Assembly: GCF_029210495.1 (NCBI RefSeq)
Contig: NZ_JARGDK010000012.1
Span: 1-64,000 of the forward strand
Reading direction: 5' to 3'
Origin: Pseudothioclava nitratireducens
GTDB lineage: Bacteria > Pseudomonadota > Alphaproteobacteria > Rhodobacterales > Rhodobacteraceae
DNA: 64,000 bases
Below the pieces are notes generated by a model, which was given only the letters and a program-made list of their open reading frames with translations, ran no database searches and was not told where the DNA came from. Both the position numbers and the translations under genes were made by a program. This document shows, piece after piece, positions 1 through 64,000 of the stretch. Within the stretch, counting starts at the first letter, position 1, and the number at the start of each line of letters is the position of its first letter.

Positions 1-129
1 CAGCATAACCACGAAAGCCGCCTGATCATGACCTCAGGCCATCTGGGAAATTACACCACCTTGACGGACGCTACCTCATCTCAGGTGGGTGCGACCCGAA
101 GGTCACCCCTGAGCGCGTTAGAGCGCTGA
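1..129 (+). CDS. possible C-terminal end of a gene that starts outside the window
   Basis: Frame 1 is open from the first base for 42 codons and ends in TGA at 127-129; the other two plus frames stop within about 25 bases. The residues visible (ending SPLSALER) match no family I recognise. An open stretch this short is common by chance in GC-rich DNA, so this is only a candidate tail of an island gene. It lies on the opposite strand from the AlpA-like gene. Confidence 0.22.
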   Translation, partial: QHNHESRLIMTSGHLGNYTTLTDATSSQVGATRRSPLSALER

Positions 130-226
130 CCACGCTTCTGTCTTAGGCGCGGGGCGCCGATTCAGGCGTATCAAGCCATTCCTCATGGGTGGGGTGCAAG
201 CTCCACCCCGAGAAACTGACGACTGC

Positions 227-451
227 TCAGGAAAAGGAGAAGCCTGCATCCATCGCGAAACAGGCCTGCAACGTCTCCTCATACTCCAACAGGTCTGAAA
301 GGCGCCAGCGCGTAGAACGATCTCCGATGCGGACCGGCGCAGGAAACGAGCCCTTTCCCCTCCAACGCCAGATGCTGTCGGTAGAGACGCCATAGCGGGT
401 AGCGACCTGCTCGACGGACAGAAAGAATTGCTCGGGATTAGTAGCTTCCAT
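227..451 (-). CDS. AlpA-family helix-turn-helix excisionase/regulator
   Basis: A 74-residue protein with the AlpA/MerR-like winged helix-turn-helix layout: FFLSVEQVATRYGVSTDSIW forms the first helices with the recognition helix (WRWRGKGSFP), followed by APVRIGDRSTRWRLSDLLEY. AlpA-type proteins bind DNA and act as excisionases or activators of integrase genes on phage and islands. I chose the ATG at 451; a longer reading from a TTG at 481 adds ten unlikely residues. It sits 256 bases from the 3' end of tRNA-Phe, a common integration site, so it probably belongs to an integrated element extending left of the window. No integrase is visible in the window. Confidence 0.72.
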   Translation of the reverse strand: MEATNPEQFFLSVEQVATRYGVSTDSIWRWRGKGSFPAPVRIGDRSTRWRLSDLLEYEETLQACFAMDAGFSFS

Positions 452-707
452 GAAGTATATACTCAGACTTAGGCCAGACAATCCGCCCCTTCTGATCTAC
501 TTATTCGGCTGCAATTAAAGATTGTCGCATGGGAGCGCAAAAAAATCGAGTTCCCGTGATGCACGATCGTGACGCGGGTAGGCATGTTAACTCCAAGAGA
601 AAGGCAACCAAGACCAGAATGTAGCCCCCATGTAGCCCAGCACGACAACGGAACGGCACAGCCGTGATAGGAGTTAACAAACTTCTCTTATTTTTAAGGA
701 TTTTTAG
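452..707. other. AT-richer stretch between AlpA gene and tRNA-Phe
   Basis: This stretch is visibly less GC-rich than the chromosome to its right and carries A/T runs just past the tRNA 3' end. On the minus strand one small frame opens with ATG at 585 (TTGGAG five bases upstream) and ends with TAA at 469, giving 38 residues starting MPTRVTIVHHGN; I do not recognise it and cannot say it is translated. No second copy of the tRNA 3' end is visible within the window, so the attachment-site partner, if any, lies to the left. Confidence 0.35.
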
Positions 708-783
708 TGGTGCCCGGAGGCGGATTCGAACCACCGACACGCGGATTTTCAATCCGCTGCTCTACCAACTGAGCTATCCGGGC
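708..783 (-). tRNA. tRNA-Phe (GAA)
   Basis: The minus strand folds into a 76-nt cloverleaf: acceptor GCCCGGA paired with TCCGGGC, D arm GCTC/GAGC, anticodon stem GCGGA/TCCGC with loop TTGAAAA (anticodon GAA), and T arm containing GTTCGAATC. The CCA end is encoded at 708-710. The 3' end faces the AlpA-like gene, consistent with use as an integration target. Confidence 0.97.
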
Positions 784-813
784 ACTCTGGGCCTCGCGGC
801 CTTCGGTGGAGGG

Positions 814-842
814 TGAATAGACGAGGCCGCGAGGGCTGTCCA
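814..842 (-). promoter_or_regulatory. predicted sigma-70 promoter of tRNA-Phe
   Basis: On the minus strand TGGACA (837-842) and TATTCA (814-819) are separated by exactly 17 bases, about 30 bases before the tRNA-Phe 5' end. The spacing and position fit a housekeeping promoter; the tRNA may also be reached by read-through from yacG. Confidence 0.42.
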
Positions 843-934
843 GAGGGTTTTCGTGATTTTTTCGCCGCTGTTTCGCGAGCGCTGGCAAACTGTCGTCGCG
901 CCTTACTTCGACCCGCAAGAAACCCAGGGGAACC

Positions 935-1120
935 CTAGTGGCGAGGCGGCTCATCCGCGTCGAACGCACTGCCCGGAGCACGCTCTTCTTCCTCGGCCAT
1001 ATCGCCGGGGATCACATAGGAGCCGTTCAGCCATTTCGCCAAGTCGATATCGGCGCAGCGTTTGGAGCAGAACGGGCGATATTTCGGGTCGGCCTCTTTC
1101 TGGCAGATGGGACAGCTCAT
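935..1120 (-). CDS. yacG: DNA gyrase inhibitor YacG (zinc-ribbon protein)
   Basis: A 61-residue protein matching YacG in length and motif: CPIC near the N-terminus (C3, C6) and [11 protein letters not shown] (C18, C22) form the four-cysteine zinc site, followed by the family's [11 protein letters not shown] segment and an acidic tail. E. coli YacG binds GyrB and inhibits gyrase. The ATG overlaps the stop of the upstream RNase E/G gene by four bases (ATGA), so translation is probably coupled. It is the last gene of the housekeeping block before tRNA-Phe. Confidence 0.94.
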
Positions 1121-2160
1121 GCGCCCCCCCCCATCAGCACGGAGAGCGCCACGCGATCGCGTTTGCGCTGCATCTCGAAATTGCCAAGCGGCGTCCAGCC
1201 GGCAAGGCTCGTCTCCGCTGACTCGCCACGCAAGGCTGCGCGCAACTGCTGTTCGAGCGCCTGACGATCCCGCTTGGGCACCGGGGCGAAGTCGATGGTG
1301 ATCTGCCCCCCAAGACCCCGCAGCCGCAACTGGCGCGGAAGCTCACGGGCCGCCGCGATGTTTGCCTTCAGCGCCGCCGCAGGCGAGGTATCCCGCCCGG
1401 TATTCACATCGACCGCGATCAGCGCGCGCGTGGGTTCGATCATCATATGCGCGCCGCTCGGCAGCTCGATGCGCGGGCCAAGCAACGCGTCGACCGCATC
1501 GAGCACACCGTGATCCTCGAAGCCGCCCTCAACCACCTCATCCGGGGCGGGATCAGCCCAGTCGCGCCATGCCTCTTCATGCGGGCCGGGCGCATCGACG
1601 AGCAATTCCGGGCCACCCTCAAGATCCGCGCCGACCGCCTCGGCAAGCGCGCGCATCTGGCCGATATCATCGGCGATGTCATCGAGCGCCGCGCTCTCGC
1701 AGGCCGAGCGCAGGATAAGCCCCATCTCGGAGCCCGCCATCACCTCTTCGGCCAATGCTTTGAGCTCGGCGCGCGCATCTTCCTCCTGAATCCGCCGCGA
1801 CACATTCAGCCCCGGCGCACCCGGCGTCACGATTGCATAGCGCGACTTGAACAAGAGCCGCAGCGAGACCGGAACGGCCTTGCCGGATTCCGCCCCGCCC
1901 GAGACCTGACAGATCACCGTCTGCCCCGGACGCAAGCCCTTGACCTCACGAAGAAAACCCGTTTCGCCTTCGGGAAGATCGACAAAGACGCCCCCCTGGC
2001 CCTTCATCTGGCGACCAACCACGCCCCGGCAAATTGCACCGGGCGCCAACGGCACCACGTCGGAACTGTCGAGGATGAGGTCCAGAAGCTGGCCATCTTC
2101 CATCAGAGCGGCGGCTTCAAGCCCGTTCAGATGATCCAGCAGAACAACACGGCCCTTCAT
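1117..2160 (-). CDS. ribonuclease E/G family protein, short form
   Basis: A 347-residue RNase E/G-type endoribonuclease, which cuts single-stranded RNA during rRNA maturation and mRNA decay. After an S1-like N-terminal region, the catalytic core shows [11 protein letters not shown] and ITIDFAPV, which carry the metal-binding aspartates of the family. It is shorter than E. coli RNase G (~490 residues) and I see no CPxC zinc-link after the core; such short forms occur in Rhodobacterales. The ATG at 2160 overlaps the stop of maf by four bases; a longer upstream reading would run through maf. Another RNase E is expected elsewhere in the genome. Confidence 0.88.
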
Positions 2161-2735
2161 GGCGTCTCCTCTCCAGCGCGAATTCCGGCGGCGGCCAGCA
2201 GCGTCGCGGTCTCTGCCAGCGGCAGGCCCACAACGGCGGTGAACGAGCCTTGCAGCCACGGGATGAAAGCCCCCGCACGACCTTGAATCGCGTAGCCACC
2301 TGCCTTGCCCTGCCATTCGCCGCTGGCGAGGTAGAGGTTCACATCCTCATTGGACAGCGGACGGAATTTCACCACTGTATCGACGAGCCGCTCGCGCAGC
2401 CCATCGACGGTCCGCACGGCGATGGCGGTCATCACATGGTGCCGCCGCCCCGACAGCAGCCACAGAAACTCGGCCGCTTCTTTTTCGTTTTCGGGTTTTC
2501 CAAGGATACGGCGCCCGCAGTTGACGGTCGTGTCAGCCGAGAGGATCACCTCGTCGCCCGCACACTCCAGCGCCAGCGCCTTTTCCCGTGCCATGCGCGC
2601 CACATAGTCGCGCGCAGCTTCGCCCTTGAGCGGGGTCTCGTCGATATCGGCCGGGCGCACGGCATCGGGCACCAGACCGATCTGGCCCAGAAGCTCGTGC
2701 CGCCTCGGGCTTGCAGACCCCAGAACCAGTTTCAC
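2157..2735 (-). CDS. maf: Maf family nucleoside triphosphate pyrophosphatase
   Basis: 192 residues, normal Maf length. The start [14 protein letters not shown] is the Maf signature with the conserved SxSPRR motif; [15 protein letters not shown] follows the family's D-T-V catalytic region and [12 protein letters not shown] is the conserved C-terminal motif. Maf proteins hydrolyse non-canonical or pyrimidine nucleotides to monophosphates and have been tied to septum inhibition. It lies five bases after infA and overlaps the RNase E/G start, so the three are probably one transcript. Confidence 0.93.
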
Positions 2736-2740
2736 GGGGC

Positions 2741-2959
2741 TTACTTGAAGCGGTAGTTGATACGACCCTTCGTGAGGTCGTAGGTGTTCATCTCGACCTG
2801 AACGCGGTCGCCAGCCAGAACGCGGATGCGGTTCTTGCGCATCTTGCCTGCCATATGTGCGATGATCTCATGGCCGTTTTCCAGCTCGACCCTGAACGTC
2901 GCATTCGGCAGGAGTTCCTTCACGACGCCGGGAAATTCGAGCATTTCTTCCTTGGCCAT
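2741..2959 (-). CDS. infA: translation initiation factor IF-1
   Basis: 72 residues, the canonical IF-1 length, starting [11 protein letters not shown]. It is a single OB-fold protein: [20 protein letters not shown], then [19 protein letters not shown] and the closing [13 protein letters not shown] are near-invariant IF-1 segments. IF-1 occupies the ribosomal A site during initiation. The ATG at 2959 is preceded by GGAGTGACC. It is followed directly by maf. Confidence 0.98.
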
Positions 2960-3041
2960 GGTCACTCCATATTCATCCGCCCGCCAAAAGCTGCGGGCGC
3001 GGCTTAAATGCGCCTCGGCGCGGTAAATATCAAGCGCTATG

Positions 3042-3947
3042 TCAGGATTTGCGGGGGTTTTCCCGGGCGAAAGCGCCTTTTCCGATACGCGCACCCTGTT
3101 CGGACCAGTGCCGGAAGGGCAAAACCGCACCATCGCGGCGGCTTTGTGCGACAAGGTTCAGATCGAGATCGGCATAGGTCCAGCCCGGCTGATCCAGCAC
3201 CCCTTCCGCGATCACGCCCGTTTCCGGCCAACCGCGATCGGCGGGGCCAAAGATCCCGGCGGCACCGCGGTTCTCGTCGATGGCAGGGCACCAGAGCGCC
3301 CCGCCCACGGTCGGCGCCTGCACCGTCACGCATTGGTTTTCCAGCGCCCGCGCCATCGCCCCCACCCGGACGCGGCTGTAGCCCGCGACGGTGTCCGTGC
3401 AGGACGGAACCAGAAGGATCTCGGCGCCCCGCTCGCACAGATCGCGCGCCAGCAGCGGGAACTCGCTGTCGTAGCAGATCACGATGCCGATCTTGCCCAG
3501 CGCAGTCTCGAACAGCGTCAGCCCGTGCAGCCCCGCATCGACGCGCCACTCTTCGCGCTCGAACCGGGTCATGATCTGCTTGTCCTGATGCCCGATCAGC
3601 CCCGATGGCCCGAAGAAACTCGCGCGATTGACGCGCCGCCCGCTCTCGATGACCGGGCCCGAGGGCGCAAGAACATAGACGCCATGCTCCGCCGCGAGCC
3701 GCGCGAAAAGCGCGTCCATCTCTGGACGGTGCCGGGCCACTTCAAGCAAGGCGGCCTCCAGATCGGCGGCGACCTCTGCTCCGCCAAGGCTCGCCAGCTC
3801 CATCGCGCCATATTCAGGAAAAACAAGAAGCCGCGCGCCGTTCTCAGCCGCCTCGGCCACCCAAGCAAGGGCCTTTGCCTCGAAACCCGACCAGTCGTCG
3901 AACCAGTCCAGCGGATAGGCCGCAGCAGCGACGCGAAGCACACTCAC
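3042..3947 (-). CDS. carbon-nitrogen hydrolase (nitrilase superfamily)
   Basis: About 301 residues with the Glu-Lys-Cys triad of the nitrilase superfamily: FPEYGAME (Glu), a Lys in [13 protein letters not shown] and the nucleophile in [11 protein letters not shown]. These enzymes hydrolyse amides or nitriles; the substrate cannot be read from the sequence. The start is a GTG overlapping the stop of the GNAT gene (GTGA at 3944-3947), with another GTG at 3943. It forms a tightly overlapping trio with the GNAT and SnoaL-like genes, so they probably act in one small pathway. Confidence 0.85.
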
Positions 3948-4525
3948 AGCGCCCGCCCCCAGAATTGCAGGGCCTTCTCGGTCTGATGATCCTCGCCCAG
4001 ATCGGTCCATTTGAAGCGCGCGATCACGCCCTCCATCGGCACATAACCGCGTTTGCGCCAGAACGGATCGAGCGGCGCATAATCGGCGGGGCGCAGCGGA
4101 TGATCGGCAGGTCGGATCACCGAACAAAACACCGAATGCACCCGCCCAAGCGCCCGGGCATGGGCCTCTCGGTGGTCGAAGAACGCATGTCCCACGCCAT
4201 GCCCACGATACTCGGGCAATAAAACCGACTCCGCGCAGTAGAACACCTGATCGAGCGCGAGGCCCGTCCCGGCGAAAGGCGCCGCAAAGTCCTCGGCGTG
4301 ATCCTCGAGCGGCGTGCCCGTGGCCGCGCCCACCAGCCGCGCACCATCGAACGCCCCCACAACGATCGCCGCATCGGAATTGCGGTAGCTCTCCAGATAG
4401 CGCCGCTCATAGTCGAGCGAGCCGTCATATATATATGGCCAGTCGCGAAACACCGCGATCCGCAACCGCGCGACATCGTCCAGTGCCCCATCAAGCGCCG
4501 CTCCGGTGAGCGTGCGGACCTCCAT
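3944..4525 (-). CDS. GNAT family N-acetyltransferase
   Basis: About 193 residues. The acetyl-CoA-binding motif A is visible as SVLLPEYRGHGVGHAFFDHR, preceded by a beta strand (FYCAESV) and followed by a long insertion before FWRKRGYVPM, the usual final GNAT strand and helix. The acceptor is unknown. The ATG at 4525 shares one base with the stop of the upstream SnoaL-like gene (TGATG) and its own stop overlaps the nitrilase start, indicating tight translational coupling. Confidence 0.8.
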   Translation of the reverse strand: MEVRTLTGAALDGALDDVARLRIAVFRDWPYIYDGSLDYERRYLESYRNSDAAIVVGAFDGARLVGAATGTPLEDHAEDFAAPFAGTGLALDQVFYCAESVLLPEYRGHGVGHAFFDHREAHARALGRVHSVFCSVIRPADHPLRPADYAPLDPFWRKRGYVPMEGVIARFKWTDLGEDHQTEKALQFWGRAL

Positions 4526-4932
4526 CACGAGACCTGCCGGACCCAGTCCGCAAGATTGTAATAGGTCGTCACGCGGGTGATCCGGCCCGCCTCGAGATCG
4601 AAGAAAGACCCCGCAGGCAAGACATACTTCTGACCACGTGCCACCGGCAAGTCTCCGTCCGTCTCCAGATAGACGCCATGCACCACGAACTCCGCCGCCG
4701 CGCGCGTGCCCAGATCGTTCGCCATGATGACGATATCGGCCAGGTGCTCTTTGTAGCAGCGGGTCATGTGGGCGTTGAATGCGCGGAACGCCTCGGGGCC
4801 GCGGCGTATTTCCCCCTCATTCACATGATGCTCAAAATCGGGAGAAATCAGCGCCTCCATTCCGGTGGTATTTCCCGCATTGAACGCATCGTAATAGGCG
4901 GAAATCGTGGCCAGAGCCTGAGCGCGGGGCAT
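4525..4932 (-). CDS. SnoaL-like / NTF2-fold protein (ketosteroid isomerase-related)
   Basis: About 135 residues with the alpha+beta barrel pattern of the SnoaL-like/NTF2 superfamily: an N-terminal helix pair (ALATISAYYDAFNAGN), FEHHVNEG, and late strands ending in RVTTYYNLADWVRQ. Members include isomerases, hydroxylases and binding proteins, so the reaction is open. The start ATG at 4932 is chosen because the longer reading has no family features. It overlaps the GNAT gene and follows the phosphatase gene by four bases. Confidence 0.76.
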   Translation of the reverse strand: MPRAQALATISAYYDAFNAGNTTGMEALISPDFEHHVNEGEIRRGPEAFRAFNAHMTRCYKEHLADIVIMANDLGTRAAAEFVVHGVYLETDGDLPVARGQKYVLPAGSFFDLEAGRITRVTTYYNLADWVRQVS

Positions 4933-4936
4933 GGGA

Positions 4937-5392
4937 TCACTCCTGAATTGGGGGGCCGAAACGTGCGATAAGATGACCGCGTATCTGGTCACGGGTCTGA
5001 CGATAGGCCGCGAGCTTGGCCTCGCGCCCCTCGCCAATCCCGGTTGGGTCCATGATTGGCCAATATTCCACATCCAGATGGAATATACGCGTCATTTCAA
5101 GTGCTTGATGCTGCGACGCAGGCGAGAGCGCAACCACCAGATCGAAAGAGGACAGATCGTCGCCCAATTGCTCCAACTCGTCGAAAGAGCGCGAACGATG
5201 GCGATGCAGGTCGATCCCGATCTCATCCATCACGGCAATCGAAAAGCCGTCGATCTCCATATCGGACTTCACACCCACCGACTGCACATAGCAGCCGGTG
5301 CCATAGAATTTCTTCATCATCGCTTCGGCCATCGGCGAGCGCGTCGCGTTGTGATCGCAACAGAAGAGCACCGAAGAGGGAAGACCGGTCAT
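4937..5392 (-). CDS. low-molecular-weight protein-tyrosine phosphatase family protein
   Basis: 151 residues. The phosphate-binding loop is near the N-terminus as LFCCDHNATRSPMAEAMM, i.e. C-x5-R-S, and the general-acid aspartate appears in IMDPTGIGEG. This is the LMW-PTP/arsenate-reductase fold; the loop differs from typical LMW-PTPs (HNATRS rather than GNICRS), so arsenate reductase-like or protein phosphatase activity cannot be separated by eye. It is between UPF0262 and the SnoaL trio on one strand with short gaps. Confidence 0.84.
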   Translation of the reverse strand: MTGLPSSVLFCCDHNATRSPMAEAMMKKFYGTGCYVQSVGVKSDMEIDGFSIAVMDEIGIDLHRHRSRSFDELEQLGDDLSSFDLVVALSPASQHQALEMTRIFHLDVEYWPIMDPTGIGEGREAKLAAYRQTRDQIRGHLIARFGPPIQE

Positions 5393-5405
5393 CAGCGCAT
5401 GCCCC

Positions 5406-5885
5406 TCACTTTTGCGGCGCCAGAACGCAGATCAGGGTAAACAGCCGCCGCGCCGTGTCGATGTCGAGTTCGGCCTTGCCCTCAAGCCGCTCTTGCAGCA
5501 CGCGGGCACCCTCGTTGTGGATGCCACGACGGGCCATGTCGATGGCTTCGATCTGACCGGGCGGCAGCTTCTTGACCGCTTCGAAATAACTTTCGCAGAT
5601 CTGGAAATAGTCCTTCACTACTTGCCGGAACGGCCCGAAGGACAGATGGAATTCCGCCAGCTTTTCGCCAGCTTCCGTCTGGGTATCGAACACCAGCCGC
5701 CCGTCGCGCACCGCAAGCGTGAGCGCAAAGGGCCCCTCGGGCGGAGGCAGATCGTCGCGCCCCGGAAGCACGAAGCTGTTGTCTTCGAGCAGATCATAGA
5801 CCGCGACGCGGCGCTCTTGCTCGATTTCGGGGGTGGGCGCGGGCAAGCCGCTATCGTCGATCTCCAGACGTGCGATCCGCGACAT
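5406..5885 (-). CDS. UPF0262 family protein
   Basis: About 159 residues, starting MSRIARLEIDD, and containing DLLEDNSFVLPG and FHLSFGPFRQVVKDYFQICE, typical of UPF0262, a family of unknown function almost confined to alphaproteobacteria. Two ATGs (5888 and 5885) are adjacent; the first overlaps the hisD stop. The hisD-UPF0262-phosphatase order is common in Rhodobacterales. Confidence 0.88.
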   Translation of the reverse strand: MSRIARLEIDDSGLPAPTPEIEQERRVAVYDLLEDNSFVLPGRDDLPPPEGPFALTLAVRDGRLVFDTQTEAGEKLAEFHLSFGPFRQVVKDYFQICESYFEAVKKLPPGQIEAIDMARRGIHNEGARVLQERLEGKAELDIDTARRLFTLICVLAPQK

Positions 5886-7195
5886 CATCCCTCTCCTTCA
5901 TTCAGCGCGTCGAGCCGGGCGCGCACCGACAGGCCATGCGCCTCGAGGCTCTCGGACTTGGCCAGAACCTCGGCGGACGGACCAATAGCCTTGAGCGCCT
6001 CGGGGGTCATCTTGGCAAGGGTCGTGCGCTTGAGGAAGTCGAGAACCGACAACCCGCTGGAGAAACGCGCCGAGCGGGCGGTCGGAAGCACATGGTTCGG
6101 CCCGCCTATATAGTCACCGATCGCTTCGGGCGTGTAGGCGCCCAAGAAGATGGCACCCGCATGGGTGATCTCGGCACTCAGCGCGTCCGGATCGGCCACG
6201 CACAGCTCAAGGTGTTCGGGCGCCACGCGATTTGAAAGCGCCGCCGCCTCTGATAGGTCACGCGTCACGATCACCGCGCCGAAATCGCGCCAGCTCGGCC
6301 CCGCGATGGCACGCCGCTCGAGCGTTTCGAGCCGCTTCTCCACCGCCTCCGCGACGGCGCGGCCAAACCCGGCATCGGGGGTGATGAGAATGGATTGCGC
6401 GCTCTCGTCATGCTCGGCCTGGCTCAGCAGATCGAGCGCGATCCAGTCCGGGTCGCCGGTGCCGTCGGCAATCACGAGAATCTCGGACGGGCCCGCGATC
6501 ATGTCGATGCCGACCTTGCCAAAGACCCGCCGTTTCGCCGCCGCCACGAAGGCGTTGCCGGGGCCGGTGATCTTGTCCACGGGCGCAATCGTATCGGTGC
6601 CATAGGCCAGCGCCGCCACCGCCTGCGCTCCGCCGATCCGGTAGACCGTGTCCACGCCCGCGATCTGCGCGGCCAGCAGAACCAGCGGATTGACCACACC
6701 ACCCGGCGTCGGACAGACGACGACCAGACGCTCGACGCCTGCCACCTTGGCGGGGATCGCGTTCATCAAAACCGAGGACGGATAGCTCGCAAGCCCGCCC
6801 GGCACATACAGCCCCGCCGCCGACACGGGCGTCCAGCGCCAGCCCAGCATCGCGCCGGTCGGTTCGGTCCAGCTTTGATCCTCGGGCATCTGGCGTTCGT
6901 GATAGGCACGGATGCGCTTGGCGGCGAGTTCAAGCGCCGCGCGCTCCGCCGCCGGCACTTTCGCGATCTCGGCCGCGATCTCGGCCTCCGAGAAGGCCAG
7001 CGTTTCGGGCTTGAGCGCCAGCTTGTCGAATTTCGCCGTCAGCTCGATCACCGCCGCATCGCCGCGAGCGCGCACATCCGCGATGATATCCGCGACGATG
7101 GCATCCACATCGGGGCTGTCCTCGCGCTTCATACCCAGAAGGGCCGCGAAGCGGGTCTCGAAATCGGCGGTGGTGGTGTCGAGGAACTGCGGCAT
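5885..7195 (-). CDS. hisD: histidinol dehydrogenase
   Basis: 436 residues, normal HisD length. It performs the two last oxidations of histidine synthesis, L-histidinol to L-histidine with NAD. Visible landmarks are YVPGGLASYPSSVLMN, the NAD/active-site region GPGNAFVAAAKR, the zinc-site segment LLSQAEHDESAQS with catalytic Glu and His, and EHLELCV near the C-terminus. ATG at 7195 follows GGAGAGTC. A four-base overlap couples it to the UPF0262 gene. Confidence 0.97.
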   Translation of the reverse strand: MPQFLDTTTADFETRFAALLGMKREDSPDVDAIVADIIADVRARGDAAVIELTAKFDKLALKPETLAFSEAEIAAEIAKVPAAERAALELAAKRIRAYHERQMPEDQSWTEPTGAMLGWRWTPVSAAGLYVPGGLASYPSSVLMNAIPAKVAGVERLVVVCPTPGGVVNPLVLLAAQIAGVDTVYRIGGAQAVAALAYGTDTIAPVDKITGPGNAFVAAAKRRVFGKVGIDMIAGPSEILVIADGTGDPDWIALDLLSQAEHDESAQSILITPDAGFGRAVAEAVEKRLETLERRAIAGPSWRDFGAVIVTRDLSEAAALSNRVAPEHLELCVADPDALSAEITHAGAIFLGAYTPEAIGDYIGGPNHVLPTARSARFSSGLSVLDFLKRTTLAKMTPEALKAIGPSAEVLAKSESLEAHGLSVRARLDALNEGEG

Positions 7196-7273
7196 CTGAC
7201 TCTCCTTGTCAGGCAACGGGATAGTGCCTTCCGCGGCCCTTGCCAAGCGGCGCGCACCCTCACACCCCGGATG

Positions 7274-7320
7274 CGCTTTCATCAAACCCGAAATACGCCT
7301 GCCGGAGGCTCCGCCGGGGC
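7274..7320. repeat. intergenic repeat copy with GC hairpin
   Basis: The stretch TTTCATCAAACCCGAAATAC at 7277-7296 is one copy of a repeat family found in several gaps of this window (see 34180, 43294, 48051). It is followed by GCCGGAGGCTCCGCCGGGGC, able to form a hairpin that could end transcription from the DUF2948 side before hisD. Confidence 0.55.
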
Positions 7321-7329
7321 CGTTTGCGC

Positions 7330-7806
7330 TTAGTCCGGGTGGCGGGGCGCTTGCCCCGAAACGGCACGATACGGCCGCGTGACATCCCGCAGATCGACCG
7401 AGAGGCATTCGACCTCTGCGGCAATCGCACCGTCCCCCGCGAGCGTCAGTTCGATCCGGCCCGCACCGTCCTCGCCCGCGACGAAGCCCAGATCGAGCAC
7501 CGAGAGCACGAGATCCTTGTCCGCCCGGTCGATCCCCATCGAGGACACGCGCCGCACATCCGAGATGACCAAAAGTGATTGCACCCGCTCATAGGGGCGC
7601 TTCTCGGCCTCTGCGGCGGGTTTGTCTTCCCAGCGGAAGCGGTTGATCAGAAAGGCCAGACGACGGGCCTTGGCCTCCCAGACGATTTCCGAGGCCGGCA
7701 GGACGGCATCCTGCACCAGCGCCGCGATCACGCCCAGATCCTCGGCCGTTTCGGCCCGCAAGGCGAGCGGCTGCTCGCCCCCGTCTTCGAAGCGCGCGTC
7801 GCTCAT
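7330..7806 (-). CDS. DUF2948 family protein
   Basis: 158 residues matching the alphaproteobacterial DUF2948 family, with [20 protein letters not shown] near the start, [13 protein letters not shown], and VLDLGFV before a C-terminal [13 protein letters not shown]. No function is known. The ATG overlaps the murA stop by four bases, so it is probably co-translated with murA; this pairing is usual in Rhodobacterales. Confidence 0.86.
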
Positions 7807-9071
7807 GAGGCTTTCACCCGCTCGATCTTGGCGCCCACCGCCGAGAGCTTGTCCTCGACATGTTCATAGCCGCGGTCAAGGTGGTAGACGCGGCTCACGA
7901 TGGTCTCTCCCTCTGCGGCAAGCCCCGCGAGGATCAGCGACACCGAGGCGCGCAGGTCGGTCGCCATCACCGGCGCGCCCTTGAGGCGGTCCACCCCGTG
8001 CACGGTCGCGTGGCCGCCATGCACCTCGATCTTCGCGCCCATCCGGGCGAGTTCGGGGGCGTGCATGAAGCGGTTCTCAAAGATTTTCTCTTCCAGCACC
8101 GAAGTCCCCTCGGCGGTGCACAAAAGCGCCATCATCTGCGCCTGAAGGTCGGTCGGGAAGCCCGGGAAGGGCTCAGTCACGACATCGACCGCGCGCACCC
8201 GGTCACCCTTGCGGCTGACCTTGAGGCCCGTCGCGGTTTCCTCGACGCCGATCCCCGCCGCGTCCAGCTTTTCGCAGAAGCTCTCGACCAGTTCGATCCG
8301 CCCGCCAAGGCATTCCACCTCGCCGCCGCAGATCGCGGGGGCCAGCATATAGGTGCCAAGCTCGATCCGGTCGGTGACGACCGGGTGGGTCGCGCCGTGC
8401 AGGCGGTCGACGCCTTGGATCTCGATGGTCGAGCTCCCCTCGCCCTCGATCTGCGCGCCCATCGCCCGCAGGCAGCGCACCAGATCGACGATTTCCGGCT
8501 CGCGCGCGGCGTTCTTGAGGACACTCGTGCCCTTGGCAAGCACGGCCGCCATCAGGAAGTTCTCGGTCGCGCCGACAGAGGCAAAGCGCATCTCATGCAC
8601 CGCACCCTTGAGCCCACCTTGCGTCTTGGCGTGGAGGTACCCCTCCTTCAGCTCGATCTGCGCGCCCAGCGCTTCGAGCGCGTCGATATGGATATCCATC
8701 GGACGCGCGCCGATCGCACAGCCGCCCGGCAGCGATACGACCGCATGACCGAGCCGCGCGAGCAGCGGGCCAAGCACCAGATTCGAAGCGCGCATCTTGC
8801 GGACGATTTCATAGTCCGCCACCGGGTTGATCTCGCCATGGCTCGACATGGCCTGCACCTTGCCCGATTGCAGCGAGGACACCTCGGCCCCGAGGCTCGC
8901 CAGCAATTCGGTCATCGTGCGGATGTCCGACAGACGCGGCGCGTTGGTGAGCGTCAGCGGCTCCTCGGACAGAAGCGTCGCCGGCATCAGCGCGAGACAG
9001 GCGTTCTTGGCCCCCGCGATCGGGATCTGCCCCTTCAGCGGGCCGTTCCCATGCACGATAATCTGATCCAT
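7803..9071 (-). CDS. murA: UDP-N-acetylglucosamine 1-carboxyvinyltransferase
   Basis: 422 residues, standard MurA size. It transfers enolpyruvate from PEP to UDP-GlcNAc, the first committed step of peptidoglycan synthesis, in the cytoplasm. The N-terminus [17 protein letters not shown] has the UDP-GlcNAc-binding K-N pair; the PEP loop is seen as [14 protein letters not shown] with the reactive cysteine, and [18 protein letters not shown] is the conserved C-terminal domain motif. A 51-codon gene lies immediately upstream. Confidence 0.97.
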
Positions 9072-9073
9072 CG

Positions 9074-9229
9074 TTACGCGTCCTTTTTCTCGTCGCCATC
9101 GGCCTTGCGGGCGCGGGCCTGTTGCTTGCGCTTTTGCAAATTGGCTCGCAACGCCGCGCGCAGCCGCTCTTCGCGAGCGGTCTCCGAGGGCGATTTGGCC
9201 TTGCCAGTCTGGGTGGGTTTGTCACTCAT
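9074..9229 (-). CDS. small basic protein of unknown function upstream of murA
   Basis: A 51-codon reading frame (start [16 protein letters not shown], stop TAA at 9074) ending two bases before the murA start. It is rich in Lys, Arg, Glu and Ala and predicted to be one long charged helix (residues ~16-42). I do not recognise a domain. The fit between its stop and the murA ATG, and the lack of other coding frames here, argue that it is real and first in the murA operon. Confidence 0.6.
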
Positions 9230-9285
9230 CGCCCCCTCTCTAGCGGCTCTGGGAAAATGTGTCGAGAGAGGGTGCAGATTTGTGC

Positions 9286-9313
9286 TTGCACGGGTCGGGA
9301 AATGCCGCTACAT
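9286..9313 (+). promoter_or_regulatory. predicted promoter of tRNA-Thr
   Basis: TTGCAC (9286-9291) and CTACAT (9308-9313) are 16 bases apart and end 32 bases before tRNA-Thr. CTTGC-type -35 boxes are typical of strong stable-RNA promoters in alphaproteobacteria. Confidence 0.45.
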
Positions 9314-9345
9314 CCCCGCCCACGGTCGAAACGGACCGAACCGGC

Positions 9346-9420
<75 letters not shown>

Positions 9421-9640
9421 CTCCAATCCCACGCAATCAAATATTTCCCAAGCATTCTCAGGCTGTCTTGGGATGTCGCGCGGGAGCCAACCGGCAACCA
9501 AAACGCGCAATTACAGGGCGGGCGGGGCTGGGCAACCGACCACGGCGGATGCCCGAAGGTCTTGCTTTGCGCGGTTGCGCGGGCTGACACCTTGCCGTTC
9601 CGATGTTGTGCCATGAGCCCTTGCCCCGCCGCCTGCCTGC

Positions 9641-10381
9641 TTACCAAGCCTGAACGGTTGGTCCGACGGTCAATTCGCTGACATTGGTATCCGCCGGTTG
9701 CTCGATGGCGAACGCCACGACATTGGCGATCCGGTCAGGGGTGATGCCGACTTGTTCATATAGCGCGGCCATGCCTGCGGCGGTGCCCGGCTCGCTGATT
9801 GTGTGCAGCAGTTCAGTGTTGATCGCCGCCGGGTAGATCGTCGCCGTGCGGATATTGGTGCCTTCCATCGCCGATTCCATGCGCAGAATCTCCATGAAAT
9901 CGCGCACGAAGAATTTCGTGCCGCCATAGACGGCCGCCGCAGGATAGGCCTTGAGACCTGCCACGGAGGAGGTCGCAATCACATGGCCGGACTTCTGCGC
10001 GACAAACGCGGGCAGCACAGCGGCGACGCCATTGAGAACACCCTTGATGTTGATATCGACCATTTCGTGCCAATCGTCGGTCTTAAGCGCCGAGAGGGGC
10101 GAACTGGGCATGATCCCGGCATTGAGGAAGATCACGTCGATCCGGCCATAGGTTTCGGTAGCCAGCTTGACGATCGCGTCGTTCTCGGCCTGTTTGGTGA
10201 CATCGAGCGTCTGCCAGATCGCCTCGCCGCCTGCGGCACGGATCTCCTCGGCCAGAGCCTTGAGCTTATCCTCGCGGCGCGCCCCAAGCACGACCTTCGC
10301 ACCTTTCGAGGCCAGCAGTCTGGCAGTGGCCGCGCCGATGCCCGATGAGGCGCCGGTGATGATGATAACCTTGTCTTTCAT
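9641..10381 (-). CDS. SDR family NAD(P)-dependent oxidoreductase
   Basis: 246 residues, classical short-chain dehydrogenase size. The cofactor loop is VIIITGASSGIGAATARLL, NAG appears in IFLNAGIMPSS, the catalytic Ser in ATSSVAG and the YxxxK pair in AVYGGTKFFVRDF. GARRED after strand 2 suggests NADPH. Closest general type is the YdfG-like alcohol/serine dehydrogenases; substrate unknown. AAAGGAG precedes the ATG at 10381. It is followed upstream by the cyclophilin-like and cupin genes, all divergent from a LysR regulator, suggesting a regulated small operon. Confidence 0.9.
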   Translation of the reverse strand: MKDKVIIITGASSGIGAATARLLASKGAKVVLGARREDKLKALAEEIRAAGGEAIWQTLDVTKQAENDAIVKLATETYGRIDVIFLNAGIMPSSPLSALKTDDWHEMVDINIKGVLNGVAAVLPAFVAQKSGHVIATSSVAGLKAYPAAAVYGGTKFFVRDFMEILRMESAMEGTNIRTATIYPAAINTELLHTISEPGTAAGMAALYEQVGITPDRIANVVAFAIEQPADTNVSELTVGPTVQAW

Positions 10382-10406
10382 GTCTTTACTCCTTTGAATG
10401 AGAGGC

Positions 10407-10757
10407 TCAGCCAAGCTGTGTCACGCTGAATGGATGGGTGCCGCGGACGCGCAGCGGAGCGATGGACCCTTCGACCCGTCCGAGCCGGATCAACCCACGC
10501 GCATAGCGATAAGGGGCGTAGAAGAACACGAGGTTGCCCCAGGGCGCATAGGTGCAGACATCACCCACCGCCGGGTCCGAATAGGCCTCGGCCCCGTCCT
10601 CGGTGAGCTTGCGCGGCAAATAGGCGATCTTCTCGTTTTGCGCGTAATCCTCGATCGTCAGGCTGAGCGGCAAGAGCGAGACCAGATCGCGCGCGGCGGG
10701 CGTATCCAGCAGGCTGACGATGAACTCCTGATCCGCAAAACTGCATTTGAGGCGCAT
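10407..10757 (-). CDS. cyclophilin-like fold protein
   Basis: About 116 residues with FIVSLLDTPAARDLVSLLPL, LTIEDYAQNEKIAYLPRKL and GNLVFFY, the hallmarks of the cyclophilin-like fold family (cyclophil_like2) of unclear activity. AAGGAG six bases before the ATG at 10757 supports this start. The same frame stays open to an ATG at 10868, which would add 37 residues resembling a Tat signal (ITRRGLICGALCAP... with ARA) and would overlap the cupin gene by 26 bases. So the protein is either cytoplasmic or exported; I favour the short form only slightly. Confidence 0.75.
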   Translation of the reverse strand: MRLKCSFADQEFIVSLLDTPAARDLVSLLPLSLTIEDYAQNEKIAYLPRKLTEDGAEAYSDPAVGDVCTYAPWGNLVFFYAPYRYARGLIRLGRVEGSIAPLRVRGTHPFSVTQLG

Positions 10758-10842
10758 GGGCGACTCCTTGGGATTGGCCCGAGCGGCGCGGACCGTCGGC
10801 GCGCAGAGTGCCCCGCAGATCAGGCCGCGCCGGGTGATTGCG

Positions 10843-11244
10843 CTAGGCTTGGGCGAGATATTCGGCATCGCTCACCAGCTCCATCCAGGTGACGGTCTCG
10901 CCGTCGATCGCTTCGTGAATGGCAATATGAGTCATCGCCACGCCGGGTGCAGCGCCGTGCCAATGCGGCTCATCCGCGGAAATCCAGATAACGTCGCCGG
11001 GGAAAATTTCTTCGATCGGGCCGCCTGCGCGTTGAACCCGACCACGACCGGACGTCACGATCAGAGTTTGTCCCGCCGGATGCGTGTGCCACGCGGTGCG
11101 TGCGCCCGGCTCGAAGGTGACAGCAGCGCCGACCACACGACCGGGGGGTTCGGCTCGCAACAAGGGGTCGATGCGCACATTGCCGGTGAACCAGTCGTCC
11201 GGCGCCTTGACCGAGGGCGTGCTGCCTGCGCGGGTAATTTTCAT
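10843..11244 (-). CDS. cupin domain protein
   Basis: 133 residues with a single cupin barrel: motif 1 FEPGARTAWHTHPAGQTLIV (two His and a Gln) and motif 2 PGDVIWISADEPHWHGA, giving metal ligands. It resembles the small cupins next to carboxymuconolactone decarboxylase or mandelonitrile lyase-like proteins; reaction unknown. First gene of the operon divergent from the LysR gene, with a 110-base shared intergenic region. Confidence 0.85.
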   Translation of the reverse strand: MKITRAGSTPSVKAPDDWFTGNVRIDPLLRAEPPGRVVGAAVTFEPGARTAWHTHPAGQTLIVTSGRGRVQRAGGPIEEIFPGDVIWISADEPHWHGAAPGVAMTHIAIHEAIDGETVTWMELVSDAEYLAQA

Positions 11245-11354
11245 GGTGGGCTCCGCTTTCCGGGTTGCATGGTTGTTATATGGCCGCGCAAGACCTATTG
11301 ATTAGAGATCGCGGGTCGCTTGCACTTATCGACAGAATTCATGAATGGGTCGCC

Positions 11355-12242
11355 ATGCCAAAGACCGATTTCAAGGACCTCATGTGGTTCCTGACCGTCG
11401 CCGATGAGGGCAATTTTACCCGCGCAGCGGCGAAACTGGGTGTCGTGCAATCGACCCTGAGCCACCGGATCAAGCGGCTTGAGACCCGGATGGGGATACG
11501 TCTGTTGTCCCGCACCACGCGCTCGGTCTCGACCACGGAGGCGGGGGAGCGGTTGCGCCGCACGCTCGCGCCGCGTGTCGCCGAGATCGAAGAGGAAATC
11601 GCCGCGCTTCTGGAACTGCGCGACAAGCCCGCAGGCACGGTGCGGATCACGCTTTCGCTACACGCGCTGACCCAACTGATCTGGCCAAAACTGCGGCCGG
11701 TGCTGCGCGACTATCCCGATATCCGTCTCGAACTGAACGTCGACAGCGGGTTTCGTGACATCGTCGAGGACGGGTTCGACGCGGGCATCCGTCTTGGCGA
11801 AAGCGTCGAGCATGACATGATCGCATTGCGGGTCGGAGCGGACTGGCGGCTGGTCGCGGTTGCGTCGCCCGGCTATCTGGCGACCCATGACCGCCCCACC
11901 CATCCCCAGGACCTTCTGGCGCACGACTGTATCAATCGGAGGCTGACCACGGCAGGCGGGCTCTACGCCTGGGAATTCGAGAAGGACGGCAAGGAGTTGC
12001 GGGTGCGCGTGGACGGTCGCCTGACACTGAACGACGAGGCGACGATCGTCGCGGCCGCCCTCGATGGGGTGGGCATCGCCTATGTCCCCGAGGACATGGT
12101 CGCGGCGCATCTGGAAAGCGGCGCGCTGGAGCTGCTATTGGACGACTGGTCGCCGCGCTTTGCCGGCTATCACATCTATTACCCGAGCCGCCATCAGAAC
12201 CTGCCTGCCTTCAAGGTCGTGGTCAGCGCCTTGCGGCATTGA
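11355..12242 (+). CDS. LysR family transcriptional regulator
   Basis: 295 residues. The N-terminal winged HTH is seen as LMWFLTVADEGNFTRAAAKL with STLSHRIKRLETRMGIRLL, followed by a LysR-type effector-binding domain (for example the segments ALTQLIWPKLRPVL, DGFDAGIRLGESVE and GVGIAYVPEDMV). The ATG at 11355 starts just before the HTH. Divergent orientation from the cupin/cyclophilin/SDR genes makes them the likely targets, with the binding site somewhere in 11245-11354; I could not pick out a clear T-N11-A box. Confidence 0.92.
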   Translation: MPKTDFKDLMWFLTVADEGNFTRAAAKLGVVQSTLSHRIKRLETRMGIRLLSRTTRSVSTTEAGERLRRTLAPRVAEIEEEIAALLELRDKPAGTVRITLSLHALTQLIWPKLRPVLRDYPDIRLELNVDSGFRDIVEDGFDAGIRLGESVEHDMIALRVGADWRLVAVASPGYLATHDRPTHPQDLLAHDCINRRLTTAGGLYAWEFEKDGKELRVRVDGRLTLNDEATIVAAALDGVGIAYVPEDMVAAHLESGALELLLDDWSPRFAGYHIYYPSRHQNLPAFKVVVSALRH

Positions 12243-12277
12243 GGCCCCACGCTCAGCCCTGCGGGCAAAGCCACCCC

Positions 12278-12889
12278 TCAGCCTGCGCGCGGCCGGTGGA
12301 ATGCGTTTCGCGCCTTCTCGGCCTTCGCACGGATCACACAGCCTTCGGCGTGATCGTTCAACAATCCCATGGCTTGCATGAAGGCATAAACCGTGGTCGG
12401 CCCGACGAATTTCCAGCCCCTCTTGCGCAACTCTTTCGCGAGTCTTTCGGAGGTGGGCGAGACAGAGCGGCTTTGCGGGGCGATATCCTCCTCTTCCGGC
12501 TCGAACCGCCAGAGAAACGCCGCCAACGATCCCTCCGCCTCGACAAGCTCGCAAGCGCGACGGGCGTTATTGATGACCGCCTCGATCTTGCCGCGGTGCC
12601 GGACGATACCCGGATCTGCCAGCAACCGCTCGACATCAGCGCTATCAAACAGGGCGACTTTGCGGAAATCGAACCCCTCGAAAGCCTCGCGGAAATTTTC
12701 GCGCTTGGCGAGGATCGTGCGCCAACTCAGCCCCGACTGAAAGCTCTCAAGGCATATCTTCTCGAAGAGCCGGATGTCGTCCGCAACCGGGAAACCCCAT
12801 TCGGTATCGTGATAGGCAAAGAACTCCGGCGCGGCGGAACACCACCGGCAACGTGGTTGGCCATCGGGTCCGGGAACGGTGCCGGTCAT
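12278..12889 (-). CDS. tag: DNA-3-methyladenine glycosylase I
   Basis: 203 residues. It removes 3-methyladenine from alkylated DNA. Family signs are RCRWCSAAPEFFAYHDTEWG (zinc cysteine and the YHDxEWG motif), FQSGLSWRTILAKRENFREA, and GWKFVGPTTVYAFMQAMGLL near the C-terminus; the late zinc ligands are present in NDHAEGCV. The start overlaps the YciI gene stop by four bases. Confidence 0.95.
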   Translation of the reverse strand: MTGTVPGPDGQPRCRWCSAAPEFFAYHDTEWGFPVADDIRLFEKICLESFQSGLSWRTILAKRENFREAFEGFDFRKVALFDSADVERLLADPGIVRHRGKIEAVINNARRACELVEAEGSLAAFLWRFEPEEEDIAPQSRSVSPTSERLAKELRKRGWKFVGPTTVYAFMQAMGLLNDHAEGCVIRAKAEKARNAFHRPRAG

Positions 12890-13179
12890 GCCGACACCTT
12901 GAGAAAATCGAGCGCGGGCGCGGTCTTTTTCGGATCGATCTCATGGGTTTCGGCCACCACGACACCCTGCACGACGAACGGATCAGTGGCGATGCGGGCA
13001 TCGTGCTCTGCGCGACTTTCGCCGCGCGCAAGGATCGCGCCACCGGCTGCGGGCATCAGCGTGCCGGCGCAAAGGAATGCGCCATCGTCAAAGCCCTGCG
13101 CAAGCCAGTCGTTATGGGCCGCCAGATAGTCCGGCGCCGCCGCCCGGTTCCCGGCAAATTTCAGGAAAGTGACGAACAT
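12886..13179 (-). CDS. YciI-like protein (YCII-related domain)
   Basis: 97 residues with the ferredoxin-like YCII fold: an opening strand MFVTFLKF, AAHNDWLAQGFDDGAFLCAG, and a DPFV segment with the His/Asp pair usual in this family (AAHNDW, ATDPFV). Members are putative small-molecule enzymes of unknown role. Gene end overlaps tag by four bases, so they are probably co-expressed. The 204 bases upstream hold no gene I can see. Confidence 0.84.
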   Translation of the reverse strand: MFVTFLKFAGNRAAAPDYLAAHNDWLAQGFDDGAFLCAGTLMPAAGGAILARGESRAEHDARIATDPFVVQGVVVAETHEIDPKKTAPALDFLKVSA

Positions 13180-13383
13180 GAGCGCTCCTTATTGGCGGCG
13201 AGCAGATGGCACTGTGTTGCCAAGAGAATAGGACAATCGACCTGGACACGTCACGGAAGAATATCCCCGACCGCCTTGTTCGATCCGCATGCGCTCGACA
13301 CGAGGACATCGCCGGGTCCGGCGCACATGCAGAACGGGTTCAGACCCTCCTCCCTGCTGTTGGCAAGATGAGATATGCCCGCC

Positions 13384-14508
13384 TTACATGCCCCAGGGCA
13401 TTGGTGCGACGGGGGCGCAGCGGCTCTGAATATCGACCAGCGCGCCCTGCCCTGCGGGCGCGTTGACAGCCAGCACCACCTCGTTGAGATGCACGGCCAT
13501 CGCGCGGCTCATCCGCGGATCGCGCCGCTCGGCAATCGCCTCGAGCATCTCGACGGGTCCGAGCGCGTAATTCATCACCGAGCCGTTCTTCGCCTTGAGC
13601 TTGGGGTGACTTGCCCCGGTCGGGCGCAGGCGGCGGCCAAAGGGCAGCTCGATCAGGTTGCCATGGACCAGCATCCGCTTGCGCAGCCGCACCGCCGATG
13701 ACGGGTTCCAAACATCGCCCACCTCAAGCACCCCGTCATCGCCGATGATGCGGATCGAATGATCACGCGGTGCGAGGATCGAGCAGGTGAGCCGCATTAC
13801 CGGCCCGGCCTCGAAATAGACCGTCGCCGAGGCATAATCAGGCGTCTGCCCCGCGACACCCTTCTTTTCGGGCAAGAGGCACGCGCCCGCCGACACCACC
13901 CGCGTCACCGAGCCGAAGCAGGCGATGAACCAAGACAGGTGATAGCCCGCGTGTTCCAGCGTGCAGCCCACCTCGAATTCGTTGCGATAGGGCCAGGGCG
14001 CGCCGCTCTCGCTGCGCCAGCTTTCGAGCGGCGCTTGGGTCAGGAACCCGTCATCGAGTTCGGCGTAGATCAGGCGCGGCGCGCCGATCCGGCCCTCCCG
14101 AAGGGAGCGCGCCATGATCTGTGCGGATTCGCCCAAGAAACTGCACGGCGCCGAGGCCAGATGCACGCCCTGCGCCGCGGCAAGGTCATCGAGTTCCCGC
14201 GCCTCCTCAAGGCTGAGCGCGAGGGGTTTTTCGGAATAGGTATGGCAGCCCGCGCCGAGACTCGCGCGGTTCACGCTCAGATGCGCCGCCGGATTCGTGA
14301 GGTTGAGCACGATGCCATCGCGCGGGTGCGCCGCCAGCGCCGCCTCCAGACTATCGCGGCGCGGCACATCCCAATAGCGGCAAAAGGCTGCCGCCCGCTC
14401 GGGGTCGCTGTCGTAAGCACCCGCCACAGCGACGCCCGGATAGCACCGCAGCGCGCGCATGTAGAAATCGGCCACATAACCGCATCCAATCACCGTGACG
14501 GCGCTCAT
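13384..14508 (-). CDS. Gfo/Idh/MocA family oxidoreductase
   Basis: 374 residues. The N-terminal Rossmann fold opens with VTVIGCGYVADFYMRAL, and the family's EKP motif occurs in CHTYSEKPLALS, which binds the nicotinamide. A C-terminal alpha/beta domain follows. Such enzymes oxidise or isomerise sugars, inositols or related polyols; substrate unknown, no sugar genes adjacent. It stands alone, with ~200-base gaps on each side in which I see no gene or clear signal. Confidence 0.87.
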   Translation of the reverse strand: MSAVTVIGCGYVADFYMRALRCYPGVAVAGAYDSDPERAAAFCRYWDVPRRDSLEAALAAHPRDGIVLNLTNPAAHLSVNRASLGAGCHTYSEKPLALSLEEARELDDLAAAQGVHLASAPCSFLGESAQIMARSLREGRIGAPRLIYAELDDGFLTQAPLESWRSESGAPWPYRNEFEVGCTLEHAGYHLSWFIACFGSVTRVVSAGACLLPEKKGVAGQTPDYASATVYFEAGPVMRLTCSILAPRDHSIRIIGDDGVLEVGDVWNPSSAVRLRKRMLVHGNLIELPFGRRLRPTGASHPKLKAKNGSVMNYALGPVEMLEAIAERRDPRMSRAMAVHLNEVVLAVNAPAGQGALVDIQSRCAPVAPMPWGM

Positions 14509-14732
14509 CTGCGTGCCCCAGACTGTCCCTTATCGCCGCGCAGCGGATTCGCGCGGCTGGGAACAGCCTAACCGCTCACAGCACGAAGACCTGCGCGCGG
14601 CACCGAAAAACCTGTGAAATCGGCAAGAATCCCCGCCAGCGCGCCGCGCAGTGATGAGAAATCGGGCAGATCGGACGCTCTGACGCGCGCGACACGCCCG
14701 CATCAATGCACGCGCGGTGTCGATTCGCGGCC

Positions 14733-15803
14733 TTAGCCGAGCGCCACGAGATGATTGTCCCAGGACAGCTCTGCCCGGGTCAGCGGGGTCAACCGCCCGT
14801 CCGCAACGCGCGCGACAAGCCCCTGCCCATCGGTCGCAAGAAAGCCACCCTCGGCACAGGGGCCAAGCCCGCAGATATCGGCGCGCGCTACGGACCAAAG
14901 GGGCTGACCCTCGGCCGAGAAGGCCTGCACACGGCCGCCGCGCGGGCTGGTAATGGCAACTTGCTGACCGCCGGGCGCGAAGGCGACAGAGCCGGCATAG
15001 CCCTCCATTGCGAACATTTCCTCGGGGGCCGGATCGCAGAGGATCGGCGTTGCGCCACGCCGATGCAGCCCCAAGAGCGGCACCGGCTCCATCAGGTCGC
15101 CCTGCCACTGCATCGCAAAGGCCACAAGCCCATCGCCGCGCAGCGCCAAATGGCGGATCGAGTTCTGCCAAAGATCGGGCAGCTCGACCGTTTCCAGCAC
15201 CTCTCCCTCGGGCGAGAGATAGCTCAGGTTTGGGCGCATCGTATCGAGGTTGAGGGGCGTGCGATCCTCGGGGTCGGTCTGGATGCCGCCATTTGCGACA
15301 ACCAGATCCTCCGAGCCGGGCAGGCGGCGAATCTCATGGGGGCCAATCCCGTTCGACGAAAACTCGCCAATCCGGCGATAGCCCTGCGCCGCATCCCACA
15401 GCCCGATCATCCCCGCCGACCCTTCGGCGACGACTTCGGAGGTATAGAGCACCGCACCATCGCCCGAATAGGCGCCATGGCCGTTGAACTGGCGTCCCTC
15501 GGGCGGGGTCAGCCGCGCCATGGTCGCGCCGCTCGCACAGTCGATCACCAGCGCGAAGGTGCCCGGACGGCGCGCGAAGGCGACGGCCTCGGGGCGCGTG
15601 GGATGAGCGGTGGCGGCATGGCCGCGCGACGGCATCGGCTGCGAGAACAGCACCGCGCCAGAGGCCGCGATCCCATAGAGCGCGTGGGTCCCCTCGGGGG
15701 TGCGGGCGGCGGCCAGATAGGCGGGCGCGCCCAGATCGGCCCAGCTCAGGCGAGGCACCGTCGTGGCCGCAGCCAGCGAGGCGAGAAACGCGCGGCGATC
15801 CAT
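14733..15803 (-). CDS. DUF1513 family protein, Tat-exported beta-propeller
   Basis: 356 residues. A Tat-like signal (MDRRAFLASLAAATTVPRLS) precedes a domain of repeated beta strands ending in GxLY/VxAF-type turns, matching DUF1513. GPHEIRRLPG and YSGDGAVLYTSE are characteristic. Function is unknown, but members sit almost always at the end of imelysin/di-heme operons as here, three bases after the second imelysin gene, implying a periplasmic partner role in that system. Confidence 0.85.
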   Translation of the reverse strand: MDRRAFLASLAAATTVPRLSWADLGAPAYLAAARTPEGTHALYGIAASGAVLFSQPMPSRGHAATAHPTRPEAVAFARRPGTFALVIDCASGATMARLTPPEGRQFNGHGAYSGDGAVLYTSEVVAEGSAGMIGLWDAAQGYRRIGEFSSNGIGPHEIRRLPGSEDLVVANGGIQTDPEDRTPLNLDTMRPNLSYLSPEGEVLETVELPDLWQNSIRHLALRGDGLVAFAMQWQGDLMEPVPLLGLHRRGATPILCDPAPEEMFAMEGYAGSVAFAPGGQQVAITSPRGGRVQAFSAEGQPLWSVARADICGLGPCAEGGFLATDGQGLVARVADGRLTPLTRAELSWDNHLVALG

Positions 15804-15806
15804 GGC

Positions 15807-16811
15807 TCAGTCTCCGTCAGCAGCGTTGAACCCGGCAGTGACACCCAGAACCGCGCCGATCTCGGCCAGCGCGGCATCATGGGCGAGCCGGATATTCTGC
15901 TGCAAAATCTCGACCTTGAGGCGCGAGCCGGGCTCGGAAACCCCTGCGAAAACCGGATCGTTCAGCGCCTCGGCGCTGGCGATGGCCCGCGCGAAAGCGG
16001 CCTCGGTATTGGGGATGTCGCCCATGCCCTGCGCCAGCGCGCGGGCATAGTCGCGCAACGCGAGAAGCGACAGCGTCACGTTCTGGAGCGAACGTCCGGA
16101 GTTCAGCGCCTCGGCGCGTTCGGGGCGCGGCTTGTCGAAACTCCCCAAGGGGCGGCCAAGGCGTTGATCCGCGTTGAATTCGAGCCCCGAGATCAGTTGC
16201 GTGAAAAGCGCCTGTCGCGCTTCGGCCACGGTCAGGAATTGGGTGTTGCCCTCGGCCCCGGCGTTCAGCAGCAGATCGGCATAGCCCCCCGTCCAGCCCG
16301 CCTCGACCGACTGCGCCATTTCGGCCAGATCGGCGCTGAGCGCGCGGCGCAGGTCGCAGGCATAGGCGCCCTCGGTGAAGGTCGGCTCGTAGATCAGCCG
16401 CTCGAGGCCAAAGAGCCCGCGCGCCGCGACCGAGATTTGCGCCATGCCGGCGGGATCGAGCAGGTCCGGGTCGGCTTTGGTCAGCATGCCCTCAAGCTGT
16501 CGCGCGCCAATCGCCTTGGGGTCGGGCCAGAAGGCGATGGCCAAAGCGCGCCCCTTCTCTTCGACCGGGCCAAAACGCAGATGCGCCACCTCGAGCCATG
16601 CGTCGAAGGTGGCGTTCCACGGGGCCTTGAGCGCTTCGGGGGTGCAATCGGCCTCTGCCGCCTGCGCGAGTGCGCCGGTCGCCCGCGTGAACCCCGCATA
16701 GCCGGGCAGGATATCCTTGGAAATCGCTTCGGGCACATCGGCGCGGGCGGGTTCAAGCGCCGGGGCCGCGCAAAGCGTGGCGGTCAGAAGGGACAGGATC
16801 GTTTGGCGCAT
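15807..16811 (-). CDS. imelysin family protein (second, shorter copy)
   Basis: 334 residues with a Sec signal (MRQTILSLLTATLCAAPALE). The mature part is helical and has imelysin features such as WNATFDAWLEVAHLRFGP and the GLERLIYEP segment in place of the GxHxxE motif seen in the first copy, so the metal site may be altered. Its start shares one base with the di-heme gene stop. Probably periplasmic, iron-linked by context. Confidence 0.82.
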   Translation of the reverse strand: MRQTILSLLTATLCAAPALEPARADVPEAISKDILPGYAGFTRATGALAQAAEADCTPEALKAPWNATFDAWLEVAHLRFGPVEEKGRALAIAFWPDPKAIGARQLEGMLTKADPDLLDPAGMAQISVAARGLFGLERLIYEPTFTEGAYACDLRRALSADLAEMAQSVEAGWTGGYADLLLNAGAEGNTQFLTVAEARQALFTQLISGLEFNADQRLGRPLGSFDKPRPERAEALNSGRSLQNVTLSLLALRDYARALAQGMGDIPNTEAAFARAIASAEALNDPVFAGVSEPGSRLKVEILQQNIRLAHDAALAEIGAVLGVTAGFNAADGD

Positions 16812-18181
16812 CAGAGGCTCTCCAGAAAGCGGATCAGTGCGGCGCGGTCGGCCTTGGGTAACGCGGTGACCCTATCACGGGCCGCCCGCGCTTCGCCACC
16901 GTGCCAAAGCACCGCATCCAGAAGCGTCTCGGCACGCCCGTCATGCAGGTAGCTTTCGCGCCCTGTCGCGGCCCGTGTCAGGCCAATGCCCCAAAGCGGC
17001 GGCGTGCGCCACTCGCCCGGCGCGGCATCGACGCCCGGACGCGCATCCGCCAGACCCGGCCCCATGTCATGGAGCAGAAAATCCGAATAGGGCCAGATGG
17101 TTTGCCCAGCCAGATCGGGGCGTGCGGCCTCGGCGCCGGTCTCGAAGCCCGGGCGGTGACAGGCCGCGCAGCCGATCTCATGAAAGACCTGTTCGCCGCG
17201 CAAGACCTCTGCGGCGGTCGGGTCGCGCCGCGCGGGCACCGACCGGCTGGAGAGATACAGCGCGACCAGATCGAGCGCCGCGCCCGAAACCTCGCGCCCA
17301 TCGCGCAGGCCCGCATCCTCGCCATGCGGCATTGCGCGGCACGCCTCGGTCGGGCAATCGCCCGCAGGGTCCGGGTAAAGCGGCGTCGAGAGGCCCAAAT
17401 CGTGGGAAAAGGCCTGTGCTGACTGATCCGCGATCGTCGCCATCTCGGCCTTCCAGCCAAAGCGGCCCAGCGCCTCTTGCCCAAGCGCACGGGACGAGAC
17501 ATTGGCCGCGCGGCCCGAGATGCCATCGCCGTCGCGGTCCTCCGGGTCCGCACCTGATCGAATGGCGGCCTCGGGGATCGCTTCGATCAGACCAAGGCCC
17601 ACGAGCGGCGGTGCCACCCGCAGCGCAAGCGTCACGGGGTCACTTGGAGCGGGGGTGATCTCCGCGACGGGGCGGCGGAGCGCGACCTCGGTTCCGTCCT
17701 CAAGCCGCACCGAAACCCGCTCAAAACGCAGCGCCATGTGGCCTTCGGGGCGAAGCCCGGTCGCTGCACGGTCCTGCACCTGACTGCCCAGAACGGGGTG
17801 CGGGATTGGCGCGTCCGCACCCGGCTGTGAGAGTTTCAGCACCGCACCAAAGCCCTGCCCGCCCTCGGGAAGATGCCCGCGCCCGTTACCGGGATGGCAA
17901 TTGACGCAAGCGCGCGCGTTGAACAATGGCCCAAGACCATCCGAGGCCCGCGTCGCGGTCGGCGCGGGTACCCAGAGTTTCTCGAACAGCGCGCGCCCGA
18001 GCTCCGCGTCGAGCCCCAGCATCAGATCGAGCCCCGGCGCGGTGGCTTGCAGCGCCTCGGGACCCGCAGAGCCTGTGGCCGCCCCACCCGGATGCAGCTC
18101 ATCCGCCGCACCCGCCGACGCGGCGAGGAGGCAGACAAGAAGGCAGCGGGTCATGAGAAGAAGGCGGGGCATAGCGGGCAT
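16811..18181 (-). CDS. di-heme oxidoreductase family c-type cytochrome (DUF1111-like)
   Basis: 456 residues with a Sec signal (RCLLVCLLAASAGAAD) and two CXXCH heme-c sites, ACVNCHPGNGRG around residue 95 and IGCAACHRPGF around residue 340. The second half with IWPYSDFLLHDMGPGLAD is typical of di-heme thiol oxidoreductase-like proteins. A periplasmic electron-transfer role is likely. It lies 36 bases after the imelysin gene and touches the second imelysin gene. Confidence 0.9.
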   Translation of the reverse strand: MPAMPRLLLMTRCLLVCLLAASAGAADELHPGGAATGSAGPEALQATAPGLDLMLGLDAELGRALFEKLWVPAPTATRASDGLGPLFNARACVNCHPGNGRGHLPEGGQGFGAVLKLSQPGADAPIPHPVLGSQVQDRAATGLRPEGHMALRFERVSVRLEDGTEVALRRPVAEITPAPSDPVTLALRVAPPLVGLGLIEAIPEAAIRSGADPEDRDGDGISGRAANVSSRALGQEALGRFGWKAEMATIADQSAQAFSHDLGLSTPLYPDPAGDCPTEACRAMPHGEDAGLRDGREVSGAALDLVALYLSSRSVPARRDPTAAEVLRGEQVFHEIGCAACHRPGFETGAEAARPDLAGQTIWPYSDFLLHDMGPGLADARPGVDAAPGEWRTPPLWGIGLTRAATGRESYLHDGRAETLLDAVLWHGGEARAARDRVTALPKADRAALIRFLESL

Positions 18182-18217
18182 CGGCTGGCCGGGCGACCCA
18201 AGGGCCGCCCGTTTGGA

Positions 18218-19489
18218 TTATTGGAAAACAGCGCTCGGGTTGTCGAGGCTGTCAGAGCCTTCGACCTCGATCGCGGCGCCCAGCGCGCTCACCGCCCGCT
18301 CGATCGAACGGGTCTGCGCCACCAGCGCCTCGACCGCACCTTCGATCAGCGCGCGGCCCTCATCATTGCCCATGGCGAGCATCTGGTCATAGGCCATCCC
18401 GCTTTCGGCACGCTCTTTCAGACGGCCCAGCGCCGCCACCGACAGGTCCAGCTCGCTGCGCAGTTGCGCATCCACCTCGGGCGCACGCGCCGCCACCAAA
18501 TCGGAGAGCGACGGGCCGCTCACCTCCCTGCCGTCGATCCGGGTATAGCTGCCGGTGTAGACGTTCCGGATGCCCACCCCGTCATAGTAATGCGACAGGT
18601 GGGTCATGTCCGAGAAGCAGTCATGCTCTTCCTCGGGATCATGGAGCATTAGGCCCAGCTTGATGCGTTCGCCTGCGAGTTCGCCGTAAGACAGCGAGCC
18701 CATCCCGGTCAGAATTGTCGAGATACCCGCCTCGGGGGCTTCGAGCACAGCCGCGCGCGCGGCACCGCCCTCAGCCCAGTTTGCAGCCATCTCTTGCAGG
18801 TCCGCGATCAGAAGATCGGTCGCTGCGCGCAGATAATCCGCGCGGCGGTCGCAATTGCCACCCGTGCAATCGGCCCCTTGAATGAAATCCGTGTAAGGGC
18901 GCTCCCCCGCCCCCGCATCGGTGCCGTTCAGGTCCTGCCCCCAGAGCAGGAATTCGATGGCGTGATAGCCGGTCGCGACATTGGCCTCGATCCCCTCGGC
19001 CTCGTGCAGCACCTCGCCCAACAGCGCCGGCGTGATCTCGGTCGCGTCGATCTCTTGCCCGGCGATGGTCAGGGTCGGGTTCGCAATGACGTTGAGCAGC
19101 GCGTAGTCGTTTTCCTCGTTCACGGCCGCCGAGCCCGGATCGACATAGTCGATCAGCCCCTCGTCGAGCGGCCAGGCGTTCACCTTGCCCTCCCAGTCAT
19201 CGACGATGGCATTGCCGAAACGGAAGGCCTCGGTCTGCTGGTAGGGGATGCGGGCCGCGACCCATGCGGCGCGCGCGGCCATGAGTGTCTCGGGCGAAGG
19301 CGCGGCGATCAGCGCCTCGACCGCCGCGCGCAGCGACTCGGCGGTGGCGACGCTATCGCCATACCCGGCTTCGGCAATATCGGCATAGGTGTCGAGCACC
19401 GCAAGCGTGGCAGGCGCATCGGCATGGGCCAGAAGCGGAGCGGAAATCAGGGCGGTCGTTGCGATACAGGCGGTCAGGGTGCGGGTCAT
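18218..19489 (-). CDS. imelysin family protein (iron-regulated protein A-like)
   Basis: 423 residues with a Sec signal cleaved near AHADAPA. The imelysin GxHxxE motif appears as GYHAIEFLLWGQD, and PYQQTEAFRFGNAIVDDWEGKVN and NCDRRADYLRAA are conserved family stretches. Imelysins (peptidase M75 name, ICMP-type) are periplasmic or outer-membrane proteins associated with iron uptake and induced by iron limitation. It heads a four-gene operon and has an iron-box-like palindrome 42-56 bases upstream of its ATG. Confidence 0.92.
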   Translation of the reverse strand: MTRTLTACIATTALISAPLLAHADAPATLAVLDTYADIAEAGYGDSVATAESLRAAVEALIAAPSPETLMAARAAWVAARIPYQQTEAFRFGNAIVDDWEGKVNAWPLDEGLIDYVDPGSAAVNEENDYALLNVIANPTLTIAGQEIDATEITPALLGEVLHEAEGIEANVATGYHAIEFLLWGQDLNGTDAGAGERPYTDFIQGADCTGGNCDRRADYLRAATDLLIADLQEMAANWAEGGAARAAVLEAPEAGISTILTGMGSLSYGELAGERIKLGLMLHDPEEEHDCFSDMTHLSHYYDGVGIRNVYTGSYTRIDGREVSGPSLSDLVAARAPEVDAQLRSELDLSVAALGRLKERAESGMAYDQMLAMGNDEGRALIEGAVEALVAQTRSIERAVSALGAAIEVEGSDSLDNPSAVFQ

Positions 19490-19529
19490 GGCGGTCCTCG
19501 GTTCAGTATTCTCCCAATGCCGAGAATAA

Positions 19530-19546
19530 CTGACTTAATGAGTCAG
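19530..19546 (-). promoter_or_regulatory. iron-box-like operator (TGA-N9-TCA palindrome)
   Basis: The 17-mer CTGACTTAATGAGTCAG has the TGA-N9-TCA form described for the predicted iron-responsive box of Rhodobacterales. Outer arms CTGACT/AGTCAG are perfect, and it lies just upstream of the imelysin operon, whose family is iron-regulated elsewhere. Which regulator binds (RirA/Iron-Rhodo type, Fur/Mur or Irr) cannot be decided here. Confidence 0.6.
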
Positions 19547-19640
19547 ATTTGTAAACCCGATTTTTTTACTAAAGATTTCCTCCGATGCATTCCCCAGTCC
19601 GGGCCGATTCGATCTCCAAGCACCACCACCGGCCTGAAAT

Positions 19641-19668
19641 GCAAATAGCCGCACCCGAGGGCGCGGCT
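19641..19668 (-). terminator. rpmG terminator
   Basis: On the minus strand AGCCGCGCCCTCGGGTGCGGCT (19647-19668) folds with a six-base outer stem and is followed by ATTTGCATTT, an imperfect T tract, 26 bases after the rpmG stop. Confidence 0.55.
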
Positions 19669-19693
19669 TGTGCGGTTACAAGTCAGACAGATC

Positions 19694-19861
19694 TTACTTG
19701 ATCTTGCCTTCTTTGTATTCAACGTGCTTGCGGACAACCGGATCGTATTTGTTCACGGTCATCTTTTCCGTCATGGTGCGGGCGTTCTTCTTGGTCACAT
19801 AGAAGTGCCCGGTGCCCGCCGTCGAGTTCAGACGGATCTTGATCGTCGTCGGCTTCGCCAT
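19694..19861 (-). CDS. rpmG: 50S ribosomal protein L33
   Basis: 55 residues, starting [18 protein letters not shown] and ending VEYKEGKIK, with the L33 core [15 protein letters not shown] and [10 protein letters not shown]. It lacks the zinc-binding cysteines of the C+ form, as usual for most alphaproteobacterial L33. The ATG at 19861 follows AGGAGAGAGAAA. Confidence 0.97.
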
Positions 19862-20017
19862 TTTCTCTCTCCTAGAGTCGGGCACACGCGCATCGGGCGC
19901 GACACCCTCGAAATCCTTGAAGCCCGCCTTTTACCGAGGCGCAGCCCGGAGTCAACCAAGAAACCGGACCACGCGCCGAATTTTTCGCATTCCCTGCACC
20001 GGATGCAGGCCCCGCGC

Positions 20018-20728
20018 TCAGACGGTCGGCTTGCCCATCGCGTGATGGATCTCGAGCACCTTGGGCGCCTCGAGCCCAAGGGCCGCCGCCAGATTGGCGA
20101 GATACTGCTTCTCGGCCTCGGTATCGACCGAAATCACCATGAGCGCCGCCGAATAGACCTGCGCCTTGGTGGCATCGGTCGCGGCGGAGGCCAGTGCCGA
20201 GATGTCGATCGGCGCGTCGAGTTCGGCCTCGACAAAGGCGATCTCTTCATCCGACGCATCGCCCAGATGGTCGAGGATCTTCGCCCGCTCCTCTGCGTCA
20301 ATCTCGCCATCGGCCTTGGCAGCCTGAATCATCGCGCGGATCATCAGCTTGGCCTGCTCTTCCATCATCGCATTGACCGGGGTGCCGGAGGTGACAGCGC
20401 CGAGCATATCGCCCAGCCCCTTCGCACCTGCCGCCGCGGCGCCGGTCATCGCAGTCATCAAGCCGCCAAGACCCGCCTCGGTCGCCTCGGTCGCGGTGGC
20501 AGCCTGATCCCCGAACTTGGCGAACATATCGCGCACGGCCGCCTTACCACCGGGAACTCCGAACTTCTCCGCCATTTCGCCCATCTGGTCAGCCATGCCG
20601 CCCTCGGCACCCGCGTTGCGCAGCGCGTCTTTCATGCCATCGAGCCCGCCCGCCTTGCGGAACTTGTCAACGCCCTTTGCGGCGGCGAAACCCACGGCCA
20701 GAGTTGCCAGTGTCTTAACGAAGCTCAT
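20018..20728 (-). CDS. DUF533 / TerB-like family protein
   Basis: 236 residues. An N-terminal Gly/Ala-rich helical region (MSFVKTLATLAVGFAAAKGV) is followed by a DUF533 domain with LMIRAMIQAAKADGEIDAEE, the acidic AKADGEID motif shared with TerB-like proteins, which suggests divalent cation binding. E. coli YebE is a membrane-anchored relative tied to envelope stress. Monocistronic. Confidence 0.84.
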   Translation of the reverse strand: MSFVKTLATLAVGFAAAKGVDKFRKAGGLDGMKDALRNAGAEGGMADQMGEMAEKFGVPGGKAAVRDMFAKFGDQAATATEATEAGLGGLMTAMTGAAAAGAKGLGDMLGAVTSGTPVNAMMEEQAKLMIRAMIQAAKADGEIDAEERAKILDHLGDASDEEIAFVEAELDAPIDISALASAATDATKAQVYSAALMVISVDTEAEKQYLANLAAALGLEAPKVLEIHHAMGKPTV

Positions 20729-20809
20729 GCTAAACCCCCTTATTTAATGGTCGGGCGAAGTGTTGCGCCAATGCGGGCCCATGTCCAATGATTCCCCGCC
20801 AGGCGCGGA

Positions 20810-21196
20810 TCAGACGGCGGCGATAACCGCCTCGAGCATGGTCTTGACCTTGGAGGCGACCTCGCCGAGCCCTTCATTCTCCACCGCCTGCATCGAGGCG
20901 ATCGGGTCCACGGCAGACACCTCGACGCCCTCGTCGAGCTGACGCAGGATCACGTTGCACGGCAGCATGGCACCGATCCGCGGCTCGTGCCCGATGGCCG
21001 TGAAGGCAAGCTTCGGGTTGCACGCCCCGAGGATCTTGTAATGCGCCATGTCCTCGCCAAGCTTGGTCTTCATCGTGGCCGCCACGTCGATCTCGGTCAG
21101 AACGCCGAAACCGCCATCGGCAAGCGCCTTGCGCGTGCGGGCCTCGACCTCGGCGAAGTCCGCGTCCGTGATGATGCGGTCGATCGTGTAACTCAT
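20810..21196 (-). CDS. DUF302 domain-containing protein
   Basis: 128 residues with the DUF302 pattern: VEARTRKALADGGFGVLTEI, HYKILGACNPKLAF and IGAMLPCNVILRQ. The conserved G-A-C-N-P and P-C-N segments hold two cysteines that could bind metal or undergo redox change. Function is unknown. It is monocistronic, just downstream (in its own direction it reads away) from the rnpB 3' end. Confidence 0.88.
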   Translation of the reverse strand: MSYTIDRIITDADFAEVEARTRKALADGGFGVLTEIDVAATMKTKLGEDMAHYKILGACNPKLAFTAIGHEPRIGAMLPCNVILRQLDEGVEVSAVDPIASMQAVENEGLGEVASKVKTMLEAVIAAV

Positions 21197-21279
21197 AGCG
21201 TCCTCCTTGATACCTTTCGATCAAGGTCGGCACGCGCCCCCGCAAGATCAAGACGAGGGCAACGATTTGTTGAAAATTT

Positions 21280-21677
21280 GCGCGGATGGCCTGTAAGCCG
21301 GATTTTGTTCCGGGGGTCGCCCCCCTTCGATGACCATTCCTCTGGCCCTGCGATTGCTCGCAGGATCTAGCCGCCAACCCGGACCGCTCGGGGCGAAGCT
21401 CCCCTGCCGCAAGCGGCGCGCGATCCCTATTCGGCGTTGCTCCCGGTGGGGCTTGCCGTGCCGGTTCGGTTGCCCGTCCCGCGGTGGGCTCTTACCCCAC
21501 CGTTTCACCCTTACCCTGCAAGCAGGGCGGTTTGTTCTCTGTGGCGCTTTCCGTCGGGTTGCCCCGCCCGGGCGTTACCCGGCACCGTCGCTTCATGGAG
21601 TCCGGACTTTCCTCGCCCGCCCAGCTATCCGCCGAAGCGGAGCTATGAGCGAACGCGGCCATCCAGCCATCCGCGCG
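21280..21677 (-). ncRNA. rnpB: RNase P RNA (bacterial class A)
   Basis: Read on the minus strand, the universal RNase P core is present: GAGGAAAGTCCGGACTCC near the 5' end, ACAGAGA and AACCCGACGGAAAGCGCC, GGGTAAGGGTGAAACGGTG with GTAAGAGCCCACCG, and near the 3' end AACAAAATCCGGCTTACAGG. GGATGGCC at the 5' end pairs with GGCCATCC at 21284-21291 to form P1. This ribozyme removes tRNA leaders. Ends are accurate to about ten bases. Confidence 0.95.
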
Positions 21678-21682
21678 CGCCT

Positions 21683-21712
21683 GCCTTACGCCCGCAAGGC
21701 CGGGAACGTCAA
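21683..21712 (-). promoter_or_regulatory. predicted rnpB promoter
   Basis: On the minus strand TTGACG (21707-21712) and TAAGGC (21683-21688), 18 bases apart, would start transcription near 21676, matching the rnpB 5' end. Confidence 0.4.
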
Positions 21713-21754
21713 GACGAAGGGGGCTTTCCGCCCCCTCTGGGCTACGCCCATTCA

Positions 21755-21861
21755 CCCCCGAGGATATTTGACGCGATTGGAAGACTGGAAATCTCTTCGC
21801 TTCCAATCGCCCGAAATATCCCGGGGGAAGGCGCGGCACGCGCCGCGGGGGCAGAGCCCCC
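21755..21861. repeat. long palindromic intergenic repeat plus terminator hairpin
   Basis: Two arms (CCCCCGAGGATATTT...GCGATTGGAAG at 21755-21784 and CTTCCAATCGC...AAATATCCCGGGGG ending at 21827) form a ~73-base imperfect inverted repeat, and GGGGGCAGAGCCCCC (21847-21861) follows. The same composite occurs at 25758-25892. It sits at the 3' end of the amidase gene, where it probably ends transcription. Confidence 0.65.
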
Positions 21862-21862
21862 G

Positions 21863-22543
21863 TCACGCGCTCCGCCAGGAGCCGCCATCCGAGCCGAAAC
21901 GTGCCGCGAGATCGGCAATCAGCGCCATATCGGTCGCGTCCAGGGGGCCCTCGTGGCGCGGACGAAAGCGCAGGCGGAAGGCCGAAAGCAGGGTTTCCGG
22001 CGCGACATCCGGATAGCCGAAGGCCATCGCGAGCGCGGTGAAGCTTTCTGGCGTTGGATCGGGGGCCGGACCAGAGTCGGGCCAGATCGCCAGCCCTTGC
22101 CTAGCCAAGCGCAGCCAGTCGAAGCGGGGGCCGGGGTCGATCTTGCGGTCGGGGGCCATGTCGGAATGGCCAATCACCGCCTCGGGTCCGAGGTTCCAAC
22201 GGCCCAGAATTCCGCGCAGCAGCGTCTCGAGCGCCGCCATCTGCGGCTCGGGGAAAGGCGCGTCGCCAGTATTCGCCAGTTCGATCCCGATCGAGCGCGA
22301 GTTCACATCGCCCAGCCCGCCCCAACTGCCAGCACCGGCATGCCAGGCGCGCATCTCCTCGGCGACAAGCTGATGGGTCTCTCCATCCTCGCCGATCAGC
22401 CAATGCGCGGACACCTCTGCCTCGGGCAGGCAGAGCCGCTTATGCGCCGCGGCGCAGCTTGTCATGGCCGTGTAGTGGATGACCACCAGCTCCGGGCGCG
22501 CGCCCCCCCGTCTTTCGCCGAAATTCGGAGACGGGAGCGACAT
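21863..22543 (-). CDS. N-acetylmuramoyl-L-alanine amidase
   Basis: 226 residues, Amidase_2 fold, with zinc ligands in LVVIHYTAM and GHSDMAPDRKIDPG, and WLIGEDGETHQLVAEEMRAW and NSRSIGIELAN between, as in AmiD-type enzymes. A small C-terminal peptidoglycan-binding-like region covers about residues 160-220. It cleaves the amide between MurNAc and stem peptide for cell-wall turnover or recycling. No signal peptide is visible, so it may be cytosolic like AmpD. Its ATG abuts the stop of the upstream lipoprotein gene. Confidence 0.88.
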   Translation of the reverse strand: MSLPSPNFGERRGGARPELVVIHYTAMTSCAAAHKRLCLPEAEVSAHWLIGEDGETHQLVAEEMRAWHAGAGSWGGLGDVNSRSIGIELANTGDAPFPEPQMAALETLLRGILGRWNLGPEAVIGHSDMAPDRKIDPGPRFDWLRLARQGLAIWPDSGPAPDPTPESFTALAMAFGYPDVAPETLLSAFRLRFRPRHEGPLDATDMALIADLAARFGSDGGSWRSA

Positions 22544-23170
22544 TTATTGCAGCGCCGCGCGGAACGGGCGCGGGTCCCAGCCGCAGACGAACCCGTCGCC
22601 ATCGGGATCGAGGTTCTTGCGGTCTTTCTGCGGGCCACCGGCCTCGAGGAACGCCATCTGAGCCAGATCCGGCGAGACGTATTTCGCGCAGGCCTTCTCG
22701 GTGCTGGTGAGCGCTATACCGCCACGCGGATAGACCGACTGCCCCGGCTGATGGCTGACCGAGAGCGCGTAGGCGGCGAGGTTTGGACCGGCAGAGCCAT
22801 TCACCTGCGTCGCCTGCGCAGGGGCTACGCGCGGAGCGACGGAAGGGGCGGTCTGCGCGGGAGCGGTCGCGCGCAACGCGGCCAGCGCGTCGGCACCAAT
22901 GCTGCCCTGCGCTGCGGTCGCCGGTTGCGGGTCGATCGCCGAAAGCGGCGCGCCGGGCGCGAGTGTTTGGGGGCTCGTCGGCGGCAGGATTGGCTGCGCG
23001 GGCTGGGTCGGGGCGACCGTCTGGTTCGGCGTCATGCCGCGCAACTCCGCCTCACGGCGCAGCGCGTATTCGGTATAATCGCCAAAGCCGACGCCCGCGG
23101 CCGAATTGGGCACCCCCGGATCACAAGCCGCGACCGAAAGCCCTGCGAGAACCCATACCAGCTTGCGCAT
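22544..23170 (-). CDS. predicted lipoprotein with excalibur-like C-terminus
   Basis: About 208 residues. A signal and lipobox (VLAGLSVAACD) make it a likely lipoprotein; a long Pro/Ala/Gln/Thr-rich linker (residues ~50-125) leads to a C-terminal segment KYVSPDLAQMAF... with DPDGDGFVCGWDPRPFR, which resembles an excalibur-type Ca-binding motif (DxDxDGxxC). Upstream residues before MRKLVW do not look coding, so I use the ATG at 23170. The stop abuts the amidase ATG, implying a shared cell-envelope role. Confidence 0.72.
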   Translation of the reverse strand: MRKLVWVLAGLSVAACDPGVPNSAAGVGFGDYTEYALRREAELRGMTPNQTVAPTQPAQPILPPTSPQTLAPGAPLSAIDPQPATAAQGSIGADALAALRATAPAQTAPSVAPRVAPAQATQVNGSAGPNLAAYALSVSHQPGQSVYPRGGIALTSTEKACAKYVSPDLAQMAFLEAGGPQKDRKNLDPDGDGFVCGWDPRPFRAALQ

Positions 23171-23186
23171 CGCCTGCCCCTTTACC

Positions 23187-24665
23187 TTACCACCACTTCG
23201 ACGGCTTCGCCGCGAAACCTGCCGCTTTTTCAAGCACATAAGCATGGTTCAGGAGATCACCCTCTTCCCACGGACGCCCGATCAGTTGCAGCCCGAGCGG
23301 CAGCCCTTTGGAATCGAGCCCCACCGGAACCGAAATGCCCGGCAGACCCGCGAGGTTCACGGTCACGGTGAACACGTCGTTGAGATACATCTCGACCGGA
23401 TCGGCCTCGGCCATCTCGCCAAGCCCGAAGGCCGAGGACGGCGTCGCGGGCGTCAGGATCGCGTCGATCCCGGCGGCGAAGGCCTGATCGAAGTCACGCT
23501 TGATCAACGCGCGGACCTTGCGGGCGCGGTTGTAATAGGCGTCGTAGAAGCCCGCCGAGAGCACATAGGTGCCGATCATCACGCGGCGCTGGACCTCGGG
23601 GCCAAAGCCTTCGGCGCGGGTCTTTTCATACATCTCGGTGATGCCATCGCCCTTGCCCAGCTTGGCGCGGTGGCCATAGCGCACCCCGTCATAGCGCGCG
23701 AGGTTCGAGGACGCCTCGGCGGGGGCCACCACGTAATAGGCGGGCAGCGCGTATTTCGTATGCGGCAGCGAGATATCGACGATCTCGGCGCCGGCGTCCT
23801 TGAGCATCGCCGTGCCCTCAGCCCAGAGCTTCTCGATCTCGGCGGGCATGCCGTCCATGCGGTATTCCTTGGGGATACCGATCTTCTTGCCGCGAATGTC
23901 GCCGGTCAGCGCCGCCTCGAAATCCGGCACCGGAATATCGGCGCTGGTCGAGTCCTTTGGGTCGTGCGAGCACATCGTGCCCAGCATGATCGCCGCATCG
24001 CGCACTGATTTGGTCATCGGACCCGCCTGATCGAGCGAGGAGGCAAAGGCCACCACGCCCCAGCGCGAGACACGGCCATAGGTCGGCTTGATGCCGACGA
24101 TGCCGGTGAAGGCCGCCGGTTGACGGATCGAGCCGCCGGTGTCGGTGCCGGTCGCGGCCAGACACAGGTCCGCCGCCACAGCCGCCGCCGACCCGCCCGA
24201 GGAGCCGCCCGGCGTGCGCTGCACGTCATCGACCTTCCACGGGTTCACCACGGGGCCATAGCACGCGGTCTCGTTCGAGGAGCCCATCGCGAACTCGTCC
24301 ATCGAGAGCTTGCCCAGCATCACCGCACCTGCGTCCCAGAGGTTCTGGGTCACGGTGGATTCGTATTCCGGCTTGAACCCTTCGAGGATGTTCGAGGCGG
24401 CCTGAGAGGCGACGCCCTTGGTGCAGAAGAGGTCCTTGATCCCCAGCGGGATGCCGCACATCGCGGGCGCATCGCCCGCCTTGATCCGCGCATCCGCAGC
24501 CCGCGCCTGGTCGAGCGCGATCTCGGGCGTCTTATGCACGAAAGCGTTCAGAACCCCTGCCCCTTCGATAGCGGACAGGCAAGCTTCGGTCAGGGCAACC
24601 GAAGTCGTCTCACCGGCGCGCAGCGCATCGCGCGCGGCCGAAATCGTCAGCGTGTTCAAGCTCAT
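23187..24665 (-). CDS. gatA: Asp-tRNA(Asn)/Glu-tRNA(Gln) amidotransferase subunit A
   Basis: 492 residues, normal GatA size. The Ser-cis-Ser-Lys triad of the amidase signature is visible: Lys in [14 protein letters not shown], Ser in [17 protein letters not shown] and [15 protein letters not shown]. It releases ammonia from glutamine for transamidation of Glu-tRNA(Gln), consistent with a non-GlnRS route and with gltX at 48103. Overlaps gatC by four bases; gatB is not in the window, as is common in Rhodobacterales. Confidence 0.97.
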
Positions 24666-24949
24666 TCGACCACCTTCGGAACGGCAAAGAAGCCCTCGCG
24701 GGCGTCAGGGGCATTGGAGAGGATCTTGTCCTGATAGCCGCCATCAGTGACCGCATCGACGCGGCGCTTGAGGCGCATCGGCGTCACCGAGGTCATCGGC
24801 TCGATGCCGTCCACATCGACCTCGTTGAGCTGTTCCATGAAGGTCAGGATGCCCGACAGGTCTTTGGCCAGTTCGGGCAGGTCCTCTTCGGCCACGGCAA
24901 TGCGCGCCAGATGCGCCACCTTGCGGGCGGTATCGATGTCGATGGACAT
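24662..24949 (-). CDS. gatC: Asp/Glu-tRNA amidotransferase subunit C
   Basis: 95 residues, starting [17 protein letters not shown], with [21 protein letters not shown] and the final [12 protein letters not shown], all typical GatC. It stabilises the GatA-GatB complex. ATG overlap (ATGA at 24662-24665) with gatA shows coupling. Divergent from the UPF0173 hydrolase at 25065. Confidence 0.96.
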
Positions 24950-25064
24950 GGGTCTCTCCGCTAATCTCGGACCGGGTTTAGCCGCACGGGCGCAGGCTTT
25001 CAAGCGGCGCTTCCCTTATGGGGCGGGCGCGCTACTGTGGAAAGCGACAGACAGGAGGATAGCG

Positions 25065-25757
25065 ATGAAACTCAACTGGCTTGGACATTCCGGTTTCCGT
25101 CTCGAAATCGAGGGGGCGGTGATCCTGATCGACCCGTGGCTCACGGGCAATCCGATGTTCCCCGAGGCGCGCCGCGCTGAGGCGATCAGAGGCGCAACGC
25201 ATATCCTGCTCACCCATGGGCACGGAGACCACTCGGGCGACACGCTCGCCATCGCCAAGGACCTCGGCATCCCCGTGGTCGGCAGCTATGACATTGTGAG
25301 CCATTGGGAAGCGTCAGAAGGCATCCAGGGCATCGGCTTCAACAAAGGCGGCACGGTCGATCTGGGCGGCGCGAAAGTAACGATGGTGAACGCCTGCCAC
25401 TCCTCATCAATCGGCTCTGAGACCGGCCCCGTCTATGCAGGCAGCGAAGCCGGCTACATGATCGCGGGCGAGGGTCATACGATCTATGTCTCGGGCGATA
25501 CCGACATCATGGCGGATATGGGCTGGATGGGCGAATATCACGCGCCCGATATCGGCATCCTCTGCGCGGGCGGACATTTCACCATGGACATGAAACGCGC
25601 GGCCTTTGCGGCGCGCAAGTTTTTCGACTTCAAAACGGTCATCCCCTGCCACTACCGCACCTTCCCGCTGCTCGAACAAAGCGCCCAAGCACTGATCGAG
25701 GGACTGCCGGGTGTGACGGTGATCGAACCCGAGGTTCTGACCCCGATCGCGCTCTGA
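25065..25757 (+). CDS. UPF0173 family metal-dependent hydrolase
   Basis: 230 residues, metallo-beta-lactamase fold: N-terminus KLNWLGHSGFRLE, HxHxDH motif as LLTHGHGDHSGD, later ligands in NACHSSS, VSGDTD and VIPCHYRTFP. Two-metal hydrolase of unknown substrate. AGGAGGATAGCG precedes the ATG at 25065. Followed by a composite repeat/terminator. Confidence 0.93.
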   Translation: MKLNWLGHSGFRLEIEGAVILIDPWLTGNPMFPEARRAEAIRGATHILLTHGHGDHSGDTLAIAKDLGIPVVGSYDIVSHWEASEGIQGIGFNKGGTVDLGGAKVTMVNACHSSSIGSETGPVYAGSEAGYMIAGEGHTIYVSGDTDIMADMGWMGEYHAPDIGILCAGGHFTMDMKRAAFAARKFFDFKTVIPCHYRTFPLLEQSAQALIEGLPGVTVIEPEVLTPIAL

Positions 25758-25892
25758 GAGGGGGCTCTGCCCCCGGCCTTCGGCCTCCCCCGGGATATTT
25801 GGAGCGATTGGAAGCGCAGGGGTTCCGGTCCTCCAATCGCGTCAAATATCCCGGGGTGAATTTTCCGCAGGAAAAGAGGGGCAGAGCCCCTC
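25758..25892. repeat. long palindromic intergenic repeat flanked by two terminator hairpins
   Basis: GGGGGCTCTGCCCCC just after the UPF0173 stop, then a 70-base palindrome (CCCCCGGGATATTTGG at 25787 to CAAATATCCCGGGG ending 25856, with inner arms GCGATTGGA/TCCAATCGC), then GAGGGGCAGAGCCCCTC (25876-25892). On the minus strand the last hairpin is followed by TTTTCC, a good terminator for the DsrE gene; on the plus strand the first serves the UPF0173 gene. Confidence 0.7.
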
Positions 25893-25899
25893 CCTCCGA

Positions 25900-26337
25900 T
25901 CAGGGTTTCAGGTAGGCGTAGCCTTGGCCCTGCAACTCCATCAGATAGACCGCGCCAGAGGGCACGATCTGGGCTTCTTCGACCAGAACCGGCGCGACGC
26001 CTTGCTTTTGGGTCATTCCCGCAATCGTGTTCGCGCAGGCGCGGAAGCTCACCGGTTGGCCTTCCAGCGCCATCTGTTCGATCCGCGCCTTCACCGGTGA
26101 GGTATCGCTGCGCAGCATGTGCAGGCCGGGCCCGTAGGTCACGATCTCCACCGCGACCTCTTCGCCCTTCTCCTTGTAATAGCCGATGATGTTGGCGGCA
26201 TTGTTCAGCGCAATATTCATGGTCTGCGGGTCGTTTTCATTGACCTGGATTGCGACCTTCTGGTCTGCCAGCGCGGGCAATGCCCAAAGCGCTGCGGCCA
26301 GAGCGAGCCCGAGACGGGCGCCTCCCTTGAGATGCAT
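25900..26337 (-). CDS. exported DsrE-family protein
   Basis: About 145 residues with a Sec signal (ARLGLALAAALWALPALADQ) followed by a DsrE/F-like sandwich fold: KVAIQVNEND..., GPGLHMLRSD, and FRACANTIAGMTQKQ. The conserved cysteine in RACANT is where DsrE-type proteins carry sulfur, so a periplasmic sulfur-relay or related role is possible but unproven. GGGAGG precedes the ATG at 26337. Promoter region upstream (26340-26420) is AT-rich. Confidence 0.78.
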   Translation of the reverse strand: MHLKGGARLGLALAAALWALPALADQKVAIQVNENDPQTMNIALNNAANIIGYYKEKGEEVAVEIVTYGPGLHMLRSDTSPVKARIEQMALEGQPVSFRACANTIAGMTQKQGVAPVLVEEAQIVPSGAVYLMELQGQGYAYLKP

Positions 26338-26420
26338 GTGAACCTCCCTTTTCACATCCGAACCCGCAGCGTCCGGGGGAATCGGGAATAAATCAATAGC
26401 TTTGAATATATGATTGGAGT

Positions 26421-26870
26421 TCAGCGCCGGGCGGCGAAGAACGCCCTGAGGAGTGCCTCTGCCTCGCGGGCGCCAATTCCGTCATAGACTTCCGGCACAT
26501 GATGGCATTGCGGATGCGCGAAGATACGCGGGCCCTGTGCGACACCACCGGATTTGGGATCGGCCGCGCCGTAATATATCCGGGCGATCCGCGCCTGCGA
26601 GAGAGCGGAGGCGCACATCGGGCAAGGTTCGAGCGTCACGTAGAGGTCATGCCCTGGCAGCCGCTCGGAGCCGGCAGCCGCGCAGGCCGCACGCAGCGCG
26701 AGGATCTCGGCATGCGCCGTCGGGTCCGCAAGTTCGCGCGTCCTGTTGCCCGACCGCGCCGCGACCGAGCCGTCGGGCGCGACGATCACCGCGCCCACCG
26801 GCACTTCGCCACGCGCCGCAGCCGCGCGCGCCTCTTCAAGGGCGATATCCATGTAGCTGGTGAAACTCAT
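26421..26870 (-). CDS. tadA: tRNA adenosine-34 deaminase TadA
   Basis: 149 residues, cytidine/adenosine deaminase fold. The zinc site is TAHAEILAL (His-Ala-Glu) and LEPCPMCASAL; YMDIALEEARAAAARGEVPVG and the start match TadA. It converts A34 to inosine in tRNA-Arg(ACG). Divergent from the pseudouridine synthase gene, with a 122-base shared region holding an 11-base inverted repeat. Confidence 0.93.
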   Translation of the reverse strand: MSFTSYMDIALEEARAAAARGEVPVGAVIVAPDGSVAARSGNRTRELADPTAHAEILALRAACAAAGSERLPGHDLYVTLEPCPMCASALSQARIARIYYGAADPKSGGVAQGPRIFAHPQCHHVPEVYDGIGAREAEALLRAFFAARR

Positions 26871-26898
26871 GTCCTTTCATCGCCCCGAACGCCCCTGC

Positions 26899-26950
26899 GC
26901 GCAAGGCGCTTTCCCTGCGGTTTCGAAAGGTGTAGAGAGGCGCCTTGCGC
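26899..26950. repeat. perfect 11-bp inverted repeat between divergent tadA and rluB
   Basis: GCGCAAGGCGC (26899-26909) and GCGCCTTGCGC (26940-26950) are exact reverse complements 30 bases apart; between them CTTTC and GAAAG can extend the stem. As RNA it is a hairpin in the rluB leader, as DNA a possible operator. Confidence 0.5.
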
Positions 26951-26992
26951 CGGCGTGTCGCCCGCGCCCATTCCCTTAGAAGGACGACAGAG

Positions 26993-28567
26993 ATGACCGA
27001 CACTCCCGCCAATCCGGCGCAATCCGCCGAACGTATCGCCAAGGTCATTGCCCGCTCGGGCGTTGCCTCGCGCCGCGATGCCGAGAAGATGATCCTTGCC
27101 GGTCGCGTGAGCGTCAACGGCAAGCTGATCGAGAGCCCCGCGCTCGATGTCACCCCCAAGGACAAGGTGATGATCGACGGCAAGCCGATCGACGCACCGC
27201 AGGAAACCCGGATGTGGCTGTATTACAAGCCGCTGGGGCTGGTGACGACCGAGAAGGACGAGCAGGGTCGGCGCACGATTTTCGACGAGATGCCCGCAGA
27301 GATGCCGCGCGTTCTCAACGTGGGGCGTCTTGACCTCAATTCCGAAGGTCTTCTGCTGCTGACCAACGATGGCGGGCTGAAGCGCCGGCTGGAGCTGCCC
27401 GAGACCGGCTGGCTGCGCAAATACCGCGTGCGCGTGAACGGGCGCCCGACCGAGGCGACCTTCGATCCGCTGCGCCGGGGCATCACCATCGACGGCGAGG
27501 AGTTCCAGCCAATGGAGATTTCGCTCGACCGCCAGCAAGGCGCGAATGCGTGGCTGACGGTGGGCATCCGCGAGGGCAAGAACCGTGAAATCCGTCGCGC
27601 GATGACCGAGATCGGCCTGACCGTGAACCGGCTGATCCGCGTGAGCTACGGCCCGTTCCGACTCAATGACATGAACCCCGGCGACGTCGTCGAGATTCGC
27701 CGCAAGATGCTGCGCGATCAGTTGGGCGACCGGCTGCTGACCGGGGCCGAGGACGGACGCCTGTCCAAGTCCGAGCGCGAAGAGCAAAGCGCGGCCAAGC
27801 GCCAGGCACGGCTTGAGGGCGTGAAGGATCGGGCGGAGCGCGGTGACCGCGGTGACCGCGGTGATCGCCCGGAGCGCGGCCCGCGCAAGGATCGCGGCCC
27901 CCGCCCAGAGGGCCGTTCGGAAGGTCGGGGCGAGTCCCGTGGTCCGCGTGGCGGCGAGGACAGCCCGCGCAAGGGCTTTGGTCGCCAGAAGGATTTCGCG
28001 GAGCGCGCGCCGCGTGAGGGTGCCGGCGAAGAGCGGGCACGCAAGCCGCGCTGGAGCGCCGACAAGCGTTCGGACGGGTTCAAATCGCATCGTGACCGCG
28101 ACGAGGGCGGCGACAAGCCTTTCCGCAAAGGCGGTTACGCTAAGTCCAGCCGCGATGGGGACGCCGGGCGCGGCCCGCGCAGCGAAGGCTTCAAGCCGCG
28201 CTCCGAGGGGTACAAGCCGCGTGGCGAGGGTGGCCGCAGCGAAGGCTACAAACCCCGTGGCGAAGGCTTCAAGCCGCGTTCTGAAGGCTACAAACCGCGT
28301 GGCGAAGGAGGGCGCAGCGAAGGCTATAAGGCCCGTGGTGAAGGCACTCGCAGCGAGGGCTACAAACCTCGCGGGGAAGGGTTCAAACCCAAGGGCGAGG
28401 GCTACAAGCCTCGCGGCGACGCTCCGCGCGGCGAAGGCAAGCCGGGCGGCTACAAGTCGCATGGCGCCAAGACCCATGGCGGCAAGGGCAAACCGCGCGC
28501 GGGCGGCTTCAAATCGCATGGCGAGCGGCCCAGCGGCGGGCGCGGCGGTCCGCGCAAACCAAACTAA
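26993..28567 (+). CDS. pseudouridine synthase, RluB/RsuA family, with repetitive basic tail
   Basis: 524 residues. Residues 1-250 are a normal RluB/RsuA enzyme: an S4 domain (RIAKVIARSGVASRRDAEKM) and a catalytic domain with GRLDLNSEGLLLLTNDGG, which carries the catalytic Asp, and EGKNREIRRAMTEIGL. It makes pseudouridine in 23S rRNA (2605-type). Residues ~255-524 are a low-complexity, strongly basic tail rich in Gly/Arg/Lys/Ser/Glu with repeated GYKPRGEG-type units, probably disordered and RNA-binding. AGGACGACAGAG precedes the ATG at 26993. RluB homologues with shorter K/R tails are common, but this one is unusually long. Confidence 0.93.
   Translation: MTDTPANPAQSAERIAKVIARSGVASRRDAEKMILAGRVSVNGKLIESPALDVTPKDKVMIDGKPIDAPQETRMWLYYKPLGLVTTEKDEQGRRTIFDEMPAEMPRVLNVGRLDLNSEGLLLLTNDGGLKRRLELPETGWLRKYRVRVNGRPTEATFDPLRRGITIDGEEFQPMEISLDRQQGANAWLTVGIREGKNREIRRAMTEIGLTVNRLIRVSYGPFRLNDMNPGDVVEIRRKMLRDQLGDRLLTGAEDGRLSKSEREEQSAAKRQARLEGVKDRAERGDRGDRGDRPERGPRKDRGPRPEGRSEGRGESRGPRGGEDSPRKGFGRQKDFAERAPREGAGEERARKPRWSADKRSDGFKSHRDRDEGGDKPFRKGGYAKSSRDGDAGRGPRSEGFKPRSEGYKPRGEGGRSEGYKPRGEGFKPRSEGYKPRGEGGRSEGYKARGEGTRSEGYKPRGEGFKPKGEGYKPRGDAPRGEGKPGGYKSHGAKTHGGKGKPRAGGFKSHGERPSGGRGGPRKPN
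28181..28419 (+). repeat. degenerate tandem coding repeat (GYKPRGEG/GFKPRSEG units)
   Basis: About eleven units of 24-33 bases encoding GFKPR or GYKPR followed by SEG/GEG, with some RSEG and GG inserts, at the end of the pseudouridine synthase. Codons vary between units (CCGCGT, CCCCGT, CCTCGC), so the repeat is old at DNA level but kept at protein level. Confidence 0.75.
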
Positions 28568-28577
28568 CCTTACGACA

Positions 28578-28612
28578 CCTGCAAAATCCCGCCGATTCAA
28601 GGGTTTTGCAGG
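28578..28612 (+). terminator. inverted repeat after rluB
   Basis: CCTGCAAAATCCC and GGGTTTTGCAGG form a 12-base stem with a one-base bulge and a ten-base loop, eleven bases after the rluB stop. There is no T tract, so it may be a terminator, a 3'-end stabiliser or an operator for the next operon, whose predicted promoter starts eight bases later. Confidence 0.45.
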
Positions 28613-28620
28613 CTCGGCAC

Positions 28621-28649
28621 TGGCAAGAACGGACCCGAGTTCCTATACT
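28621..28649 (+). promoter_or_regulatory. predicted promoter of the membrane-stress-like operon
   Basis: TGGCAA (28621-28626) and TATACT (28644-28649) are 17 bases apart and 41 bases before the first start codon at 28691. The -10 box is close to consensus and stands out in GC-rich DNA. Confidence 0.45.
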
Positions 28650-28690
28650 ATCGGGCGCGGTGAGCCATCGCGCCTGATCCGGGGGACCCA

Positions 28691-28774
28691 ATGTCACGCT
28701 CTGCCTTGCAGCGCATCGCGTTTTACCTGATGCTTGCTCTAACCCTTTCGGTCGCGCTGACCGGAAGCGTCTGA
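28691..28774 (+). CDS. predicted 27-residue hydrophobic peptide
   Basis: ATG at 28691 follows GGGGGA; TGA at 28772-28774. The product MSRSALQRIAFYLMLALTLS... is a short basic N-terminus followed by one hydrophobic stretch, fitting a single-pass membrane micropeptide. It ends seven bases before the XpaC-like gene. I know no homologue, and leader-peptide or chance origin remain possible. Confidence 0.42.
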   Translation: MSRSALQRIAFYLMLALTLSVALTGSV

Positions 28775-28781
28775 GGCTGCG

Positions 28782-29681
28782 ATGGCACAGAGATTTGGCG
28801 GCAAATACAGCCCGACCGGCACCGGGCCCGCAGGCGGCGGACTGGCCGGACGTGAGATCGCGCAAAAACCCCCGGCCCCGCCGCGCCACCCGCTGGAAAA
28901 CCGGCCGTTCTGGATCACCCTCACCGCCGCGCCCTTCCTGCTTGGGGCCTTTGGCGACGGGCCGTTTGCGCTCTTGCGGGCGTTGGGGGCATTCGCGCTG
29001 ATCGCGGGGGCAAGCTGGCTGATCCGCGAAGGGTTGCAGGCCGAGGCCGCCTATAACGCGCGCCGCGTGGCGCGTCGTCCAGCCTTTCCGCGCAAGATTT
29101 TCGGGGCTGTGCTCTATGGGCTTGGCATCACCATCGGCGCGCAGGCGCCCGAGATGGGCCTGATCGGGGCCATCGTCGTGGGTGTGATCGGCACCGGCCT
29201 TGCGCTGCTGGCCTTTGGCAGCGATCCGATGACAAACAAGGGCATGGAGGGGATCGACCCGTTCCAGCAAGACCGCGTGGCCCGCGTGATCGCCGAGGGC
29301 GAAAAGCACCTCGCCGCGATGCGCGATGCGATCGCCCGCACTGGGGATCGCCCGCTCGAAGCGCGGGTGGAGCTGTTCATTGCCACCGCACGCGACTTGT
29401 TCCGCACCGTCGAACAGGACCCCGGCGATCTGAGCGCCGCGCGGCGGTACATGGGCGTCTACCTTGAGGGCGCGCGCGATGCGACCGTCAAGTTCGTGGA
29501 CCTCTGGACCCAAACCCGCGACGCCAAGGCGCGCAGCGATTACGAGGCGCTTCTGGGCGATCTCGAACAGAATTTCACCGCACGCACGCGTAGCCTGATC
29601 GAAGGCGGGCGCGAGGGGCTCGAGATCGAGATCGACGTGCTACGCGAACGACTCGCCCGCGAGGGCGTGCGTCAGGATTGA
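28782..29681 (+). CDS. XpaC-like / BCIP-phosphate hydrolysis family membrane protein
   Basis: 299 residues. Residues 1-40 are Gly/Pro-rich; then a pair of hydrophobic segments (~43-62 and ~64-82), another pair (~103-119 and ~125-146), and a helical cytoplasmic domain (FQQDRVARVIAEGEKHLAAM... to the end), which matches the XpaC family (named for 5-bromo-4-chloroindolyl phosphate hydrolysis in Bacillus). XpaC is almost always next to TelA, as here, and the pair is linked to envelope stress and toxic-anion resistance. First large gene of its operon. Confidence 0.83.
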   Translation: MAQRFGGKYSPTGTGPAGGGLAGREIAQKPPAPPRHPLENRPFWITLTAAPFLLGAFGDGPFALLRALGAFALIAGASWLIREGLQAEAAYNARRVARRPAFPRKIFGAVLYGLGITIGAQAPEMGLIGAIVVGVIGTGLALLAFGSDPMTNKGMEGIDPFQQDRVARVIAEGEKHLAAMRDAIARTGDRPLEARVELFIATARDLFRTVEQDPGDLSAARRYMGVYLEGARDATVKFVDLWTQTRDAKARSDYEALLGDLEQNFTARTRSLIEGGREGLEIEIDVLRERLAREGVRQD

Positions 29682-29734
29682 ATGGTATGATCGGCACCGC
29701 CCGGCGGCCCGACAGATGCGATAAGGAGCGACGA

Positions 29735-30904
29735 ATGAGTGAGACCACCCGCGAAAAGGCCGCGCAGGCCCTGGCCGAGATTGAGAACGTGACCGCCGTG
29801 ATCCTGCCCGAGCCCGCCGCCGAAATCGTGCCGCTGACCGCCGCACCGACCGCCGTCGCCATCGAGATCCGCTCGCGGATGGATGAGCTCGACCTGAGCG
29901 ACACCGGCTCCATCGTGCGCTTCGGCGCGCGCGCGCAGAACGAGTTGCAGCAGATCAGCCAAGCCATGCTGGCCGATGTGAAGAACAAGGATGTGGGCCC
30001 TGCGGGCGACAGCCTGCGCCAGATCGTGACCACGATCCGCGGCTTCTCGGTGTCGGAACTCGATGTGCGGCGCAAGCGCTCGTGGTGGGAGAAGCTGCTG
30101 GGTCGCGCTGCGCCCTTCGCCAATTTCCTCGCGCGTTTCGAGCAAGTGCAGGGCCAGATCGACAAGGTGACGGATGATCTGTTGAGCCATGAGCACAAGC
30201 TGCTCAAGGACATCAAGTCGCTCGATATGCTCTATGACAAGACGCTCAAGTTCTATGACGAGCTGGGGCTCTACATCGCCGCGGGCGAGGAAAAACTCGC
30301 CGCGATCGACGCGACCGATATCCCTGCCAAAGAGGCGGCGGTCGAGGCGGCTGCCGAGGGCGACAAGGTGCTGCGCGCGCAGGAATTGCGCGATCTGCGG
30401 GCCGCGCGCGACGATCTGGAGCGCCGCGTCCATGACCTCAAGCTGACCCGTCAGGTGACGATGCAGTCGCTGCCTTCGATCCGGCTTGTACAGGAAAACG
30501 ACAAGTCGCTGGTCACCAAGATCAACTCGACGCTGGTCAACACCGTGCCGCTTTGGGAAACGCAACTGGCGCAGGCGGTGACTATCCAGCGCTCGCGCGA
30601 GGCGGCAGAGGCGGTGCGCGAGGCGAACGATCTGACCAATGAGCTGCTCACCGCCAACGCCAAGAATCTGCGTGAGGCCAATGCAATCGTGCGCGAGGAG
30701 ATGGAACGCGGCGTGTTCGATATCGAAGCGGTCAAGACCGCCAATGCCGAACTGATCGCCACCATCGAGGACAGCCTGCGCATCGCCGACGAGGGCAAGC
30801 GCAAGCGCGCCGACGCGGAAGCCGAGTTGATCACGCTCGAAGGCAAGTTGCGCGACACCCTTGCGGCGGCGAAATCGCCCGAAACCACGGGCGGCTCGGT
30901 CTGA
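29735..30904 (+). CDS. TelA-like toxic anion resistance protein
   Basis: 389 residues, helical throughout, TelA family. Landmarks: GSIVRFGARAQNELQQISQAML, WWEKLLGRAAPFANFLARFEQV, DKTLKFYDELGLYIAAGEEKL, and QSLPSIRLVQENDKSLVTKI. No membrane segment is visible. TelA proteins were named for tellurite resistance, though their mechanism is unclear; computational work places them with Ter-type stress proteins. ATAAGGAGCG precedes the ATG at 29735. Confidence 0.9.
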   Translation: MSETTREKAAQALAEIENVTAVILPEPAAEIVPLTAAPTAVAIEIRSRMDELDLSDTGSIVRFGARAQNELQQISQAMLADVKNKDVGPAGDSLRQIVTTIRGFSVSELDVRRKRSWWEKLLGRAAPFANFLARFEQVQGQIDKVTDDLLSHEHKLLKDIKSLDMLYDKTLKFYDELGLYIAAGEEKLAAIDATDIPAKEAAVEAAAEGDKVLRAQELRDLRAARDDLERRVHDLKLTRQVTMQSLPSIRLVQENDKSLVTKINSTLVNTVPLWETQLAQAVTIQRSREAAEAVREANDLTNELLTANAKNLREANAIVREEMERGVFDIEAVKTANAELIATIEDSLRIADEGKRKRADAEAELITLEGKLRDTLAAAKSPETTGGSV

Positions 30905-30905
30905 G

Positions 30906-31877
30906 ATGATCGGGGGCGGGGCGCGCGTCTTTCAGGTCTGCGTGATGCTGGCGGCGCTGGCCCTTGCAGGGTGCGAATTCGGCCCCGGCGGCTCTCAACA
31001 GGCCCCCGAAGCCACGCCGCGCCCGGTGCCTGCGCCGGGCGATCTTGGTGACGTGGCCAGCCTCCCCGCCTCGCCGGAATCGGAGGCCATGCGGGAGTAT
31101 TTCGCGCGGGTCGAGCGGACGCTTCAGGATCAGGGCTTGCTGCGGCAGGACGTGGCCCCGCGCGACGCGCCGTTCAACAGCCGCCAGTTGGTCGAGGATT
31201 TTGTCCGCATCGCGCTGTATGACGAATATGCGCCGCAAAACGGCACCTTCGTCGCCCGCCAGAGCGCGAGCCGTTTGCGCCGCTGGGCGAGTCCCGTGCG
31301 CATGTCGGTCGAGTTCGGCCCCTCGGTCCCGGTCGCGCAACGCAAGGCCGACCGCGCCGCGATCTCGGCCTATGCCGGGCAACTGGGGCGCGCCTCGAGC
31401 CATCCGGTGTCGGTGGTCGCGCGGGGTGGTAATTTCCACGTGCTGGTGCTCAACGAAGATGAGCGCCGCAACGCGGCCGCGCGACTGCGCGCATTGGTGC
31501 CGGGGATCGACGCGGCCTCGATCGGCGCAATCACCGGGCTGGCACCGTCGACCTTCTGCGTGGTCTTTGCCTTCTCCGAGGGCGACTCGCCCGAATATTC
31601 CCGCGCCGTGGCGGTGATCCGGGGCGAGCACCCCGACCGGCTGCGCCTCTCGTGCATTCACGAGGAACTGGCGCAGGGCATGGGGCTTGCAAATGACAGC
31701 CCCCGCGCGCGCCCGTCGATCTTTAACGACGACGAGGAATTCGCCCTGCTGACGCGCCATGACGAAATGCTTTTGCGCATCCTTTACGACCCGCGCCTGC
31801 GCCCCGGCATGACCGAGGCCGAGGCGCGCCCGATCGTTCAAACCATTGCCGCCGAGCTGATGGGCGGAGACAGCTAA
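30906..31877 (+). CDS. DUF2927 family lipoprotein
   Basis: 323 residues. Signal with lipobox LAALALAGCEF makes it a lipoprotein; the mature part carries a DUF2927 domain, with LVEDFVRIALYDEY, WASPVRMSVEFGPSV, and CIHEELAQGMGLANDS, where a His-Glu pair suggests a putative metal-binding or protease-like site. Here it starts one base after the TelA gene stop, which strongly suggests joint translation with the stress cluster. Confidence 0.83.
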   Translation: MIGGGARVFQVCVMLAALALAGCEFGPGGSQQAPEATPRPVPAPGDLGDVASLPASPESEAMREYFARVERTLQDQGLLRQDVAPRDAPFNSRQLVEDFVRIALYDEYAPQNGTFVARQSASRLRRWASPVRMSVEFGPSVPVAQRKADRAAISAYAGQLGRASSHPVSVVARGGNFHVLVLNEDERRNAAARLRALVPGIDAASIGAITGLAPSTFCVVFAFSEGDSPEYSRAVAVIRGEHPDRLRLSCIHEELAQGMGLANDSPRARPSIFNDDEEFALLTRHDEMLLRILYDPRLRPGMTEAEARPIVQTIAAELMGGDS

Positions 31878-31889
31878 GGAGGCCCCGAC

Positions 31890-33023
31890 ATGGGTATTCT
31901 CGATTTTCTGACCGGCGAATTCATCGATGTAATCCACTGGGTCGATGACAGCCGTGACACGATGGTCTGGCGCTTTGAGCGCGAGGGGCATGCGATCAAA
32001 TACGGCGCGAAGCTGACCGTGCGCGAGGGGCAGGCCGCCGTCTTCGTCCATGAGGGGCAAATCGCGGATGTGTTCGGGCCGGGGCTTTATATGCTCGAAA
32101 CCAACAACATGCCGATCCTGACCACCCTTCAGCACTGGGATCACGGCTTCCGCTCGCCCTTCAAGTCCGAGATCTATTTCATCAACACGACCCGGTTCAA
32201 TGACCTCAAATGGGGCACGAAGAACCCGGTCATCGCGCGCGACCCGGAATTCGGGCCGGTGCGGCTGCGGGCGTTTGGCACCTATTCGATGCGCGTCGCG
32301 GACCCGGCGCGGTTCATCGCGGAGATCGTGGGGACGGATGGCGAATTCACCGCCGACGAGATCAGCTTCCAGATCCGCAATGTGATCGTGCAGGAGTTCA
32401 GCCGCGTGATCGCAAGCGCGGGCATCCCGGTGCTGGACATGGCGGCGAACACGCGCGACCTCGGCACGATCATCGCCCGCGCTATCGACCCGGTGGTCGC
32501 GGCTTATGGCCTCTCGATCCCCGAATTCTATATCGAAAACATCAGCTTGCCCGAAGCGGTCGAAGCCGTTCTCGACAAGCGCACCTCAATGGGGATCATC
32601 GGCGATCTGCACGGCTATATGAACTTCAACGCCGCCGAGGGACTGGCAATGCCGGGCTCGGGGGTCGGCGCTGCGGTTGGTGCGGGGCTGGGGCTCGGGA
32701 TCGGGCAGCAGATGGTGCAGGGCCAGCTTCAGGGACCGTGGGGGCAACGCGCCGCCGCGCCGCAGGCCCTGCCCCAGACGGGCGGCGTTGCCCTGCCCCC
32801 TCCGGTCCCGACCGTCGAAAAGGTCTGGCATGTGGCCGTGAATGGTGTGGCCACCGGCCCCTATGGCCGTGGACATCTGGGCCGCATGGCCGCCGAGGGC
32901 GGGCTGACGCGCGAGACGCTCGTCTGGACGCCCGGTCAGGACGGCTGGAAGCCCGCCGACGAGATCGCGGAGCTTGCGCAACTCTTCACCATCCAACCGC
33001 CGCCCCCGCCGCCCGGAGCCTGA
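31890..33023 (+). CDS. SPFH-domain protein with C-terminal GYF_2-like domain
   Basis: 377 residues. An SPFH (stomatin/prohibitin/flotillin) domain covers residues ~25-240, with WRFEREGHAIKYGAKLTVRE, FVHEGQIADVFGPGLY and YSMRVADPARFIAEIVG. It is the subgroup related to Bacillus YdjI (virion-core/antifreeze-like). A Gly-rich hinge (~250-280) and a Pro-rich segment lead to a GYF_2-type domain with WHVAVNGVATGPYGRGHLG and WTPGQDGWKPA, which binds proline-rich peptides. GGAGG precedes ATG at 31890. Confidence 0.87.
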   Translation: MGILDFLTGEFIDVIHWVDDSRDTMVWRFEREGHAIKYGAKLTVREGQAAVFVHEGQIADVFGPGLYMLETNNMPILTTLQHWDHGFRSPFKSEIYFINTTRFNDLKWGTKNPVIARDPEFGPVRLRAFGTYSMRVADPARFIAEIVGTDGEFTADEISFQIRNVIVQEFSRVIASAGIPVLDMAANTRDLGTIIARAIDPVVAAYGLSIPEFYIENISLPEAVEAVLDKRTSMGIIGDLHGYMNFNAAEGLAMPGSGVGAAVGAGLGLGIGQQMVQGQLQGPWGQRAAAPQALPQTGGVALPPPVPTVEKVWHVAVNGVATGPYGRGHLGRMAAEGGLTRETLVWTPGQDGWKPADEIAELAQLFTIQPPPPPPGA

Positions 33024-33029
33024 TCCGCG

Positions 33030-34160
33030 ATGGCACTGGCGCCAATCGGGCTTGCGTCCGAGCATCACTACCCCTGTGAGAGCTGCGGGGCGGACCTGCG
33101 GTTCGCGCCCGGCCAGACGCGACTGGTTTGCGATCATTGCGGGCATGTGCAGGACATCCCGCAGGCGACCGGACAGGGCCGCGCGGTGCTGGTCGAATTG
33201 CCGCTCGAAGACGGGCTGCGCGCCCGTCTGCCCGAGGAGATCATCGACGAGCGTCGGACACTCTCTTGCCCGAATTGCGGCGCCTCCATCGAGTTCGAGG
33301 GTGAGCGCCACGCGACCGAATGTCCCTATTGCGCAACGCCCGTCGTCGCCGATACCGGAACCCGGCGGCTGATCAAGCCGCAAGGGGTCGTGCCCTTCGA
33401 GATCACCGAGGAGCAGGCCCGCGCGGCCTTGTCGCGCTGGCTCCGGGGGCTTTGGTTCGCGCCCTCGGGCCTGTCGCGCTATGCCCGCAAGGGGCGGCGG
33501 ATGACGGGGATTTACGCGCCGTTCTGGACCTTCGACGCGCAGAGCCGCACGGCCTATAGCGGTCAGCGGGGCGACTACTACTACGAGACCCGCTCGGTCC
33601 GCGTGAATGTAAACGGGCGCAACGAGACCCGGCGCCAGCAGGTTCGCAAGGTTCGCTGGCACGCGGTGCGGGGGCGCGTCGCACGGGCCTTCGACGATGT
33701 GCTGGTCTATGCCGCGCGCTCGCTGCCGCCCACCTATATCGACGCGCTGCGTCCTTGGGATCTTGGGGCGCTGCGGGCCTATCAGCCGGATTTCCTCGCG
33801 GGCTTCGAGGCCGAGGGCTATACGGTCGAGCTGCATGAGGGGCACCACCTCGCACGCGCTCAGATGATGCATGTGATCCAATCCGACGTGCGCCGCGATA
33901 TCGGCGGCGACGAGCAGCGGATCGGGCATCTCGATCCGGAATTCAGCGCCGAGACCTTCAAGCATGTTCTGCTGCCGGTCTGGACCGCCGCCTACCGCTA
34001 TCGGGGCCAGAGCTATCGTTTCGTGGTCAATGCACAGACCGGACAGGTGCGGGGCGACCGACCGTGGTCCGCGTGGAAAATCGGCTTTGCCGTGCTGCTG
34101 GCGGCGCTGGTGATCGGGGTTGGCATCTATCTGAACGAGACGGGCGCCTTCCAGCGATGA
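33030..34160 (+). CDS. zinc-ribbon membrane protein (YdjG-like)
   Basis: 376 residues. Two zinc ribbons at the N-terminus, CESCGADLRF with CDHCGHVQD (residues ~16-40) and CPNCGASIEF with CPYCATPVVA (~80-105), are followed by a large beta-rich domain with an aromatic stretch (GIYAPFWTFDA) and a single C-terminal membrane helix (IGFAVLLAALVIGVGIYL). Bacillus YdjG has similar zinc ribbons and acts with SPFH protein YdjI on envelope integrity. It follows the SPFH gene by six bases. Confidence 0.82.
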   Translation: MALAPIGLASEHHYPCESCGADLRFAPGQTRLVCDHCGHVQDIPQATGQGRAVLVELPLEDGLRARLPEEIIDERRTLSCPNCGASIEFEGERHATECPYCATPVVADTGTRRLIKPQGVVPFEITEEQARAALSRWLRGLWFAPSGLSRYARKGRRMTGIYAPFWTFDAQSRTAYSGQRGDYYYETRSVRVNVNGRNETRRQQVRKVRWHAVRGRVARAFDDVLVYAARSLPPTYIDALRPWDLGALRAYQPDFLAGFEAEGYTVELHEGHHLARAQMMHVIQSDVRRDIGGDEQRIGHLDPEFSAETFKHVLLPVWTAAYRYRGQSYRFVVNAQTGQVRGDRPWSAWKIGFAVLLAALVIGVGIYLNETGAFQR

Positions 34161-34179
34161 GTGTCGTGAGCCGCCCCCG

Positions 34180-34207
34180 TGGTGTATTTTGGGGCTTGAT
34201 GAAAGCG
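34180..34207. repeat. intergenic repeat copy (minus orientation)
   Basis: GTGTATTTTGGGGCTTGATG followed by AAAGCG is the reverse complement of the TTTCATCAAACCCGAAATAC-type unit seen at 7274, 43294 and 48051, with a few changes. It lies just after the zinc-ribbon gene and before the PfkB gene. Confidence 0.5.
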
Positions 34208-34270
34208 TGAAAGGAATTGTCGCTGGCGGCGGGATTGTGTAGCACCGTTAGCGATAACATGGAGGGCAAC

Positions 34271-35200
34271 ATGATCCTGAGTTGTGGCGAGTCGCTGATC
34301 GACATGCTGCCGCGCGAGAGTGCGGCAGGAGAGCCAGCCTTTGCGCCCTATCCGGGCGGCGCGGTGTTCAACACGGCGATTGCGCTTGGGCGGCTTGGGG
34401 TTGATGCGGGGTTCTTGTCGGGCATTTCCACCGATCTTTTCGGCGAGATCCTGGAACAGGCGCTGGCCGCATCCAAGGTGGATGCCGGGCTCTCGATCCG
34501 CTCGGACCGGCCCACCACGCTGGCTTTCGTCAAGCTGGTGAACGGCCATGCAAGTTACGCCTTCTATGATGAGAACACCGCCGGGCGGATGATTACGCCC
34601 GCTGACCTGCCCGATCTGCCGGCTTCGGTGCGCGCCGTGTTTTTCGGGGGGATTTCGCTGGTCGTGGACCCCTGCGGCGGAACCTATGAGGCGCTGATGC
34701 TGCGCGAGAGTGCGGCGGGGCGCCTGTGCATGATCGACCCGAACATTCGCCCCGGCTTCATCCGCGACGAGGCGGCCTATCGCGCCCGTCTGGAGCGGAT
34801 GCTCGGGGCTGCGGATATCGTCAAGCTCTCGGACGAGGACCTGCGCTGGCTGATGGGGCCGGGCGAGATCGACGCGCTTGCGCGTGGGATACTGGCGCAA
34901 GGGCCAAAGCTCGTGCTCATCACCGAAGGCGCCAAGGGTGCACGTGGCATCAGCGCCGCGCATGAGGTCTTTGTACCGGCCAACAAGGTCGAGGTCGTTG
35001 ATACGGTCGGCGCGGGCGACACGTTCAACGCGGGCGTTCTGGCGGCGCTCGACCGGGCCGGGGCGTTGAGCAAGGCGCAGGTCGCCGACGCATCCGAGGC
35101 GCTGATCCGCGACTGCCTGAGCCTCGGCGTCGCCGCTGCCGCCGTTACGGTCAGCCGCGCGGGCGCAAACCCGCCCTGGGCTGCGGAGTTGGGGGCATGA
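34271..35200 (+). CDS. PfkB family sugar kinase (fructokinase-like)
   Basis: 309 residues. PfkB motifs are [18 protein letters not shown] (anion hole and catalytic Asp) and the N-terminal [15 protein letters not shown]. Fructokinase or 2-keto-3-deoxygluconate kinase specificity cannot be separated from sequence alone; no sugar transporter is adjacent. GGAGGGCAAC precedes the ATG at 34271. The stop overlaps dtd by four bases. Confidence 0.88.
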
Positions 35201-35646
35201 GGGCCCTCATTCAGCGTGTGAGCCACGCCAAGGTTGAAGTGGACGGGCGCGTCACCGGAGAGATCGGACAGGGCCTGATGATCCTGATCTGCGCGATGGG
35301 TGGCGATACCGAGACCGAGGCCGAGAAACTCGCGCAGCGCATCTCGAAGCTGCGCATCTTCAAGGATGCTGCCGACAAGATGAACCTCTCGGTGAGCGAT
35401 ATCGGCGGTGCCTGCCTCGTGGTAAGCCAGTTTACGCTGGCCGCCGATACCTCGCGCGGCAATCGTCCGGGCTTTTCCTACGCGGCCGATCCCGCGACGG
35501 GCGAGCGGCTTTATCTGCATTTCGCCGAAGCGCTGCGCGGGCTTGGCCTGCCGGTCGAGACCGGCGAATTCGGCGCGGATATGGATGTGAGCCTGCTCAA
35601 TCAGGGCCCGGTCACGATCTGGATGGACAGCGCCGATCGCGCCTGA
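35197..35646 (+). CDS. dtd: D-aminoacyl-tRNA deacylase
   Basis: 149 residues, standard DTD. It removes D-amino acids and glycine from mischarged tRNAs. The start [17 protein letters not shown], the substrate motif [17 protein letters not shown] and the closing [11 protein letters not shown] (GPVT cross-subunit motif) are clear. ATGA overlap with the sugar kinase. Confidence 0.97.
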
Positions 35647-35912
35647 CCGCCTGCGCGGATACGGTTTCCCTTGACTTTTGGGGGCCGCTCCCCCATCTGC
35701 GACACATGCAAGGAGTGCCGCCCGCGTGAGCGGCCGCGCCAATGGGGCATCAGGCCCCACCCGAAAGACGGCGCAGATCCTGCACAAAATGGTTCCCAAT
35801 TCACGCGGGGGGACCCCGTCGGCCAGAGGTCGGCACCCGCCCGCACGCGCGCCCAAATCCTTGGGCCTGCCCCCTATTCCGCGCCCTGAATGGCGCCAAG
35901 AAAGACACGACT
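35647..35912 (+). promoter_or_regulatory. long GC-rich leader of the DEAD-box helicase gene
   Basis: This 266-base gap holds no gene I can support. It contains several GC hairpins: GGGGGCCGCTCCCCC (35680-35694), GGGGCATCAGGCCCC and GACCCCGTCGGCCAGAGGTC. The first follows dtd and could be its terminator. The rest would lie in the helicase leader if its promoter is upstream; the TTGACT at 35671 is a candidate -35 box without a clear -10. Confidence 0.35.
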
Positions 35913-37259
35913 TTGGATAATTTCGACAATCTCGGCCTCGCCCCGATCCTTCTGGAAAACCTCACCCGCATGGGATTCACCAAGCCCACCCCGATCCAGA
36001 CCAAGGCGATCCCGCATGTGGTCAAGGGCCGCGACCTGCTGGGTCTGGCGCAAACCGGGACCGGCAAAACGGCGGCCTTCGGCCTGCCGATGCTGACCCG
36101 CATCCTGAACTACGGCAAACGCCCCGCGCCCAAGACTGTGCGGGCGCTGGTGCTGGCGCCGACCCGTGAACTTGCCACCCAGATCCACGAGAACCTCTCG
36201 GCCTTTGCCGAGGACGCGCCTGTGCATATCCAGCGTGTCGTGGGCGGGGCCTCGATCAACGTGCAGTCGCAAAAGCTCGCCAAGGGCGTGGACGTGCTGA
36301 TCGCAACGCCCGGACGGCTTCTGGACCTTCTGGACCGCCGCGCTCTGGTCCTCTCGGAGACGAGCTACCTCGTCCTCGACGAGGCCGACCAGATGCTCGA
36401 TATCGGCTTCATCCACGCGCTGCGCAAAATCGCCAAGCTGATCCCGGCGGAACGTCAGACGCTCTTGTTCTCGGCCACCATGCCGAAGCTGATGGAAGAG
36501 CTGGCCGACAGCTACCTCACCGACCCGGTCCGCGTGCAGGTCTCGTTGCCGGGCAAGGCCGCGGACAAGATCGAACAAGGCGTCCATTTCACCACGCAGG
36601 GCGAAAAGGCGACGCTCCTCGCGCAGTATCTCGGCGAGCACAAGGGCGAGAGCGCGCTGGTCTTCAACCGGACCAAGCACGGCTCGGACAAGCTTGCAGG
36701 GCTTCTGGAGAAATGGGGTTTCAGCGTCGCCGCTATCCACGGCAACAAGTCGCAGGGCCAGCGCGAGCGCGCGCTTGCGGCCTTCCGTGAAGGCAAGACC
36801 GAAGTGCTGGTGGCGACCGATGTCGCGGCTCGCGGCCTCGATATTCCGCTGGTCGCCCATGTCTACAACTACGACCTGCCGAACGTCCCCGAGAACTACG
36901 TCCACCGGATCGGCCGCACCGCGCGCGCGGGCCGTGACGGGCGCGCAGTGGCGCTTTGTGCGCCGCTGGAAATGGGCGACCTGCGCGAGATCGAAAAGGC
37001 GATGGGCGCAAAGATTCCGGTTATCGGCGGCACGCCGCACGAAGAGGTTGCCCCGGGCGCGCGCGAACGTAACGCCCAGAAAAAGCGCAACCAGCAGCGT
37101 CAGGCCGCACGTCCGAAATCGGCGAAAGCTGGCGGCAAGCCGGGCGCAGGGAAATCTGCGGGCAAACCGCGCGCGGCCAAGCCCAACAAGGCGGCCAATG
37201 GCGGCGCGCAGCCGCCGCGCCGCGCGAAATCGGGGAACCGGTCGGGCGCGCGCGCCTGA
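35913..37259 (+). CDS. DEAD/DEAH-box RNA helicase
   Basis: 448 residues from a TTG at 35913 (AAGAAAG nine bases upstream; no ATG is suitably placed except further out with no family match). Core motifs: Q motif FTKPTPIQ, Walker A AQTGTGKTAA, PTRELATQ, DEAD-type box VLDEADQML, SAT and HRIGRTARAGRDGRA. The C-terminal ~90 residues are Lys/Arg/Ala-rich and probably bind RNA. RhlE-type helicases assist ribosome assembly and cold adaptation. Confidence 0.93.
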   Translation: MDNFDNLGLAPILLENLTRMGFTKPTPIQTKAIPHVVKGRDLLGLAQTGTGKTAAFGLPMLTRILNYGKRPAPKTVRALVLAPTRELATQIHENLSAFAEDAPVHIQRVVGGASINVQSQKLAKGVDVLIATPGRLLDLLDRRALVLSETSYLVLDEADQMLDIGFIHALRKIAKLIPAERQTLLFSATMPKLMEELADSYLTDPVRVQVSLPGKAADKIEQGVHFTTQGEKATLLAQYLGEHKGESALVFNRTKHGSDKLAGLLEKWGFSVAAIHGNKSQGQRERALAAFREGKTEVLVATDVAARGLDIPLVAHVYNYDLPNVPENYVHRIGRTARAGRDGRAVALCAPLEMGDLREIEKAMGAKIPVIGGTPHEEVAPGARERNAQKKRNQQRQAARPKSAKAGGKPGAGKSAGKPRAAKPNKAANGGAQPPRRAKSGNRSGARA

Positions 37260-37262
37260 CCG

Positions 37263-37724
37263 TCAGATCACGACCTCGCCTTCGAGACGCAGCTTCATCT
37301 CCAGCAGAACCTTCTGGAGCGCCTGCGTCTCGAACAAGAGGCGTTTGGCCTCATTGACGGTGATCGTGCCGTCTTGAATCGACTGGTGATACTCACTCAT
37401 CAGCATCGCAAAACGCTGGCTCAGCTCGACGATGTCGGAATTGATATGCCCGCCCTTGGTGTTGCGACGGTCCTCATCGAAACTGATCGTCATCTTGCCC
37501 AGTTCGGCCAGCGCAGAGGTCACATGCGGAAAGCTGGCCTCGGCCTCGAGATGGGCGACCACGTCGATCGGCATGAACCGATCCGCATTCTCGGTATCGT
37601 TTGAATAGTAACGACCCAAGGTCGCCTTGGATTTCCCGCAAAGCTCCGCCGATCGCTCGACCCCGAGATCCTTGACCAAGGCCTCGGTATGTCTTTTGAG
37701 ATAGCTGCCGATACGGTCCGTCAC
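37263..37724 (-). CDS. small HTH-like protein of phage-CII type (uncertain)
   Basis: About 153 residues starting with GTG at 37724, with GGAGG six bases upstream. Around residues 20-45 the stretch ELCGKSKATLGRYYSNDTEN looks like a helix-turn-helix (as in phage CII-like regulators), and ADRFMPIDVVAHLEAEASFP follows; the C-terminal part is coiled coil (LLFETQALQKVLLEMKLRLE). Function unknown. Its stop lies three bases from the helicase stop. Confidence 0.66.
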   Translation of the reverse strand: MTDRIGSYLKRHTEALVKDLGVERSAELCGKSKATLGRYYSNDTENADRFMPIDVVAHLEAEASFPHVTSALAELGKMTISFDEDRRNTKGGHINSDIVELSQRFAMLMSEYHQSIQDGTITVNEAKRLLFETQALQKVLLEMKLRLEGEVVI

Positions 37725-37982
37725 CGCGTCCTCCGAATGTGCCTTAGAGGGGAAAACACCCCTCCCTTTCCCATTAGCCCTTCTCGAAAAATTTGTCACA
37801 TAGAAAGCGCCGGTCCACAGCCCGGCAGTGTGAGTACCAGCCACAAGAGCTGGCGTGTACTGGGGTGCCGATCCGCCGTGTATGTGGTGGGCTGTTGCGT
37901 GCGGCATCCCTCTTTGTCTCGGCGGAGCGCGCTCGCGGGTGGGGCTTGCGCGCTCCGTTTAGTCCGGGCTATCCCGCTTGCC
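37725..37982. other. gap between the HTH-like gene and tdk with a strong hairpin
   Basis: No gene is visible here. GGAGCGCGC (37925-37933) and GCGCGCTCC (37949-37957) form a perfect nine-base stem with a 15-base loop, followed by GTTTAG, 26 bases before the tdk ATG. It could shield or attenuate tdk translation or end an unseen small RNA. Confidence 0.4.
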
Positions 37983-38564
37983 ATGGCGAAACTGTATTTC
38001 AACTACTCGACGATGAATGCGGGCAAGAGCACGATCCTCTTGCAGGCGTCGCACAACTATATCGAACGCGGGATGCAGACCTTTCTGGTGACGGCGGCAC
38101 TCGATCGCCGGGCCGGAGAGGCGACGATTGCAAGCCGTATCGGTATCGGCGCGGCCGCCACAACGTTCGATCAGAACACCGACATGTTCGATTTGGTAAA
38201 GAATCGGCTTGGAGAGGCACCCTGCCATTGTGTTTTTGTTGATGAAGCGCAATTCCTGACCCATGCGCAGGTCTGGCAACTGGCCCGTGCGGTCGATGAT
38301 CTGGGCGTTCCCGTGATGTGCTATGGGTTGCGCGTGGATTTTCAGGGGAACCTTTTTCCCGGATCCGCCGCTCTGCTGGCCTTGGCCGACGAGATGCGCG
38401 AGGTGCGTACGATCTGCCATTGCGGGAAAAAAGCCACGATGGTCGTGCGGCTTGGTGCCGACGGACAGGCGTTGCGCGATGGCGATCAGGTTCAGATCGG
38501 CGGGAACGAGAGCTATGTCTCGCTCTGCCGCCGCCATTGGCGCGAAGCGGTAGGCGAGGCTTGA
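37983..38564 (+). CDS. tdk: thymidine kinase
   Basis: 193 residues, type II thymidine kinase. P-loop YSTMNAGKSTILL, the catalytic Glu region CVFVDEAQFL, and the zinc lasso CHCGKKA with CRRHW. It phosphorylates thymidine in the salvage pathway. The start is the ATG at 37983, giving MAKLYFNYSTMNAGK. Confidence 0.95.
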   Translation: MAKLYFNYSTMNAGKSTILLQASHNYIERGMQTFLVTAALDRRAGEATIASRIGIGAAATTFDQNTDMFDLVKNRLGEAPCHCVFVDEAQFLTHAQVWQLARAVDDLGVPVMCYGLRVDFQGNLFPGSAALLALADEMREVRTICHCGKKATMVVRLGADGQALRDGDQVQIGGNESYVSLCRRHWREAVGEA

Positions 38565-38568
38565 ACCT

Positions 38569-39690
38569 TCAGAACCGCTCGACCACGACAGAGCCGACAG
38601 AATAGCCCGCGCCAAACGAACAGATCAGCCCCAAATCACCCGGCTTCAGATCGTCGGAATATTTCGCAAAGGCGATGATCGACCCGGCCGACGAGGTATT
38701 GGCATAATCCTGCAAAATGTTGGGCTGCTCGCCCTCTTCCGGGTCGCGGCCTAGCACTTTTCTGCCAATGAAGTCGTTCATCGTCTTGTTCGCCTGATGC
38801 AGCCAAAGCCTCCGGAGCGAGTCGGAAGAAATCCCTTCCTCGGCGAGATGGTTCTGGATATGTGCCGAGACCATCGGCAGCACTTCCTTGAACACTTTGC
38901 GGCCCTCTTGCATGAACTGCATGTCGCGGCGATCCGCCACGCCATCGGGCCGGGTGCGGCGCAGAAAACCGTTATTATTCCGAATATTGTTCGAGAACTC
39001 GGTCGCGCAGCGAGTGGAATGGATCACGAAGCCACCGTGTTTCGCATCCTCGCGCCGTTCCAAAAGGGTCGCCGTCGCCACATCCCCGAAGATGAAGTGA
39101 CAATCGCGGTCGCGCCATTCGAGATGCCCCGAGGTAATCTCGGGGTTTACGACCAGCGCGCGCCGCACCGAGCCGGCGCGGATCATGTCCGCCGCCGCCT
39201 GAATCCCAAAGGTCGCCGAGGAGCAGGCGACATTCATATCGAAGGCAAATCCGGTCGCGCCGATCAGCTTCTGGATCTCGATCGCGATGGCGGGATAGGG
39301 CCGCTCCATGTTGGAGGCGGCGCAGATCACCAGATCGACCTCTTCACCTGTGCGGCCAGCCTGCGCCAGCGCGGTTTCGCAGGCCTTGAGTGCCATCTCG
39401 GCCATGATGCCAGGCTCCTCGTCAGCGCGCTGGCGGAATTCAGGATACATCCGCGCAGGATCGAGCACGCCCGACTTGTTCATCACATGGCGGCTGTGAA
39501 TGCCCGACGCCTTGACGATGAACTCGCTCGAGGAATGGGGGATCGGCTCCATCTCTCCGGCGGCGATGGCCTGCGCGTTCTCGGCGTTCATCCGATCCGC
39601 ATAGGCGTTGAAGGCGATGACGAGCTCGTCATTGGAGATGGTCTCTTGCGGCGTAAAGACGCCCACCCCGGTAATCGCTGGCGTAAACAT
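38569..39690 (-). CDS. beta-ketoacyl-ACP synthase III family protein
   Basis: 373 residues, longer than FabH (~320). The thiolase-fold Cys-His-Asn triad is present: NVACSSATFGIQAA (Cys), RRLWLHQANKTMNDF (His) and DYANTSSAGSII (Asn). It belongs to the FabH-like/KAS III group that condenses acyl-CoA with malonyl-ACP; the additional length and insert (SGIHSRHVMNKSGVLD) set it apart from the housekeeping FabH. AGGAGTGCC precedes the ATG at 39690. Four bases after the tdk stop, convergent. Confidence 0.88.
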   Translation of the reverse strand: MFTPAITGVGVFTPQETISNDELVIAFNAYADRMNAENAQAIAAGEMEPIPHSSSEFIVKASGIHSRHVMNKSGVLDPARMYPEFRQRADEEPGIMAEMALKACETALAQAGRTGEEVDLVICAASNMERPYPAIAIEIQKLIGATGFAFDMNVACSSATFGIQAAADMIRAGSVRRALVVNPEITSGHLEWRDRDCHFIFGDVATATLLERREDAKHGGFVIHSTRCATEFSNNIRNNNGFLRRTRPDGVADRRDMQFMQEGRKVFKEVLPMVSAHIQNHLAEEGISSDSLRRLWLHQANKTMNDFIGRKVLGRDPEEGEQPNILQDYANTSSAGSIIAFAKYSDDLKPGDLGLICSFGAGYSVGSVVVERF

Positions 39691-39745
39691 GGCACTCCTC
39701 CTGACCTCGGGCAGAGTCCGCCCAAGGCCGAAAAAGGTCAAGAGA

Positions 39746-40687
39746 TCAGAGCAAATTCGGCAAAGGCTTGCCGTCACGGAAAGCGCGCAGATTGGCCAGT
39801 GCCATCAGCCCCATATCCGTCCTCACCTCTTCCGCAGCGGTCCCCAGATGCGGCAGCAGCGTGACATTGTCGAGCGCGCGCAGCGCATCCGGCACCTCTG
39901 GCTCGAACTCATAGACATCCAGCCCCGCGCCAGCGATTGTACCGGCCTCCAAAGCCACGATCAGGTCGGATTGTGAAAGGATATCGCCCCGTGCGATATT
40001 GATCAGGTGTGCATGAGGTTGCATTTGTGCAAGTTCATCTGCACCGATCAAGTGATGGGTTTCCGGCGTCGCGGGCACAGCGATCACCACGATATCGGCC
40101 CGCAACACCTCGGCGAGCGAAACCTGCCGCGCCGGACAGCCCGGATCGGTCACCACAGAGCGGTTGTGAAAGACAACCTCCATGCCGAAGCCGAAATGGC
40201 AGCGCCGCGCGATGGCCTTGCCGATGCGGCCCATGCCGATAATCCCCACGCGCTTGCCCGTCACGTGAAGGCCGAGCATCTGCGTCGGCTGCCAGCCAGT
40301 CCAGCCACCCGAGCGCACCAGACGCTCCCCTTCGCCCGCGCGGCGCGCGCTCATCAGGATCAGCGCCATCGCGATATCGGCGGTAGCATCGGTCACGGCC
40401 CCCGGCGTGTTGGTCACCGCGATCCCGGCGGCGCGAGCGGCCTCGACGTCGATGTGATTGTAGCCCACCCCGAAATTCGCCAAGAGCTTGCAGCGCGGTT
40501 GTCCGGTGAAAGCCCCCGCCCCGAACGCATCGCCCAAGGTCGGCAACACGAGATCGAATTCAGCCAAAGCCGCGCGGGCCTCATCTTGGGTCAGCGGCGC
40601 CGCCTCATGGCGAAAGGTCGTATCGAATTCGTCGGCGATGGCTGCCTCGACCGCATCCGTCATCCGACGCGTCACGAAGAGCCGCAT
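39746..40687 (-). CDS. D-2-hydroxyacid dehydrogenase
   Basis: 313 residues. The NAD-binding motif is KRVGIIGMGRIGKAIARR; LINIARGDILSQSD (catalytic Arg), ETHHL, and LLPHLGTAAEEVRTDMG (catalytic His) complete the family set. Glyoxylate/hydroxypyruvate reductase or a related 2-hydroxyacid reductase is likely. It follows csaA, its ATG sharing one base with the csaA stop. Confidence 0.9.
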   Translation of the reverse strand: MRLFVTRRMTDAVEAAIADEFDTTFRHEAAPLTQDEARAALAEFDLVLPTLGDAFGAGAFTGQPRCKLLANFGVGYNHIDVEAARAAGIAVTNTPGAVTDATADIAMALILMSARRAGEGERLVRSGGWTGWQPTQMLGLHVTGKRVGIIGMGRIGKAIARRCHFGFGMEVVFHNRSVVTDPGCPARQVSLAEVLRADIVVIAVPATPETHHLIGADELAQMQPHAHLINIARGDILSQSDLIVALEAGTIAGAGLDVYEFEPEVPDALRALDNVTLLPHLGTAAEEVRTDMGLMALANLRAFRDGKPLPNLL

Positions 40688-41022
40688 CAGAACATCCGCC
40701 CGCCGATGGGGACATCTTTGTCGGGGGTGATGAGCACGACCTCACCCGCCTCATCGGGCAGGCCCAGCACCAGCGCCTCGGACATGAACGGCCCGATCTG
40801 GCGCGGCGGGAAGTTCACGACGCCCAGCACCTTGCGCCCAATCAGCGCGTCGGGGGTATAATGCACCGTGATCTGCGCCGAGCTTTTCTTGACCCCGATG
40901 TCCGGTCCGTAATCGACCCAGAGCTTGAGCGCGGGCTTGCGGGCCTCGGGGAAAGGTTCCGCCTGCACGATCTGGCCCACGCGGATATCGACCTTGAGGA
41001 AATCGTCGAAACTGATGGTCAT
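40687..41022 (-). CDS. csaA: CsaA-type tRNA-binding protein
   Basis: 111 residues, an OB-fold with LKVDIRVGQIVQAEPFPEAR, SSAQITVHYTPD, VLGVVNFPPRQIGPFMSEAL and DVPIGGRMF. CsaA/MetRS-C-terminal-like modules bind tRNA and, in Bacillus, act as an export-linked chaperone. Four-base overlap with proC and one-base link to the hydroxyacid dehydrogenase suggest one transcript. Confidence 0.94.
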   Translation of the reverse strand: MTISFDDFLKVDIRVGQIVQAEPFPEARKPALKLWVDYGPDIGVKKSSAQITVHYTPDALIGRKVLGVVNFPPRQIGPFMSEALVLGLPDEAGEVVLITPDKDVPIGGRMF

Positions 41023-41831
41023 CCGGCCAGCTCCCGGTTGCGGCGGATATTGGCGGCGACGGCGCGGCTGAGAAGTCCGGGAAATCCGGTCTCCGGCTCC
41101 ATCAGGACCTCAAGCGCGGCAGCAGTCGTACCACCCGGACTCGTGACATTCACCCGCAGTTGAGCGGGGCTTTCGTCGGACGCCTCGGCCAGCGCGCCCG
41201 CCCCGGCGACGGTCGCCTTGGCCAGCTGCATCGCAAGCTCTTCGGAGAGTCCCTGTTCGACTCCGGCCGCAGCCATCGTCTCGATCAGGTGGAACACATA
41301 GGCCGGACCGGAACCCGAAACCCCGATCACAGCATCCATCTGAGCCTCATCTTCAAGCCGGACAACCTGTCCAACGGCGCGCAACAGCGCCTCGGAAAGA
41401 TCGAGATCCGCCGCGCTCGCCGCCCCGTTCCCGACGATTGCCGTGATCCCGCGCCCAATCGCCGCGGGCGTGTTGGGCATCGCCCGGATCAAGGGCGTTT
41501 GGGCGCCGAGCAGCTTCTCATAGCCCTCGATGGTGATACCCGCGGCGACCGTGACGAACAGCGTCTTGCCGCCGCCCATCGCCGCCAGTTGCGGCAGCGC
41601 CGCGCCCATCATCTGCGGCTTCACCGCGAGCAAAACAACCGCCGGAGCGGCTGGCAAGTCGCCATTGATATGCACGCCCGTCCCGCGCAGCCAATCGGAC
41701 GGGTTCGGGTCGATCACATGCACGGAGGTCGGCGGCAAGCCATTGCCAAGCCAGCCCTGCAACATCGCAGAGCCCATCTTGCCACAGCCCAGAAGCACAA
41801 GCCCCCGCGTCACGATATCGGAAAAATTCAT
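41019..41831 (-). CDS. proC: pyrroline-5-carboxylate reductase
   Basis: 270 residues. Last step of proline synthesis, reducing pyrroline-5-carboxylate with NAD(P)H. GLVLLGCGKMGSAMLQGWL is the cofactor motif and VIGVSGSGPAYVFHLIETM and NVTSPGGTTAAALEVL are the ProC C-terminal signatures. ATG at 41831, with GGGGG-rich sequence upstream; the gene lies 26 bases after the YbjN gene. Confidence 0.96.
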   Translation of the reverse strand: MNFSDIVTRGLVLLGCGKMGSAMLQGWLGNGLPPTSVHVIDPNPSDWLRGTGVHINGDLPAAPAVVLLAVKPQMMGAALPQLAAMGGGKTLFVTVAAGITIEGYEKLLGAQTPLIRAMPNTPAAIGRGITAIVGNGAASAADLDLSEALLRAVGQVVRLEDEAQMDAVIGVSGSGPAYVFHLIETMAAAGVEQGLSEELAMQLAKATVAGAGALAEASDESPAQLRVNVTSPGGTTAAALEVLMEPETGFPGLLSRAVAANIRRNRELAG

Positions 41832-41857
41832 GTTACCCCCTTTGTTGCGGGGGCAGA

Positions 41858-42361
41858 TTAGGCGCGACCGTAGGCCTCGGCAATGGCGACATCCATCGCG
41901 CGCGCCGCTTTCTGATCGCCCCAGGCCACCAGTTGGAAGGCCGGATAGAAGCGCTCGGACGCCACGACCGCCGCGCCGATCAGCCGGTCGATCTGATCCG
42001 CGCTCGCCACCTGCCCGCCCGACAGCACCAGCCCATAGCGCCAGACCATCAGCTTCTGCTCGTTCCAGAAGGTGAAGGCCCCCGTCCAGCATTGATCGTT
42101 CACGCGGTTCAGCAGGTCGTAAAGTTCGCTCTCGCGCTCGGCGGGCGGGTCCATCTCGAAGGTCGAGATCAGACGCAGGGTCTCATCGACCGGGCTCCAT
42201 GCGAGGGTGATCGAATAGGTCCGCCACTGACCCTCAACCGCCATTGCGATCTGGTCGTCAGTCACGCGGTCAAAATCCCAGTCATGCGCCTCGGCGAGCG
42301 TCTCCACCACATCGATCGGGTGAAGGTCGTCCGCGTAGAGAAAGTCCTCGCTCAGTGCCAT
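41858..42361 (-). CDS. YbjN domain-containing protein
   Basis: 167 residues. YbjN-like: LHPIDVVETLAEAHDWDFDRV, MAVEGQWRTYSITLAW, ELYDLLNRVNDQCWTGAF and YPAFQLVAWGDQKAARAM. Function unknown, related to type III secretion chaperone-like folds. Start ATG at 42361 places the conserved region at the N-terminus. Upstream 245 bases to tRNA-Ala are without a gene. Confidence 0.84.
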   Translation of the reverse strand: MALSEDFLYADDLHPIDVVETLAEAHDWDFDRVTDDQIAMAVEGQWRTYSITLAWSPVDETLRLISTFEMDPPAERESELYDLLNRVNDQCWTGAFTFWNEQKLMVWRYGLVLSGGQVASADQIDRLIGAAVVASERFYPAFQLVAWGDQKAARAMDVAIAEAYGRA

Positions 42362-42606
42362 GCCCGTATCCCCCTGCCTGTATACGTCCCGACGGGGTGC
42401 AGCTCCCCTAGGGTTTGGTGTATCCACAAAGTGCGGCGGATAACCGCCTTGCCCATACAAGATATCGTGCGGGCAAAGGTGCATTCTGTAAAGCAATTTG
42501 TCGTGGATAACTTGGCCCACACCCACCAAATCTGGGGAAAACCCGTGCGAGAACCGAAAAACGCGGCGCACAGGACGCTAAAGCGAAAGAAAGCGGGAGG
42601 ATCGAT

Positions 42607-42682
<76 letters not shown>

Positions 42683-42697
42683 ACATTCGATGGCGGC

Positions 42698-42726
42698 TGT
42701 TTCGCGCAATCGCGTATTCTTGTCAA
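42698..42726 (-). promoter_or_regulatory. predicted tRNA-Ala promoter
   Basis: On the minus strand TTGACA (42721-42726, perfect -35) and GAAACA (42698-42703) are 17 bases apart, ~16 bases before the tRNA 5' end. The -10 is weak and close to the tRNA. Confidence 0.4.
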
Positions 42727-42781
42727 GCACGTGCACCCGTGGCAGACCCCGTTTTGACGGGCCCGGAGGGGCGACCAGATG

Positions 42782-43225
42782 TCACGCCATTGCCGGCAGA
42801 TGCGCGCGCACGAACGCAACCAGATCCGAAGCCGGACGCGCGCCCGAGGCCCGCGCCATTTCGCGCCCCTTGCCGAACAGGATGAAAGAGGGGATGCCCT
42901 GAATACGATAGCGCTGCGTCGCTTGCGGGTTCACTTGGGTGTTCAGCTTGGCCAGCCGCACCTGCGGTGCCAGTTGCCCGGCGGCGATCTGGAACTGCGG
43001 CGCCATCTGACGGCACGGCCCACACCACGGCGCCCAGAAATCCACCAGCAGCGGCAGGTCGTCCTTTTCCGCCTTGGCAAGGATGCCCGCGTCGATCTCG
43101 GTCACCTTGCCGCTCACCAGCTTGCCGCCGCACGTCCCGCATTTGGGGCCCGCCGAGAGCTTGTCCGAGGGCACACGGTTCGCCTGTCCGCAGTCCAGAC
43201 AGGTCACGCGATAGGATTGGGCCAT
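42782..43225 (-). CDS. trxC: thioredoxin 2 (TrxC)
   Basis: 147 residues. An N-terminal zinc-finger segment (CLDCGQAN ... CGTCGG) precedes a thioredoxin domain with the active site FWAPWCGPCRQMAP, typical of TrxC. It is a cytosolic disulfide reductase induced by oxidative stress in E. coli. ATG at 43225. Confidence 0.95.
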   Translation of the reverse strand: MAQSYRVTCLDCGQANRVPSDKLSAGPKCGTCGGKLVSGKVTEIDAGILAKAEKDDLPLLVDFWAPWCGPCRQMAPQFQIAAGQLAPQVRLAKLNTQVNPQATQRYRIQGIPSFILFGKGREMARASGARPASDLVAFVRAHLPAMA

Positions 43226-43293
43226 GACAGCCTCCCGCAATATTCAACTTACCGAATATATTGGGGCAGAATGGCTCCCGCGCAAGACCACGC

Positions 43294-43361
43294 CATTCAT
43301 CAAACCCGAAATACTCTGAGGGTGAATTTGCCGAAGGAAAAGAGGGGGCAGCACCCCCTCT
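43294..43361. repeat. intergenic repeat copy with gcvP terminator hairpin
   Basis: CATTCATCAAACCCGAAATAC is followed by GAGGGTGAATTTGCCG and then AGAGGGGGCAGCACCCCCTCT (43341-43361). On the minus strand this hairpin is followed by TTTCC and lies directly after the gcvP stop, so it is the likely gcv terminator. The order of elements matches the 25844-25892 copy. Confidence 0.7.
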
Positions 43362-43363
43362 CT

Positions 43364-46195
43364 CTATTCCGCAGCATAGCTCTCCAGCGGCGGGCAGGTG
43401 CAGATCAGGTGCCGATCGCCGTGAACGTTATCGACCCGCCCGACGGGCGGCCAATATTTGTCCTCGCGGAACGACCCCGGCGGGAAGCAGGCCTGCTCCC
43501 GGCTATAGGGGCGCGTCCACTCGGCCACGAGGTCATGGACCGTGTGGGGCGCATGGCGCAGCGGCGAGTCCTCGGCGGCAATCTCGCCATCGGCCACGGC
43601 GCGCACCTCCTCGCGGATCGCGAGCATCGCGGTGATGAAACGGTCAAGCTCTGCCTTGGTTTCCGACTCCGTCGGCTCCACCATGAGCGTGCCTGCGACC
43701 GGCCAGCTCATGGTCGGCGCGTGGAACCCGTTGTCGATCAGACGCTTGGCGATATCGTCCACGGTCACGCCGCACTCTCCGAAAGGTCGCGTGTCGAGGA
43801 TGCACTCATGCGCCACCCGCCCCCGGTTACCCATGAACAGGATCGGATAGGCGGTCTTAAGCCGCGCAGCGATATAGTTCGCGTTGAGGATCGCCACACG
43901 AGTCGCCTGCGCCAGACCCGAGCCACCCATCATCAGGCAATAAGCCCATGAAATCAGCAGGATCGAGGCAGAGCCGAAGGGCGCCGCCGATACGGGGCCC
44001 TCACTGCCGCCGGTTTCGGGATGCCCCGGCAGGTAAGGGGCCAGATGCGCCTTCACGCCGATCGGACCCATCCCCGGACCACCGCCACCATGCGGGATCG
44101 CAAAGGTCTTGTGCAGGTTCAGGTGCGACACGTCCGAGCCGATCTCGCCGGGCTTCACCAGCCCGACCAGCGCGTTCATATTCGCCCCGTCCAGATAAAC
44201 CTGCCCGCCAAAGCGATGCGTGATGTCACAAATCTCGCGCACGGTTTCCTCGAACACCCCGTGGGTCGAGGGGTAGGTGATCATGCAGGCGGCCAGATTT
44301 TCGCCAGCAGCTTCCGCCTTGGCCGCGAAATCCTCAAGGTCCACATCGCCGTTCGGCGCGGACTTGACCACAACGACTTTCATCCCTGCCATCTGTGCCG
44401 AGGCCGGGTTCGTGCCATGCGCCGAGGTCGGGATCAGGCAGATATTGCGATGCCCCTCGCCGCGCGCGCGGTGATAGGCGGCAATCGTCAGAAGGCCAGC
44501 ATATTCACCCTGCGCGCCGGAATTGGGCTGCATCGAGAAGGCATCGTATCCGGTAATCTCGCAGAGTTTCGCGGTCAGGTCCTCGATCACCTCGGCATAG
44601 CCCTGCGCCTGATCCGCGGGCGCGAACGGGTGCAGCGAGCCGAATTCCGGCCATGTGATCGGCATCATTTCTGCCGCCGCATTGAGCTTCATCGTGCACG
44701 AACCGAGCGGGATCATCGCCCGGTCAAGCGCCAGATCGCGGTCCGACAGACGGCGCATGTAGCGCATCATCTCGGACTCGGCGCGGTTCATGTGGAAAAC
44801 CGGGTGGGTCAGGTAGTCGCTCTGCCGCAGCATCTCCTCGGGGAAACCAAGCCCCACCGTCTCGGGCGCGGGCTCGGTGATGCCAAACGCGTCGAGCACG
44901 CGGGCGATCACCTCGCCATCGGTCATCTCATCGACCGAAATGCCCACGCGGTCACGCCCCACTTTGCGCAGGTTTAACCCACGCTGACGCGCCGCCGCGA
45001 GGATGCCCATCTGGCCCACGCCGACCTTGACCGTGATCGTGTCGAAGAAGGCTTCCGGCGCCACTTCGGCCCCGGCGGCGACCAGCGCATCGCGCAGACG
45101 CACCGCGTTCAGATGCACCATCTCGGCAATCGAGCGCAGGCCAACAGGCCCGTGGAAGACCGCATAGAACGAGGCCATGACCGCCAGAAGCGCCTGCGCC
45201 GTGCAGACATTCGAGGTCGCCTTTTCGCGGCGGATATGCTGCTCGCGGGTTTGCAGCGACAGGCGATAGGCGGGGTTGCCATGGCTGTCGATAGAGACAC
45301 CGACGATCCGCCCCGGCATCGCGCGTTTCAACTCGTCGCGGCAGGACATGAAGGCCGCGTGCGGGCCGCCATAGCCCATCGGCACGCCAAACCGCTGCGC
45401 GGAGCCAATCGCGATATCGGCCCCCATCGCACCCGGTTCTTTGAGCAGACACAGCGCCAGAAGGTCCGTTGCAACGACTGCCAAGGCTTTGGCTTCGTGC
45501 AGCTTTTCGCACAGGTCAGTGAAATCACGGACGTGGCCGTAAGTGCCCGGATACTGGAAGATCGCGCCAAAGACGGTTTCGGGCTCCAGCGCCTCGGGCG
45601 CGCCCACGATGACCTCGATCCCGAGCGGCAGCGCGCGTGTGCGGATCACCTCGATCGTCTGCGGGTGGCAGCTTTGATCGACGAAGAAGGCCGTCGCCTT
45701 CGACTTGGCCGAACGCTGCGCCATCGCCATCGCCTCGGCCGCCGCGGTCGCCTCGTCGAGTAGCGACGCATTCGCCACCGGCAACCCGGTCAGGTCCGCA
45801 ACCATCGTCTGGTAATTCAAGAGCGCCTCAAGCCGGCCCTGCGCGATCTCGGGTTGGTAGGGCGTGTAGGCCGTATACCAGGCCGGGTTTTCGAGAATGT
45901 TGCGCTGGATCGCGGGAGGCGTCACCGTGCCGTAATAGCCCTGCCCGATCAGCGAGGTCATCACCTCGTTCTTCTCGGCCACTTTGCGCAGCTTTTGCAG
46001 CAGCGCGTGTTCGGTGAGCGGCGCCCAGGAAAGCGGCTCATCCTGACGGATCGCGCGGGGCACGGTCTCGTCGATGAGCTGGTCGAGGGTTTCCACCCCC
46101 ACCACCTTGAGCATTTCCGCCATCTCAGCCGGAGACGGCCCGATATGACGGCGGTTCGCGAAATCGTAGGTGTCGTAGGTCGTGGGGGTAAACAT
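43364..46195 (-). CDS. gcvP: glycine dehydrogenase (decarboxylating), P-protein
   Basis: 943 residues, full-length single-chain P-protein. It decarboxylates glycine and passes the methylamine to the lipoyl arm of GcvH. The PLP lysine is in [19 protein letters not shown], with [15 protein letters not shown] and the repeat of the N-terminal half ([16 protein letters not shown]). Ends in a terminator hairpin. It is third in gcvTHP. Confidence 0.97.
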
Positions 46196-46204
46196 CGTGC
46201 AGCC

Positions 46205-46564
46205 TCAGCCGATAAAGTCTTTGTAGGCGTCCTCGTCCATGAAGTCGTCAAGCTGCTCCATGTCCTCCACCTTCATCTTGAAGAACCACGCTTCGCCGAG
46301 CGGGTCCTCGTTCACCAGTGCCGGGTTGTCGACCAGCGCCTCGTTCACCTCGACGATCTCGCCATCGACGGGCGCGAGGATGTCGGAGGCCGCCTTGACG
46401 CTCTCGATCACCGAGACCTCATCACCCTTGGCGACCTTGGTTTCCGGCTCGGGCAGTTCGACAAAGACCACATCGCCCAGCTGCTCCGAGGCGTGGTCGG
46501 TAATGCCCACGACCACCAGATCGCCTTCGACGCGCAGCCATTCGTGTTCTTCGGTGAATTTCAT
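46205..46564 (-). CDS. gcvH: glycine cleavage system H protein
   Basis: 119 residues. The lipoylated lysine lies in VIESVKAASDILAP; MKFTEEHEWLRVEGDLVVVG is a typical start. GcvH shuttles the aminomethyl group between P-, T- and L-proteins. Nine bases upstream of gcvP. Confidence 0.97.
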   Translation of the reverse strand: MKFTEEHEWLRVEGDLVVVGITDHASEQLGDVVFVELPEPETKVAKGDEVSVIESVKAASDILAPVDGEIVEVNEALVDNPALVNEDPLGEAWFFKMKVEDMEQLDDFMDEDAYKDFIG

Positions 46565-46574
46565 CTCTCGCTCC

Positions 46575-47690
46575 TCAGCGTTTGTAATTGGTGGGTTGGA
46601 AGGGCATCGGCGCGACCTGCACGGGCAGTCTTTTGCCGCGCACCTCGCCGTAAACGGTAGCGCCGATATCAAGATCGGCCGGAAGATAGGCCATCGCCAT
46701 GGGCCGCCCGATCGAGGGGCCAAAGCCGCCCGAGGTGACAGTGCCGATTGGTGCGCCGCCTTCGGGACCCGCGAAAATCTCGGTGCCCTCACGCATCGGG
46801 GCACGGCCCTCGGGCAAGAGCCCCATGCGTTTGCGCGCGGTCCCAGTGTCCAGTTCGGCCAGAATACGCTCCGCGCCCGGGAACCCGCCTGCACGCGCAC
46901 CGCCATTGCGCCGGACCTTCTGGATCGCCCATGTCAGCGCGCCCTCGACCGGCGAGGTGGTGGTGTCGATGTCATGCCCGTAGAGGCACAGCCCTGCCTC
47001 AAGCCGCAGACTGTCGCGCGCGCCCAGACCGACGGCCTCCACCGCCTCATGCGCCAAAAGCGCCCGCGCCAGATCGACGGCCCGGCCCTCGGGAACGGAA
47101 ATCTCGAAGCCGTCTTCGCCCGTGTAGCCCGAGCGCGAAATCCACAACTCAGTGCCCTGCCAGTCGAAACGGCCAACATCCATGAAGCGCATCCCGGCCA
47201 CACCGGCGACCAGCGTCGCCAGCACCGTCTCGGCGTCGGGCCCCTGAAGCGCCAGAAGCGCCCGGTCGTTGACCGGCTGAACGCCTTCGATATGCGCCTG
47301 AAGATGGGCGATGTCCGCCTCTTTGCAGGCCGCGTTCACCACGAGGAACAGATCGTCCCCGCGATTGGCGACCATCAAGTCATCAAGGATGCCCCCCGCC
47401 GGATCGGTGAAAAGCGCATAACGCTGGCGACCCTCACCCAGCCCCGCGATATCCACCGGCACCAGAGCCTCGAGCGCGAGCGCCGCGTCGGGCGGCAAGA
47501 TCACCTGACCCATATGGCTCACATCGAAAAGCCCGGCCCGCGCCCGCGTGTGAAGATGCTCTTTCATCACGCCCAGCGGATATTGCACCGGCATCTCGTA
47601 GCCTGCAAAGGGCACCATCTTCGCGCCCAGTTCCACATGAAGATCGTAAAGCGGTGTCCGCTTCAGCTCCGCGCCCGCAAGGTCAGCCAT
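46575..47690 (-). CDS. gcvT: aminomethyltransferase (T-protein)
   Basis: 371 residues. It moves the methylene group to tetrahydrofolate. Family signs are GLFDVSHMGQVIL, SRSGYTGEDGFEISVP, LYGHDIDTTTSPVEGAL (Asp/Glu around the folate pocket) and GTVTSGGFGPSI. The ATG at 47690 is used; upstream lies the glycine riboswitch. gcvT leads the operon gcvT-gcvH-gcvP, so glycine level should control all three. Confidence 0.97.
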   Translation of the reverse strand: MADLAGAELKRTPLYDLHVELGAKMVPFAGYEMPVQYPLGVMKEHLHTRARAGLFDVSHMGQVILPPDAALALEALVPVDIAGLGEGRQRYALFTDPAGGILDDLMVANRGDDLFLVVNAACKEADIAHLQAHIEGVQPVNDRALLALQGPDAETVLATLVAGVAGMRFMDVGRFDWQGTELWISRSGYTGEDGFEISVPEGRAVDLARALLAHEAVEAVGLGARDSLRLEAGLCLYGHDIDTTTSPVEGALTWAIQKVRRNGGARAGGFPGAERILAELDTGTARKRMGLLPEGRAPMREGTEIFAGPEGGAPIGTVTSGGFGPSIGRPMAMAYLPADLDIGATVYGEVRGKRLPVQVAPMPFQPTNYKR

Positions 47691-47718
47691 GCCGCCCCCT
47701 TCTGTCAGCCGGATGCCC

Positions 47719-47756
47719 GGCATCGAATCCATGAGCCTTTCGGCCCGCTCGATGCC
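47719..47756 (-). promoter_or_regulatory. stem-loop between riboswitch and gcvT (possible expression platform)
   Basis: GGCATCGA (47719-47726) and TCGATGCC (47749-47756) are perfect reverse complements enclosing 22 bases, overlapping the 3' edge of the second aptamer and lying 29 bases before the gcvT ATG. Formation could compete with the aptamer. Confidence 0.42.
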
Positions 47757-47927
47757 CCTTCTGTCCATGCCCGCATGCGGGCGCCTGAGATCGTTATCCC
47801 TTCGGCGGGCACCGCGCGGCGCCACTCTCCAGAATTCTGCGTCGGACCGGTCCTTTTGCCTGAGAGTTTACCGGGGCGGTTGCTCCTTCGGCACTGGCGC
47901 GGGGCCAGATTCTCCCGTGTCCGTCCC
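47755..47927 (-). ncRNA. tandem glycine riboswitch
   Basis: Read on the minus strand, aptamer 1 (~47927-47853) shows GGACACGGGAGAATC, GCCGAAGGAGCAACC and CTCTCAGGCAAAAGGACC; aptamer 2 (~47840-47755) shows CTGGAGAGTGGC, GCCGAAGGGATAAC and ATCTCAGGC with ATGGACAGAAGGGG. The two share the CCGAAGGNNNAA and CTCAGGC cores of the family. It lies upstream of gcvT and turns the operon on with glycine in known cases. The ~300 bases to 48025 hold no gene. Confidence 0.93.
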
Positions 47928-48024
47928 TTACCGGATAGCCCGTCCCACCCGCCCGAGACAAGCCCAAAAACCGGAAGCGACCCATTTGAGAAAAATACGA
48001 CCATCGCGGGTCGCAAACAGCATG

Positions 48025-48055
48025 AAAAAAGCGCGACCCGTACCGGACCGCGCTT
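48025..48055 (-). terminator. gltX intrinsic terminator
   Basis: On the minus strand AAGCGCG...CGCGCTTTTTT: a seven-base stem, ~13-base loop and a six-T tail, 48 bases after the gltX stop and just before the glycine riboswitch. Strong Rho-independent type. Confidence 0.8.
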
Positions 48056-48090
48056 GCTTTCATCAAACCCGGAATACTCCGGGGCGCCCC
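48051..48090. repeat. intergenic repeat copy
   Basis: CTTTCATCAAACCCGGAATAC followed by TCCGGGGCGCCCCCCC: another copy of the CATCAAACCCGAAATAC family, on the plus strand and beside the gltX 3' end. Confidence 0.5.
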
Positions 48091-48102
48091 CCCCCGCCGG
48101 CC

Positions 48103-49431
48103 TCAGCCCTTGGCGCGCACCTTCGCCAGAAGCGGCATCAACTCACCCATATCCGGCCCGTGCGAAAGCCCCGTCAGCGCCTTGCGCAGCGGCATGAACA
48201 GCCCCTTGCCCTTGCGCCCGGTTTTCTCTTTGACGGCTGTCGTCCAGTCCTTCCAAGTGGTCTCGGTGAAGGGCAGAGCCGGCAGAAGCGTGAGCGCCTC
48301 CGCCACGAACTCCGCATCCTCCGGGTCGATGACCGGCTCGGCGCCATTCAGCACCAGATCCGCCCATTGGCCAAGATCCGACAGCTTGTCGATGTTCTGC
48401 GAGGCGACGGCCCAGAACTGCTCGGCCTTGTCGGCGGGGATACCGAGCGCCGCAATCTCGTCCGCAACAGCAGCGAAGGGCAGGTGCTGGTTGCGCGCGC
48501 GGGTCAGCGGCACGAGGTCCTCAGGGTCGAACTTCGTCGGCGCGGCCCCAAATTGCGACAGATCGAACCCGTCCGCGATCTCTTCGAGCGACATGCGCAG
48601 TTCGACCGGCTGCGACGATCCGAGCCGCGCCATCATGCTCAGAAGCGCCTCGGGGGCGATCCCGTTCGCGCGCAGATCGCGGATCGAGAGCGTGCCGAGA
48701 CGTTTCGACAGCTCCTCGCCATGCGCGCCGGTCAGCAGCGAATGGTGCGCAAATGACGGCGCGGTGCCGCCCAGCGCCTCGATGATCTGGATCTGCGTCG
48801 CGGTGTTGGTGACGTGGTCGCCGCCGCGCACGATATGGGTGATGCCCATCTGAATATCGTCCACCGAGGAGGCGAAGGTATAAAGCACCTGCCCATCCGC
48901 GCGGATCAGAACCGGGTCGGACACGCTGGCCGCGTCGATCGACAGATCGCCCAGAATGCCGTCGGTCCATTCGATCCGGGTCTGGTTCAGCAGGAAGCGC
49001 CAGTACCCCTCGCGCCCCTCTTCGCGGAACTTGTCTTTCTCAAGGTCCGTCAGCTTCAGCGCCGCGCGGTCGTAGACCGGAGGCTTGTGCATGTTCAGCA
49101 GCTTCTTGCGCTTGAGGTCCAGCTCGGTCGGGCTCTCGAAACATTCATAGAGCTTGCCCACGCGCTTGAGGCTCTCGGCGGCGGCCTCATAGCGGTCGAG
49201 GCGCAGCGACTGGCGCTCCTCGCGGTCCCAGGTCAGGCCGAGCCATTCGAGATCTTCCTTGATCGCGTCCACATATTCCTGCTTCGAGCGCTCCTGATCG
49301 GTGTCGTCGAGACGCAAGATGAAGGTGCCCCCCGTCTTGCGCGCGATCAGGTAGTTGAACAGCGCCGTGCGCAGGTTGCCGACATGGATGAAGCCGGTGG
49401 GCGAGGGCGCGAAGCGGGTAACGGTCGTCAT
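48103..49431 (-). CDS. gltX: glutamyl-tRNA synthetase
   Basis: 442 residues. HIGH-type signature in FAPSPTGFIHVGNLRTAL and KMSKS-type GEELSKRLGTLS; DDTDQERSKQEYVDAI is also conserved. Charges tRNA-Glu, and in organisms without GlnRS also tRNA-Gln, for GatCAB (gatCA at 23187). Start ATG at 49431 fixes the HVGN position at residue ~17. Alphaproteobacteria often have two GltX; this is one. Confidence 0.96.
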   Translation of the reverse strand: MTTVTRFAPSPTGFIHVGNLRTALFNYLIARKTGGTFILRLDDTDQERSKQEYVDAIKEDLEWLGLTWDREERQSLRLDRYEAAAESLKRVGKLYECFESPTELDLKRKKLLNMHKPPVYDRAALKLTDLEKDKFREEGREGYWRFLLNQTRIEWTDGILGDLSIDAASVSDPVLIRADGQVLYTFASSVDDIQMGITHIVRGGDHVTNTATQIQIIEALGGTAPSFAHHSLLTGAHGEELSKRLGTLSIRDLRANGIAPEALLSMMARLGSSQPVELRMSLEEIADGFDLSQFGAAPTKFDPEDLVPLTRARNQHLPFAAVADEIAALGIPADKAEQFWAVASQNIDKLSDLGQWADLVLNGAEPVIDPEDAEFVAEALTLLPALPFTETTWKDWTTAVKEKTGRKGKGLFMPLRKALTGLSHGPDMGELMPLLAKVRAKG

Positions 49432-49521
49432 GATGATCTCCTGGTTCGCGCCTGCTCTTTCATATGCGCGCGGTTTTGTCCATATCAGGCGGGGTGGAGC
49501 GTTAGCGGCAAAGGGTAAATC

Positions 49522-49926
49522 ATGGTTGAATGGACAGCGGCGACCGCGCCGTCCCTCGAAGATATCGAGACCCTCGCCGAAGCCACCCGCGCCGCGCTCC
49601 CCGAGGCTTTTGCCGGGGCCGCCGCGCAGGTCGTGCTGCGCGTCGAGGATTTCCCCTCCGAGGCGCTTCTCGAAGAGATGGGCGCGCAGGACGCGTTCGA
49701 GATCACCGGACTTTACGAGGGCATTCCCCTCACCGAAAAATCGGTGATGGACCCGGGTGGGCCGGATGTCATCTGGCTGTTTCGTCGCCCGATCCTCGAC
49801 GAATGGGTGGCGCGCGGCGACATCGAACTCGGCGCGCTGGTCGCCCACGTCTTCGTGCATGAATTGGCCCATCATTTCGGCTGGTCGGATGCGGATATCG
49901 CGCGCATCGACAGGTGGTGGGAATAA
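49522..49926 (+). CDS. metallopeptidase family protein (zincin, DUF1025-like)
   Basis: 134 residues. The zinc motif is HVFVHELAHHFGWSDADI (HExxH plus a third ligand), typical of the small zincin family near alphaproteobacterial gltX genes. It has no signal peptide; substrate unknown. Divergent from gltX with a 90-base gap. Confidence 0.88.
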   Translation: MVEWTAATAPSLEDIETLAEATRAALPEAFAGAAAQVVLRVEDFPSEALLEEMGAQDAFEITGLYEGIPLTEKSVMDPGGPDVIWLFRRPILDEWVARGDIELGALVAHVFVHELAHHFGWSDADIARIDRWWE

Positions 49927-50039
49927 CCCGCACCACACACACGGATTCGTGCGGGAGCCAACCTTGCCGCATGATCCGCGCGCCCTAACCTCTTTCCGGT
50001 GTCTTTCATATTCACCTGAAAACCGAGGGAGGGTTTTTC

Positions 50040-50975
50040 ATGAAACCTGCTGCTCTGACCCGCCGGTCTGTCATGGCCGGCATCGCGGCGATGCCGCTCG
50101 TCTCCGCGCCTGCCATTCTGGCCGGGGCCCGCCCTGCAATGGCGCAGGCTACGGCCGCCCCCGCCATCGCGCCCTATCGGCGTTTCTCCGTGGGCGATTT
50201 CACTGTCACGACATTACTTGCCGGCACGCGCCCGATGGACAACCCTCAGGAGATTTTTGGGCTCAATGCGAGCGCCGAGGATTTCGCGGCGCTCTCTCAG
50301 GCCGCGTTCATCCCGTCGGACAAGAGCATGAACTTCTTTACACCGACGCTTGTCGAAACCGGTTCCGAGGTGATCTTGTTCGACACCGGACTGAGTCCCG
50401 AGAGCATCACGGCCGCACTCACCGCAGCGGGTAAGTCCCCCGATCAGATCAGCATCGTCGTACTCACGCATATGCACGGCGATCATATCGGCGGCCTGAT
50501 GTCGGGCGATACGCCGACCTTCACCAATGCGCGTTACGTTACCGGGCAGGTCGAATTCGACCACTGGGCCGCCGCAAGCAACGAGAATTTCGAAGCCAAG
50601 GTGCGCCCTTTGGCCGAGAAGATGGCCTTCATCGGAGATGGCGCGGATGTGGCAGGCGGCATCACTTCGGTCGCCGCCTTCGGCCATTCGCCGGGCCACA
50701 TGGCCTATCACCTCGAAAGCAACGGCCGGCACCTGATGCTCACCGCGGACACGGCCAATCACTTCGTCTGGTCGCTACAACGTCCAGATTGGGAGGTGCG
50801 CTATGACATGGACAAATCGGCCGCCGCCGCCACGCGCAAATCGCTTTTGGGCAGGATCGCGGCTGAAAAGATTCCGTTCGTAGGCTACCATATGCCTTTC
50901 CCCGGCACGGGCTATCTGGAAGCCAGAAACGAAGGCTTCCAGTTCGTGCCTGTCGCCTATCAGCTTGACCTTTGA
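50040..50975 (+). CDS. Tat-exported MBL-fold metallohydrolase
   Basis: 311 residues. A twin-arginine signal (LTRRSVMAGIAAMPLVSAPA) leads to a metallo-beta-lactamase fold with THMHGDHIGG, FGHSPGHMAYHLE and ADTANHF. Periplasmic hydrolase of quorum-quencher/lactonase-like type; substrate unknown. GGAGGG precedes the ATG. Followed by a perfect 12-base hairpin at 50995. Confidence 0.9.
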   Translation: MKPAALTRRSVMAGIAAMPLVSAPAILAGARPAMAQATAAPAIAPYRRFSVGDFTVTTLLAGTRPMDNPQEIFGLNASAEDFAALSQAAFIPSDKSMNFFTPTLVETGSEVILFDTGLSPESITAALTAAGKSPDQISIVVLTHMHGDHIGGLMSGDTPTFTNARYVTGQVEFDHWAAASNENFEAKVRPLAEKMAFIGDGADVAGGITSVAAFGHSPGHMAYHLESNGRHLMLTADTANHFVWSLQRPDWEVRYDMDKSAAAATRKSLLGRIAAEKIPFVGYHMPFPGTGYLEARNEGFQFVPVAYQLDL

Positions 50976-50994
50976 ACCCTCAGTCAAGGCAACC

Positions 50995-51020
50995 GACGCG
51001 GACCCCGGGGGGTCCGCGTC
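50995..51020. terminator. perfect 12-bp hairpin between convergent genes
   Basis: GACGCGGACCCC-GG-GGGGTCCGCGTC: perfectly symmetric, no T tail, 20 bases after the MBL gene and 31 before the DUF6976 gene stop. Its place suggests bidirectional termination. Confidence 0.5.
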
Positions 51021-51050
51021 ACCACTCGTTACGCAACGCCGTTATGCAGA

Positions 51051-52040
51051 TCAGGCAGCATCAGAGATATCGAGCCGCACGAGTGTCTGATTGAGCAGGA
51101 TGTAAGCGATCTCGCCAAAGGTGACCGGACCGGTGAAATGCCCGGTCTTCTGCCCCTCCAACTCACCATAAAGATAGTTGAGGATGCAGTTGCACGAGTA
51201 TTGCCCGACCCCATCCGGGCCAGCGCCCTCCGCAAAGGCTTGGGCATAGCTGCCAAGCGCCCGGGCGAGGCGATATTCGACCCCTGCGACAACCGGCGCA
51301 TAGAACCGCACCTCACCCTCGTTTTCATCCACCGACTGGATCGAAACGTTCACCAAAGCGCCTGCGTAATTCGCCACCAGCGGCAAGCGCGTGTCGACCT
51401 TGTTCTCTTCGAGGTAGCGGGCAAAATTCACCCGCTCACCGCCCACGATCACATCATGCGCGGCGAATCCGCCTTCGGGGAAACTGAAGGTCAGCTCCTC
51501 CTGATCCCCCTGCGCAAAGATGTTGAGGATGTCGAGATCGACCGAACGACCCTCGGGCAAGGCGCAATGCAGCAACACCGCCCCCTCGTCATGGCCGGTC
51601 CCTGTCGCCCCGTCGAATACCATCGGCGCGCGCTTGCCGAGATCATCGAGATGCACCCCGGTGATCCACCCGGCCAGCGGCTGGTTGAACAAATTGGGAT
51701 AGGTCTGCCCATGGATCGCGAAATCGGAATGCGCGACCGAGAAGGCCGGGATCATGATCATCGTGAATCCACCCGGCACATAGCCCGTTGCGATGCCTTC
51801 CAACTCTTGGACCGGGACGAAACGCGGCGCCGCGCCAGTCGCCTCGGGGAAGGTCGTGCAAAAAAGCTTGTCGCGCACGACAGCGCCCCCTTCATCGGTC
51901 ACGAAATAGACCGTGGTGCCGCCGATCCACGCCCCTTTGGGAAGTTGTGCCAGCAGATCTTCCGCCCCGGCGATCACCATGACCGCCCCCGCCTCGATCC
52001 GTTGCGCGGCCTCGGCCGCGCTGAGCATTTCATTCTTCAT
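51051..52040 (-). CDS. DUF6976-like protein of unknown function
   Basis: About 329 residues, no signal or membrane segment. Visible stretches are AGAEDLLAQLPKGAWIGGTTVYF, GFTMIMIPAFSVAHSDFAIHG and CNCILNYLYGELEG. I believe this is the family called DUF6976; no function known. The ATG at 52040 has AAGGGAT seven bases upstream. A 69-residue gene stops 12 bases upstream, so the two are a pair. Confidence 0.66.
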   Translation of the reverse strand: MKNEMLSAAEAAQRIEAGAVMVIAGAEDLLAQLPKGAWIGGTTVYFVTDEGGAVVRDKLFCTTFPEATGAAPRFVPVQELEGIATGYVPGGFTMIMIPAFSVAHSDFAIHGQTYPNLFNQPLAGWITGVHLDDLGKRAPMVFDGATGTGHDEGAVLLHCALPEGRSVDLDILNIFAQGDQEELTFSFPEGGFAAHDVIVGGERVNFARYLEENKVDTRLPLVANYAGALVNVSIQSVDENEGEVRFYAPVVAGVEYRLARALGSYAQAFAEGAGPDGVGQYSCNCILNYLYGELEGQKTGHFTGPVTFGEIAYILLNQTLVRLDISDAA

Positions 52041-52052
52041 TGGCATATCCCT

Positions 52053-52262
52053 TCAGAAGCGCGCCACATCGGCACTGGCAAAGGCATTCTTGGCGACGAA
52101 ATCGCGCAATTCGGCGATCTTTGCCGATAGTGTGGTCGGCGCAGCGGCCACCTCCCGGCGCAGGCGCGTCACAAGAATGCGCGTCGCCAAAGAGGCCGCC
52201 GACAAATCGGCATCCGAAGTCAAAACCCGCGACCAACGCGGGTCATTCATATCTGGAATCAT
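52053..52262 (-). CDS. small protein of unknown function paired with the DUF6976-like gene
   Basis: 69 residues, starting MIPDMNDPRWSRVLTSDA, mostly helical with charged C-terminal half (LRDFVAKNAFASADVARF). GGGAGAG precedes the ATG at 52262. I do not recognise it; probably co-transcribed with the next gene. Confidence 0.6.
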   Translation of the reverse strand: MIPDMNDPRWSRVLTSDADLSAASLATRILVTRLRREVAAAPTTLSAKIAELRDFVAKNAFASADVARF

Positions 52263-52388
52263 CAATCTCTCCCGCTAAACGGATGCGCTGAGCTAAACAT
52301 CCGCACCTTAAAAAACGGTTTCCGGCCTTCCATCCCCTCCAGCTTCCTGCCAAGATAGCGCTAACGCGGCACGATGCCGGAGCAAACC

Positions 52389-53336
52389 ATGACCTCCATC
52401 CTCACCATCACCCTCAATCCCACGGTCGATCTGTCGATCGGGGCGGACAAGGTCGAGCCCGAACGCAAACTCCGCTGCACCCGGCCCGAGACCGATCCGG
52501 GCGGCGGCGGGATCAATGTCAGCCGGGGGATTCTTGAACTGGGCGGACACTCCACGGCCTTCGTGGCGGTCGGTGGGCTGACGGGCGACAAGGTGATGCG
52601 GCTCCTCGCCGAAGCGGGGATCGGCCTTGCCCCTTTCCCGGCGCCAGGCGAAACCCGCCAGTCCCTGACCGTCACGGATCAATCCTCCGGCCTGCAATAT
52701 CGTTTCGTGATGCCCGGCCCGGAGTGGAAATCCGGCGATGTGACCCGCGCGCTCACCCGCATCGGTCGCGCCGCGCCCGAGAACGGGATCGTGGTGCTCT
52801 CGGGCTCGCAGCCGCCCGGCGTCCCCGACGATTTTCCCGCACGCCTCGCAGCCCGCATTGCCCGCACGCGTGCGCAGCTCTTTCTCGACACATCGGGTGC
52901 CGCCCTGCATTGCCTGCTGCGCAACTGCACTGCCCCCGCCGATGTACTGCGCATGGACGATCTTGAAGCCGAGGACCTCGCCGGACGCAAACTCCCCAGC
53001 CGGGCCGACAGCGCGGATTTCGCCCAATCGCTTGTCCGGCGCGGGCTTGCACGCGCCGTGATCGTGGCGCGGGGCGGAGACGGCAATGTCCTCGCCACGG
53101 CGGAGAACCGCTGGGTCGCCGAGGCCGCCAAGGTCGATGTCGTCTCCAAAGTCGGCGCCGGCGACAGCTTCGTCGCGGCGTTCACCTTGTCGCTGTCGCG
53201 GGGGCTCTCGATGCCCGAGGCCCTGCAATGGGGGGCCGCTGCGGCCTCGGCCGCCGTCACCACCTCCGCCACCGACCTGTGCCACCTGCCAATGGTGCGC
53301 AAACTGCTCCCGCACAGCGCGGTCAGCACGCTCTGA
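52389..53336 (+). CDS. PfkB family kinase, 1-phosphofructokinase-like
   Basis: 315 residues. TITLNPTVDLSIGADKVEPE, GGGGINVSRGILELGG and the catalytic SKVGAGDSFVAAFTLSL match PfkB-type 1-phosphofructokinase/PfkB kinases. GGAG precedes the ATG at 52389. Substrate may be fructose-1-P or 6-P. No fruA/fruB genes are adjacent. Confidence 0.88.
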   Translation: MTSILTITLNPTVDLSIGADKVEPERKLRCTRPETDPGGGGINVSRGILELGGHSTAFVAVGGLTGDKVMRLLAEAGIGLAPFPAPGETRQSLTVTDQSSGLQYRFVMPGPEWKSGDVTRALTRIGRAAPENGIVVLSGSQPPGVPDDFPARLAARIARTRAQLFLDTSGAALHCLLRNCTAPADVLRMDDLEAEDLAGRKLPSRADSADFAQSLVRRGLARAVIVARGGDGNVLATAENRWVAEAAKVDVVSKVGAGDSFVAAFTLSLSRGLSMPEALQWGAAAASAAVTTSATDLCHLPMVRKLLPHSAVSTL

Positions 53337-53350
53337 GCTGGTCAGTCTGC

Positions 53351-53403
53351 GACAAATATCCCGGGGGTGAATGGCGCAACGCGCCAGAGGGGGCGGCGCC
53401 CCC
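53351..53403. repeat. intergenic repeat copy with convergent terminator hairpin
   Basis: CAAATATCCCGGGGGTGAATGG, then GGGGGCGGCGCCCCC (53389-53403), lying between the convergent PfkB and MATE genes. The first part is the same as the 25844-25860 unit; on either strand the hairpin can end transcription. Confidence 0.6.
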
Positions 53404-54708
53404 TTACCCCGCCGCCTTCGCCTCGGCGCGCGGATAAAGCCGCCCCATCACCACCCCCCGTGTGGCGTTCAGCACCATCAGCGCCGCCCACAGCCCGTGA
53501 TTGCCCAAGACCGGCACAAACACCAACAACGCCAGCACATAGACCGCGACCGAGAGGATCATCGCATTGCGCATCTCGCGCGTGAGCGTCGCTCCGATGA
53601 AAATACCGTCGAGCATCCAGCTGGCGATCCCGATCAGGGGCGCGATGATCATCCACGGGAGGTAATGCCGGGCGCTCTCACGGACCGGCTCGGCCGTGGT
53701 CATCAGGTCGATGATCCAAGGCTCGCCGATGAAGAAACCGAGCCCCAAGAGGATCGCCCCGCCCAGCCCCCATTGCGAGGTCATGATGGAAGCGCGCCGC
53801 AGCCCGCGCAGGGATTTTGCCCCCACTGCCTGCCCGACAAGACTCTCGGCCGCGAAGGCAAACCCGTCGAGCGCGAAGGCCGTGATCGACAGGAATTGCA
53901 GCAAAACCTGATTGGCGGCGAGCTGCACATCGCCCTGCCCCGCACCGAGGAACAGAAAGCTCGTGAAACTCGCCTGCAAGAGCACCGAGCGGATCATGAT
54001 ATCACCATTGACCCGCGCCATGGTGGCCAGCCGCACCCGGTCAAAGATAGAGCGCGCCCGCCATAGCCCATCCGCAAAGGCCGCCCGCGCCAGCCAAAGC
54101 GCCAGCGCCACGCCCGACAGCTCGGCAATCAGCGTGGCCACCGCGACACCCTGCACGCCCCAGCCGAGGCCCAGCACGAAGAGCAGGTCGAGCGCGACGT
54201 TCAGCCCGTTCATGCACAGTTGCACCGCCAGGACCGCCCGCGTGCGCTCCAGCGCGATAAGCCAGCCGGTCAGCGCATAGAGCGCAATCGTCGCGGGCGC
54301 GCCCCAGATCCGGATCGTCAGGTAATCGCGGGTCAGCGCCTCGACCTCGGGACTTGCGGGCGAGAGCCAGAAGGCGGCGGCAAAAAGCGGCAGTTGCAGC
54401 ACGATCAGGGCCAGCCCCGCCGCCCCCGCGATGATCAGCGCCCGCATCAGGCCAGCGGAGACCTCGGTCGCGTCGCCCGTCCCATGCGCCTGCGCGACAA
54501 GCCCGGTCGTGCCCATCCGCAGGAACCCGAAAATCCAGTAAAGCGAGGCGAGGATCACCGCCCCCATGCCGACCGCGCCGATCGGGGCGGCCTCGCCCAA
54601 CTGCCCGACCACGCCCGTATCCACCGCGCCAAGGATCGGCACGGTGGCATTGGAAATCACGATAGGCGCCGCGATCCGCAGCACCCGCGCATGGGTGATC
54701 TCAGCCAT
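53404..54708 (-). CDS. MATE family efflux transporter (DinF-type)
   Basis: 434 residues with 12 predicted membrane helices in two homologous halves (for example AAPIVISNATVPILGAVDTG at the start and AADQ-like LAANQVLLQFLSITAFALDGFAFA in the second half). MATE proteins export drugs or cationic metabolites using H+ or Na+. Stop is in a repeat/terminator; ATG overlaps the thioesterase gene by eight bases. Confidence 0.9.
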   Translation of the reverse strand: MAEITHARVLRIAAPIVISNATVPILGAVDTGVVGQLGEAAPIGAVGMGAVILASLYWIFGFLRMGTTGLVAQAHGTGDATEVSAGLMRALIIAGAAGLALIVLQLPLFAAAFWLSPASPEVEALTRDYLTIRIWGAPATIALYALTGWLIALERTRAVLAVQLCMNGLNVALDLLFVLGLGWGVQGVAVATLIAELSGVALALWLARAAFADGLWRARSIFDRVRLATMARVNGDIMIRSVLLQASFTSFLFLGAGQGDVQLAANQVLLQFLSITAFALDGFAFAAESLVGQAVGAKSLRGLRRASIMTSQWGLGGAILLGLGFFIGEPWIIDLMTTAEPVRESARHYLPWMIIAPLIGIASWMLDGIFIGATLTREMRNAMILSVAVYVLALLVFVPVLGNHGLWAALMVLNATRGVVMGRLYPRAEAKAAG

Positions 54709-55216
54709 TCTGCGCAGGATCGGGCATCAGGAAATGCCCGGTCGCCTGCGCAAACAGACGCGAGCGATTATCCTGCCACGCCTCGACATGCACGCTCGCA
54801 TAGCGCCGCCCCGAGCGGTTCACCCGCGCCCGCGCATAGGCATCGCGCGGCAGGCCGGAGCGCAGATAATCGACGGTGAAGTCAATCGTCTTGGGCAGCC
54901 GCGGAAGATGCATCGGATCGAGGGAGGCCGCGTCGATCCGGCCTGCTTCAAGGTCCTCCCAAAGATAGGACCAGCTCAATTCGATGATCGCAGTCACCTC
55001 AAGGAACGCCGCCGTCACCCCGCCATGGAGCGCGGGCAGCATCGGGTTGCCGATCAGCTTGTCGTCAAAGGGCAGAACGGCCGTCAGCTCATCGCCCCGA
55101 CGCTCGAAAGTGATGCCGAGGAACTGGATATAGGGCACGCCCGAGACCAGCGCCCGCAGCGCCCCGTCGCGCCGTTGCTTGATGAGTTGAACGGGTTCGG
55201 GCTTGGGCCGGGTCAT
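54701..55216 (-). CDS. PaaI-like hotdog-fold thioesterase
   Basis: 171 residues. Hotdog fold with NPMLPALHGGVTAAFLEVTA, the motif HGG(V) of PaaI-like thioesterases, and FTVDYLRSGLPRDAYARARV. It hydrolyses acyl-CoAs; substrate unknown. Four-base overlap with the next thioesterase gene. Confidence 0.84.
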   Translation of the reverse strand: MTRPKPEPVQLIKQRRDGALRALVSGVPYIQFLGITFERRGDELTAVLPFDDKLIGNPMLPALHGGVTAAFLEVTAIIELSWSYLWEDLEAGRIDAASLDPMHLPRLPKTIDFTVDYLRSGLPRDAYARARVNRSGRRYASVHVEAWQDNRSRLFAQATGHFLMPDPAQNG

Positions 55217-55677
55217 GCCGCGCCCCCTTTCTTCATGCGTTCGACGGTAAAAGCCCCGGTCGCGGAGGCCACCGGAATGCCCGTTTCTTCGTCATGGGCG
55301 CTCGCGCGCACGAAGGCGACACTGCGGGTGATGTGAAAGCACTCCGCCCGCGCGGTAATCCGCTGCCCGGGGGTCGCCGCGCGCATATAGTCAATCCGCA
55401 GATCGATGGTCGCGGTGCCGGCGGGCGCTTCGGGATGGCTCATGACGGCGGCGCCGCAGCAGGTATCCATCAGCGCCGAAACCGCGCCGCCATGGATGAC
55501 CCCGGTGCGCGGATCGCCCACCAGCCGCAGATCGTAGGGCATCGAAAGCACCGCAGCCCCGCCGCCGATCGACTCGACCTTCATGCCCAGCGCGTGGCTA
55601 TGCGGGATCGCCTCGATGAACTGGCGGGCAAGCCGGAGCTTGTCCGCATCCGGTGCGTTTGCATCAGGGTCGGTCAT
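55213..55677 (-). CDS. PaaI-like hotdog-fold thioesterase
   Basis: About 154 residues from the ATG at 55677 (AGGAG ten bases upstream; an ATG at 55686 is too near it). GVIHGGAVSALMDTCCGAAV is the catalytic helix region and IDLRIDYMRAATPGQRITARA the following strands. Shares architecture with its neighbour. Together they could serve acyl-CoA degradation at 55852-63687, but they read away from it. Confidence 0.85.
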   Translation of the reverse strand: MTDPDANAPDADKLRLARQFIEAIPHSHALGMKVESIGGGAAVLSMPYDLRLVGDPRTGVIHGGAVSALMDTCCGAAVMSHPEAPAGTATIDLRIDYMRAATPGQRITARAECFHITRSVAFVRASAHDEETGIPVASATGAFTVERMKKGGAA

Positions 55678-55851
55678 CTGTGCCATGCTCCTGTCAATAT
55701 CGGTGCGATCATCGCAGGCCCGGCTATCCGCGCGCAAGAGAGCGCGAGCCTGCCGTTACGGAATTTTTCGCACCGCTTGCCCCGCCGTTCGGCGCATCTC
55801 TATTGAAGCCACGGCGGGGGCGCGTTAGCTTTCCCCCGCAGGGAGGCCCGA

Positions 55852-56220
55852 ATGGCGGACACACTGACGTTCAAGGAAATGTGCGCACGCTTCGACGTGA
55901 CGCCGCGCACCTTGCGGTATTATGAGTATATCGAACTGCTTTCCCCCCAGAAGGAAGGCCGTGCGCGCTTTTACGGCCCGCGAGAGGTCGCCCGGATGAC
56001 GTTGATCCTGCGCGGGCGGCGCTTTGGCTTCTCGCTTGAGGAACTCCGCCAATGGCTGCTGATCTACGACCAGAAAGGCACTGACGAGCAGAACCGGGTC
56101 TGGGTCGAACTCGCTGACCGCCAGTTGGGCGTGCTCGAAAAGCAGCGTGACGAATTGAGCGTCACCATCGACGACCTGCGCCAATTGCGCAATGAGGTCG
56201 CAAAAAGCGTGGGCGACTGA
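55852..56220 (+). CDS. MerR family transcriptional regulator
   Basis: 122 residues. Winged HTH: LTFKEMCARFDVTPRTLRYYEYIELL, with a C-terminal coiled coil. It is close in layout to the MerR gene at 56451 and is a paralogue. No metal-binding cysteines, so it is acyl-CoA or small-molecule responsive. Divergent from the thioesterase gene. Confidence 0.86.
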   Translation: MADTLTFKEMCARFDVTPRTLRYYEYIELLSPQKEGRARFYGPREVARMTLILRGRRFGFSLEELRQWLLIYDQKGTDEQNRVWVELADRQLGVLEKQRDELSVTIDDLRQLRNEVAKSVGD

Positions 56221-56300
56221 CCGCGCTTTCTGGGCGAATCCGGGCGGATCAGCGCCACCAGAGCCGCTCCGCCGAGCCGCTTTCTGTGAAAGAAAATTGC

Positions 56301-56375
56301 TTTACCTCTAGGTCAATTTTGTCTGACATTACGTCAGTCCGATTGTGACGCCACGTTACAGTGACGTTCACGTCA
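56301..56375 (+). promoter_or_regulatory. array of MerR (LiuR-like) operator candidates
   Basis: Four similar sites stand upstream of 56451: TTTACCTCTAGGTCAA (56301-56316), TGACATTACGTCA (56324-56336), TGACGCCACGTTA (56346-56358) and TGACGTTCACGTCA (56362-56375). They resemble the TTTACGTnnACGTCAA-type site reported for LiuR from comparative genomics; the last is a near-perfect palindrome. They would control the MerR/acyl-CoA dehydrogenase operon. Confidence 0.55.
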
Positions 56376-56450
56376 ACTTCGCTTGTAATGTAGGTGCAGA
56401 TTGTCGATCTGCCCCCTGCATTACGCAAGGACATGCAAAGGGCAGAGAGA

Positions 56451-56849
56451 ATGAGTGAAGAAGTGATGACGATCCGCGAGATGTGCGACGCGTTCGACGT
56501 GACGCCCCGCACGCTGCGGTTTTACGAGTCGAAGGAATTGCTGTTCCCGATCCGTGAGGGGCAGAAGCGGTTGTTTACCCGGCGCGACCGGGCCCGGTTG
56601 AAACTGATCCTGCGCGGCAAGCGTTTCGGTTTCAGTCTGGAGGACATTCGCCAGCTGCTGGACCTCTACGCGATGGGCGATCAGCAGAAAACGCAACTGG
56701 CCGAGACGCTGAAACTGGCGCGTCAACGCCATCAGGAAATGATCGCGCAGCGCGATGAGCTTGGACAGGCCATCGTCGAGCTGGGCGAGCAGATCGAACT
56801 GGTCGAGCGGGAGCTGAGCGGGTCCGACCCGGAAACTTCCGCCGCCTGA
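56451..56849 (+). CDS. MerR family regulator of the acyl-CoA dehydrogenase operon (LiuR-like)
   Basis: 132 residues. HTH MTIREMCDAFDVTPRTLRFYESKELL plus coiled-coil C-terminus. MerR regulators in this position control fatty or branched-chain acyl-CoA catabolism. ATG at 56451 follows GGGCAGAGAGA. The first gene of an operon with the acyl-CoA dehydrogenase 18 bases later. Confidence 0.88.
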   Translation: MSEEVMTIREMCDAFDVTPRTLRFYESKELLFPIREGQKRLFTRRDRARLKLILRGKRFGFSLEDIRQLLDLYAMGDQQKTQLAETLKLARQRHQEMIAQRDELGQAIVELGEQIELVERELSGSDPETSAA

Positions 56850-56867
56850 ACCGGAAGGGAGAGAGAA

Positions 56868-58643
56868 ATGCCGCAATTCAACGCCAACACCAAGGACATG
56901 CAATTCGTTCTGCACGATGTCCTGAAAATCTCGGAATCGGGCCTGCCCGGCTACGAGGAGATGGAGCGCGACTTCACCGAGGCTGTGCTGGACGCGGCCG
57001 GCAAGGTGTCGTCCGAAGTTCTGGCCCCGCTCAACGCCTCGGGCGATGCCGAGGGTTGCGTGCTCGAAAACGGTGTGGTGCGGACGCCCAAAGGGTTCGA
57101 TGCGGCGTTCGAAGCGATGAAAGAGGGCGGCTGGACCGCGCTCGATTGCGATCCCGAATATGGCGGTCAGGGCATGCCCTATGTGCTCAACTGCGCGGTG
57201 GGCGAGATGTTTGTTTCGGCCAACATGGCCTTCAACATGTATCAGGGCCTGACGCACGGCGCCTATTCCGCGATCCATGCCCATGGCACGGATGAGCAGA
57301 AAGCCAAGTACCTGCCCAAGATGGTGTCGTGCGAATGGACCGGCACCATGAACCTGACCGAGCCGCATTGCGGCACCGATCTGGGCATGATGCGCACCAA
57401 GGCAGAGCCGCAGGACGACGGCAGCTACAAGATCACCGGCCAGAAGATCTTTATCTCGGCGGGCGAACACGATCTGGCCGACAACATCATTCACCTCGTG
57501 CTGGCCAAGGCACCGGGCGGCGGCGAAGGCACCAAGGGCATTTCGCTGTTCATCGTGCCGAAATTCCTTGTGAACGAGGATGGCTCGCTGGGCGACCGGA
57601 ACGCCGTTTCGGTCGGCAAGATCGAAGAGAAGATGGGCATTCACGCGAACTCGACCTGCGTGATGAACTATGATGGCGCAACCGGCTGGCTGCTGGGCGA
57701 TCTGCACAAGGGCATGCGCGCGATGTTCACGATGATGAACGAGGCGCGTCTGGGCGTGGGCCTGCAAGGCTACGCCGTGGCCGAGGCGGCCTATCAGAAC
57801 GCAGTCGCCTATGCCAAGGATCGCCTGCAAGGCCGCGCGGTCACCGGCGCCGAGAACCCGAACGGCCCGGCCGATCCGCTGATCGTGCACCCGGATATCC
57901 GCCGCAACCTGATGGACCAGAAAAGCTTCGTCGAGGGCGCGCGCGCCTTCACGCTTTGGGGCGCGCATCTCATCGACCGCAGCCACAAGGCCAATGACGC
58001 CGATGCCGAGGGGCTGATCTCGCTGATGACCCCGGTCATCAAGGGCTTCCTGACCGACAAGGGCTTCGACTCGGCGGTGCAGGCGCAGCAGGTCTATGGC
58101 GGCCACGGCTATATCGAGGAATGGGGCATGTCCCAATTCGTCCGCGACGCCCGGATCGCCATGATCTACGAAGGTGCGAACGGCGTGCAGGCGCTCGACC
58201 TCGTGGGCCGCAAGCTCGCGCAGGACGGTGGCAAGCACGTGATGGCCTTCTTCGAAATGATCAAGGCCGAGTGCAAGGCGCATGATGCGGACGAGCGCAT
58301 GAAACCCTTCACCGATGCGCTGAAGACCGCCTCCAAACAGCTTCAGGCGGCGGGCATGTTCTTCATGCAGAACGGGATGAAGAACCCGAACGCGGCGCTC
58401 TCGGGCAGCTACGACTTCATGCATCTGATGGGCCATGTCTGCCTTGGCCTGATGTGGACCCGGATGGCCGCGGCGGCCCATGCCGCGCTTGATGGCGGCG
58501 CGTCCGACAAAGCCTTCTACGAGGGCAAGATCGCCACTGGTCGCTATTACATGGCGCGCCAGCTTCCGGCCTGTGCGATGCACCTCGCACGGATCGAAAG
58601 CGGTGCCGACCCGGTGATGGCGCTGGCCGACGATCAGTTCTGA
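56868..58643 (+). CDS. acyl-CoA dehydrogenase (long, C-terminal-extended type)
   Basis: 591 residues. Acyl-CoA dehydrogenase with extra C-terminal domain (FadE/DmdC-like group). Landmarks: [32 protein letters not shown], the catalytic glutamate in [20 protein letters not shown] (about residue 435), and [18 protein letters not shown]. It makes the first oxidation of beta-oxidation. A methylmercaptopropionyl-CoA (DmdC) role is also possible in this group. Followed by a strong terminator. Confidence 0.92.
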
Positions 58644-58668
58644 TCCCGCCGGGATGACACAAAGATTT

Positions 58669-58701
58669 GGCGCGCGGGGCAACTCGCGCGCCTTTTCTTT
58701 T
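58669..58701 (+). terminator. intrinsic terminator after the acyl-CoA dehydrogenase gene
   Basis: GGCGCGCG-gggcaact-CGCGCGCC followed by TTTTCTTTT: an eight-base stem and T-rich tail, 25 bases after the stop. Separates the MerR/dehydrogenase pair from the small genes downstream. Confidence 0.82.
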
Positions 58702-58742
58702 CGCGCCCGTTCGGCCTAAGCTGCCCCGACAAAGGAGGCCCC

Positions 58743-58955
58743 ATGCCCAAACGCCTGCGCCTGACGCGCCGCTTTCCCGTCGCAGTCACCAATGATGCCT
58801 ATCGCCGTCTGCAAGGCTTTGCCACCGAAGCCGGGCTGACGCAGGACGAGGCGCTGACCTTCCTCTTCGAGAATTTCAACTCCGTCACCCATTCTGAAAA
58901 CCTCGGTCACCGGCTGCGCCTGTTCAAGGCGGAGCTGGAGGATCGCAAACGCTGA
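58743..58955 (+). CDS. small protein of unknown function
   Basis: 70 residues. MPKRLRLTRRFPVAVTNDAY then a helical part AYRRLQGFATEAGLTQDEAL, resembling a ribbon-helix-helix-like or basic DNA-binding fold, with no family I can name. AAAGGAGGCCCC precedes the ATG. It is followed eleven bases later by a secreted protein gene. Confidence 0.6.
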   Translation: MPKRLRLTRRFPVAVTNDAYRRLQGFATEAGLTQDEALTFLFENFNSVTHSENLGHRLRLFKAELEDRKR

Positions 58956-58966
58956 AAGCCTGACTC

Positions 58967-59497
58967 ATGCGCCCATTGCTTCCCGCCATTTTCGCCCTTG
59001 CCCTCTGCGCCGCCCCGGCCCTTGCCTTCGATGACAGCGACGCTTCAGCGGTCCGCAGCAAGGTCGCGGACTTCGAAAGCGCCGTGCGCAGCCAGAACTA
59101 TTCGGTCTTCTTCGACACGATCCCGCCGAAGATGCTCGATTTCATCGCGGAACAGGCCCAGCTTCCGCCTGCGGAGCTCAAGGCCGCGATGGGCGCGCAG
59201 ATTCAAACCGCGATGTCCTCGGTGACGATCGAGCAATTCGAGATCGACCTCGACGCGATGGAGACCGGCGACACCAGCAGCGGGCGCGGCTATGCGATAA
59301 TCCCGACGACGACCACGGTCTCGGTGCCCAATATCGGCAAGACCCGCAGCACAAATACCACGCTCGCACTGGAGGATGACGGCGCATGGTATCTGGTGCG
59401 GATGGACAATCCGCAGCAAATCGCGGTGCTGCGCTCGGTCTACCCGGATTTCGAGGGAATCGTTTTCCCGCAAGGGACGATGGAAGCGGTCCAGTGA
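58967..59497 (+). CDS. secreted protein of unknown function
   Basis: 176 residues with a Sec signal (LPAIFALALCAAPALAF) and a helical-then-beta mature part (VRSKVADFESAVRSQNYSVF, then IIPTTTTVSVPNIG). Resembles DUF-type periplasmic proteins with a cystatin/NTF2-like build, but no family is certain. Second of a two-gene unit. Confidence 0.65.
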   Translation: MRPLLPAIFALALCAAPALAFDDSDASAVRSKVADFESAVRSQNYSVFFDTIPPKMLDFIAEQAQLPPAELKAAMGAQIQTAMSSVTIEQFEIDLDAMETGDTSSGRGYAIIPTTTTVSVPNIGKTRSTNTTLALEDDGAWYLVRMDNPQQIAVLRSVYPDFEGIVFPQGTMEAVQ

Positions 59498-59524
59498 CAC
59501 GGCCCTGACGGGGCGCGACGCGAA

Positions 59525-59541
59525 GTCACGCGGTTCGTGAC
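59525..59541. repeat. inverted repeat upstream of the GST gene
   Basis: GTCACG-cggtt-CGTGAC is a perfect 6-base palindrome arm with five-base spacer, 80 bases before the GST ATG, and carries TGACGTT beside it, like the MerR sites at 56362. A possible operator. Confidence 0.35.
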
Positions 59542-59620
59542 GTTGCGGCGCATCCCGCTCCACTCCTTTACGTGCGCGTCACTTTTCCGCAATTATACGA
59601 TGATCCGGGGAGGGATCTGT

Positions 59621-60253
59621 ATGGTCGCGAAACTCTATTGCTTTGGCGAAAGCGGTAACGCCTACAAGGCGGCGCTGACGATGACGCTGGCGGGCTACGC
59701 CTGGGAGCCGGTCTTCGTCGATTTCTTTCGCGGCGAGGCCCGCAGCCCGGAATTCCTCGCGCTCAATGAGATGGGCGAAGCGCCCGTTCTTGTCGACGGC
59801 GACCGCACCATCACCCAATCGGGCGTGATCCAGCTCATGGTGGCCGAGAAGACCGGCAAGTTCATGGGCGCCCCCGAGGACCGCGACGAGGTCCTGCGCT
59901 GGCTTTTCTGGGACAACCACAAGGGCAGCTCGCAATTCGGCACCCTGCGGTTCCTGATGAATTTCCTGCCTGAGGACAAACGCCCGCAAGAAACGATCCA
60001 GTGGCTCTCGGGCCGCGTGCGGGCGGCGCTCAAGACGCTCGAGGCGCATCTGGCGGGGCGCGACTGGATGGTGGGCGATGGCCCGACGCTGGCCGACTTT
60101 GCCTGCTGCGCCTATCTCTATTACCCGGAGCCGTTCGGCTTCGCGCGTGAGGATTACCCGAATATCGGCCAATGGCTCGACCGCATCGCGGCCCTGCCCG
60201 GCTGGCAACATCCCTATGACATGATGCCCGGAAACCCATCCGACCGGGCGTGA
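59621..60253 (+). CDS. glutathione S-transferase family protein
   Basis: 210 residues. N-terminal thioredoxin-like domain (YCFGESGNAYKAALTMTLAG, then MGEAPVLVDGDRTITQSGVI) with the cis-Pro and SNAIL-like region, and a helical C-terminal domain ending in PNIGQWLDRIAALPGWQHPY. Beside beta-oxidation genes, it may act on acyl or thiol adducts. GGGGAGGG precedes the ATG at 59621. Nine bases before the thiolase gene. Confidence 0.87.
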   Translation: MVAKLYCFGESGNAYKAALTMTLAGYAWEPVFVDFFRGEARSPEFLALNEMGEAPVLVDGDRTITQSGVIQLMVAEKTGKFMGAPEDRDEVLRWLFWDNHKGSSQFGTLRFLMNFLPEDKRPQETIQWLSGRVRAALKTLEAHLAGRDWMVGDGPTLADFACCAYLYYPEPFGFAREDYPNIGQWLDRIAALPGWQHPYDMMPGNPSDRA

Positions 60254-60262
60254 GGAGGAGCA

Positions 60263-61474
60263 ATGACGGAAGCCTATATCTATGACGCGGCGCGCACGCC
60301 TCGCGGCAAGGGCCGCAAGGACGGCGCACTGCACGAGGTGACCTCGGTCGCGCTGTCGGCGCGGCTGCTGAACGCGGTCAAGGAGCGCAACGGTCTTGAG
60401 GGCCATGCGGTCGAGGACGTGATCTGGGGCAACGTGACCCAGGTCATGGAGCAAGGCGGCTGCCTTGCACGCTCGGCGGTGCTGCTCTCGGATCTCGACG
60501 AAAGCATCCCCGGCCTCGCCATCAACCGCTTCTGCGCAAGCGGCATGGAGGCGGTGAACCTCGCCGCCAACCAGGTCAAGGGCGGCGCCGGTTCGGCCTA
60601 TATCGCGGGCGGCGTCGAAATGATGGGCCGCGTGGCGATGGGCTCGGACGGCGCGGCGATCGCGGTTGACCCTTCGCTGGCGATGAAAACCTATTTCGTC
60701 CCGCAAGGCATCTCGGCCGATATCATCGCGACCGAATACGGCTTCTCGCGCGAGGATGCCGATGCGCTGGCCGTTGAATCGCAGCGCCGCGCCGCCGAAG
60801 CCTGGGCCGATAACCGTTTTGCGAAATCCATCGTGCCGGTGCTCGACCAGAACGGCGTGACCATTCTCGACCATGACGAATACATGCGCCCGGGCACCTC
60901 GATGGAGGATCTCGGCAAGCTGAAGGCCTCGTTCAAGGAAATGGGCGAAGTGATGCCCGGCTTTGACAAGGTCGCGATGCTGAAATACCCGCATCTCTCG
61001 GCGATCAATCACATCCACCATGCGGGCAACAGCTCGGGCATCGTGGACGGTGCAGCCGCCGTGCTGATCGGCAACAAGGAATTCGGCGAGGCCCACGGGC
61101 TCAAGCCGCGCGCGCGCATCCGCGCCACCGCAAAGATCGGCACCGACCCGACGATCATGCTCACCGGCCCGGTGCCGGTCACCGAGAAAATCCTCGCCGA
61201 CAGCGGCATGAAGATCGGCGATATCGACCTGTTCGAGGTGAACGAAGCCTTCGCCTCGGTCGTGCTGCGCTTCATGCAGGCCTTCGACGTGGACAGCTCC
61301 AAAGTCAACGTGAACGGCGGCTCCATCGCGATGGGCCACCCGCTGGGTGCAACCGGCGCAATCATCATCGGCACGCTGCTCGATGAACTGGAGCGGCGCG
61401 ACCTGTCGACGGGTCTGGCAACGCTCTGCATCGCGTCCGGCATGGGCGCGGCCACCATCATCGAACGCGTCTGA
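60263..61474 (+). CDS. acetyl-CoA C-acetyltransferase (3-ketoacyl-CoA thiolase)
   Basis: 403 residues. The thiolase nucleophile is in LAINRFCASGMEAVNLAAN, the other active-site motifs are FEVNEAFASVVLRF and GGSIAMGHPLGATGA, plus CIASGMGAATII. Cleaves 3-ketoacyl-CoA to acetyl-CoA and shortened acyl-CoA. GST and FadB-type genes flank it in one operon. Confidence 0.93.
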   Translation: MTEAYIYDAARTPRGKGRKDGALHEVTSVALSARLLNAVKERNGLEGHAVEDVIWGNVTQVMEQGGCLARSAVLLSDLDESIPGLAINRFCASGMEAVNLAANQVKGGAGSAYIAGGVEMMGRVAMGSDGAAIAVDPSLAMKTYFVPQGISADIIATEYGFSREDADALAVESQRRAAEAWADNRFAKSIVPVLDQNGVTILDHDEYMRPGTSMEDLGKLKASFKEMGEVMPGFDKVAMLKYPHLSAINHIHHAGNSSGIVDGAAAVLIGNKEFGEAHGLKPRARIRATAKIGTDPTIMLTGPVPVTEKILADSGMKIGDIDLFEVNEAFASVVLRFMQAFDVDSSKVNVNGGSIAMGHPLGATGAIIIGTLLDELERRDLSTGLATLCIASGMGAATIIERV

Positions 61475-61485
61475 GGGAGAGAGAC

Positions 61486-63687
61486 ATGGCTGATTTTACC
61501 TATGAACTCGGCACCGATGGCGTGGCAGTCATCACTTGGGACGTGCCGGAAAAATCCATGAACGTGATGAGCCTTGAGGGCTTTGCGCTCTTGGACAGCT
61601 TCATCGACAAGGCGCTGGCCGATGACGCCGTGAAGGGCGTCGTCATCACCTCCGGCAAGCCCGATTTCGCGGGCGGCATGGACCTCAATGTCATCGCCAA
61701 GATGAAAGAGGACGCGGGCGCGGAACCGGCGAAGGGCCTTTATGAGGGCGTCATGCAGATGCACGCCGTGCTGCGTAAGATCGAGCGCGCGGGCATGGAC
61801 CCGAAGACCCTCAAGGGCGGCAAGCCGATTGCGGCAGCGCTGCCGGGCACGGCGCTTGGGATCGGCCTCGAACTGCCGCTCTCGACGCATCGCATCTTTG
61901 CCGCCGACAACCCCAAGGCCAAGATCGGCCTGCCGGAAATCATGGTCGGCATTTTCCCCGGCGCGGGCGGCACGACGCGGCTCGTGCGCAAGATGGGCGC
62001 GATGGTCGCGGCCCCCTTCCTGCTTGAAGGCAAGCTCTCGGACCCGAAGAAGGCCAAGGCTGCGGGCATCATCGACGAGGTGGTGGACGATCCGGTCGCC
62101 GCGGCGAAGGAATGGGTGCTCAACGCCAAGGACAGCGACATCGTCAAACCGTGGGACGCCAAGGGCTACAAGATGCCCGGCGGCGCACCCTACCATCCGG
62201 CGGGCTTTATGACTTTTGTCGGTGCCTCCGCGATGGTGCATGGCAAGACCATGGGCGTCTACCCGGCAGCCAAGGCGCTGCTCAGCGCGGTCTATGAAGG
62301 CGCGCTCGTGCCTTTCGATCAGGCGCTCTCGATCGAGGCGCGCTGGTTCACCAACGTGCTGATGAACCCCTCGTCCTCGGCGATGATCCGTTCGCTCTTC
62401 ATCAACAAGCAGGCGCTGGAGAAAGGCGCGAACCGCCCCTCGGTGCCGGATCAGACGGTGAAGAAGGTGGGCGTGCTGGGCGCAGGCATGATGGGCGCAG
62501 GCATCGCGCTGGTCTCGGCGCTGGCCGGTATTCAGGTCGTCCTGATCGACGCCGCGCAGGACGCGGCCGATCGCGGCAAAGCCTATACCGAGGCCTATCT
62601 CGACAAGGGGATCGCCCGCAAGAAGGTCACCCCCGAGAAGAAGGACGCGGTTCTGGGCCTGATTACGGCCACGACCGATTACGCGGCGCTTGAGTGCTGC
62701 GACCTGATCGTCGAAGCCGTGTTCGAGGACCCGAAGGTCAAGGCAGACGTCACCGCCAAGGCCGAAGCCGTGATCCCCGAGAATGCGATCTTCGCCACCA
62801 ACACCTCGACCCTGCCGATCACCTCGCTCGCCAAGGCCTCCAAGCGCCCCGAGCAGTTCATCGGCATCCACTTCTTCTCGCCCGTCGAAAAGATGCTGCT
62901 GGTCGAGATCATCAAGGGCCGTGAGACCGGCGAGGTGGCCGTGGCCAAGGCGCTCGACTTCGTGCGTCAGATCAAGAAGACCCCGATCGTCGTCAATGAC
63001 GAGCGCTTCTTCTACGCCAACCGCTGCATCATCCCCTATATCAACGAGGGCATCCGCATGGTGGCCGAGGGCGTCAACCCGACGCTGATCGAGAACGCCG
63101 CCAAGATGGTCGGGATGCCGCTTGGACCGCTGCAACTGGTGGACGAGACCTCGATTGATCTGGGCGTGAAGATCGCCAAGGCGACCCGTGCGGCGATGGG
63201 CGAAGCCTATCCGGACGACGCGGTGGATGAGGTGATCTTCTGGATGGCCGATCAGGGGCGTCTGGGCCGCAAGACCAAGTCGGGCTTCTACGATTATGAC
63301 GAAGCCGGCAAGCGTCAGGGCCTCTCGGAGGTTGTCACGGGGCACTATCCCGAAGCCACCGATCAGCCCGACCTGCACCACGTTCAGCATCGTCTGCTGA
63401 TGGCACAGGTGCTCGAAGCTGTCCGCGCTTTCGAGGCCGGTGTGCTCGAGGACATCCGCGAGGGTGACGTCGGCGCGATCCTCGGCTGGGGCTTTGCGCC
63501 GTGGTCGGGCGGCCCGTTCAGCTGGCTCGATATCATCGGCGCGGGCCGTGCGGTCGAAATCTGCGACGCGCTCGAAGCCCAATACGGTGCACGTTTCAAC
63601 GCCCCCGCCCTGCTGCGTGACATCGCGGCCAAAGGTGACGGGTTCTACGCGCGCTTCGGCGGCGGTCAGGCAGCCAAGGCCGCCTGA
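61486..63687 (+). CDS. enoyl-CoA hydratase/3-hydroxyacyl-CoA dehydrogenase fusion (FadB/FadJ type)
   Basis: 733 residues. An N-terminal crotonase domain (residues ~1-190, GTALGIGLELPLSTHRIFAA and GIFPGAGGTTRLVRKM), a Rossmann domain with KKVGVLGAGMMGAGIALVSA, GIHFFSPVEKMLLVEIIKG, and a C-terminal 3HCDH domain. Catalyses hydration and oxidation of enoyl-CoAs, with the thiolase forming the beta-oxidation complex. Confidence 0.93.
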   Translation: MADFTYELGTDGVAVITWDVPEKSMNVMSLEGFALLDSFIDKALADDAVKGVVITSGKPDFAGGMDLNVIAKMKEDAGAEPAKGLYEGVMQMHAVLRKIERAGMDPKTLKGGKPIAAALPGTALGIGLELPLSTHRIFAADNPKAKIGLPEIMVGIFPGAGGTTRLVRKMGAMVAAPFLLEGKLSDPKKAKAAGIIDEVVDDPVAAAKEWVLNAKDSDIVKPWDAKGYKMPGGAPYHPAGFMTFVGASAMVHGKTMGVYPAAKALLSAVYEGALVPFDQALSIEARWFTNVLMNPSSSAMIRSLFINKQALEKGANRPSVPDQTVKKVGVLGAGMMGAGIALVSALAGIQVVLIDAAQDAADRGKAYTEAYLDKGIARKKVTPEKKDAVLGLITATTDYAALECCDLIVEAVFEDPKVKADVTAKAEAVIPENAIFATNTSTLPITSLAKASKRPEQFIGIHFFSPVEKMLLVEIIKGRETGEVAVAKALDFVRQIKKTPIVVNDERFFYANRCIIPYINEGIRMVAEGVNPTLIENAAKMVGMPLGPLQLVDETSIDLGVKIAKATRAAMGEAYPDDAVDEVIFWMADQGRLGRKTKSGFYDYDEAGKRQGLSEVVTGHYPEATDQPDLHHVQHRLLMAQVLEAVRAFEAGVLEDIREGDVGAILGWGFAPWSGGPFSWLDIIGAGRAVEICDALEAQYGARFNAPALLRDIAAKGDGFYARFGGGQAAKAA

Positions 63688-63710
63688 TCCCAATCCTCTA
63701 CGCAGACACC

Positions 63711-63742
63711 AAAACGCCGGGGCCAGAGGCACCCGGCGTTTT
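63711..63742. terminator. bidirectional intrinsic terminator
   Basis: AAAACGCCGGG-gccagaggca-CCCGGCGTTTT: an 11-base stem including the A and T tracts, so it works in either direction. It lies between the FadB-type gene and the convergent partial gene at 63762. Confidence 0.85.
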
Positions 63743-63761
63743 CATACGGGACGGGGATCCC

Positions 63762-64000
63762 TCAGGGTTGACGCGCATCTTCCTCGATCATCGAGGCGAC
63801 AATCGCCCGCGCCATATCCAGCGGCAAAGCCGCATATTCGGCACCTTCTTCCAGCATCGCTGCGAACTGCCCGCCATTGACCGAGGCGCAATGGATCATC
63901 CCCATTCCATTGGCATAGATCACCTCGTCGCACTCGAATTGCAGGATGATGATTTCGACTTTTTGGTGTGGCGTGATCCGGTCGATCCCGCGATAGCCCT
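63762..64000 (-). CDS. C-terminal part of a gene continuing beyond the window
   Basis: The minus-strand frame is open from the window end to a TGA at 63762-63764, giving 78 residues that include ITPHQKVEIIILQFECDEV, YANGMGMIHCASVNGGQFAA and PLDMARAIVASMIEED. Acidic with two cysteines; I do not recognise it. Its placement before a clear bidirectional terminator and its stop-free frame support it as real. Confidence 0.6.
   Translation of the reverse strand, partial: GYRGIDRITPHQKVEIIILQFECDEVIYANGMGMIHCASVNGGQFAAMLEEGAEYAALPLDMARAIVASMIEEDARQP

Follow-up and report, generated by a model that had tools for sequence, protein, structure and literature searches.

A candidate PspA-independent membrane-integrity gene cluster of Rhodobacteraceae that joins XpaC-TelA to an SPFH-GYF/zinc-ribbon pair

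Do six closely spaced genes of Pseudothioclava nitratireducens form a unit, and what would such a unit do? The genes lie in the window, by which we mean the whole 64,000-nucleotide stretch of DNA analysed (contig NZ_JARGDK010000012.1, positions 1 to 64,000). Six plus-strand open reading frames and their translations have the ends given for a six-gene cluster in an initial annotation of this DNA, and are separated by 7, 53, 1, 12 and 6 bases in order (Table 1). That annotation read the cluster as an XpaC-TelA module joined to an SPFH/zinc-ribbon module, a union borne out by Pfam matches and gene order. It also recorded the lack of a Ter kinase or vWA gene, and we found no Pfam match to TerB, TerC, TerD, TerZ, Ter kinase or vWA among the six genes or the four flanking genes tested. 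A promoter shared by all loci was sought and none was found across the sampled loci; a conserved element is present in a subset of loci only, and the window is without it.

Table 1. Genes of the cluster, with positions in the window and the evidence for each assignment
Gene product	Position	Strand	Evidence
Micropeptide, 27 aa, single TM, conserved family	28691..28774	+	Translation; cross-validated profile
XpaC (Halogen_Hydrol, PF10112)	28782..29681	+	Pfam 7.5e-21; hydropathy
TelA (PF05816)	29735..30904	+	Pfam 1.3e-105; hydropathy
DUF2927 lipoprotein, predicted metzincin fold	30906..31877	+	Pfam 1.7e-65; structure model; alignment A2; LAGC lipobox
SPFH (Band_7_1) with C-terminal GYF_2	31890..33023	+	Pfam 2.6e-101 and 6e-18; hydropathy; alignment A3
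Zinc-ribbon membrane protein (ZnR)	33030..34160	+	Conserved Cys pairs; hydropathy; model; weak Pfam

Adjacent PF10112 and PF05816 genes identify an XpaC-TelA pair. By hydropathy XpaC has N-terminal hydrophobic segments, which precede a C-terminal PF10112 domain at residues 127-287, and TelA has no hydrophobic segment; comparison of either protein with PDB sequences gave nothing usable. Profile comparison of TelA with PspA gave no similarity (hhalign probability below 1% against a profile of 10 PspA sequences), and a PspA-like role for TelA is thus conjecture. TelA and XpaC are widespread, and published work describes their mechanism as not understood (PMC12791056, PMC13109727, PMC6955997). Adjacent XpaC and TelA/YaaN genes, as seen here, also occur as llmg_1115-telA1 in Lactococcus lactis, as lmo1966-lmo1967 in Listeria, and as XpaC-YaaN in Bacillus subtilis, although PF10112, used as a control, matched in L. 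lactis and not in B. subtilis, such that kinship with B. subtilis XpaC is unconfirmed. Unlike those pairs, the one described here is joined to SPFH and zinc-ribbon genes and has a micropeptide gene in front; the available literature text names no SPFH/zinc-ribbon partner for them, and nagA is next in the L. lactis table.

The initial annotation had offered conservation of gene order in Rhodobacterales as a check on the grouping, and scattered genes as the sign of an accidental one. TelA was found in 194 of 196 sampled genomes of the order, and we used profiles to examine 40 loci, one per genus, picked by hand among the listed TelA matches with the first 20 taken from the best-scoring end. The order XpaC-TelA-DUF2927-SPFH-ZnR is kept in 33 of these loci rather than scattered, so the grouping is more than chance, and XpaC adjoins TelA in 39. 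The locus is chromosomal and fairly stable in position between tadA/rluB and pfkB/dtd, with the upstream flank recognised in 30 of the 40 loci, the downstream flank in 30, and both in 23; several Paracoccus loci have neither XpaC nor the micropeptide at the site. The gene set is real and widely conserved in Rhodobacteraceae. In the literature searched, which left subscription papers mostly outside, we found no paper joining TelA and XpaC with SPFH, nothing linking TelA and toxic anion resistance to SPFH, and nothing on SPFH, a zinc ribbon and TelA together.

Gene loss gives a second view of the grouping. We compared ten chosen genomes (that of the window, six in which synteny is broken, two that lack TelA, and one whose only TelA matches are weak): all seven with a full TelA have XpaC, SPFH and ZnR, and the three without, i.e. 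the last three listed, have none of them. Judged by gene content, XpaC, TelA, SPFH-GYF and ZnR are kept or lost together as a unit in the tested genomes. We searched the class (240 genomes, at most eight candidates scored per genome) and a sample of the phylum (398 genomes, at most five), in which misses are possible. The class search placed full-length SPFH-GYF and ZnR in an identical set of 10 genomes, as neighbours in all 10, and the two form a constant pair; TelA adjoins the pair in eight of them. Four-gene cores were seen in five loci from four other families. TelA was detected in 75 of the 398 phylum genomes, and the core was absent from all 18 TelA places taken from that sample. At one locus outside the class (L091), a remote XpaC-TelA-SPFH(GYF_2) set has three genes for lytic transglycosylases close by. 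The parts can also occur apart, as shown by one genome (G424) with SPFH-ZnR and no TelA match, and another (G342) with SPFH-ZnR on one contig, TelA on another, and a second ZnR (2e-112) on a contig without an SPFH match.

We examined the 27-residue open reading frame with a profile. Candidates lying no more than 45 bases from XpaC were chosen with a rule favouring hydrophobic ends, in 39 loci plus the window (L071, with no local XpaC, was excluded), and a profile trained on half of the loci was scored against all stop-to-stop frames of 20-400 aa, of which there are 216-442 per locus. The candidate ranked first in 40 of 40 loci, with E<0.01 in 38, and no other frame scored below 0.01. The hydrophobic segment spans residues 5-23 and the family consensus is approximately LQKxAYxxLxxLxxGVxxGxxGG. 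In one genome where XpaC is on a new contig, the micropeptide still precedes it. These profile and positional data indicate that the micropeptide, as first annotated, is a genuine gene, and that it travels with XpaC. The profile found no match in the clusters outside Rhodobacteraceae. Short hydrophobic open reading frames precede XpaC in some of those clusters.

The SPFH protein is of the PF13421 type, has no hydrophobic segment by hydropathy, and ends in a GYF_2 domain and a proline-rich tail in which P370, P371, P372 and P374 are invariant in 13 sequences; when compared with PDB sequences, only the GYF domain gave usable matches. We take YdjI itself to be a PF13421 member. ZnR (model pLDDT 80.4) has two Cys4 ribbons with conserved cysteine pairs, a long beta domain and one C-terminal membrane helix (hydrophobic segment 351-369), and Pfam zinc-ribbon models match it only below their own cut-offs (DZR 1.2e-4). 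Its sequence gave only weak matches to zinc-ribbon-like stretches of solved structures (best E 0.013), and its predicted fold gave no match above Z 3.5, the beta domain being without a convincing match. In the B. subtilis pspA-ydjGHI operon an SPFH gene likewise lies beside a zinc-ribbon membrane protein gene, the likeness of ZnR to YdjG, which carries a zinc ribbon (PMC9239133), being one of description. YdjI is reported to be soluble, in keeping with the lack of a membrane segment here, and YdjG/YdjH are needed for its membrane localisation and for PspA recruitment (PMC8581546). The two systems differ in that YdjI is described with a zinc-finger motif in place of GYF_2, and in that the present cluster lacks PspA, has no identified YdjH counterpart, and has XpaC, TelA and the micropeptide in addition.

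The DUF2927 gene, between the two modules, behaves differently. Although first annotated as the outer component of the set, it is retained in two of the three genomes without XpaC, TelA, SPFH and ZnR, and it is missing from the same four-gene cluster outside the family; both observations argue that it is separable, and by gene content it is a passenger or adjunct and not an obligate part. The structure model (pLDDT 85.3) matches matrix metalloproteases (2y6d: Z 11.1, rmsd 2.6, 145 aligned residues), Foldseek gave a best E of 3.4e-3 with no match at or below 0.001, and sequence comparison with the PDB returned unrelated proteins (best E 0.079), so the match comes solely from the predicted fold, that of a matrix-metalloprotease-type metzincin. 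The metzincin zinc motif is HExxHxxGxxH/D. This motif was absent from all 24 sequences of alignment A2 and from seven of seven distant paralogues, all of which have EExxQxxGxxND instead; with the register set by spacing and not by superposed coordinates, the motif Glu and Gly are shared, whereas E253, Q257 and N263, the same in all 24, stand where the three zinc histidines would be expected. DUF2927 may be pictured as a lipoprotein that faces the periplasm, carries an altered metzincin site and has a function of its own, sharing the locus and perhaps regulation. The literature searched, again with subscription papers mostly outside, contained no DUF2927 paper.

The initial annotation noted that PspA is absent from the cluster, and this extends to the whole genome, in which PF04012 (PspA/IM30) has no match. 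A PF04012 match over the cut-off is present in 57 of the 196 order genomes, and in the 49 of these with a listed TelA place the nearest PspA is at least 20.6 kb from TelA (compared by eye). In B. subtilis two different operons of a single envelope-stress regulon encode XpaC-YaaN and the YdjI-type SPFH module, xpaC-yaaN and pspA-ydjGHI both being given as sigma-W operons (PMC3498285); here the two modules are joined. Homologues of XpaC-TelA are raised under bacteriocin stress in Listeria (PMC12791056), and have raised transcriptome-table values in L. lactis overproducing a membrane protein (PMC3139573). These operons support the envelope-stress reading first proposed, the link in Rhodobacteraceae being by homology only. 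We read the cluster, with a probability of about 0.6, as chromosomal genes for a membrane-integrity (envelope-stress) complex that serves Rhodobacteraceae independently of PspA. It is probably a membrane-protection machine built from two parts kept separate elsewhere together with a tiny conserved membrane peptide.

Alternatively, in keeping with the TelA name, the operon could be dedicated to resistance against toxic oxyanions (tellurite). R. sphaeroides telA is listed among chromosomal tellurite determinants (PMC6955997), lowered Tel proteins accompany tellurite sensitivity in Lactococcus (PMC13109727), and a cited Listeria mutant shows a 2-fold rise in tellurite sensitivity, but its sensitivity to nisin rises 4-fold (PMC12791056), so that in Listeria the system is not specific for tellurite. 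Reductase, transporter and thiol-enzyme families are unmatched by Pfam in the cluster, the SPFH and zinc-ribbon partners indicate the membrane, and near-universal presence in the order suits general stress better; we regard such an operon as quite improbable. Some defence systems contain small membrane peptides and proteins that survey the membrane, and the initial annotation raised defence as a possible role. An anti-phage or inter-bacterial conflict system is nevertheless very unlikely: defence genes are patchy whereas TelA is nearly ubiquitous in the order, the chromosomal site is fairly stable, and PADLOC matches (E 0.016-0.039) include none that is credible, leaving the proposal unsupported.

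A further alternative is a constitutive module for membrane organisation or peptidoglycan coordination, akin to flotillin housekeeping and not a stress responder. Loss of YdjG/YdjH misplaces cell-wall synthesis and deletion of YdjI lowers fluidity in B. subtilis (PMC8581546), and both the lytic transglycosylase genes near the remote set and the near-universal conservation of TelA are consistent with this. However, the homologous operons, where described, are part of stress regulons or are stress-responsive (PMC12791056, PMC3498285, PMC3139573), and the whole XpaC-TelA-SPFH-ZnR set is lost in three genomes, which shows that the cluster is dispensable; we consider a purely constitutive role unlikely.

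How might a membrane-integrity complex be assembled from these parts? ZnR would tether SPFH-GYF oligomers to the cytoplasmic side of the inner membrane, much as YdjG/YdjH anchor YdjI, and the GYF domain may join subunits by binding their proline-rich tails. XpaC and the micropeptide would anchor TelA, and this TelA-XpaC arm would be recruited to the SPFH platform in the place occupied by PspA in Bacillus. Such an assembly could then stabilise membrane damaged or depolarised by insults such as antimicrobial peptides and toxic oxyanions. More tentatively, and with considerable doubt, we suggest that the SPFH-GYF/zinc-ribbon platform recruits TelA in place of PspA via XpaC and a membrane micropeptide of 25-30 residues that is obligate, that Rhodobacteraceae use this as their standard machine for membrane repair, and that the site of the adjoining conserved pseudo-metzincin lipoprotein may bind another metal.

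This analysis supplies a predicted fold for DUF2927 and a precise hypothesis about its active site, and the fixed union of XpaC-TelA with the SPFH/zinc-ribbon pair, backed by joint loss, provides a concrete, testable context. Rhodobacteraceae are genetically tractable, and a natural loss strain with an intact congener, together with the micropeptide, offers a cheap test. If the proposal is correct, the Psp response would have a PspA-independent counterpart.

All six open reading frames of the cluster were recovered at exactly the positions proposed in the initial annotation, separated by gaps of 7, 53, 1, 12 and 6 bases. We refer to the SPFH-GYF protein as SPFH and to the double zinc-ribbon membrane protein as ZnR.

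Cluster genes (plus strand) and neighbours in the window, with assignments from Pfam searches
Feature	Position	Pfam assignment
Upstream neighbour		cytidine-type deaminase, tadA-like
Upstream neighbour		pseudouridine synthase, rluB-like
Micropeptide	28691-28774	
XpaC	28782-29681	PF10112
TelA	29735-30904	PF05816
DUF2927	30906-31877	PF11150
SPFH	31890-33023	Band_7_1 plus GYF_2
ZnR	33030-34160	sub-threshold zinc-ribbon models only
Downstream neighbour		pfkB kinase
Downstream neighbour		D-Tyr-tRNA deacylase (dtd)

The cluster is real, conserved and well delimited. TelA was found in 194 of 196 genomes sampled from the order, counting G085, whose matches are all weak (best 8e-12), and 40 loci, one per genus, were taken around TelA matches among those listed. 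Conserved gene order, the check suggested for the grouping, was borne out by profile searches, with XpaC-TelA-DUF2927-SPFH-ZnR in 33 of the 40 loci, one of which has a second XpaC; the other seven are L032 and L036, at contig ends, and L039, L045, L063, L067 and L071. In 80 named loci, which are biased towards ZnR because they were drawn by ZnR itself, all six features including the micropeptide are present in 51, and SPFH precedes ZnR in 76, the other four having <0.9 kb of sequence before ZnR. XpaC and the micropeptide are missing from the site in nine Paracoccus loci, which keep TelA-DUF2927-SPFH-ZnR, and a further three have SPFH-ZnR alone. Second XpaC-like ORFs lie close to the cluster in L057, L067, L110 and L138, those of L057 and L067 being 29-30% identical to the window XpaC. 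A family of apparent membrane proteins is inserted between SPFH and ZnR (13 ORFs in 12 loci, including L040, L042, L043 and L047); Pfam searches of two members gave a cytochrome b561 match for one and nothing for the other.

In a class sample of 240 genomes, TelA was found in only 19 of the 237 besides three Rhodobacteraceae (17 over the family cut-off), and full-length ZnR and full-length SPFH-GYF occur in the identical 10 of the 240, as a neighbouring pair in each. Four further weak ZnR matches cover the zinc ribbon only, weak SPFH matches in seventeen further genomes lie mainly at the GYF end, and one genome (G207) has the SPFH part without GYF. XpaC-TelA-SPFH-ZnR without DUF2927 is present in five loci (L074, L075, L077, L079 and L090), which represent four further families of the class. 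Of 37 non-family loci examined, the other 32 carry TelA, in some cases with XpaC, or have no profile match (L085, L102 and L103). Among these 32, locus L091 belongs to another class of the phylum; its set (L091:2278-9314) comprises XpaC, TelA and an SPFH-GYF_2 protein that is only remotely similar (Band_7_1 match below cut-off), and then a gene to which Pfam assigns no family and three genes for lytic transglycosylases.

XpaC, TelA, SPFH and ZnR form a unit of which DUF2927 is not an obligate member, as seen from genomes with broken synteny and from those lacking full TelA. In six broken-synteny genomes (G029, G110, G189, G124, G021 and G163) the missing parts are sited elsewhere in the genome, with SPFH and ZnR still adjoining in G110, G189 and G124. 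Searches of G011, G106 and G085, which lack full TelA, found no match to XpaC, SPFH or ZnR, so that the proposed joining of XpaC-TelA to the SPFH/zinc-ribbon pair is upheld by joint absence as well as by joint order. The inclusion of DUF2927 stands as regards gene order but not as regards necessity: it is absent from G085 and retained in G011 and G106, in the latter still flanked by rluB and pfkB/dtd, the position that the whole cluster occupies in its congener L060. At L222:6956-9855 the cluster is naturally lost, with DUF2927 still in place and an Hsp20 gene adjoining. Counting against a strict unit, G424 has SPFH-ZnR without any TelA match, and G342 has TelA on a different contig from SPFH-ZnR, along with a second ZnR (2e-112) on a contig where SPFH has no match.

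Micropeptide candidates were sought within 45 bases of XpaC using a selection rule favouring hydrophobic ends, and a profile built from half of the loci was applied to the remaining half. The candidate ranked top in 40/40 loci, with E<0.01 in 38 (missing L039 and L041), and no other frame in these loci gave E below 0.01. Where XpaC lies on another contig (G163), the micropeptide precedes it there too (E 5.5e-6); the profile has no match around the retained DUF2927 of G106 and G011. In 17/40 loci there is an overlap between the micropeptide stop and the projected start of XpaC, which suggests translational coupling. A promoter-like element, TTCCCCCTAG, precedes the micropeptide in L037, L045, L046, L048, L049, L052, L056, L064 and L067; most copies have a C(C/T)TA(A/G)xT block after them, and the element is possibly a regulator or sigma-factor site. 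Across both strands of L032-L071 (595 kb) there are nine copies, all of them 57-109 bases ahead of the micropeptide start; the element is not in the window, and one copy among the named loci (L179) sits on the opposite strand.

The metzincin pattern is HExxHxxGxxH/D. The DUF2927 model (pLDDT 85.3, from 24 sequences) resembles matrix metalloproteases, with a best Foldseek E of 3.4e-3 (probability 1.00; none ≤0.001) and, in a second structural comparison, Z 11.1 and rmsd 2.6 over 145 aligned residues. In a register set by spacing rather than superposed coordinates, E, Q and N stand in place of the three metzincin histidines and the catalytic-type Glu is retained. E253, E254, Q257, G260, N263 and D264 are invariant in 24/24 sequences and H252 is present in 22/24; EExxQxxGxxND preceded by H also occurs in 7/7 distant longer paralogues (L224-L230, open frames of 466-509 residues). 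On the predicted fold, DUF2927 is likely to be a pseudo-enzyme or to bind a different metal at this site.

Two Cys4 ribbons are present in ZnR (C16/C19/C34/C37 and C80/C83/C98/C101); in 19 sequences the first two cysteines are nearly invariant and the others invariant. The protein also carries a long beta domain and, at the C-terminus, a membrane helix. No membrane segment was found in SPFH. An invariant proline run follows its GYF domain, making GYF-proline contacts between SPFH subunits a plausible assembly principle.

Links to membrane stress come from passages in several reports. B. subtilis YdjI is described as soluble, its membrane binding and PspA recruitment depending on YdjG/YdjH (PMC8581546), and the sigma-W regulon of this species is listed as containing both xpaC-yaaN and pspA-ydjGHI (PMC3498285). 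Listeria XpaC-TelA homologues rise under bacteriocin stress, and a telA-type mutant is cited as 4-fold more sensitive to nisin versus 2-fold to tellurite (PMC12791056). XpaC-TelA homologues have raised transcriptome-table values in L. lactis overproducing membrane protein (PMC3139573). The XpaC comparison calls for caution, as a PF10112 control search was positive in L. lactis and found no match in B. subtilis.

PspA, noted initially as missing from the cluster, has no match even in the window's whole genome, and exceeds cut-off in 57 of the 196 genomes of the order. Comparing listed places by eye, the nearest PspA to TelA is 20.6 kb away (G073) among the 49 of these 57 with a TelA place listed, eight having none. 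TelA as a PspA relative was rejected, profile comparison detecting no similarity. What is new is the combination of known modules, the micropeptide family and the predicted DUF2927 fold, with a putative function. The simplest reading is a membrane-stress complex that would unite the XpaC-TelA and SPFH-ZnR modules and, given this distribution of PspA, would do without it; TelA would be recruited in its place.
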